Origin: a virus
DNA length: 28,531 nt
Virus record (IMG/VR): IMGVR_UViG_3300020578_000336
Coordinates: 1 to 28,531 of that record
Reading direction: 5' to 3' (one strand)
Shown here: piece after piece, positions 1 to 28,531 of the stretch
Layout: each line of letters opens with the position of its first letter
Position numbering within the stretch: position 1 is the stretch's first letter
Notes under the pieces: generated by a model
Database searches by the model: none
What the model saw: only the letters and a program-made list of their open reading frames with translations
What the model was told of the DNA's origin: nothing
Position numbers and translations under genes: made by a program

Positions 1-77
1 GTCTGCAAAGCGGCAGCGGTCAGCAATAGATCATTGTCCCGCCAACTAGCGAAAACCCAGGAATTGGCAGTGTTCAT
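1..77 (-). CDS. small hypothetical protein, truncated by window edge
   Basis: The ATG at 77-75 opens a frame that stays open to the left edge; the visible protein begins MNTANSWVFASWRDNDLLL. An AGGAGC ribosome-binding sequence lies 8 bases upstream. The ATG overlaps the TGA of the preceding gene (ATGA), continuing the chain of coupled small genes on this strand. Only about 25 residues are visible, so no family can be named. Confidence 0.55.
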   Translation of the reverse strand, partial: MNTANSWVFASWRDNDLLLTAAALQ

Positions 78-229
78 GGCCAAAAGCTCCTATAGATGGT
101 GTGAATAATGACGCCATTTTGGCGAATCGTTGCGCGGTAGAGTGAATGATAATTGGCGAAGGCTAAAGCGTGTTCCAGGGTGGGGAATGACATAACCTTG
201 CGATCTAAAATGTAGAGTTCAAACATCAT
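74..229 (-). CDS. small hypothetical phage protein (51 aa)
   Basis: This 51-residue protein starts MMFELYILDRKVMSFPTLEH and ends with an IYRSFWP tail. It looks like a compact alpha/beta protein. A short initial beta strand and a 'T-EHALAFA' helix resemble the many small phage proteins that reshape cyclic or sequence data, but I recognise no family. Its start overlaps the upstream stop by ATGA, and its stop overlaps the downstream start the same way. This makes it the fifth link of a coupled chain that begins with the gene at 683-979. Function unknown. Confidence 0.6.
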   Translation of the reverse strand: MMFELYILDRKVMSFPTLEHALAFANYHSLYRATIRQNGVIIHTIYRSFWP

Positions 230-519
230 TCTGCATCATCCTCCGAATAGGCTGATTCAATCCTGCGGCCGCAATGATCACAATAGAGAGCAGGATCTTC
301 CCAGTTGACGGCAAGCCTAGCAATGGCCCAGCCATCGGAGCCATATGTGAAGCCGATGGATCTTGCCTCAGATTTACAGCATCGATGGCACAATGCAGCG
401 TAGTCATTTGTGACGGCGAATTGAGGATAGTTGTCATGCAAAGTGTAAGGCGAGGCAATCAACTCGTCGCGCAACCTGCGGGACTTGAGCTGAATCTGGC
501 GAAGTTCTGAATAATTCAT
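226..519 (-). CDS. small putative zinc-binding protein (CxxC...CxxC)
   Basis: A 97-residue protein with two Cys pairs, CHRC at residues 44-47 and CDHC at 80-83, spaced as in a zinc ribbon. A basic helical N-terminus (residues 1-22) precedes them, and the tail is acidic (SEDDAE). The start is supported by AAGGAGA seven bases upstream of the ATG, one of the clearest Shine-Dalgarno sequences in the window. Zinc ribbons of this size in phages often bind nucleic acid or host polymerase, but that is only a family-level guess. The gene overlaps both neighbours by ATGA, so it is almost certainly co-translated with them. Confidence 0.75.
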   Translation of the reverse strand: MNYSELRQIQLKSRRLRDELIASPYTLHDNYPQFAVTNDYAALCHRCCKSEARSIGFTYGSDGWAIARLAVNWEDPALYCDHCGRRIESAYSEDDAE

Positions 520-686
520 TCTGCGGTCTCCTTCCAGTTAGCACAACAACGGCTAGAAAGCCAATACCGACCACCACCTACCATTTCATACTCTTGCAAC
601 ATGGCGCGGGCTTCCTTCATAGTGTCGAATTGATCGACAGTCTCTTTGGGAAAACTGCCGTGTTGGAAGTTAAGATAGACCGTCAT
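516..686 (-). CDS. small hypothetical phage protein (56 aa)
   Basis: A 56-residue protein beginning MTVYLNFQHGSFPKETVDQF and ending ANWKETAE. The layout 'VDxFDTxKEARAMLxEY ... YWLSSRCCxxW' is one I associate with small hypothetical proteins common in tailed phages of bacteria, including cyanophages; no function is known to me. The ATG overlaps the stop of the upstream gene and its TGA overlaps the downstream ATG. The Shine-Dalgarno sequence of the next gene lies within its last codons. Confidence 0.75.
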   Translation of the reverse strand: MTVYLNFQHGSFPKETVDQFDTMKEARAMLQEYEMVGGGRYWLSSRCCANWKETAE

Positions 687-979
687 ACCGCCACCTCAGG
701 ATAGATTGCTACGAAATAATACGCATCATCATCGTGCGCAGCGCATGACAGCACAAATTCCCGATCACTAGGAACAATACCTGCCCGATCGGCGTTGATC
801 TTCGCCAGGCAAGCAATAGCAGCACTGTAGCCGCTGTCATCGTCGCAGGGGAGAACGGCCCGGAACGTTTGCTCTGGCGATCGCTTGTAGGTTGCGCACC
901 ACCGAGAACACTTGTGATCCGTGGCGCCTAAGTATCGAACCTTGATCAAGAAACCCGTAGGGAGATTGTGATGAGCCAT
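683..979 (-). CDS. small hypothetical phage protein (98 aa)
   Basis: The frame is open from 1030, but I choose the ATG at 979 (MAHHNLPTGFLIKVRYLGAT). The sequence from there looks folded, while the 17 residues upstream (MGRKWPLCCGSPQALHA) look like read-through. The pattern 'LPTGxxIxVRYLGxTxxxxSRWxAT', a middle region with repeated Ala, and 'AHDDDAYYFVAI' near the end suggest a small beta-rich domain. I recognise it only as a type of conserved phage hypothetical. It opens the ATGA-linked chain running to the left edge. A weak promoter candidate lies about 120 bases upstream. Confidence 0.6.
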   Translation of the reverse strand: MAHHNLPTGFLIKVRYLGATDHKCSRWCATYKRSPEQTFRAVLPCDDDSGYSAAIACLAKINADRAGIVPSDREFVLSCAAHDDDAYYFVAIYPEVAV

Positions 980-1100
980 AGCGTGTAGTGCCTGTGGACT
1001 TCCACAGCATAACGGCCATTTCCTGCCCATTGCTAACGACTGTTTGCAAACTGAAACAATGCAGCAGCAAGCATAAAGACATCACTGTCCCTGCCCACTG

Positions 1101-1129
1101 ATACTACCACACACCACCCCTACGCAAAA
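1101..1129 (-). promoter_or_regulatory. weak sigma-70-like promoter candidate
   Basis: On the minus strand, TTTTGC and TAGTAT are separated by 17 bases within the roughly 170-base gene-free gap between the terminase-like gene and the small-gene chain. The -10 matches four of six consensus positions; the -35 is poor. The call is made mainly from position. I see nothing else in 980-1147. Confidence 0.25.
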
Positions 1130-1147
1130 AAGTTCTATTTTTCCATT

Positions 1148-1663
1148 TCAGCTATCGCTCTCTTGCGCTACAGTGATAGGTTCTCCAGGGAGGCGATTGA
1201 TAGGAGCATACTTTCCAGGCTCCATAACTTCAACCTTCAAGGTTGCCAGCTCCTCAGAGGCGACACCAAGACTGTTCTCCGTGTCTCGCAGCAGCGCCGC
1301 CACAGCCGCCACCTGCCCTGTCGCCAGGCCCACCCTGATGGCCCTCTGACGCGCCGCAGCCATAAGCTCGGGGGCAAAGGCCCGAGCACTGCGCTGCTCC
1401 TCCACCAGCGCCTCCAGCGCTGCCCTGTAGGCCCTCACAGCAGGACACCCCCTGCCATACGCCTTCCGCAGCTCAGAGATCACTTCCAGCTCCGTGTAGC
1501 CCTCTCTCAGCAGTCCGTAGGCCGTCTCGCACTGCTGCTCAAAATCAGCGGCGCCATCTTCCAGCACTTCAGGGTTGACAGCGCTGTGTCCATACCCGTG
1601 ATGCTCCAGGAAGCCTGCAGCAGGACTCAGGGGGATAGCAGATTGGCGAAAGCCTGTCGTCAT
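1148..1663 (-). CDS. putative terminase small subunit-like protein
   Basis: A 171-residue protein, mostly helical. Residues about 40-75 (ETAYGLLREGYTELEVISEL) read like the helix-turn-helix of phage terminase small subunits. Residues 80-140 are Ala/Arg-rich helices ending in 'ALLRDTENSLG', similar to the oligomerisation region that ends '..LxxLxKLxG' in that family. The length fits (usually 140-190 aa). Inference: it would bind the packaging start site and feed DNA to a large terminase, which is not in this window. The next genes downstream are unrelated tiny ORFs, which is unusual for a TerS, so another DNA-binding role remains possible. A promoter overlapped by a LexA-type palindrome lies 37-56 bases upstream. 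Confidence 0.45.
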   Translation of the reverse strand: MTTGFRQSAIPLSPAAGFLEHHGYGHSAVNPEVLEDGAADFEQQCETAYGLLREGYTELEVISELRKAYGRGCPAVRAYRAALEALVEEQRSARAFAPELMAAARQRAIRVGLATGQVAAVAALLRDTENSLGVASEELATLKVEVMEPGKYAPINRLPGEPITVAQESDS

Positions 1664-1699
1664 AGGTAGAGACTAGCGCCAGTAGCAGAGACCCATCTT

Positions 1700-1719
1700 A
1701 GTACATTTGTACTCTTATA
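1700..1719 (-). promoter_or_regulatory. -10 box with abutting LexA-type operator
   Basis: On the minus strand TATAAG (1719-1714) is followed directly by the palindrome AGTACAAATGTACT (1713-1700, arms of 6 around AA). The palindrome fits the cyanobacterial LexA consensus as I remember it, RGTACNNNDGTWCB, in both orientations. Placed just after a -10 box, a bound repressor would block the start of transcription of the terminase-like gene whose ATG is at 1663. No good -35 is visible 17 bases upstream. Confidence 0.45.
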
Positions 1720-1941
1720 CCCCCTATAAAGGGTTTAGGTCCTTAGAGTACTTTTTTTTTGTACTACATTTTCTTCAATTCCACCCGACTCTGGCTGCGC
1801 CACAAGGGTTCTCACCTAAGACTCACGCCCCCCCTTTTTTTGTATCGCCATGAACATGTACTACAACTCAAAAACAGACTGGGGGTCGTCATCCGTCAAC
1901 GATAGCCGACATCCCTTGCGCCGCAGTCGATCTCGCGTCCC

Positions 1942-1970
1942 CCTATAAGGGGACAACCTCACATGGTCAA
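1942..1970 (-). promoter_or_regulatory. sigma-70-like promoter candidate
   Basis: Minus strand: TTGACC (1970-1965), a 17-base spacer, then TATAGG (1947-1942). The -10 lies inside the inverted repeat GTCCCC-N6-GGGGAC (1937-1954), so a protein or hairpin could affect its use. It would produce a leader of about 270 bases before the gene at 1663. Confidence 0.4.
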
Positions 1971-2010
1971 CGTTTATCACGCTACCGGCATATGCGGCAA
2001 CAGCGCTGGT

Positions 2011-2058
2011 CCCCCCTAAAAATCCCCCTCAAAAAAAACGTCCCCACGACCACCCCCC
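2011..2058 (-). other. possible G-quadruplex-forming tract
   Basis: The minus strand has four G-runs (6, 4, 5 and 6 bases) separated by 7, 13 and 7 bases, two of the gaps containing long T runs. The loops are long, so stability is uncertain. It lies in the gene-free region downstream of a strong -35 sequence. Confidence 0.25.
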
Positions 2059-2094
2059 TATGCGTCTCACCTTTCTCACCACTTCCGGCCGGCC

Positions 2095-2123
2095 ATCCTG
2101 TGACAGCTAACAGCAGTTGTCAA
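2095..2123 (-). promoter_or_regulatory. promoter candidate with consensus -35
   Basis: Minus strand: a perfect TTGACA (2123-2118), 17 bases, then CAGGAT (2100-2095, three of six). The spacer contains GTTAGC. It begins directly after the stop codon of the 47-residue gene and points into the gene-free region. Confidence 0.4.
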
Positions 2124-2124
2124 G

Positions 2125-2268
2125 TCACCAGTCAGACTGCTGCGTGCAGCGGATGAGCTTACTGCCGATGCCGGCCAGTTCCAGCGCTGCGCTGATAGCC
2201 GCTGCCGCGCTGCTGGCGACAAGCTGGAAACAGCCCCGTGTTGTGCTGACGTGATAGGTGCGGGTCAT
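2125..2268 (-). CDS. small hypothetical protein (47 aa)
   Basis: A 47-residue protein that starts MTRTYHVSTTRGCFQLVASS, continues with an Ala-rich helix (AAAAISAALELAG) and ends IRCTQQSDW. The plan of a short beta hairpin, an 'AxxxALELAG' helix, a final strand and a terminal Trp looks like a complete mini-domain and resembles small phage proteins of unknown role. The ATG overlaps the TGA of the upstream 76-residue gene (ATGA), which supports this start and translational coupling. The codon pattern favours this frame over the alternative frame across the same DNA. Confidence 0.6.
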   Translation of the reverse strand: MTRTYHVSTTRGCFQLVASSAAAAISAALELAGIGSKLIRCTQQSDW

Positions 2269-2495
2269 ACATTGCTGAAGCAACGATGATACTCATGTCG
2301 AGTCGATGCACGACTACAGCCTGTAATTTGCAGCGCAGCGCTGACCTGCTCAAGAGGCACAGCTTGAAAGCCGCCAGTACAGTGCGTTTTCCAAGAAAAA
2401 AATCCAATTTGGCTGCCGCAAATTCGCTCTAAGTGCTGCCTGCTGCGGTGAGAGGCACAGCGAATCATAACGTGCGTGCTAGGGTCATAGTCCAT
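2265..2495 (-). CDS. small hypothetical protein (76 aa)
   Basis: A 76-residue protein, MDYDPSTHVMIRCASHRSRQ at the start, rich in Ser, His and Cys (four Cys). No family recognised. The four Cys and four His residues could hold a metal, but their spacing matches no standard motif. It sits 24 bases downstream of the strongest promoter in the window (TTGACA-N18-TATGAT), so it is probably expressed, and it is coupled to the 47-residue gene through an ATGA overlap. There is no obvious Shine-Dalgarno sequence, so the mRNA leader would be very short. Confidence 0.55.
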   Translation of the reverse strand: MDYDPSTHVMIRCASHRSRQHLERICGSQIGFFSWKTHCTGGFQAVPLEQVSAALQITGCSRASTRHEYHRCFSNV

Positions 2496-2518
2496 AAGTG
2501 ACTGCCGATTGCCCCCGT

Positions 2519-2548
2519 ATCATACACACAGATAACAGAGGTTGTCAA
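2519..2548 (-). promoter_or_regulatory. strong sigma-70-like promoter
   Basis: Minus strand: TTGACA (2548-2543, six of six), an 18-base spacer, then TATGAT (2524-2519, five of six). It starts immediately after the stop codon of the helicase gene and fires towards the 76- and 47-residue genes, with a start expected near 2512. Confidence 0.65.
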
Positions 2549-2549
2549 G

Positions 2550-3956
2550 CTAAGCGGCTTGGAAAGCAGCGTTCATCCACAACGTCGTCTCCAACCACTT
2601 ATCATCTAGCTCAAGCACGTCTTTCAGCAGCCGAAGCTGCGACTCATCGAGATATTTCGTCATGCGGAGCTGCGACCGCAGTGCGCTGCTGGGCAGGATG
2701 CCCTTCTCGTACAGCCGAAGCGCCTTGCGGAAGCCCCGCTGGGCCTTGTCGCGGATCACATCGGTAGCTGTGCCTTTTGGGATCAGGAACAGGTCGTCAC
2801 GGGCCTCTTGGACGCGCACGGCGGGGATGATCCGACTGGTGCCGGGTTCGATCTCGCGGTCGCTGGGCACGTCTTTCTTGGGCCTGCGAAGCCGGTCATC
2901 CAGCGACCAGTCGATCCGTGCATCCGGCGCCGGCAGCGTGCGCCAGGAACCGCCGTGATCGATGATGATGGCGTGCTGCTTGTCATCGGCTGGCCGCAGC
3001 ACCCGGCCGATGAGCTGCCGGTAGAGGCGCAGTGAACGCACCGTGCGGACAAGCTGCAGGCAGGTGGCTTCCGGCACGTCGAGACCTTCATCGACCACCG
3101 CGCAGGCACACAGCACGGTGATCTCGCCTGAGCGGAAACGCTCAAAAATCTGCTTTCTGAGTGTGCGCGGCGTGCTGCCACTGACCGATGCCGCTGAAAT
3201 GCCGGCGTCTTGATAAAGTGCCGCCAACTGCTCAGAGTGCTCAACCGAAACACCTACGGCGATCGTGCGATGTCCGTCAGGATTGTGTTTCTTCCAGTCA
3301 CGCACAACAACACCGTTGACAGGTATCACCCGCTCCATCATCACATCAGCGCTGTGCTCGCCACCGATGATCGGCACATCATCAACATTGACTTCCTTGC
3401 CGCCATACATCTCATAGTCACACAGGAAGCCGTTGTCCATCAGCCAGCGCGGCTCCGGCCCGAGCACCATGCGCGTGAAGCCAGCGCGGCCCAGGCCATC
3501 GCCAGTGGGCGTGATCGGCGTTGCCGTATAGCCGATCATGCTGGTCACCTGCAGCTTTCCCTTCAGCCGCTGATAGCTGGGTGCGACATGATGGTGACAC
3601 TCATCAAGTAAGTAATCCCGACCGCGTAGTGCTTCGATCCACTTGTGCCGGCGGGTGAGTGTAGGAATCATCGCCACCGTCACATCCGCCATCGGATCAG
3701 TACGTTCAGCGCTGATGATCTGCGGCGCAAAACCAAGGTGCCGATAAACCGAACTGGCGATCTGTCCTAGGATTTCCTCGCGGTGGCAGCCGATGATCAC
3801 CTTGCGGCCCTTGGCAAGCGAGCGCCGTGCTGATTCCGCCAGCATCACAGTCTTGCCGGCACCTGTAGGCGCAACGACAACTGTTTGCTCGCCTTGAGAA
3901 GAAAAAGTCTCCGCACTGTCACATGCGGAGACTTGGTAATCACGAAGGTCAAGCAT
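2550..3956 (-). CDS. DEAD/DEAH-box superfamily 2 helicase
   Basis: A 468-residue ATP-dependent helicase of the phage/restriction-type SF2 group. An early 'LRDYQ' (Q-motif-like) is followed by Walker A APTGAGKT near residues 29-36, motif II DECH at 118-121, motif III TATP at 144-147, and motif VI QLIGRVLRP at 314-322 in the second RecA domain. All core motifs are intact, so it should unwind or translocate on DNA or RNA; replication restart or recombination is the likely role in a phage. About 130 C-terminal residues beyond the helicase core are unassigned. The start overlaps the stop of the 108-residue gene by 8 bases. The start of the strongest promoter in the window follows its stop codon. 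Confidence 0.9.
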   Translation of the reverse strand: MLDLRDYQVSACDSAETFSSQGEQTVVVAPTGAGKTVMLAESARRSLAKGRKVIIGCHREEILGQIASSVYRHLGFAPQIISAERTDPMADVTVAMIPTLTRRHKWIEALRGRDYLLDECHHHVAPSYQRLKGKLQVTSMIGYTATPITPTGDGLGRAGFTRMVLGPEPRWLMDNGFLCDYEMYGGKEVNVDDVPIIGGEHSADVMMERVIPVNGVVVRDWKKHNPDGHRTIAVGVSVEHSEQLAALYQDAGISAASVSGSTPRTLRKQIFERFRSGEITVLCACAVVDEGLDVPEATCLQLVRTVRSLRLYRQLIGRVLRPADDKQHAIIIDHGGSWRTLPAPDARIDWSLDDRLRRPKKDVPSDREIEPGTSRIIPAVRVQEARDDLFLIPKGTATDVIRDKAQRGFRKALRLYEKGILPSSALRSQLRMTKYLDESQLRLLKDVLELDDKWLETTLWMNAAFQAA

Positions 3957-4275
3957 TGACAGCGGCTGCCTTGACAGTCTTGGCTTTCAGCGTCCAGAAC
4001 GGACTGCCGACCTTCTGTGTGGCGGTGCCTTGCTTCTGGGCATAGGCTTGCATCCGCTTGATGCGATCTTTGAGCGCATCGGGATACTCCCAAGTAGTAC
4101 GGCCAGGGTTTAGGCAGAAGTTGAAGCCATTAGCCTCAAACTTGGTCGGCACTTTGCCTTTAGCGTGCAGCTTGGACAGCTCTTCGCGGAGCTGCTTATC
4201 CTGTTCTTGCAGTGCTGCGATCTGCAGCGAGATACCAGCGAGTCGCTCGGTGAGAGTCTTGAAGGAAGAAGCCAT
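3949..4275 (-). CDS. coiled-coil hypothetical protein (108 aa)
   Basis: A 108-residue protein with an N-terminal coiled coil (residues about 5-40, LTERLAGISLQIAALQEQDK), then a compact region 'NPGRTTWEYPDALKDRIKRM' and a Lys/Ala-rich tail. I do not recognise the family; the layout of coiled coil plus small domain is common among phage accessory replication proteins. It precedes the SF2 helicase with an 8-base overlap, so it is co-translated with it and may be a partner. A promoter (4305-4333) lies 30 bases upstream. Confidence 0.75.
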   Translation of the reverse strand: MASSFKTLTERLAGISLQIAALQEQDKQLREELSKLHAKGKVPTKFEANGFNFCLNPGRTTWEYPDALKDRIKRMQAYAQKQGTATQKVGSPFWTLKAKTVKAAAVNA

Positions 4276-4304
4276 GGTGTGTGGGGTTTTGGTGAGCTGC
4301 TGTT

Positions 4305-4333
4305 AGTGTAGCACGCTTGTTAGCTGATGTCCT
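4305..4333 (-). promoter_or_regulatory. promoter with GCTAAC spacer element and TGC-extended -10
   Basis: Minus strand: AGGACA (4333-4328), 17 bases, then TACACT (4310-4305) preceded by GTGC. The spacer contains GCTAAC (4324-4319), eight bases before the -10, a feature shared with promoters at 4822, 6909 and 13111. It overlaps the end of the upstream 82-residue gene and should drive the coiled-coil and helicase genes. Confidence 0.5.
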
Positions 4334-4568
4334 CAGGGTAGTCGAGTGCGAAATCGATCCAGTCCCATTCACGGATCAGCTCGCCGGTTTCAGGGTGTGG
4401 CCCATGCCAGCCGCCTTCGTCATCCATCTCCCAGCCAGCAGCAGTGCGGGCAGCGTAGACGCGATCGGATTCGCGCATGGCAGCTTCCACCTTTGGCAGG
4501 TGGTCATACCAAGTGGGGCGAGTGGCAGCCTGAAGCAGGTTGTTGCTAGCTTGCAGTGTGGCGCTCAT
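4320..4568 (-). CDS. small hypothetical protein (82 aa)
   Basis: An 82-residue acidic protein; the ATG at 4568 (MSATLQASNN) is preferred to the in-frame TTG two codons upstream, because the previous gene stops two bases before it. The middle 'GWEMDDEGGWHGPHPETGEL' and the end 'DFALDYPEDIS' suggest a small, Trp-rich, acidic fold. Very acidic small phage proteins sometimes mimic DNA, but that is speculation here. It is coupled to the 55-residue gene upstream. Confidence 0.7.
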   Translation of the reverse strand: MSATLQASNNLLQAATRPTWYDHLPKVEAAMRESDRVYAARTAAGWEMDDEGGWHGPHPETGELIREWDWIDFALDYPEDIS

Positions 4569-4570
4569 TG

Positions 4571-4738
4571 TCAAACGTCCAGAAGGTCGGAGGCCGCAGC
4601 ATTGGCTGCTACAGCAAAGTCGGCAGGCGCCAAGGACAGATCAAGCTGACGCATCAGCAGGTCGTGATCACATTGGCTTTGAGAGCCGTGCAGAGCAAGA
4701 GCTTGCTGCACGATGCGAGAAGCGGTTTTTGTGTTCAT
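4571..4738 (-). CDS. small hypothetical helical protein (55 aa)
   Basis: A 55-residue, Ala/Leu-rich helical protein, MNTKTASRIVQQALALHGSQ at the start and ASDLLDV at the end. No family recognised. It is the first gene of the segment that begins after the promoter at 4822-4852 and the perfect inverted repeat at 4787-4813, and its stop is two bases before the next ATG. The leader between the repeat and the ATG is C-rich on the coding strand. Confidence 0.6.
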   Translation of the reverse strand: MNTKTASRIVQQALALHGSQSQCDHDLLMRQLDLSLAPADFAVAANAAASDLLDV

Positions 4739-4786
4739 GTGGGGTGGTGAACTGCTGTTTCGAGGAGGGGGAGTTGGGGGAGGTTT

Positions 4787-4813
4787 CAGTTGTAAAGCAA
4801 CACTTTACAACTG
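4787..4813. repeat. perfect 11-bp inverted repeat, operator or leader hairpin
   Basis: CAGTTGTAAAG, five bases, then CTTTACAACTG; all 11 pairs match. It starts about two bases downstream of the start site expected for the promoter at 4822-4852. There is no T-run on either side, so it is a poor intrinsic terminator. A repressor operator or a hairpin in the 5' leader fits better. Confidence 0.75.
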
Positions 4814-4821
4814 CCGCCGAT

Positions 4822-4852
4822 ATCATACCATGCGTTAGCGGCTAACGGACAA
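4822..4852 (-). promoter_or_regulatory. promoter with GCTAAC spacer element
   Basis: Minus strand: TATGAT (4827-4822) with GCTAAC (4839-4834) six bases upstream and TTGTCC (4852-4847) at a long 19-base spacing. GCTAAC is part of the 7-1-7 palindrome CGTTAGC-G-GCTAACG (plus strand 4833-4847), which overlaps the stop codon of the upstream gene. Confidence 0.45.
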
Positions 4853-5122
4853 CCACTCCACAATACGCTGTAACAGATGCTCGCGGTCTCTGCTGGCAAG
4901 CTGCGTCATGCCGTTTAGGTCGCGGAACGCATAGCACTGACAAGGCGTGATGTCCTCTAGGTCAAGCGCGATACTGCTGGATACAGGTAGGCCCTTGGCA
5001 AAATCATGCTTCTCAAAGTAGCCGACCGGCTGATCGCCATTCAGCACTTCGCAGCGGGCTGCGATGTAAGCCGGTGTGCCAGGTGGCAATGATGTGATGG
5101 GTTGCGAGAACTGCAGTTTCAT
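4835..5122 (-). CDS. small hypothetical protein (95 aa)
   Basis: A 95-residue protein starting MKLQFSQPITSLPPGTPAYI. Residues 1-60 look beta-rich and the last 25 (DREHLLQRIVEWLS) form a helix. No family recognised. It overlaps the upstream gene by one base (TAATG), and its end overlaps the promoter at 4822-4852. It is the last gene of the RuvC transcript before that internal promoter. Confidence 0.7.
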   Translation of the reverse strand: MKLQFSQPITSLPPGTPAYIAARCEVLNGDQPVGYFEKHDFAKGLPVSSSIALDLEDITPCQCYAFRDLNGMTQLASRDREHLLQRIVEWLSVSR

Positions 5123-5400
5123 TAGGCGTTGGCGCAGGTTGGCGCAGTGACGTGAGCATTGACGACATAGGCCATTTTCAGGTTTTTAGCCGGTGACGGC
5201 CTATCGGTGATTGAAACAATCCACTGCCAGCCCTTGCCATCATCTTCAGCGAAAGTCGGCTGATCGGGAATGTAGTCTTTGACTTGCTTGATTGTGCTTG
5301 TGCCGCGACAAATGCGATCACAAATCTCTGATGGCGAAAGGCCAGACTTAAGCGAAGCTCGTTGATTGACTACAATGTAGTATTTGTTGGGGTCAATCAT
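5122..5400 (-). CDS. small hypothetical protein (92 aa)
   Basis: A 92-residue protein, MIDPNKYYIVVNQRASLKSG at the start. An 'LSPSEICDRICRGTSTIKQVKDY' helix pair could bind nucleic acid, followed by beta strands with 'GWQWIVSI'. No known family recognised. Start and stop are both linked to neighbours (ATGA with the gene upstream, TAATG with the gene downstream), so it belongs to the dNMP-kinase-like/RuvC/membrane-protein chain. Confidence 0.7.
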   Translation of the reverse strand: MIDPNKYYIVVNQRASLKSGLSPSEICDRICRGTSTIKQVKDYIPDQPTFAEDDGKGWQWIVSITDRPSPAKNLKMAYVVNAHVTAPTCANA

Positions 5401-5588
5401 CTGCGGTTGCGATCAATGGGAAACATGGGCAGTTGCGGGCCAGGGCCGCGATAAGGCAGCGTGCGCGGCATGTAGCGGTTGCGGATGTTGTTGCGTGCGC
5501 GTTGGATGCTGCGTTCGTGGCCACGACCAAGCGTGTAGCCTGCAATCATTGACGATGCAATGACAAAGGCAGTCAGTAGTGCGATCAC
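5397..5588 (-). CDS. small membrane protein, GTG start (63 aa)
   Basis: The frame is open far upstream, but the gene most likely starts at the GTG at 5588, which overlaps the TGA of the preceding gene (GTGA). The 63-residue product has one N-terminal membrane segment (about residues 1-20, VIALLTAFVIASSMIAGYTL) and then a very basic, Pro-rich tail (RARNNIRNRYMPRTLPYRGP). It overlaps a second small membrane-protein gene, so the pair could act together, for example as a holin/antiholin or spanin-like set. No endolysin is adjacent, and that idea is weak. Confidence 0.6.
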   Translation of the reverse strand: MIALLTAFVIASSMIAGYTLGRGHERSIQRARNNIRNRYMPRTLPYRGPGPQLPMFPIDRNRR

Positions 5589-5818
5589 TTGATGCTCCGC
5601 AGGATGGTTTTCTGTTGCTGCTGCAGTTCGTGCTCGCGGCGCACAGTCCACTCGGCAATGTTGGCGCCGAGGATCAACAGGGCAAGCACGGCAACGGCCT
5701 TGACGATGGCGCTGCTGAAAGCCTGCATCCAGATCGGTGTCGGCAGTTGCCGCTGCTCCGGCTCGATGCCGCACAGTTCAAGCTGGCGGCGCTGCTTGTC
5801 GGTAAGAAGGTTGCTCAT
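5585..5818 (-). CDS. small membrane protein with coiled coil (77 aa)
   Basis: A 77-residue protein: a polar N-terminus (MSNLLTDKQRRQLELCGIEP), one hydrophobic segment at about residues 37-54 (AIVKAVAVLALLILGA), then a Gln/Glu/Arg helix (RREHELQQQQKTIL). It is predicted to be a single-pass membrane protein. It overlaps RuvC upstream (ATGA) and the 63-residue membrane protein downstream (GTGA). No signal for a specific function was seen. Confidence 0.7.
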   Translation of the reverse strand: MSNLLTDKQRRQLELCGIEPEQRQLPTPIWMQAFSSAIVKAVAVLALLILGANIAEWTVRREHELQQQQKTILRSIK

Positions 5819-6303
5819 TGCCGAAAACCGGGTTGGTTACGAAGGACATAATCGCAGAGCGCAATGGCGTCTGCTTCGTTGTCATCTTTGGGTGAATACC
5901 CAAGATGCTCAACAGCAATCATCACGAGTTTTTTGTTGGCATTGCCGCGACCCGTGATGTGTTTCTTGATGGTTCCAACAGGCACACCATCGTAGGGGAT
6001 TGAGTGTTTTTCGCACCACGAAGTCAGGTGTCCCATGAAGCCACCATAGACGTGTGCCGCGTCTGTAGAGTTGTGCATACGCACTTCTTCATAGAAAACA
6101 GCCTCAAACTGCTGGCGGTAGATTTCATCCAGCCATTCAGTGAAGCGCAGGTAGCGCATACCGCCGCCTTCCCATCGCTGCGGCTTGAATGACATGGTGC
6201 CGCTGACAATCTTTGGAGGAAGAATCCCCAATGGGTCGTTTAGCCACTCCCCCAGCGCCCAGCCGGTTGTGGTGCCGAGATCCAGGCAAAGCGCTTTCTT
6301 CAT
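5815..6303 (-). CDS. RuvC-like Holliday-junction resolvase
   Basis: A 162-residue RNase-H-fold nuclease of the RuvC type, about the usual length for RuvC. It starts with 'CLDLGTTTGWA', giving the first catalytic Asp at D8. A second acidic site is in 'VFYEEV' (E72/E73), and the last acidic cluster is 'DDNEADAIAL' (D141, E143, D145). Such proteins resolve four-way DNA junctions arising in recombination and replication before packaging, using Mg2+. In this phage it would complement the Erf/exonuclease operon at 13218-15443. ATGA overlaps on both sides tie it to the kinase-like gene and the membrane-protein pair. Confidence 0.85.
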   Translation of the reverse strand: MKKALCLDLGTTTGWALGEWLNDPLGILPPKIVSGTMSFKPQRWEGGGMRYLRFTEWLDEIYRQQFEAVFYEEVRMHNSTDAAHVYGGFMGHLTSWCEKHSIPYDGVPVGTIKKHITGRGNANKKLVMIAVEHLGYSPKDDNEADAIALCDYVLRNQPGFRQ

Positions 6304-6884
6304 GCCAGCTTCAGCGAATGTTCGGCAAACAGATCGCGCAGCTCTTTCGACAGCAGGTTGTAGGCAGTGGCGATGTCTGCGGCAGCGTCTTCCATGTTGA
6401 CAACCTCGCCCGGCTTCAAGTAGCTGAGACCTTCCTTGAAGCGCTGATCGAGTGCATCAATGACGATCGGATGCTCACAGATGTCGGTGACCGCCTCCTT
6501 CTCAGCATCGCTTTCGGCGTCACACAGCGCGACATAGGCGCCTTGACTGAGCGCCCAGCGGCTGCGGAACTTCCAGGTCTCGATCCAGAAGTTCCGCCCC
6601 AGGCACTGATGGCCCCACTCGGCATAGAGTGTCTCCGCCAGATGAGCAGGGGAGGGCCGACCGGACAGTTCGTCAATCGGTGTGGCGCGGCGAGTCATCA
6701 CGGCGGCTTCGCCGGTCACGGAATCCCAGCCAAGCTGATAGTTCAGCAGCGCAGCCACCATGTACTGAACCGGCTCGCGGAAGCAGTTGCGAAACACGTT
6801 GTCATTGCCGCGAGCGATGGTGCTGAGCAGTGACGCTCGCTTCCAGTATTCGTCTGGAGCGCCGCCTGTGATGTTGATGAGCAT
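6300..6884 (-). CDS. dNMP-kinase-like protein with degenerate P-loop
   Basis: I choose the ATG at 6884 (MLINITGGAPDEYWKRASLL) over the upstream one at 6920, because the promoter at 6909-6937 would start transcription near 6902. The 194-residue protein resembles the phage deoxynucleoside monophosphate kinase group: 'FREPVQYMVAALLNYQLGW', then 'TPIDELSGRPSPAHLAETLYAEWGHQCLGRNFW' (residues 68-100; segments quoted in parts) and a short strand 'AYVALCDAESDAEKEAV'. The glycine-rich loop GxxxxGK[ST] expected at residues 6-14 is absent; the segment reads GGAPDEYWKRAS. It is therefore either inactive as a kinase or a repurposed member. The resemblance is by eye only. Confidence 0.5.
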   Translation of the reverse strand: MLINITGGAPDEYWKRASLLSTIARGNDNVFRNCFREPVQYMVAALLNYQLGWDSVTGEAAVMTRRATPIDELSGRPSPAHLAETLYAEWGHQCLGRNFWIETWKFRSRWALSQGAYVALCDAESDAEKEAVTDICEHPIVIDALDQRFKEGLSYLKPGEVVNMEDAAADIATAYNLLSKELRDLFAEHSLKLA

Positions 6885-6908
6885 GGGGTCTTGTCGGTGG
6901 GCTCCCCC

Positions 6909-6937
6909 TTTGTAGCACACTGTTAGCAGCAGCGCAA
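6909..6937 (-). promoter_or_regulatory. promoter with GCTAAC element and GTGC-extended -10
   Basis: Minus strand: TTGCGC (6937-6932), 17 bases, then TACAAA (6914-6909) preceded by GTGTGC. GCTAAC (6927-6922) is seven bases before the -10. It lies in the divergent gap opposite the primase-helicase gene and would drive the kinase-like/RuvC operon. Confidence 0.55.
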
Positions 6938-6965
6938 CAGACCTGTAACAATCGCATCATGTGTT

Positions 6966-9566
6966 ATGGTTTCCAGTACCCCACAAGTCCACATGATGCA
7001 GTTTGACCTGTCGCAGGCACTGATGTACCTGCAGGCACTGGGCAAATCGCCCAACACTGTGCGTCTACGCGCATTTCCGCATACAAAGACACCAGTTGAG
7101 CGCAAGCAGCAGATGCGAGCGCGAAAGCTGACGTTCAACCCAACGGAGATTGAAGAGGCGCAAGCACTCGGTTACGGCGTCTATGCGGTAGTCAACGAAG
7201 GCGGCGATACCAAAGCGACGATTCAAGCGTGCGTCGCCTACTTTGCAGAGTTTGACGGCATCAGCCATAGCCAGCAGTGGGAGCGGGTCAAGGAACAGAG
7301 ACTGCCTGAGCCGAGCTTTGTGGTGGACACTGGCGGCGGCAGCCTCCACTTCTACTGGGTGCTGAAACGCCCTGAGCCGAATCTGGCGCGGTGGCAAGAC
7401 GATCAGCGCCGGCTGGCCGCGCACCTGGGCAGTGACCGCTCGATCAACGATCCGAGTCGTGTGATGCGGCTGCCGGGTGCGATGTACATGGATGCGCAGC
7501 AGCGGCCTGTGGCGCAGAGCCGCATTGTTCACATGAGCGACAAGAAGTACGTCAGAGAGGCTGTACTACAGAACATCCCAGAGCTGCCGCAGGAGCGAAA
7601 ACCGAAGCCTCCGGCCCCGCGAGGGGGTGTCCAGAGCGACCCCATGGAGGAAGCGCTGGCCGTGCTCCGGCAGATCCCGGCACGGGTGCCTGGCGGCGGC
7701 ACCAGGGACGTGTACCTGAAGCTGCTATGGGCGCTGGCCTCGATCTGTGGGCCGCAGGAGGCTGGCCGGGTCATGGCGGCTCACAGCCCCGAGTGGGCGG
7801 CGCAGGAGGATCTGGAGCGCAAGGCCGCCGAGGCGACGGGCTCGGTTGGAGCAGGTAGCCTGTTCATGCTGGCCCGCCGCGAATGGGGCATCCGCCGCAA
7901 AAGCAGCCGTGCCCCTCAGCCGCCGATGAGACAAGCCACCAGCAGCGCACCGCCGTCACCAGCGGAGCAGTTCAACCAGTACGCAAACACCACGGCGCTG
8001 TCGCCCGATGGTGCGCGGAATGAACTGCGGCAACTGATCGCAGACGGCTGCTCTGGTTCAGCATTGGAGGCTGAGTGTGTTCGCGTTGCGACGGAGTACG
8101 AGCTTTCTGTTGGTGACGCACGGCAATTTGCGCGGCAGCTTGAGAATGAAATACATGCCGAGACGCAGGCCAACGCAGACATCGTTCAGATTCGCACGCA
8201 TGAAGCGCAGCGTGCATTTCGCAAAGATGTTCTGACGCTTGAGTATCTACTGCCGTCGTATCTTGTCGAGCCGATTCGCTATGTGAATGAGTCGCTGCAG
8301 TCTGATGATCTGTCGGCAGCGATGACATTCATGGGTGCTGTCAGTGGCGTCATCCGCACTGGCACGATGATTCGTGGTGACCTGCGATCATTCGTGGTGC
8401 CGCCCAACATGTATCTGGCGCTGATCGGTAAGTCTGGCCTGGGCAAGTCGCCGCTGATGCGGCAGCTCTGCGATCGAGTGTTGGACAAGGTGCGGCTGGA
8501 ATACGCGGCCAAGAACAGAGCGAAGCAGGCCGACTGGTACACGGCAAACAACTTACTGCCGAAGAATCAGCAGCAGCCGAAGCCACGTCGCTTCATGATG
8601 ACCATTGACAACTATACCGAGGAGTCACTGATTGAACTTCTGGGGCTGCACGAAAGCGCACAGCTTGGACTGCTGCTGAAAGCAGATGAGCTGGCCCAGG
8701 TGTTCCGTTCGCTAAACGCCTACAAAGGCGGCGGCAAGGGCTCTGAAGAGCAGCAACTGCTGTCGCTGTTTGATGGAGCTGGCGGCAGCAGCATCCGCGT
8801 GACAACGGACGTACGCGAGTTTGAGTTTGCCCAGTTCTCGATCATCGGCGGGATGCAGCCACGGGTGTTTGACATGCTGGCCAGCAACGGTGATCCAAGC
8901 GGTTTGTTCGCCCGGATTCTGCTGTGTCCGCTGCCCAATGAGATTCGTACACGCGACCCGATTGAGAGCATTGAAGCGATCGAGCAGTTTCACATCTGCG
9001 AGCGCAAGATTCAGGAAGTTGCGCTGGAAGTCTACAATCTGGAGCCATTCCAGTACGTGCTGGAGCCAGCGGCGATGAAGCGATTGGCACTGTATCAGCA
9101 TCAGGCGAAGCTAGCCGCTGATCAGTCCGAACTGGATGAGCAGAGCAGTGTTTACGGCAAGCGAGCTGGCTACATTCTTCGCATTGCCGGGCTGATGCAC
9201 ATTCTCGGTATCGCGTGCGGCGACATTCCGCCACGCTCGATGATCGCTGATGGCCTAGTTGAGAAGGCGTACTATGTGATCGAGCACTTGCAAGCCTATG
9301 CGCTTAACGCACACCGCAGGATCCATCTGAACGTTGATTCTGCTGGCCGTGAAATGACGGCCAAGATTCAACGCATGGGCTTTATCGAGCCTCTGTCGGC
9401 AGCGCAGTTCCGCAAGAATCATCTGAACAAAAAATACCACAAGGAGTATCCCACCGACAGCATCCAAGTGTTTATGCAGAAACTGGTAGATGCGAAGTAC
9501 GGTGAGTGGGTGCCGGGTCCGCGCAAGTCGCTGCTGTATAAAGCGATCAAGCCGATTGATCGGTGA
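6966..9566 (+). CDS. phage primase-helicase (AEP-like primase plus DUF3987-like helicase)
   Basis: An 866-residue two-domain replication protein. N-terminal part: 'FAEFDG' (residues 93-98), 'TGGGSLHFYW' (122-131) and 'DPSRVMRLPG' (162-171) are hallmarks of archaeo-eukaryotic-type/RepB-like primases; the acidic residues and the His should bind metal and nucleotide. C-terminal part: Walker A 'GKSGLGKS' (488-495) and Walker B 'LLLKADE' ending at D574-E575 fit the DUF3987-type replicative helicase. Together they would prime and unwind phage DNA. The true start may be one of the ATGs at 6993 or 6996, because a TATGGT -10-like sequence overlaps the first ATG and no Shine-Dalgarno sequence marks either. 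The gene is divergent from the minus-strand block. Confidence 0.85.
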   Translation: MVSSTPQVHMMQFDLSQALMYLQALGKSPNTVRLRAFPHTKTPVERKQQMRARKLTFNPTEIEEAQALGYGVYAVVNEGGDTKATIQACVAYFAEFDGISHSQQWERVKEQRLPEPSFVVDTGGGSLHFYWVLKRPEPNLARWQDDQRRLAAHLGSDRSINDPSRVMRLPGAMYMDAQQRPVAQSRIVHMSDKKYVREAVLQNIPELPQERKPKPPAPRGGVQSDPMEEALAVLRQIPARVPGGGTRDVYLKLLWALASICGPQEAGRVMAAHSPEWAAQEDLERKAAEATGSVGAGSLFMLARREWGIRRKSSRAPQPPMRQATSSAPPSPAEQFNQYANTTALSPDGARNELRQLIADGCSGSALEAECVRVATEYELSVGDARQFARQLENEIHAETQANADIVQIRTHEAQRAFRKDVLTLEYLLPSYLVEPIRYVNESLQSDDLSAAMTFMGAVSGVIRTGTMIRGDLRSFVVPPNMYLALIGKSGLGKSPLMRQLCDRVLDKVRLEYAAKNRAKQADWYTANNLLPKNQQQPKPRRFMMTIDNYTEESLIELLGLHESAQLGLLLKADELAQVFRSLNAYKGGGKGSEEQQLLSLFDGAGGSSIRVTTDVREFEFAQFSIIGGMQPRVFDMLASNGDPSGLFARILLCPLPNEIRTRDPIESIEAIEQFHICERKIQEVALEVYNLEPFQYVLEPAAMKRLALYQHQAKLAADQSELDEQSSVYGKRAGYILRIAGLMHILGIACGDIPPRSMIADGLVEKAYYVIEHLQAYALNAHRRIHLNVDSAGREMTAKIQRMGFIEPLSAAQFRKNHLNKKYHKEYPTDSIQVFMQKLVDAKYGEWVPGPRKSLLYKAIKPIDR

Positions 9567-9869
9567 TCATTCGTTCACCGCAACCAGGTAACGCTCCAGT
9601 AGAATCATCGCGCTGTTAATCTTGGTGATCGCATCGAGACCTTCCTGACGGCCGTTCACGTCGTCCAGCATTTTCTCGCGGACCCGTTCCGCCAGGATCG
9701 CCAGCAGCGCGTGCTCAGCACGCATCCCAGTGTCGTCCTCCTCCTTGAAGCGAACGGTCAGGTCTTGATCGCCGCCGCCGATCACGCGGTAGTGGCGGGC
9801 CGGCACGACGAGCCCTTCGTACTTGTCGATCGTGGCGCCGTTGGGGCCGGTGTAGTCGAGCTGGGCCAT
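9567..9869 (-). CDS. hypothetical protein with C-terminal helical hairpin (100 aa)
   Basis: I prefer the ATG at 9869 (MAQLDYTGPNGATIDKYEGL). The longer start at 9905 sits directly on the T-run of a terminator. Residues 1-45 look like a small beta domain; residues 50-100 form two helices, 'GMRAEHALLAILAERVREKM' and then 'GRQEGLDAITKINSAMILLE'. That hairpin faintly recalls the Acb2/Tad1-type hairpin of anti-CBASS proteins (Arg-Glu, 'TKxxxA'), but the match is weak. The stop codon is back-to-back with the primase-helicase stop (TGATCA). The DNA before the ATG resembles that before 19579. Confidence 0.6.
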   Translation of the reverse strand: MAQLDYTGPNGATIDKYEGLVVPARHYRVIGGGDQDLTVRFKEEDDTGMRAEHALLAILAERVREKMLDDVNGRQEGLDAITKINSAMILLERYLVAVNE

Positions 9870-9905
9870 GGGGCTCTGGAGGTATCGCCGCCAGTCTACG
9901 CCCAT

Positions 9906-9936
9906 GAAAAAGCCGGTGAGTCCACCCTCACCGGCT
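9906..9936 (-). terminator. rho-independent terminator
   Basis: A perfect 10-bp stem, AGCCGGTGAG / CTCACCGGCT (9911-9920 and 9927-9936), with a 6-base loop, followed on the minus strand by TTTTC. It should end the transcript of the winged-helix gene (9973-10461). The U-tract touches the upstream in-frame ATG of the following gene, which argues for a start further down. Confidence 0.8.
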
Positions 9937-9972
9937 CAGTCGTCTACAAGAGACCCCACGGATGTCAGTGTA

Positions 9973-10461
9973 TCACGCTGCGATCGGCTTTAGGTCATCT
10001 GCTTCGGTGATTTCATCCATCGGCGTTGACATGAGCCTGTAGCGGCGATTGAGTAGTGGGCTGTAGCCAGTAAGAAAGCAGTAAACCGTGTTGTACTTGT
10101 AGCCATGTTTGGCGCACCATTCGTGCAGCCCATTGACCGGGATTCTAACAGTGCGGCCAACTCGCAGATCACGCAACTTCCAACATGGTGGATCGGGCGG
10201 CTTGTCATCTGCATTGGACTTGACCCACCAAAGCCAGAAACCGCCACGGCCTGCCTTGTGTAGGTGGCAGCCGACGAGTCCGTTCTTGATCAAGATACGA
10301 AGTGCTTTCCGCATGGTGTTGCGGTGCATCCCAAGTTCGTCGGCTGCTGCCATGAAACTAGGCCACCACTGCTTGCCTTTTTGCTCAAGTTGCACCATCA
10401 ATAGCACTTGACACGGCATGTATTGATAGCGAAGTTGCGCGAGGTATTCAGGCTGGATCAT
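9973..10461 (-). CDS. winged helix-turn-helix DNA-binding protein
   Basis: A 162-residue protein. Residues 15-80 form a winged helix-turn-helix: a helix around 'CQVLLMVQLEQ', then 'FMAAADELGMHRNTMRKALR' as HTH helices 2-3, then 'LIKNGLVG' and a Trp-rich wing 'GGFWLWWV'. The recognition helix, MHRNTMRKALRIL, resembles GntR-like and replication-initiator helices. The C-terminal half has 'VRIPVNGLHEWCAKHGYKYN', perhaps a second DNA-binding or dimer region. It may be a phage regulator or replication accessory factor. A terminator at 9906-9936 follows it. Confidence 0.75.
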   Translation of the reverse strand: MIQPEYLAQLRYQYMPCQVLLMVQLEQKGKQWWPSFMAAADELGMHRNTMRKALRILIKNGLVGCHLHKAGRGGFWLWWVKSNADDKPPDPPCWKLRDLRVGRTVRIPVNGLHEWCAKHGYKYNTVYCFLTGYSPLLNRRYRLMSTPMDEITEADDLKPIAA

Positions 10462-10470
10462 TGGCCTTCC

Positions 10471-10797
10471 CTAGCGATCCGCGCCTGTTCGGTGAGCAGG
10501 GCACGGATGGCGTTGCGATCCTCCATTGGCACCCTCCAGCTCGGCGGCGATGGCGAGGAGTTGATAGCGAGCGTCTTCGTTGCGGACGCTCTTGCCATCG
10601 ACAAATGCTCCCGCTTCCGGGAATGACCCTTCACGGGGAGGGTCGTAATGCTCCGGCACCACCTGATCCGCTACAGCACGCAGGGCGGCGGCGAGGCACA
10701 CTCGCTTGTTTGGGTGGTTGTGCCCGCCAGGCCAGTGGTCAAACGTGGCATCCAGCACCGCCTGTGCGGCGGTGCTCAGGGGGGTGGGGTCAGTCAT
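10471..10797 (-). CDS. small hypothetical protein of mosaic family (108 aa)
   Basis: The 108-residue protein begins with the module MTDPxPLSxAAQAVLDA, then 'VCLAAALRAVADQVVPEHYD' and 'RYQLLAIAAELEG', a layout I associate with small cyanophage proteins. The ATG at 10797 overlaps the upstream stop by 8 bases (ATGACTGA), so earlier in-frame ATGs are read-through. The first 53 bases of the gene are nearly identical to an internal segment of the upstream gene. Helical, function unknown. Confidence 0.65.
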   Translation of the reverse strand: MTDPTPLSTAAQAVLDATFDHWPGGHNHPNKRVCLAAALRAVADQVVPEHYDPPREGSFPEAGAFVDGKSVRNEDARYQLLAIAAELEGANGGSQRHPCPAHRTGADR

Positions 10798-10799
10798 CG
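10747..10799. repeat. 53-bp direct repeat, copy A
   Basis: Encodes the MTDPxPLSxAAQAVLDA start module of the 108-residue gene. It matches copy B (11237-11289) at 49 of 53 positions by my count. The shared end, GGGGTCAGTCATCG on the plus strand, is also present at about 11482-11495. Confidence 0.75.
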
Positions 10800-11494
10800 G
10801 TCGGCTCCGTGGTGGTGGTGGGCAGCGGCAGGGCGTGGGCGGGGAGCCAGTGGGTCGCATCTTCTGCGTATTCCAAGGGCTCAAAAGACCACCATCCGGT
10901 TGATCCATCGCATGATGGAGGGTTCCAGCACCAGCAAGATCCCACGGTCGCGCCAACATTAAAAGCGCAATCCTCCGGCCCCGGCAGCCGCTCGCTAATC
11001 GGCACTGGCTGGAGCGGCGCGAGTGGGCTCGCTTGAGCAACCTCCAGCGATGCCTGAATGTATCTAGCAAAAATTGACTTGCGACCGGCGATGCCAACTT
11101 TTACTCTTTCAAGAAACAGCTCTCGCGGCATGTTGTTAGCATAATCAGCCCCGCCTGAGATCGCTGAGCAGATGATGCGCTCTTGCTCGGGCTCGCCAGC
11201 AGCGCCCGTTTCGCTGACGATCATAGGTAGAAGGCCGGCATCCAGCACTGCCTGTGCGGCGGGGCTCAGTGGGTTGGGGTCAGTCATCGAGCTGCTCGGA
11301 TAGATGGGGAATCGTGTGGACGCTGCGGAGCCTGCTGACAGGTGTTGCTGCACCCGCTTGCGCAGCGCAACGCTCTCTCGATACCAGTAGTAGTCCTCGG
11401 GGTCATCGAACTGGTGGTCGGCCTCCAGTTGGCCCTGCATGTAGGCCATGTGGCTGGCCAACTTGATCAGCAGGTCGAGGGTGGGGTCAGTCAT
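10790..11494 (-). CDS. mosaic hypothetical protein with DUF551-like C-terminus (234 aa)
   Basis: The 234-residue ORF has three parts. Residues 1-52 are a helical segment (MTDPTLDLLIKLASHMAYMQ). Residues 70-86 repeat the MTDPxPLSxAAQAVLDA module. The last 70 residues have 'PVPISERLPGP ... WWSFEP ... THWLPAHALPLP', the pattern of the phage DUF551 family. The second module's in-frame ATG at 11287 has the same surroundings as real gene starts, so two genes may have fused, or an internal start may give a shorter product. Its start and stop overlap the neighbours by 8 bases each. Function unknown. Confidence 0.6.
   Translation of the reverse strand: MTDPTLDLLIKLASHMAYMQGQLEADHQFDDPEDYYWYRESVALRKRVQQHLSAGSAASTRFPIYPSSSMTDPNPLSPAAQAVLDAGLLPMIVSETGAAGEPEQERIICSAISGGADYANNMPRELFLERVKVGIAGRKSIFARYIQASLEVAQASPLAPLQPVPISERLPGPEDCAFNVGATVGSCWCWNPPSCDGSTGWWSFEPLEYAEDATHWLPAHALPLPTTTTEPTDD
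11237..11289. repeat. 53-bp direct repeat, copy B
   Basis: Second copy of the repeat at 10747-10799. Here the encoded module is internal to a longer frame and its ATG is at 11287. The four differences fall mainly at codon positions that keep or mildly change residues. Confidence 0.75.
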
Positions 11495-11831
11495 CGAGTT
11501 GCTCCAGTGCGCGGCGGATAATATCGTATTTGGCCATCACATCTGCATTGAGATGGACACCATTAACTACAACGGGGTCAATTTGCATAGATGACAGCGT
11601 CGCAAGCGCCTGCTCCTTCAAGTTCAGCGGCTTGGGGCGGCGGGCAGCGCGGAGCGAATCACCGCACTCGGCGTAGCCTTGAACCCACTCACAGCACGCT
11701 TCCAGCTCCTGTTCGGCGCCCCATTGGGCGGCTTGGGTGGCGACCTTTTCCATGTCATGGTCAACAAACAAGGCATCGCGCCACTGCTTCACCAGCTCAA
11801 GCGGTGGCGTGATCGGTTCGTTGTTGCTCAT
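11487..11831 (-). CDS. conserved cyanophage-type hypothetical protein (114 aa)
   Basis: I choose the ATG at 11831 (MSNNEPITPPLELVKQWRDA) over an in-frame GTG at 11924; a GGAG lies 12 bases upstream and the residues before it look untranslated. The protein has 'LVKQWRDAL', then 'AAQWGAEQELEACCEWVQGY', 'RAARRPKPLNLKEQALATL' and ends 'IIRRALEQLDD'. I recognise this as a small-protein type common in phages of Synechococcus-like cyanobacteria; no function is known to me. It heads a chain of three 8-base overlapping genes. Confidence 0.75.
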   Translation of the reverse strand: MSNNEPITPPLELVKQWRDALFVDHDMEKVATQAAQWGAEQELEACCEWVQGYAECGDSLRAARRPKPLNLKEQALATLSSMQIDPVVVNGVHLNADVMAKYDIIRRALEQLDD

Positions 11832-11940
11832 TGGGTTAGTTGCTCCGACTTGTGTTGTTATTGGTGGGCGGTGCTGATGATTCAAGCTATAGATCGCGGG
11901 GTGATGGCTGCGGCAGCCGATCACTCGGAATTGCAGTCGA

Positions 11941-12579
11941 TCATTTCCCTACCCTCCTCCTTATCCTTTGCGCCCACCCAAGCGCCACCCCCAGCCCGAG
12001 CACCCCAGCAGGGCCGGGCACGGCAGGTTCGTTCGGCGGATCGTGATGCGGCGGCCTCCCACCACCACCATGACCGCCACCATGGCCACCGCCGCCGCCG
12101 CTCCAGCCGCCACCGCGCCCAGGCCCGTAGATCCCCGGCGGATTCCAGCCTGCAGGCGCACCACGCCACGAGGCGAGCAGGGCAGGGCCGGCGATGCGAC
12201 CGCGACCCGTCACCGGGGGATCGAACAGGCTGCCGCTGGAGTGGCCGCCATGGATGCGCGGCAGCTTGGCGGGACGGTAGCCCAGCGGATCGAGCGGATC
12301 GGCCTGCACGGGGCGGCTGCCGGCGACTCCGACGCCTTCCGGCAACACATCGGCCCACCCAGCGCCAGCGCAGATCAGCAGCAGTGGCGCGGCCTTCATG
12401 GCGGCAACCGCAAGAAAATGCGCTTTTGTTTTGGCGGCGTGTTTGCGCTGCCGCTCAGCATTGTAAGCGCGGCCTTCTTCGGTGAACTTAGGCCAACAGG
12501 ACGAACAGTAGTCGCGTGTCGGGTGATAGACGCGCCTGCTGCAATCAGGGTTGGCGCAGGCTTTGATGGGCTTTGGCAT
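11941..12579 (-). CDS. zinc-finger/glycine-rich protein with PEP-CTERM-like tail
   Basis: The 212-residue ORF reads as two parts. Residues 1-55 carry C8, C13, C25 and C28 (CANPDC ... CSSC), a treble-clef-like zinc site as in small phage proteins. From residue 54 comes a hydrophobic stretch (FLAVAAMKAAPLLLICAGAG) that would serve as a membrane anchor or signal peptide, then a Gly/His-rich region (about 150-180), and a C-terminus 'VPGPAGVLGLGVALGWAQRI' followed by RRRVGK. That end resembles the cyanobacterial PEP-CTERM sorting signal. A second protein could start at the ATG at 12399. A fused pair or an acquired host surface-protein fragment are both possible. Confidence 0.55.
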   Translation of the reverse strand: MPKPIKACANPDCSRRVYHPTRDYCSSCWPKFTEEGRAYNAERQRKHAAKTKAHFLAVAAMKAAPLLLICAGAGWADVLPEGVGVAGSRPVQADPLDPLGYRPAKLPRIHGGHSSGSLFDPPVTGRGRIAGPALLASWRGAPAGWNPPGIYGPGRGGGWSGGGGGHGGGHGGGGRPPHHDPPNEPAVPGPAGVLGLGVALGWAQRIRRRVGK

Positions 12580-12599
12580 GTGCGTTAGCTGCTGTGGTT

Positions 12600-12605
12600 A
12601 CTGTA
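12600..12605 (-). promoter_or_regulatory. extended -10 promoter element
   Basis: Minus strand TACAGT preceded by GTGTGC, giving GTGTGCTACAGT. The same TGTGCTACA core precedes the kinase-like gene and the Erf operon. There is no convincing -35. A GCTAAC is seen downstream of the -10 (12589-12584). It would start near 12593, ahead of the ATG at 12579. Confidence 0.4.
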
Positions 12606-12612
12606 GCACACA

Positions 12613-13083
12613 TCAGGCACGGCTCAGCCTCAGAGACGCACGGCGCAGCGCTTCAATGCGAACATACAGATCGCTCATCTGCTGCATTGTTTCGGCAGCG
12701 TTGATCAGGTAGGGCCAGCGGTCGTCTTTCATCACTTCAGGTAGCGACTTGTACATGCGCCTGGCCATCTGCTTCAGCGTTTCGTCGCCATTGGCCTCAA
12801 CCTGCCAGTCCTCAGTCAGAACAAACCGCCTTGAGCGGGAATCGTCATCGTAGCGGTGGCCAAGCTCGTCAAGGCAGCGCAGTTCAACGCGACCAAGGCC
12901 CGACTGCAGAAAGATGTATTTACCGAAAGCGGACAGCGGCTCGGACACCTTGAGCCATTCGCGCTCGATTTCCCTCCAGAAGGCGTCGCGGTCAATGACG
13001 AACTGGCAGTGATCTTTACCAGTGTTGATGCCGTCTGCCTTGGCTTCGTCAAGCAGATACAGCATGGACGTGAACATGGACAT
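12613..13083 (-). CDS. hypothetical protein (156 aa)
   Basis: A 156-residue charged protein, MSMFTSMLYLLDEAKADGIN at the start. Its middle has 'VIDRDAFWREIEREWLKVSE' and the C-terminal third is helical (MQQMSDLYVRIEALRRASLR). No family recognised. It starts about 20 bases downstream of one of the best promoters in the window (TTGACC-N17-TAAGAT) and is divergent from the Erf operon. The gap before the next gene holds another promoter element, so it may be a single-gene transcript. Confidence 0.75.
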   Translation of the reverse strand: MSMFTSMLYLLDEAKADGINTGKDHCQFVIDRDAFWREIEREWLKVSEPLSAFGKYIFLQSGLGRVELRCLDELGHRYDDDSRSRRFVLTEDWQVEANGDETLKQMARRMYKSLPEVMKDDRWPYLINAAETMQQMSDLYVRIEALRRASLRLSRA

Positions 13084-13110
13084 GGGGTGTTTTGTGGGGT
13101 GAACAGCAGA

Positions 13111-13139
13111 ATCTTACACCCTCGTTAGCAGGGGGTCAA
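13111..13139 (-). promoter_or_regulatory. sigma-70-like promoter with GCTAAC element
   Basis: Minus strand: TTGACC (13139-13134), exactly 17 bases, then TAAGAT (13116-13111). GCTAAC (13129-13124) is seven bases before the -10 and is flanked by the inverted CCCT/AGGG. Start expected near 13104, ATG at 13083. Confidence 0.65.
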
Positions 13140-13164
13140 GCGACGGGCTTCACAGACTGTCGTA

Positions 13165-13193
13165 TTGCCATCCGAGACCCCCTGTGCTACAGT
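13165..13193 (+). promoter_or_regulatory. promoter of the recombination operon
   Basis: TTGCCA (13165-13170, five of six), exactly 17 bases, then TACAGT (13188-13193, four of six) preceded by TGTGC. Start expected near 13200, 18 bases before the Erf ATG. It is back-to-back with the promoter at 13111-13139. Confidence 0.6.
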
Positions 13194-13217
13194 TCAGAGC
13201 GTTCACCCGAACCACAC

Positions 13218-13769
13218 ATGCCTACTGCCCCCACCGCAGCAGAAACGACTGCTGCGCCCACGCCCAAGACTGCGGCAAAGCCTGCGGTCAAAGAGGACAT
13301 CTACACAGCGCTTGCCGCTGCTTCTGCCACGTTTCCCGCACTCACCAAGGACGGCATTAACACCTACCTGAAAACCAAGTATCTGACGCTGAGCAATCTG
13401 CTGTCCATGATCCGCGATCCGCTGCTCGATGTCGGCTGCATCATCACGTCGGCGTTTGAGCCGCTGGATGGCGTGCCTGGAATGTTCGTCGTCAAGACAA
13501 CCATTCGCCACATGCCTTCTGGCACTGAACTGAGCAGCAGCTTTCCGATCGCTGATCTTTCGACCCAGAAGGCCGGCGCTGCTGCCACCTACGGGATGCG
13601 CTACAACCTTATGCACATTCTCGGCCGTGCTGCCGATGATGACGATGACGGCGCTGCGCTGGCAAATCCTGTGCCGCAGGGCTACGAGGGCCAACTGCCG
13701 CAAGGTCAGCAGCGCAATGCGCCTGCCCAGATGCCGCAGAACAATCAGGTAGGTGCGGCATGGCTGTAG
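13218..13769 (+). CDS. erf: Erf-family single-strand annealing recombinase
   Basis: The 183-residue protein has the family signature 'FPIADLSTQKAGAAATYGMR' (residues 109-128), running on to 'YNLMHILG' and ending 'DDDDDG' at 140-145. This corresponds to the Erf pattern of an invariant 'TYxxRYxLxxxxG' followed by an acid-rich 'DDDG'. Erf proteins form rings that anneal complementary single strands during phage recombination. The first 25 residues are Ala/Thr/Pro/Lys-rich and probably disordered; the last 35 are Gln/Pro-rich. The ATG at 13218 is chosen because the upstream frame lies on and before the promoter. It is the first gene of a five-gene operon that includes an exonuclease, the usual partner. 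Confidence 0.88.
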   Translation: MPTAPTAAETTAAPTPKTAAKPAVKEDIYTALAAASATFPALTKDGINTYLKTKYLTLSNLLSMIRDPLLDVGCIITSAFEPLDGVPGMFVVKTTIRHMPSGTELSSSFPIADLSTQKAGAAATYGMRYNLMHILGRAADDDDDGAALANPVPQGYEGQLPQGQQRNAPAQMPQNNQVGAAWL

Positions 13770-13954
13770 CCGATGAACAGGAGCCCATCGCGTTTGATGC
13801 GTGGTGGGAGAAGCACGGCGCTGATGCTCTACCTGATAGACCCACAAAGTCGCAAGAAGAAATCGTTGCGGCAATTTGCGCTATCGCCCGCGCCGCATGG
13901 CGCCAAGGCGCCTACCACGCCATGACTGGCAACCTGACCCCACCGACTCACTGA
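13760..13954 (+). CDS. small hypothetical protein (64 aa)
   Basis: A 64-residue protein, MAVADEQEPIAFDAWWEKHG at the start, then 'EEIVAAICAIARAAWRQGAY'. An acidic start, an 'FDAWWEKH' motif and one long helix that repeats Ala and Trp resemble the small phage proteins that often sit beside Erf or RecT genes. No function is known. It overlaps the end of erf by 10 bases and lies one base before the next gene, so translation is coupled. Confidence 0.8.
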   Translation: MAVADEQEPIAFDAWWEKHGADALPDRPTKSQEEIVAAICAIARAAWRQGAYHAMTGNLTPPTH

Positions 13955-13955
13955 C

Positions 13956-14438
13956 ATGAAATCCGCACGCATCGCCATTTTCCGCAACGACCGCAAGCAA
14001 GCGCAAAACCAGCCCGACGGCAACGGCATGATCGAGCTGCCGGCGCAGTTCATCGCTGAGCTGGCCCAACTGCTCCAGACCGGGCAGTTCACCGGCACGA
14101 ATCAGCAGGGCGAGCCGATCGTCTCGTGCAAGGTGTCCGTCTGGCGGGCTGATGGCAGCACCAAGCTGATCCTGTCGGGCCAGATCGAAAGTCCTTCCGA
14201 GAGGGCTGCCTACCTGGCCACGCAGCAGCAGGCCGCACCGCCGCAGCAGTGGAGGCAGCCGCCTGCTCAGCCCGCCTGGGGGGCGCCTCCGCAGCAGCCG
14301 CCGACCCAGCAGTGGGGCGTGCCACAACAGCCCGCTCCGCAGCAGTGGGGGCCGGCGCAGGGGCAGCCGCTGCCGCCTGCCGTCCCGCTCCAGCAGCAGC
14401 CGCCTTCGCCCATGCCCGCTGACGCCCCTGCGTTCTGA
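13956..14438 (+). CDS. putative single-stranded-DNA-binding-like protein
   Basis: The 160-residue protein has an ordered first half (residues 1-90; 'ARIAIFRNDRKQAQNQPDGN', then beta strands such as 'VSCKVSVWRADGSTKLILSG') and a Gln/Pro-rich disordered second half (repeats of 'QQWG', 'PPQQ') that ends 'PMPADAPAF'. A small beta domain, a Q/P/G linker and an acidic-aromatic tip is the layout of single-stranded DNA-binding proteins (tip DDDIPF). Its place between erf and an exonuclease fits. The fold itself is not recognisable, so this remains inference. The ATG follows the upstream stop by one base and its stop overlaps the exonuclease ATG. Confidence 0.5.
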   Translation: MKSARIAIFRNDRKQAQNQPDGNGMIELPAQFIAELAQLLQTGQFTGTNQQGEPIVSCKVSVWRADGSTKLILSGQIESPSERAAYLATQQQAAPPQQWRQPPAQPAWGAPPQQPPTQQWGVPQQPAPQQWGPAQGQPLPPAVPLQQQPPSPMPADAPAF

Positions 14439-15280
14439 TGGCCGTGACGCTCAAGCTCCTCCCTCCCGTAGAGGGGCTTTCTTTCAGCGAGCAGGAGCAC
14501 CGGTACACGTTCAGCCATCCACGGCTGGGCGTGCTGCCGCTCTATTCCTGCTCGCAGGTGATGGAGGCCACAGAGGCCAAGGCGATGAACTGGTCGCACT
14601 GGCGCAAGCGGTTGATGACGAAGGGACTTACCGAGCCGGAGGCGGAAGCCGCCGATAAGCTGTGGCCCCGTGGCCCGCTATCCCTGGAGCAGGCCAACTG
14701 CTTTATGGAGCTGTGGCGCAATCACAGGGCGCAGGTGGGGACTGATTTTCATGCACATGTACAGTCAGCGCTGCTTCGCAGGCCGCCGCCTTCCGTCTTG
14801 CATAATGAAGCATCATCTATTCTGGATGTCTGGATAGACAGCCTTCTTCCTCGCATCACAGATGTCTTTCTCATTGAGCAGCCACTGGTTCACAAAGCCT
14901 GCTTTTTTTCTGGTACGCCTGATCTGCTTGCTGTCATTGACGGTGTGCTGACATTGGTGGACTGGAAAACGCAGATGCTGAAATACAGCCCTGCGGGGCA
15001 GCCGCTGGCGCCGAAGGTGCGGCCTGAATGGCAGATGCAGCAGGGCGCCTATGCCGCGATGATCGAATCGTGCTACGGCATAAAGGTTGAGCGCGGCATG
15101 AACTGGATCGGCTGGGCCGAAGGATCGAAAGACCACTTCTGGAACGCCGCTGATTTGGAACAGGGCTGGTTCAAGTTTGCGGGTTTCCTCATGGAACTGC
15201 ACGCCCGCGAGGCCCGGCTGGGCTCAATTCCACACTCGATTGCCATGCAAGCCATGGCGCCCATGTTTTCCAATGGCTGA
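14438..15280 (+). CDS. PD-(D/E)XK (RecB/Cas4-like) exonuclease
   Basis: The 280-residue nuclease shows 'GTDFHAHV' (residues 101-108), 'SGTPDLLAVIDGVLTLVDWK' (158-177; catalytic D162 and D175 with K177) and 'QMQQGAYAAM' (199-208). This is the standard order of the RecB-type PD-(D/E)XK nuclease: an upstream His/Glu, the Asp, the D-x-K pair and a downstream Gln-Tyr. With Erf it would form a two-component recombination system in which the nuclease resects DNA ends and Erf anneals the exposed strands. The ATG overlaps the previous stop (TGATG). Confidence 0.85.
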   Translation: MAVTLKLLPPVEGLSFSEQEHRYTFSHPRLGVLPLYSCSQVMEATEAKAMNWSHWRKRLMTKGLTEPEAEAADKLWPRGPLSLEQANCFMELWRNHRAQVGTDFHAHVQSALLRRPPPSVLHNEASSILDVWIDSLLPRITDVFLIEQPLVHKACFFSGTPDLLAVIDGVLTLVDWKTQMLKYSPAGQPLAPKVRPEWQMQQGAYAAMIESCYGIKVERGMNWIGWAEGSKDHFWNAADLEQGWFKFAGFLMELHAREARLGSIPHSIAMQAMAPMFSNG

Positions 15281-15443
15281 CCTGCACGGACGACGAACCC
15301 GACTGCAGCTCCTGCTGCTGCCTGACGTGTTCCTTCGACTGGAGGACGCGGCAGACGCGGAAAACGTGAGACCCGCCAAGTGGGTCGAGAACTTGGTGAT
15401 TGCCGAACTGGAGAAACTTGCCAAGCAGAAGCGTGTGCTGTAG
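15273..15443 (+). CDS. small ribbon-helix-helix-like protein (56 aa)
   Basis: A 56-residue protein, MADLHGRRTRLQLLLLPDVF at the start, then a helix 'LRLEDAADAE', 'RPAKWVENLVIAELEKLAKQ'. One short basic strand followed by two helices is the plan of Arc/MetJ-type ribbon-helix-helix proteins (strand 'RLQLLLLP', helix A, turn, helix B with 'WVENLVIAELE'). It might autoregulate the recombination operon. It overlaps the exonuclease gene by 8 bases and is the last gene of the operon; the convergent tail operon ends about 130 bases further on. Confidence 0.65.
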   Translation: MADLHGRRTRLQLLLLPDVFLRLEDAADAENVRPAKWVENLVIAELEKLAKQKRVL

Positions 15444-15531
15444 GGTTCACGCACATACGGTTCCCGCCGGGGGATTACCGCAAAGGGCGCTGGCCTGATC
15501 AGCGTCTGCCCCGGCCGATCTTCCAATAAAA

Positions 15532-15553
15532 AGCCCCCGCCGAAGCAGGGGCT
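15532..15553 (-). terminator. rho-independent terminator of the tail operon
   Basis: Nine paired positions (AGCCCCCGC / GCAGGGGCT) around a CGAA loop, read on the minus strand as a TTCG tetraloop. The inner C/A mismatch becomes a G-U pair in the minus-strand RNA, and TTTTTATT follows. The structure is therefore tuned to the minus strand and should end the transcript that began beyond the right edge. Confidence 0.85.
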
Positions 15554-15564
15554 GAGTCGTTTTC

Positions 15565-15585
15565 TGGCCTGATGCTATCAGGCCA
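15565..15585. repeat. perfect 9-bp hairpin at the 3' end of the tail operon
   Basis: TGGCCTGAT-GCT-ATCAGGCCA spans the stop codon of the last structural gene and precedes the terminator. The first ten bases, CTGGCCTGAT (15564-15573), also occur at 15490-15499. A helper hairpin or RNA-stabilising stem is plausible. Confidence 0.6.
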
Positions 15586-16084
15586 CCATGTCGGGACCGT
15601 CGTCCACAGGCGGCACGAACATGTCCGATTCGCCGGGCTCAGGCTCAGGGGCCGGCTCCTCTTCGACGGGCGCCTCGGGCTCAGGGGCAGGCTCCTCTTC
15701 GACGGGCTCAGCAGGCGCCTCGGGCTCCGCCAGCAGCTCCAGAATCTGCGGGTTGAGCGCTTCCTCCTGAGCGGTGTCGGCGGCGATCTCGGCCTGAGCG
15801 GCGGTCAGAGCGGCGGCAGTGGCGGCCACCTCGGCTTGCAGGCCGGCGATGATCGCATCGGTCGCGCCGGAGTCGATGGCATCCAGCTTTGCCTTGAGCG
15901 CCTTGGTGTAGTTGATCAGGAGCTGGACGTTTTCCTCAAAAGTCATCTGAAACCTCGTAAGAGCAGAAGTGAGAGCGGAAAGCCGACGATCGATGTTATC
16001 GAGACTGTCAGCGGTAGCATCGGATCTGTGCAGCAACTCTTGTAGAGCAGCTTCAGCGCCGACGATGTAGGTGATGCCGGCCAT
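15578..16084 (-). CDS. acidic coiled-coil protein with Glu-Pro repeats (168 aa)
   Basis: The 168-residue protein has a helical N-terminal part ('AALQELLHRSDATADSLDNI'), a second helical region from residue 47 (MTFEENVQLLINYTKALKAK), an Ala-rich coiled coil and a long acidic tail of 'EEEPAPEPEAP' repeats encoded by tandem DNA repeats. No family recognised; the end of a tail operon suggests a virion-associated, fibre-linked or lysis-related protein. An in-frame ATG at residue 47 has a GAGG six bases upstream, so a shorter 122-residue form is possible. It starts three bases after the upstream stop. Confidence 0.7.
   Translation of the reverse strand: MAGITYIVGAEAALQELLHRSDATADSLDNIDRRLSALTSALTRFQMTFEENVQLLINYTKALKAKLDAIDSGATDAIIAGLQAEVAATAAALTAAQAEIAADTAQEEALNPQILELLAEPEAPAEPVEEEPAPEPEAPVEEEPAPEPEPGESDMFVPPVDDGPDMVA
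15642..15706. repeat. tandem ~36-bp repeat encoding Glu/Pro-rich tail
   Basis: Two adjacent copies of a 36-base unit starting GGCTCAGGGGC and containing GGCTCCTCTTCGACGGGC, the second incomplete, inside the tail coding region. On the coding strand they encode 'PVEEEPAPEPE' blocks. Confidence 0.7.
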
Positions 16085-16087
16085 AGA

Positions 16088-16258
16088 TCAGTTCCGGGCC
16101 TGCTCAAGTGTAGCACCGCCGTCATCGGTAGAAGTCATGCGCGACACAAGCTCTCGGATGCGCTGGCCCGATCGCTCCAGGTATTCAACGCCATTGATAA
16201 CGGCGTGCCACATGGGTTCGCCGTTGACCGGCACAACATCAACAGTAACGACAGACAC
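16088..16258 (-). CDS. small hypothetical protein, GTG start (56 aa)
   Basis: The frame extends to an ATG at 16387, but a perfect AGGAGG five bases upstream of the GTG at 16258 gives this start. The 56-residue product is VSVVTVDVVPVNGEPMWHAV, then 'INGVEYLERSGQRIRELVSR' and a short polar end. It is probably a small beta-hairpin protein. This is the only perfect Shine-Dalgarno sequence in the tail operon, which suggests it is made independently of the long transcript's coupling. The next gene starts three bases after its stop. Confidence 0.65.
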   Translation of the reverse strand: MSVVTVDVVPVNGEPMWHAVINGVEYLERSGQRIRELVSRMTSTDDGGATLEQARN

Positions 16259-16298
16259 GGAAGCCTCCTGTAGGATGGGGTGAGTAGGTAGCGCCGCC

Positions 16299-16523
16299 TT
16301 GGAAAACGTTGATCTGATTGAACGCTGCATTGATGCGTTCTGGTCAGCCGAAGTGAGCTTCACCACGCTCCAAAGCCGCGAGCGCATGAATCAGGTGATC
16401 TACGCGGTCGCTGATTATCTTGCGGATAACGGACAGCATGATGCTGCTGCGCTGATCGAGTGTCATACGAGCAAGTTCAGGTTGAAACCCGAAGCGCAAT
16501 CTCCTCCGTCGTCGCAAAGTTGA
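16299..16523 (+). CDS. lone plus-strand small ORF, TTG start (74 aa)
   Basis: A 74-residue frame with a TTG start, 'LIERCIDAFWSAEVSFTTLQ', 'RMNQVIYAVADYLADNGQHD', ending in a Ser/Pro tail. The amino-acid pattern (alternating helix-forming residues, few stop-avoidance oddities) looks like a real helical protein. It lies opposite the otherwise minus-strand tail operon, fills a 218-base gap and overlaps the 3' end of the next tail gene by 47 bases. A possible plus-strand promoter (ACGACA-N17-TAGGAT) sits just upstream. No Shine-Dalgarno sequence. It may be an antisense gene or chance. Confidence 0.4.
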   Translation: MENVDLIERCIDAFWSAEVSFTTLQSRERMNQVIYAVADYLADNGQHDAAALIECHTSKFRLKPEAQSPPSSQS

Positions 16524-17214
16524 CCGCGCCTTCGATCAGCGCATCAGGCGTTACCTGTACTGAGCTTGCGACAATCAGAATGTCAGCTTCGTAGTAGATG
16601 CTACCGGGCAGCAATTCGTTACAGCCGATCGCCGCTCTTTCGGTCTGCAGCCAAAGGTTGGCCGACGCTCTACTGCCCGGCCCTGTCAGTAGCAGCAGTT
16701 GCAGCAGGTCAAGCGCGTTTATGATCTCGTCATCGCTGCGCCGCTCGATTAGGAATCGGAAGCTGCCAGCGCCCGTTACCAGATCACAGATGCTTTCGCC
16801 AAAGCGAACACCGATCGGTGTCGTGTCGATAGCGGCAGAATCGAGATCAAGATTCCACTCGCGGATGTCAGCGACAAACTTGCGCGGCGGCGCTACTTGC
16901 TCAATCTCAATGTCTGCCCATGTGCTGCTGTTGAACGCTACGCGATTGACGTTGTTGATCGCATCTTGCGCCAGCAAGTGAAAGCTGATCCGATCGAGCG
17001 AATCCCGGTGGATCCAGTAGGTCTCCGTGTCGGTCGCATCGGTCAGCGGTAAGCCGCCTGTGAGCGACAGCGTGACCCGATCGCCGGTCATGTAGGCCGT
17101 GTCGAGCAGCAGCACGCGGCTGTTGGGCATGTCCAGATCGGCCGCCCGGAGCAGTCCAGGGGCCGCCGGCTCGCGCTGCAGGCTCAGTGCCCCCATGTCA
17201 CCGAGAATGGCCAT
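16477..17214 (-). CDS. phage tail protein, tail-tube-like segment (245 aa)
   Basis: The 245-residue protein starts MAILGDMGALSLQREPAAPG and is beta-rich throughout. It has a middle region 'WNLDLDSAAIDTTPIGVRFG' followed by an acidic turn and strand that echoes the 'WSLxxxxxxxDxTxxxxW' region of the two tail-tube-like proteins upstream. Its position directly after those genes (one-base TGATG overlap) supports a tail or fibre role. Whether it has the complete tube fold is uncertain; it may be the most divergent of a set of three. Confidence 0.55.
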   Translation of the reverse strand: MAILGDMGALSLQREPAAPGLLRAADLDMPNSRVLLLDTAYMTGDRVTLSLTGGLPLTDATDTETYWIHRDSLDRISFHLLAQDAINNVNRVAFNSSTWADIEIEQVAPPRKFVADIREWNLDLDSAAIDTTPIGVRFGESICDLVTGAGSFRFLIERRSDDEIINALDLLQLLLLTGPGSRASANLWLQTERAAIGCNELLPGSIYYEADILIVASSVQVTPDALIEGAVNFATTEEIALRVST

Positions 17215-17603
17215 CAGACGGGCACCACGGGGCCAGTGACGGCGAAGCTCAGCCTGACGCGGTGGGCGTCCTTCACGGCAACAACGGTGCCGACACCGGA
17301 GACATGGGCCTGAACATCGTAGCCGGAGTCGGCAGCCGCGTCCGTGCGAAGAAGCAGCTCGACGGCAGGCGGCTCGTTGCTGCGGAAGCTGTCGAACAGT
17401 TCGGCGTAGCCGATGTCATCCGGATCGTAAAGGATAGACGCTTCGCCACGGGCCGATCGCTTCAGCGGGATGCTGCGCTGATCCCAGCGGTAGATCGGCG
17501 TTTGCGGCTTCACGTCGCGCTCAATGTTCAGCGTCCAATCGGTACAGCGAATCGGATCGTAGCCGTCAACAAGTAGCTGTCCGTGGGAGCCAGATTTGAT
17601 CAT
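17214..17603 (-). CDS. small tail-tube-like protein (129 aa)
   Basis: The 129-residue protein, MIKSGSHGQLLVDGYDPIRC at the start, continues 'TDWTLNIERDVKPQTPIYRW' and then 'SARGEASILYDPDD'. This matches in order the pattern of siphovirus tail-tube proteins ('GxxGxLxxDGxxVAxVxxWSL ... TGxxxxLYDPxD'). It is a clear paralog of the first 130 residues of the neighbouring 659-residue protein. A true tube protein is normally encoded upstream of the tape measure, so these downstream copies are more likely adapted as tail-tip or fibre parts. It overlaps the upstream gene by ATGA. Confidence 0.65.
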   Translation of the reverse strand: MIKSGSHGQLLVDGYDPIRCTDWTLNIERDVKPQTPIYRWDQRSIPLKRSARGEASILYDPDDIGYAELFDSFRSNEPPAVELLLRTDAAADSGYDVQAHVSGVGTVVAVKDAHRVRLSFAVTGPVVPV

Positions 17604-19579
17604 TCGGTGAGCACGTAAGACTGGAAAGTTAGCCCAGTTATATTGGCAATAGTCAGAGAGGTAGTTGTTGTTGCTAGTGCTCTATCCGCAAATGTCCAGC
17701 TTCGATCAAAAGTGGTTGACAGGGTTCGCGTTGCAGTCGCGCCTTCGCTGCTTGATTGTGCCACCATTCTTCCAACGCTGTAATCCAGAACTGCGCTTCC
17801 TCCGTATTGAGTACGTCCGAATAAAACCATTTCATTATTCTCTGCCGTGGTGTACTTCTGAGAAACATGCAGCGCAAAAAGTCCAAGCCCGGGATCAAAA
17901 GCACTGTTAATAGCAACACCTCCATCGATAGGCATAGGGCGACTAAAGAAGCTAGGGCCATTATCAAGATAAGTTGGTGCCGTGCTGAGGCTAGGCATTA
18001 ACCTGTTGCCGCCAATAAAGTTTAGGTCTTCGTCGTATCGATGAATATAGACTCCCTGCCCTGTCGTTAGAAGTATGATTTCGCTACCAGTGGTGTAAGC
18101 GCCAATAACTATTCCTAGGCCGTCAGTGGCCGTGCTTCTGCCACTGACAAAGGTGTAGTCTGTTTTGCTGAAACGAAGTATTCCACTATTGGCAACGGTA
18201 ACAATGTAATTAGCTGTTTCCAGGGGAATTGGGTCAATCCCAACACCACCGCTAAAATTGTATTCAATAACTCGCGTAGGAGCAGGCAGCCCTCCTACGC
18301 GTAAATCAGAATTGCACTCTACAAAAAACTGCTTTGTAGCATCCCCTTGGGAAGAAGCAAAGAGCAGTTTTCCGCTAGACAGTTTAACGCAAGCGCCCCT
18401 AACTGGAGTACCTCCTGCGGTTGGTGTGATCGCAAATAGCGTTAAAACACCAGTTGCAAGATCAATATAGCCAATGCCATAAACACCGTCTGATTGGGAT
18501 TGATCAAAAATATAGTATCTTTCTGTATCAGGGTCATAATAACCTGCTTGCCATTCATTAGGGCTATTGCCCGTCATTCTGAATTGATAAATAATTGTAC
18601 TTAGGTCAGCCGATATTCTCATCCACTGAAACGGTGTGCCCAGTCCAGACACGCTCATGTTGAACGTGACAAAAACATCGCCATTGGACAATGGCTGACA
18701 GGTGCCAGGCGTGTCGTTGACACCGCTAATAGACTGGTCCCTAAAACCATCTATTCGCTTTGTGGTTATACGAACACCATTGTAATCGTATTTATGAATT
18801 AAAAATCCATTTGGCCCAACTGATGTATCAGGGTCAATCTCTTGCACAGCGTAGACATATTGATTTACAGCATCAATCCCTGCAACGCCTCTGAGCACTC
18901 CGCTAGTGGTGTTTTGCGCTGAGGTTGTCCTCGCAATCCACATTAACGGCGTTTCAATCACTTCTACTGTTTTTGTCGCCGTTAAAACAGTCAGCCCAAG
19001 AGTTGCCGTTAACGTGATCGTAAATGTGCCTGTATCGGGAAATGTAATATTAGTGGATTGCGCCGTAGGGTCAGCAATCGTTGGGCCACTGCTCGTCCAC
19101 AGGAAATTCCAGGCGCCATCAAGGCCGAAAACAGCGCCAGTGTAGAACTGGGTGATACCTTGTGATGCTTGGCTGTTGCCAATAATTTCCAGCTCAATGC
19201 CGACATCGGATACGCGGAAGCTGATGTCACGCATCTGCGCTTCGCCGCGATTTACCGCATGACTCGCTGACGACACATGCACGTTGACCGGATAGCCGAG
19301 ATCCGTCGCTGAATCAAGCAGCAGCGTGATCGGCTTTTCGCTGACGCCATCCAGCAGGATCGAGTCGAACAGGTCCAGCGCGGCGGCATCGGTCGGGTCG
19401 TAGAGCAGCTTGGCGGTGCCGGTGGCCTCGCGCCGGCCGGGGATCACCTCGGCGTCCCAGGAGTCCACTGGCGTCACGTCCAGCATGGGGCGCTGCTCAT
19501 CGAGCGACCATCCGGTGCAGCGGGCGACACGGGTGCCGTCCACGAAGAGCTGGCCGCTGCGGCCCGTCAGGACTGCCAT
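17600..19579 (-). CDS. tail-tube-like protein fused to PKD and propeller-like adhesin
   Basis: The 659-residue protein is modular. Residues 1-133 are tail-tube-like (MAVLTGRSGQLFVDGTRVAR at the start, then 'GWSLDEQRP', 'YDPTDAAALDLFDS'). About 135-213 is an Ig/PKD-like domain ('DGAWNFLWTSSGPTIADPTA', 'TFTITLTATLG'). About 215-600 is a long stretch of repeated short beta blades ('GVYGIGYIDLATGVLTLF', 'LLFASSQGD', 'YIHRYDEDLNFIGG') that reads like a beta-propeller. The DNA for the PKD and propeller parts is clearly more AT-rich than that for the N-terminus, a sign of module exchange. Likely role: host-binding tail adhesin. ATG follows a GCGTAGACTGG sequence. Confidence 0.7.
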   Translation of the reverse strand: MAVLTGRSGQLFVDGTRVARCTGWSLDEQRPMLDVTPVDSWDAEVIPGRREATGTAKLLYDPTDAAALDLFDSILLDGVSEKPITLLLDSATDLGYPVNVHVSSASHAVNRGEAQMRDISFRVSDVGIELEIIGNSQASQGITQFYTGAVFGLDGAWNFLWTSSGPTIADPTAQSTNITFPDTGTFTITLTATLGLTVLTATKTVEVIETPLMWIARTTSAQNTTSGVLRGVAGIDAVNQYVYAVQEIDPDTSVGPNGFLIHKYDYNGVRITTKRIDGFRDQSISGVNDTPGTCQPLSNGDVFVTFNMSVSGLGTPFQWMRISADLSTIIYQFRMTGNSPNEWQAGYYDPDTERYYIFDQSQSDGVYGIGYIDLATGVLTLFAITPTAGGTPVRGACVKLSSGKLLFASSQGDATKQFFVECNSDLRVGGLPAPTRVIEYNFSGGVGIDPIPLETANYIVTVANSGILRFSKTDYTFVSGRSTATDGLGIVIGAYTTGSEIILLTTGQGVYIHRYDEDLNFIGGNRLMPSLSTAPTYLDNGPSFFSRPMPIDGGVAINSAFDPGLGLFALHVSQKYTTAENNEMVLFGRTQYGGSAVLDYSVGRMVAQSSSEGATATRTLSTTFDRSWTFADRALATTTTSLTIANITGLTFQSYVLTE

Positions 19580-19603
19580 GGGGAGTGCTGCTGAGCACCC
19601 AGT

Positions 19604-20008
19604 CTACGCGACATGGCGAGCGGCGAATCGACCTTCTAGGCGCAGCCGCACCAGCTTGCGGCCGGGCACCGTGTCCACGATGGAGGGCTCCTCATCGGAG
19701 AAGAAGAACTGCATCCCACTGGGGATACGGGCCTGCAGCGCTGGATCCATGCCGGCAAGCAGCGGGCTACTGATCGTGACGGAGATGCGATCAGCAGAGC
19801 AGTCGAGCCACGCCTGATAAATTAGCGCGACTTGCTCATCGGGGATTCCGCCTTCACCGCCGAACTCCAGTATCAGCGGAATCTTGTTAGCGTAGCGGGC
19901 GTAAATACGCTTGGTGACATTGCCGGCCATCTGCGGAAATGTCTTGACGGCGTATTCGCCAGTGCCGCCGGAGCGAACAGTGGGCGTGATGGGGGGGAAG
20001 GTGGTCAT
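19604..20008 (-). CDS. tail protein, paralog of the next upstream gene (134 aa)
   Basis: The 134-residue protein, MTTFPPITPTVRSGGTGEYA at the start, shares a scaffold with residues 1-145 of the 20012-20884 gene: 'PPLxPxxxxGxxxxxKxxxFP', then 'LxxxFGG--IxDEQxAxIxxAWxxC', and a final strand 'LVRLRLEGRF'. The resemblance is low but consistent in order and length. The family is unknown to me; in cyanophages it lies next to tail-fibre genes. This copy lacks the C-terminal extension of its neighbour. It starts three bases after the neighbour's stop. Confidence 0.6.
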   Translation of the reverse strand: MTTFPPITPTVRSGGTGEYAVKTFPQMAGNVTKRIYARYANKIPLILEFGGEGGIPDEQVALIYQAWLDCSADRISVTISSPLLAGMDPALQARIPSGMQFFFSDEEPSIVDTVPGRKLVRLRLEGRFAARHVA

Positions 20009-20011
20009 AAA

Positions 20012-20884
20012 TCACAATGAGGGGTCTGGTGGCGATGGTACGCCTGCCCATGAAGCGGCAACATTTACGCCGTCAAAGCTAAACTCAAAAGTTACCGGAT
20101 CTGTGGGAATGAATGGTGCGCCAGTATTAGTGGCGCCAAACCAAGAGCGAAAAGTGCCACCGCCTTCTGCCCCAATACTTCCAAGAAAGCCACCAACCGA
20201 CGTGAATGGTGGCATTGGGTAGATTGGCCCTCCTCCCCACCAAGCAAGCGAGGTTGGGCTTACCGTAAACGGGCCTGTAAATACAGGCGGATTGCCGGTG
20301 GAAATCCAAGCAGAAGGCAGCCCGCCTCCTTCGCCAACAACTCTGTAAAAGGGATAAAGCAAAGGGTTGAATCCGCCCCAGTCGATACCTTCGGCGCAAG
20401 TCCCACTCCCAACCCATGCACCATCTGCGCCAAAGCCGGGTGATGGAGTTGCAACAACAGGCGCACCGTGATTACGGTATTGCTCAGCGAGTTGCCCGAT
20501 GAACGTGATGGGCTCCAGTCGTGTATAGCCCGGTGCAACCTGCTCGTACTTCAGCTCGCCGGGCGCAAAATGCCATTCAAGTGTTGGCGGAATCTTGGCT
20601 AGCAGTTCCGCTTTGATGCCAAAGAAGAACTTGGCTGGCAATTCAAGCGGTTTGTAATCCCCTTGCGCTGCATCGCAGGCGGCCCACACTTCTGCCATCT
20701 GCTCATCGGTGATAACACCAAATGCGATTCGCAGGCTGGCGTCAACGCTCAACGCGCCAAAGCCACGGACAGAAGCACTGCCGCCGTTCTTCGGCTCATA
20801 GCGGCGATTGGGAAAGCGACCGAGCTTCAGTTCACGGCCGCCCTCTTCGGCAATGGGCTCCAGTGGCGGGAAGGGAATGGCCAT
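20012..20884 (-). CDS. tail protein with Gly/Pro-rich C-terminal extension (290 aa)
   Basis: The ATG at 20884 (MAIPFPPLEPIAEEGGRELK) is chosen because the upstream stop is one base away; the longer frame to 21031 lies over the previous gene. Residues 1-145 form the domain shared with the 134-residue protein, including 'RIAFGVITDEQMAEVWAACD'. After 'TRLEPITFIGQL' the protein turns into a 145-residue Gly/Pro/Trp-rich part ('GGGLPSAWISTGNPP', 'SVGGFLGSIGAEGGG', 'FEFSFDGVNVAASWAG'), encoded by DNA that is more AT-rich than the first half. Likely a tail-tip or fibre protein with an acquired adhesive end. Confidence 0.65.
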   Translation of the reverse strand: MAIPFPPLEPIAEEGGRELKLGRFPNRRYEPKNGGSASVRGFGALSVDASLRIAFGVITDEQMAEVWAACDAAQGDYKPLELPAKFFFGIKAELLAKIPPTLEWHFAPGELKYEQVAPGYTRLEPITFIGQLAEQYRNHGAPVVATPSPGFGADGAWVGSGTCAEGIDWGGFNPLLYPFYRVVGEGGGLPSAWISTGNPPVFTGPFTVSPTSLAWWGGGPIYPMPPFTSVGGFLGSIGAEGGGTFRSWFGATNTGAPFIPTDPVTFEFSFDGVNVAASWAGVPSPPDPSL

Positions 20885-20885
20885 G

Positions 20886-23800
20886 TCAGATCCCCCACTT
20901 ATCCATAAGATAGGTTTCCAGATCGGTGCGGTCACCGGATGGCAGGAGCGTGTCGAAAACCAGCATCTCGCCGATGTAGCCACTCCACCCACGACCAAGG
21001 CTAACCAGGTTCCGATCCATGCCAAAACCAACCCTAGTGGTTGAGCTATATGCGGTCGTGTTCTTCACGCGCAGTAGGCATGGGCTTTGGATTTCCGTAA
21101 ACACATTAGAGAAGCGATTCGTCCCGTTGTTCCCGTTAATAAATGCACCATCAAACGTGCCGCTTTGCAGCGCTGTGCCCACGTTGTTACCGCTAATATA
21201 CCAAGTGTTATTAAAGGCGCCAAGGATGCCGTCAAAATTGGTAAAAGCGGATCCATCGTATTGCAGCACAACGTACATCTCCTGAATAGCAAATGCTGCT
21301 GAGGCCGTGGCCAGGGCGATGCCATTGTCACCAGCCGGCCACTCAGCAGCATTAAGGCCATTCATTGCGGCGGTGGTGTAGTCGGGGCGGGGATTAATTA
21401 CGTTAACTTCTGACAATGTGAGCCCATTGCCGCTCTTGTCTGCCCATGTCTGGATTTTGCCACCACTGGTAGTGATGGTACTGGCGTCACTGGCATCCCA
21501 CCACGCGACCGGAGAAAGCGTCAGCGGATCAAATGTAGGCGCGTCGTCATCTTCAATCGTCCCGACAACTGCTGCCACAGTGCCAATGACATAGCCAGTG
21601 CCTGCCGCAATCTGCAGACTTACTGTTCTGTCGCCATCAGCATCTGCGTTGTCGATGGGCGTCACCAGCACGTCGGCACTCGCATCACCCGCGCCAATCA
21701 CAACGCTCGTGTCAATCGTGTCGTAGTCTGTGCCATTGACGGCGGTGCCAGCAATCGTATAGTTGACGGTCAGCGCTTCAGTCGTGTCGCCTGTGCGGGT
21801 GAATGTGAATACAAGATCGTCGGCGCTGTTTTCGACAACGCTGGCAGGCGCGACAGAGAGCGTAATCGTCGGCAGTTCAGTGACGCTCCACTCAAACGTC
21901 CAGCCGTCAGTCGGCAGGCTAGCGCCTAGGATGCCTTCATAAAGCGACGTGCCAGGCGCCAGCGTATCAGCGCCATCAATCGTCAGCGGCTCCTCCGCGA
22001 ACACGCTGACCAGCTTGATTGCGGGATAGACAACGCCATCAACAACTGCATTGAGATTGACAAATCGAGAGCCGACCACAGTATCTGAGAATGTGATCGT
22101 CACCGTGTCAGTGGTTTCATCGGCAAGCGTGCCTTCGCCGGTCATCGTCCATTCGTAGGTTGCCGTGGTGAATGGCAGTGCGATATTGGCAGTCAGCACA
22201 ACGTCGCCACTGCCAATGCGATAGTCAGGGCCGTCAATCGTAACTGCGTTGCCGGTGGGCGCCGTAACAGTCACCACCCGCGAACCGCTGCGATCGAGAC
22301 TGTCTGACGTGCGCGTAGCAGTGACATTCAACGTCGCAGTGCCGACGCCTGCGAACGTGACTTCTGGCGTCTTGGATGTGTCATCGTCAAAGGTGACGCC
22401 TGTACCAGTCCACGCATAAGTGTAGGTATCCTCAGGCCCGTCAATCTCTGCAATATACATATAAGTGCTGCCATCAACAGCGCCAAGCGGGCCGATGACG
22501 TTCACGCCAGCAAACGGCGGCTCCAACGGTACATCAGGCGGTAGTTCACCGATCAGACCTTCGATGACCCACGCGTCAGGATCATCCCAATCCTCCAGCA
22601 GCAGCGAGCGGCCATCGCCGTCCAGCGGGAAATAGCTGGCGGTGATCTCCAAGTTGCCTTCGTCGTTGTAGCTGATAACTTGCGCCTTGAATGTCTGTGT
22701 TGCCTGTACGGAATCTGCGATGCAGAACACGGCGTTGCTATAGCCGACCACCTTGCCGGCGGTGACGACGATGGCGACCTCCTGCAGTTCGCCGCTGCCA
22801 TCCCAGAGCACGACGTTGTAGGTGCCGTTGGCGAGCGGCGTGCCGGCTGTGGTGGTGGTCGAGCCGTCCGCGAGGATCACGCCGTTGTTCGGCTGCTCGT
22901 AGGCCAGCACCTCCATGCCGACCTTGATGATGGCGCCGGGCTCCAGGGCGTTGCGGTCCGGCAAGCACTCGATCGTGATGTCGTGCGTGATCAGCCGCTG
23001 CTCACGGCAGCGCATCTTGGCGGCGTCTACGGCGTGCCGCTCGGACGTGCCGAACTCGCTGATGTCGAGCTGCACCAGCGGCGCTGAGTCGGGCGTGCCG
23101 GCCTCGCGGACGGTCAGCTCGCGGATCACCGGGAACAGCCCCCGGCCGCTGAGATCGCTCGCCTGTCTTTCCTCGCGCCACTTCACCGACACACGGATGG
23201 GCTGCCGCTCCTGGCTGTCCCGCTCAGCGACCGTGACCGCATCGGCGTTGCCGGCGGTGAACAGCGCGGTCGGCGTGTACTGCTTGCCGAACTCAGCGAT
23301 AGGCGACAGGTGAAACTTTCCGTTCTTGGTGGAGAGATCCAGCAGGAACAGCTTGGCCAATTCAGCACCCTTGCCGCGAATGTTAATGGGGTCACTGATC
23401 CCCATGTCGAAGAAGTATCTGCGGCTGTATGTCCACTGGCCTGCAGCATAGAAGCTGGCAAAGTCAATCTGTGCTGGGCTCACAATGTCACCAGCGCCGA
23501 AGCGCTCATTGGTGAGCATGATCGCCAGCACTTCAGGAAAAACGTGCGTTGCACCAAAGCCGCAGTTGACGTAGACGCTGAACTGGTTGAGTTCGTTGAA
23601 GCTGGGACCGCTGCGAAGCGTCAGCCCAACTGTGGAGATGCCCTCGTAGGTAGGGATTGACGGATTGGGCGAAATCAGGTTGACATAGGCAATCTCATGC
23701 TCCGGCTGATTAGCAGAAGTTTGGATCTCTTCGTAGGCAAAGATTTCGGCCAGTGCGCCATAAGCATCGGCATAGCTCGCTTCGTCTTTCGGTCCAACGC

Positions 23801-24842
23801 CAAGATCGCCAAAGCTGCTGAAGATGTTGACCTGCGGAATGGTGGCCGCCAGACCGAATGTGCCCGGCCCCGGCGCCAGTGATTCACCGGAGTAGTTGAA
23901 CACAAAGCCGTTGCTCGATCCAGTCTTGGCTGGCCCCGCCATGCGGCTATCAAGAAGTACCAGCGGCCCAGGCGACAGATTGTTGCGGATCTCCCAGCCG
24001 GTGAGCGGCAAATGCTGAATCTCCCAGCGCTGCGCGGAGGGAAACTGCAGCCGGATGTAGTTGTAAGTCGATTGCTGCGTCTGGCTGGCAATACAGAAGT
24101 TCACGTCCAATTCGGTGAACGCAGCGTCAGAGCCCGCAGGACGGCAGCCAATGCGGAAGAAGCTGTAGCGTTTCTCAGGCAACGAGATCGTGCCAGATGT
24201 CAGTTGCGACGTATTGAGTGTCTGGCCGGCACCGATGACAGCGCCGTTGTAAAGGTCGCAGGAAACAAGATCAGACCAGAAGCCGGAGTACGCATCACGG
24301 AAGTTGCACAGCCCGCTGTAGCGGATACCAAGCGAACTCTTGTAGCCAATTTCGATAACCTGCGTTGCGCGATCAACGATGAACGACGAGATCGCTGCGC
24401 GGAACAAATGACTTGTCTGCGTGCCGTTATAGACGTTGCCGGGTGTCAGTGCATTGCGCTGGATCGCTGGAATTGACGTGCAGACGGCATAACCAGGCCG
24501 CACAACGCTGAACTCGGCTTCAATCGTGACGCCACCGCCTTTCGGCTCGTTTTCTGCTTCCGAGACGAACACTTCACCAGCGGGCGAGCGGCCTGTGCAG
24601 ATGGCGTAGCACTGGCCAAACTTGTATAGCTCGCCAACGACAACAGAATCATCCCACTGGCGCTGGCGACCGGCGATGGTCTGTGCGGCATCAATGCCTT
24701 TGACGATCCCGACAGGCGGCAGCAGCCATGCAAACGCAGTGTCGTAGTCGCTGCTCGCATCAATACGATAAACGAAGCTGTCGCCTACGTTGAAGTAGTG
24801 CAGTTCGCCTTCGGAGGCAAGTGTGTAGGAGGGGCCTGGCAT
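20886..24842 (-). CDS. gpJ-like tail-tip protein with Ig/PKD, Calx-beta and LamG-like domains
   Basis: The 1318-residue protein, the largest here. About residues 1-790 form a tail-hub scaffold; 'ITIECLPDRNALEPGAIIKV' and 'YEQPNNGVILADGS' are typical of the C-terminal hub of gpJ-like host-specificity proteins. About 790-990 hold two to three Ig/PKD-like domains ('YTYAWTGTGVTFDDDTSKTP'). About 991-1103 is a Calx-beta domain ('SVVENSADDLVFTFTRTGDT', 'NGTDYDTI', 'EDDD'). About 1104-1318 is a LamG/ConA-like lectin domain ('WWDASDASTITT', 'QTWADKSGNG', 'GYIGEMLVFD'). The N-terminal half of a normal gpJ is encoded by the gene two bases upstream. Likely role: host recognition at the tail tip. Confidence 0.82.
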   Translation of the reverse strand: MPGPSYTLASEGELHYFNVGDSFVYRIDASSDYDTAFAWLLPPVGIVKGIDAAQTIAGRQRQWDDSVVVGELYKFGQCYAICTGRSPAGEVFVSEAENEPKGGGVTIEAEFSVVRPGYAVCTSIPAIQRNALTPGNVYNGTQTSHLFRAAISSFIVDRATQVIEIGYKSSLGIRYSGLCNFRDAYSGFWSDLVSCDLYNGAVIGAGQTLNTSQLTSGTISLPEKRYSFFRIGCRPAGSDAAFTELDVNFCIASQTQQSTYNYIRLQFPSAQRWEIQHLPLTGWEIRNNLSPGPLVLLDSRMAGPAKTGSSNGFVFNYSGESLAPGPGTFGLAATIPQVNIFSSFGDLGVGPKDEASYADAYGALAEIFAYEEIQTSANQPEHEIAYVNLISPNPSIPTYEGISTVGLTLRSGPSFNELNQFSVYVNCGFGATHVFPEVLAIMLTNERFGAGDIVSPAQIDFASFYAAGQWTYSRRYFFDMGISDPINIRGKGAELAKLFLLDLSTKNGKFHLSPIAEFGKQYTPTALFTAGNADAVTVAERDSQERQPIRVSVKWREERQASDLSGRGLFPVIRELTVREAGTPDSAPLVQLDISEFGTSERHAVDAAKMRCREQRLITHDITIECLPDRNALEPGAIIKVGMEVLAYEQPNNGVILADGSTTTTAGTPLANGTYNVVLWDGSGELQEVAIVVTAGKVVGYSNAVFCIADSVQATQTFKAQVISYNDEGNLEITASYFPLDGDGRSLLLEDWDDPDAWVIEGLIGELPPDVPLEPPFAGVNVIGPLGAVDGSTYMYIAEIDGPEDTYTYAWTGTGVTFDDDTSKTPEVTFAGVGTATLNVTATRTSDSLDRSGSRVVTVTAPTGNAVTIDGPDYRIGSGDVVLTANIALPFTTATYEWTMTGEGTLADETTDTVTITFSDTVVGSRFVNLNAVVDGVVYPAIKLVSVFAEEPLTIDGADTLAPGTSLYEGILGASLPTDGWTFEWSVTELPTITLSVAPASVVENSADDLVFTFTRTGDTTEALTVNYTIAGTAVNGTDYDTIDTSVVIGAGDASADVLVTPIDNADADGDRTVSLQIAAGTGYVIGTVAAVVGTIEDDDAPTFDPLTLSPVAWWDASDASTITTSGGKIQTWADKSGNGLTLSEVNVINPRPDYTTAAMNGLNAAEWPAGDNGIALATASAAFAIQEMYVVLQYDGSAFTNFDGILGAFNNTWYISGNNVGTALQSGTFDGAFINGNNGTNRFSNVFTEIQSPCLLRVKNTTAYSSTTRVGFGMDRNLVSLGRGWSGYIGEMLVFDTLLPSGDRTDLETYLMDKWGI

Positions 24843-24844
24843 CG

Positions 24845-25846
24845 CTACGCAATAGGCTCTCCGACCGGGCGATAGGCTATCACGCCTGAACGCGACGAGA
24901 AAATGACCGACTGTTTTATCCGCTCTGCTTTGCCCTGAGAATCCCAGTTACAAGTAATTTGGCTAGCCCCACTACTGCCAACTGGCTTCAACTGAGGATT
25001 GCTAGTTGAGCGGATGACTGGACTAACCCGATAGCCCAAGTTGTTGCCCATCGGCGCATACACGCCAAACGCCGTCTGATTGTTGGGGCGACTGACGTAG
25101 CAGAAATCATTGCTGTATTGCTGGTTGATGCCGCGCACGTCAAACACGCTGGCGCCACCATCGTTCTCGGCATTGCCCTCGTCGTTCGCAGCAAGCCGCC
25201 CGGCAATGTGATCAGTGCTGCGAATCAGGCCGCCGCCAGCGCGAAAGTAAACCGAAACACGGCCTGCAGTGTTACCCGTGGGATTCAGATCGTAGGTGCC
25301 CAGCAGGTTATCGCCAATGGCGAACTGCCTTGGATCCAGCGCACCAATCGGTCCCTCGGAAACCATGAACGCCGCCCGCAGCAGTTGACCGGTGCCCTGC
25401 GAAAACAGTTGCGACCACAGCAGGTTGGTGTTGACGCGCACGCCGCCATACCACACGCCATCAAGCTGTTCGCGTTTGGCGAACACGACAGGGATAACGC
25501 TGCCCATTTCGACAACGTTCTGCGTGCTGCTGAAGCCAGCGCGAGGGGCGAACCTGCCACCGCTGACGATGTTCTGGCCATCAACACTGGTGGTATTGAG
25601 CTGCGCTGGGTTGTTGTTCTGCCGGCGCGATAGGCGGCTGGCGAGATAGCTCAGCGCCAAGCCGATCACCAGCTTGACAAGGAAGGGGATGATCAAAAAC
25701 GCCGTGGGTTGGCCAGGGCGAATGTCATTGAACGTAGAAGCCTGCTTGACGAAGTATCTGTATTGATCTTCGTCCCATCCGAGCAGGTCGATCAGCTTCC
25801 GGTCCTCGGGAAGCAGGATGACCCGTGACTGGCGGGGGGAAAGCAT
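24845..25846 (-). CDS. gpJ N-terminal-half-like tail assembly protein (333 aa)
   Basis: The 333-residue protein starts MLSPRQSRVILLPEDRKLID. It has a hydrophobic segment at residues 48-69 (TAFLIIPFLVKLVIGLALSY), as the N-termini of gpJ-like proteins often do, then the family-typical 'VVEMGSVIPVVFAKREQLDG', 'VWYGGVRVN', 'AAFMVSEGPIGALD'. It ends where the hub part of a gpJ would continue, and that part is the next ORF. The stop is TAG with two bases to the next ATG, so the protein looks split rather than broken; both halves keep clean frames. It starts within the upstream stop (TGATG). Confidence 0.75.
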   Translation of the reverse strand: MLSPRQSRVILLPEDRKLIDLLGWDEDQYRYFVKQASTFNDIRPGQPTAFLIIPFLVKLVIGLALSYLASRLSRRQNNNPAQLNTTSVDGQNIVSGGRFAPRAGFSSTQNVVEMGSVIPVVFAKREQLDGVWYGGVRVNTNLLWSQLFSQGTGQLLRAAFMVSEGPIGALDPRQFAIGDNLLGTYDLNPTGNTAGRVSVYFRAGGGLIRSTDHIAGRLAANDEGNAENDGGASVFDVRGINQQYSNDFCYVSRPNNQTAFGVYAPMGNNLGYRVSPVIRSTSNPQLKPVGSSGASQITCNWDSQGKAERIKQSVIFSSRSGVIAYRPVGEPIA

Positions 25847-26322
25847 CAGGAGAGCGGGATCGAGCCGGTCGTAGGGAGCTGGCCGACGAGCGCCGTGGTG
25901 AGTCTACGCCGTGGGAACTCGGCCTCGATGGCATCGAGCGGGCTGCCCAGCCGCACGGAAAGCGTTAGCTGATCGTGGCTGAAGCCAAGAATCTGATAAA
26001 CGTCCTCGCTGTACTGCGATGTCTCGACAAGATCGTCAGGATCCAGCCATACAGTTCGCAGTCGCATCAGATGGCGCAGTTGCGATGCTTCCTTGAAGAT
26101 GTTGAGATCGAGCTGATTCAGCGAAAACAGCACCGTTGCGCTAACGGCAGCAGCCTCCAGATCAACAGATCCACCGCTGAAGCCGAAGCCTGCATAGGTG
26201 TAGTCATCGCCCATGTATTCACGCACTTGCCCTTGCGTGAAGTTCTGCCATGCTTGGCCGGCGATGGGGACGCCGGTTCTGTCAAGGATAGCGATGTAGG
26301 TGCCAATCGCAAGCTGTGACAT
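25846..26322 (-). CDS. minor tail protein L-like (158 aa)
   Basis: The ATG at 26322 overlaps the tape-measure stop by one base (TGATG), so the longer upstream frame is rejected. The 158-residue product ends 'LRLGSPLDAIEAEFPRRRLT' (give or take its first residue), a pattern of the lambda gpL-type minor tail proteins, which in full carry a C-terminal Cys-rich iron-sulfur part. That part (CxW-YxG---CGY) is missing here, so this is a short version. Position after the tape measure and before the gpJ-like genes matches gpL exactly. Role: tail-tip assembly. Confidence 0.65.
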   Translation of the reverse strand: MSQLAIGTYIAILDRTGVPIAGQAWQNFTQGQVREYMGDDYTYAGFGFSGGSVDLEAAAVSATVLFSLNQLDLNIFKEASQLRHLMRLRTVWLDPDDLVETSQYSEDVYQILGFSHDQLTLSVRLGSPLDAIEAEFPRRRLTTALVGQLPTTGSIPLS

Positions 26323-28531
26323 CAGCGCATCCCAGCGGCACGACGAGCGGCCGGCGATTCCTGCAGCCGGCGCTGGCTGTAGCCAAAGGACTGCTTGGTG
26401 GCCCGATCGATGATCTTCGGCACTTCGTCCTGCCTGACGTAGGCGGTGGAGTCGAACACCAGCGTAGGCCCGTCGTAGGAGATCGACACCTCGCCGCCAC
26501 CCATGCCGGCCTCGCCACCGGCGGCGCCAGGGCTGCTCAGGGAGTCCCACAGGCGGCTGCTGGTCTCGTTGGGGATGATCGTGCTGAGGCCACGGGCAAC
26601 GGACAGCTCGGGGCCTTGCTCGCCCACCCAGGAGGGCTGCCCGATCGGCGGGTTGCCGCCCGCAGCGAAGCCGAGGGCGCCCGAGAACAGGTCGGTGATG
26701 ATGCCCTCGCTGAGCCCGCTGCCGCCGAAGGCGCCCGAGACCGGGTCGGCACCGGAGAACAGGCTGCCGACGAGCTGGCCGATGCCGCCGCCGAAGCCCT
26801 TAGTCGCCGTGCCTGCTGTCAGCATCTGCGCGGCAATCATGAACTGCGTCGCGGCTTGCTGCATCAACGTACCGGCCAATACATTCTGCTGAGCGGCGAC
26901 GTTCTGCTGAACAGAAGCAAGCTCTGCCGTCAGGTTCGGCCGCAGCAGGTTAAACGCCGTATCGGTGATCAGTTGCTCGATCGGACGCAGCGCCGACTGA
27001 ATCAGCGTGTTGCCGATCGTAGCAAGCATTGCGGAGAACGCTTGCCGGATGTCGCCACCAGCCACCGATGCGATCAGCGCGTTGCGGATGCCGTCACCGA
27101 TCGAGCCGCCGATGGATTGTGCATCCTGCACGGTCTCCTGCAGCAACGTGAGCGTGCGGACGGCATCGGCTTGGCGGCGGGCCTGCTCATCCGTGCCGCC
27201 GCGATTTTTGATGCCAGCGAAAGCGGCCGATGCTTGCGTGCCGACGCCGAAGCCTGCATCGATGCCGCTGGTGAGATTCTGGATCTCGCGCTGAGTATTG
27301 ACTAGCTCCTGCTGGAAGCCGCGCTGCTTTTCAATTTCCAGCAGTGCTTCGGCAATCCTCAGTTCTTCGCGCTTGTTCTCAAGTCCTTTCGCCAGCGCCT
27401 CTTCACGCTCCTTGGTGAGCGGACCAAGAGCTTTGACGGCCTCAGTCAGCAGCTCCTGCTCGCGGGTGTTGGCGATTTGCAGTTCAAGCAGCTTCTGCTC
27501 GGTTTCTGTTTGCTGGATGCCAGCCGCAGCAATCCGAGAGGCTAGTTCCAGTTCTTCGCGCTTCCGCACGATGCTCTGCTCGCCCACGATCTCGCGCAAA
27601 GTTTCTTCTTCGCGGCGGCGCAACTCTTCGCGCTTCAGATCCTCTTCAACCTTTTGTCGCTCGCGCTGAAGTTGTTTGTCGCGCTCGGCCTGAGCCTTCA
27701 GGTCGAAACCGGCCGTGCTGACGCCGATGCCGGGGATGGCGGAAGCTGCCGTTGTCGCAGCACCGCCTATGGCTCCAAGGTGCAGCGCGAGGTTCCCGCG
27801 TGGCGTGGTGCCGGCGACACCTGTGTTCCCGCCTCGATTGCTGATTCCGCTGAGCGGCAGGCCGACTCGCGTGCCCACAGGAGCGATCAGATCGATGGCG
27901 TAAGTGCCGCGACCGACACGATTGGCGTGCCGATCGATGCCCTGTTCCACGGCGCGAGCAAGCTGCTCCCCGGTCAAACGGGAAACGTCAACGTCGCCCG
28001 AAAGATCGCCGCCGATCGAAGTACGGATGCCGCGAGCGCTGTTGGCTCGGATGATGTCAATAGCGTCTTCTCTAACAGCGGCGCGGTTACTGCCACGCAC
28101 GTCCACCATTCCGTAACCAGGCGCGAGCGACATGCGGCCCGTGCGCCCAAAGGTGCCGCCAAACGAGCCGCCGCCAATATACGGAGGCGTCATCATCGCG
28201 CTGTTTTCACGCAAGAAGCTGCGTGCATTGGCGATGCGCTGCGGCGTGTTCTGAGTTGACTTAAGCGGCCTCAGGAAATCGTCTTGGAAGGCAGTCGTGG
28301 CCTCTGTGACGTTTCTCGCAGAACGCAGCCGCTGCAGAGCGCCGGGGAACGCACGGGCCAGCTCAAAAGCAAGAAACTCGGCTTGTACGCGAATGTCGCC
28401 AGCACGGGCTTGGCTGCCTCCTGCAAACTGCAGCAGCCGCTTCTGACGGCCTGGGTCAGTCCATTGGGCAATGCCGTAACCACGTCCGCTAGCTTGATTC
28501 AGGTTGCCCTGCATCCCTCCTTCCAGCGTGC
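26322..28531 (-). CDS. tape-measure protein with lysozyme-like and M23-like domains, 5' truncated
   Basis: An ATG at 28514 with GGAGG upstream looks like a start, but the frame is open to the edge. The five codons before it (T-L-E-G-G) extend the 'GxxGNL ... GYGIAQWTDPGRQKRL' signature of the phage tail lysozyme domain, so the gene probably continues beyond the window. From the ATG: residues 1-105 lysozyme-like; about 195-248 M23-peptidase-like ('GTYAIDLIAPVGTRV', 'NLALHLG'); about 265-420 a charged coiled coil; the C-terminus has 'GFAAGGNPPIGQPSWVGEQG', typical of tape measures. It sets tail length and may locally open the host wall. First gene of the visible tail operon. Confidence 0.85.
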   Translation of the reverse strand, partial: TLEGGMQGNLNQASGRGYGIAQWTDPGRQKRLLQFAGGSQARAGDIRVQAEFLAFELARAFPGALQRLRSARNVTEATTAFQDDFLRPLKSTQNTPQRIANARSFLRENSAMMTPPYIGGGSFGGTFGRTGRMSLAPGYGMVDVRGSNRAAVREDAIDIIRANSARGIRTSIGGDLSGDVDVSRLTGEQLARAVEQGIDRHANRVGRGTYAIDLIAPVGTRVGLPLSGISNRGGNTGVAGTTPRGNLALHLGAIGGAATTAASAIPGIGVSTAGFDLKAQAERDKQLQRERQKVEEDLKREELRRREEETLREIVGEQSIVRKREELELASRIAAAGIQQTETEQKLLELQIANTREQELLTEAVKALGPLTKEREEALAKGLENKREELRIAEALLEIEKQRGFQQELVNTQREIQNLTSGIDAGFGVGTQASAAFAGIKNRGGTDEQARRQADAVRTLTLLQETVQDAQSIGGSIGDGIRNALIASVAGGDIRQAFSAMLATIGNTLIQSALRPIEQLITDTAFNLLRPNLTAELASVQQNVAAQQNVLAGTLMQQAATQFMIAAQMLTAGTATKGFGGGIGQLVGSLFSGADPVSGAFGGSGLSEGIITDLFSGALGFAAGGNPPIGQPSWVGEQGPELSVARGLSTIIPNETSSRLWDSLSSPGAAGGEAGMGGGEVSISYDGPTLVFDSTAYVRQDEVPKIIDRATKQSFGYSQRRLQESPAARRAAGMR

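Follow-up and report, generated by a model that had tools for sequence, protein, structure and literature searches.

A putatively exported protein of a probable cyanophage with a PEP-CTERM-like VPGP tail

Exosortase-dependent sorting has been investigated as a system of the host, in connection with surface proteins, exopolysaccharide and flocs. In the PEP-CTERM/exosortase (EpsH) system, represented by the models TIGR02595 and PF07589, a C-terminal motif with two prolines is combined with a short hydrophobic helix and a terminal arginine cluster, and a signal-like segment is located upstream (Haft et al., 2006; PMC1569441). Cyanobacteria generally have exosortases and PEP-CTERM exoproteins (PMC12188702; PMC10957091), among them ZepA (All3515), a zinc-handling exoprotein of Anabaena with a signal peptide, a PEP-CTERM tail and a His-containing mature region (PMC10957091). 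A hydrophobic helix with an arginine cluster is also found in MYXO-CTERM tails (TIGR03901), which belong to the myxosortase system and whose signature motif contains an invariant cysteine (PMC11980579). The protein analysed here shares the listed elements of PEP-CTERM proteins, but it is encoded by a phage, has a four-cysteine N-terminus and carries VPGP instead of VPEP. Its likeness to ZepA, a host protein that is conserved and folded, is one in kind only.

The window, i.e., the whole stretch of viral DNA analysed (an IMG/VR virus record of 28,531 nucleotides), encodes proteins that resemble Synechococcus phage proteins. Its primase resembles that of cyanophage S-2L, and distant matches of the primase/DUF3987 protein at 6966-9566 include cyanobacterial plasmid proteins as well as S-2L. 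These likenesses indicate that the host is most likely a cyanobacterium and probably picocyanobacterial. No exosortase was detected in the window with TIGR02602; the cyanosortase-B-associated model matched nowhere at all and is hence uninformative.

The gene of interest is an ORF of 212 codons at positions 11941-12579 of the minus strand, on which all of its features described below are located. The sequence-only reading had named this ORF with its strand and coordinates, four cysteines, a hydrophobic stretch, a Gly/His-rich region and the C-terminus VPGPAGVLGLGVALGWAQRIRRRVGK, all of which were confirmed. The ORF sits tightly in a leftward gene cluster, 33 nt past the stop codon of 12613-13083, and the listed start of 11487-11924 lies 16 nt beyond it. 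Codon usage favours the ORF frame across approximately residues 33-140, and synonymous codon usage is ordinary over residues 1-60. Two further contigs carry the ORF with 0 differences; they represent essentially the same phage and therefore add no evolutionary test, and a search for diverged homologues of the protein found none. An internal ATG at 12397-12399 (M61), which would yield a protein starting with MKAAPLLLICAGAGWA, had been proposed as the start of a separate exported protein. This ATG is in frame, but it is not preceded by a Shine-Dalgarno-like stretch, as is likewise the case for most genes of this phage. If only the start at 12399 were used, ~213 nt with still ordinary synonymous usage would remain uncovered. 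The long form is hence the simpler explanation, and an additional internal start besides it is possible.

Several further observations concern the surroundings of the gene. Just downstream of the ORF, a stretch of 356 bases (11504-11859) is replaced by a differing segment of 234 bases (9472-9705) in the otherwise nearly identical contig L036, and the different small gene that results at this spot amounts to a local gene swap. Over 9.5 kb shared with L036, five of eight single-base differences fall within 138 bases (20059-20196) of a tail-region gene. Overlapping minus-strand ORFs at 10471-11494 contain a repeated segment (DPTPLSTAAQAVLDA and DPNPLSPAAQAVLDA), which suggests a local duplication.

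The CTERM-like tail comprises residues 187-212 (11944-12021). Residues 191-203 are hydrophobic or glycine and are followed at the extreme C-terminus by RIRRRVGK, which is the architecture of PEP-CTERM signals, with glycine taking the place of glutamate in the Pro-Glu-Pro motif. When searched alone, the last 30 residues align with positions 1-23 of the 24 positions of the NCBIfam PEP_CTERM model at 14.2 bits (cut-off 16). Scores below the cut-off were likewise obtained with MYXO-CTERM (16.2 bits, cut-off 20), whose invariant cysteine is absent from the tail, and with GC_trans_RRR (14.1 bits, cut-off 15.85). The full-length protein matched no CTERM model, and Pfam returned no match at all. The tail should therefore be termed PEP-CTERM-like rather than a formal member of the family. 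Nevertheless, none of nine shuffled tails retaining the RRR end matched PEP_CTERM, and one of them matched MYXO-CTERM at 12.0 bits. The proposed profile match thus held with regard to a likeness beyond that of shuffled sequences, but not with regard to a score over any curated cut-off. Among 1263 distinct six-frame ORFs from phage loci, a strict CTERM-like regular expression matched only the window ORF and one ORF of a second cyanophage, whose locus had itself been chosen by the VPGP pattern. Searches of plasmids and phages with the short tail by tblastn gave no matches, as is expected for queries of 26-30 residues. The resemblance of the tail to a C-terminal sorting signal thus exceeds chance, and the odds that it functions as one appear about even.

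The codons of the tail complicate this picture. Their synonymous score per codon is -0.34, whereas 25-codon windows from the other genes in the window average 0.132 (sd 0.149; z about -3.2). The score lies near the first percentile, with the full codon score below that of nearly all coding windows. A comparison of 69 canonical phage PEP-CTERM tails with their own contigs yielded a mean z of +0.33 and a minimum of -2.49, a range outside of which the present tail falls. Codon usage here fails to back the ORF frame, and another frame scores higher over the last 75 bases. All four arginines of the tail are encoded by AGG, a codon used for only 34 of 517 arginines elsewhere, and three of the four lie in AGGAGGAGG (11953-11961), which also constitutes a Shine-Dalgarno-like tract 8 bases ahead of an ATG at 11944. 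The arginine cluster may therefore partly be a by-product or a translation signal. The ATG opens a mini-ORF (MIDCNSE, 11921-11944) and overlaps the stop codon of the 212-codon ORF (ATGA), and the mini-ORF stop in turn overlaps the GTG at 11924 (GTGA). This arrangement, together with AGGAGGAGG, possibly reflects translational coupling of the ORF, the seven-codon mini-ORF and the next ORF (11921-11961). A programmed frameshift at the tail, where the tract is followed by AAA TGA, was considered and rejected, as no good slippery site was seen. The codon data would fit a coincidental tail, with a G-rich stretch and a Shine-Dalgarno-like tract for downstream translation happening to read as a Gly-rich helix and an arginine cluster and no sorting taking place. 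We regard this as unlikely. The AGG tract does not include the VPGP motif, its spacing or the pattern of small and hydrophobic residues, and the tail score rises to a near-normal -0.06 once the arginine cluster is left out. In addition, the value of the tract as an initiation signal is uncertain, given that the ATG past it opens only seven codons, and chance matches that end in a basic cluster are rare.

The rarity of such matches is apparent from a search of IMG/VR for the pattern VPGPx3hGx3AhG, which was found in 27 stretches. Apart from the contigs of the window phage itself, only one of these (L017) terminates with a basic cluster and a stop codon, and the wider cyanobacterial pattern VPxPLP...AFG retrieved L017 only. 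Another match to the VPGP pattern, L037, was discarded, since it is a short ORF without arginine cluster that overlaps a longer gene on the opposite strand. L017 corresponds to a protein of 218 residues on contig G001 (L040:13564-14220) that starts with MELLSLGRLALTTGAVAAASAATLLSPVSASA, which by eye is clearly a signal peptide, and has the C-terminus VPGPLPVLGGMAAFGFARRIRQRITAG. The two tails align without gaps, share the glycine spacing and an RIRxR end, and are identical in 14 of 24 residues, but in only 34 of 72 bases; the observed score of the tail core was reached by 112 of 200,000 shuffles. Taken together, these values place the likeness at the level of the protein. G001, from this second cyanophage, is a phage contig with genes for a terminase, a portal protein and a ribonucleotide reductase, and its VPGP gene is immediately followed by homologues of the window genes at 10790-11494 and 5397-5774. 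The G001 protein differs from the window protein in its typical tail codons (synonymous z = +1.7), its clear Sec signal peptide, an unrelated mature region and the absence of a four-cysteine module. Also encoded on this contig (L040:155-565 and L040:8868-10348) are an exported protein resembling RlpA and proteins in which LLRGGSW units recur.

Upstream of the tail, the window protein consists of three recognisable parts. The four cysteines (residues 8, 13, 25 and 28; C-x4-C-x11-C-x2-C; 12496-12558) may form a zinc-binding module, although no zinc-family profile matched significantly (NF045510, 13.1 bits, cut-off 24). The zinc module of HNH endonucleases at the N-terminus (phrog_144) matched residues 2-50 only, at E=0.07; the match is not significant and does not extend to an HNH catalytic region, and the N-terminus was therefore rejected as an HNH remnant. 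A hydrophobic stretch resembling a signal anchor or signal peptide follows at residues 53-75 (12355-12423), with the highest Kyte-Doolittle value of a 19-residue window at residues 55-73 (1.99). It is preceded by an N-terminus of 52 residues and would, by eye, be a classical Sec signal only with a start at M61; cleavage after GWA-75 is possible. Residues 145-185 (12025-12147) are rich in Pro, Gly and His and predicted to be disordered, with low pLDDT. A single-sequence AlphaFold model contains helices at residues 34-71 and 191-210 and is of low confidence in between; its mean pLDDT of just 54.6 makes these helices weak support. Fusion to the zinc module had been considered hard to reconcile with export. 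This objection loses its weight if a signal anchor is formed by residues 53-75, as a cytoplasmic module would be compatible with export of the remaining protein. The basic stretch RQRKHAAKTKAH ahead of residues 53-75 favours an orientation with the N-terminus inside, which would place the middle region outside and the C-terminal RRR inside.

The same features would suit an ordinary membrane protein of two helices whose ends both lie inside, in which the C-terminal helix and arginine cluster set the topology according to the positive-inside rule and no exosortase is involved; such a protein could act on the host membrane, e.g., in superinfection exclusion. Two hydrophobic segments, basic residues on what is presumably the cytoplasmic side, the two helices of the model and the sub-threshold profile scores all agree with this explanation. 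It is nonetheless rather unlikely in our judgement, because the C-terminal segment is short and rich in Gly, and a plain anchor would have no need of the VPGP start and spacing that are common to the window and G001 tails. A unimolecular spanin, which would join both membranes at lysis through a lipoprotein signal at its N-terminus and a membrane helix at its C-terminus, is highly improbable. A cysteine is indeed present in the signal-like segment of the short form (LLLICAGAG), in addition to a C-terminal helix and a Pro-rich middle. However, this cysteine is preceded by Ile (LLIC) rather than Gly, Ala or Ser and thus does not form the lipobox of a u-spanin, the C-terminal helix is short, and no spanin profile matched. 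Moreover, the gene lies near genes for an Erf-like protein and an exonuclease instead of recognised lysis genes.

Precedents for sorting tails on phage contigs were provided by a scan of IMG/VR for one narrow canonical pattern, VPEPx3ALLGxG, which was found in at least 120 stretches. Seventy-five of the 81 matches read are C-terminal with a basic cluster, a signal-peptide-like N-terminus was assigned by a simple rule in 63 of 80 loci, and families comprise up to 24 members. The tail exceeded the TIGR02595 cut-off in all 22 contigs tested, and Pfam PF07589 and the NCBIfam PEP-CTERM models confirmed the canonical phage tails. A large terminase was identified in 21 of these 22 contigs and an exosortase (TIGR02602) in none, with a model whose only match among 14 control genomes fell short of the cut-off. 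Two contigs were examined closer and contain terminase and portal genes, one of them also a major head protein gene. Although some DNA of the host may be included in IMG/VR contigs, terminase and tail share a contig and in several cases lie near each other (e.g., G016, G018 and G019). Many of the tailed-phage contigs with canonical tails (L042-L121) are ~40-42 kb in length, and several families are represented. The largest family (24 members, about 211 residues) shows weak likeness to the floc-associated PepA; its structure model is beta-rich (mean pLDDT 77), with no fold match at E≤0.001. No PHROGs family was assigned to the four canonical proteins scanned or to the G001 protein. These proteins have in common with the window protein that they are phage-encoded, combine a signal-like N-terminus with a CTERM tail and occur on contigs without exosortase, whereas their VPEP tails exceed the curated cut-off, the mature domain is beta-rich in the largest family, and no cyanobacterial link is shown. 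Phage-borne PEP-CTERM proteins were not described in any title or abstract retrieved from the open-access library searched. By sequence, phage contigs without exosortase thus frequently carry canonical PEP-CTERM proteins, and it is consequently plausible that phages use the exosortase of the host.

With about equal confidence and doubt, we consider an exported or surface-directed cyanophage protein, which may depend on an exosortase-type enzyme of the host, to be the best reading of the ORF. The proposal of a PEP-CTERM-like phage protein sorted by the host is partly supported, namely by the tail likeness, the similar tail of the signal-peptide-bearing G001 protein and the canonical phage precedents, and weakened by the lack of a profile score over cut-off and the atypical tail codons. 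In this model, the infected cell would produce the protein as a membrane hairpin. The four-cysteine module would remain cytoplasmic, and residues 53-75 would serve as a signal anchor or, given a start at M61, as a cleaved signal peptide, placing the Pro/Gly/His-rich middle on the outer side of the plasma membrane. The VPGP tail would insert as a short C-terminal helix with the arginine cluster inside, until an exosortase-type host enzyme cuts at VPGP and passes the Gly/His-rich part towards the cell surface, by which the phage would alter the envelope of the infected cell. Topology, cleavage, host enzyme, surface location and function are what we infer for the window protein, and a function at the surface could, for example, be the blocking of superinfection.

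More generally, we tentatively propose, at somewhat less than an even chance, that it is common for tailed phages to encode exosortase cargo of their own, in the form of signal-peptide proteins with CTERM tails which the exosortase of the host exports so that the surface of the infected cell is remodelled, that a cyanophage VPGP class exists beyond current profiles, and that the window protein with its zinc module is one of its members. The tail type described here points to a cyanobacterial VPGP class that is overlooked by current CTERM models. Phage-borne PEP-CTERM cargo as a general pattern is of greater interest than the window protein itself. The borrowing of a host export route by viruses may be common, as clear versions of the tag are present in many other phages. 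If phages routinely supply exosortase cargo, this would offer a testable route to altering the surface of infected cells, with relevance for superinfection, aggregation and lysis, and would give reason to re-examine unannotated phage ORFs.
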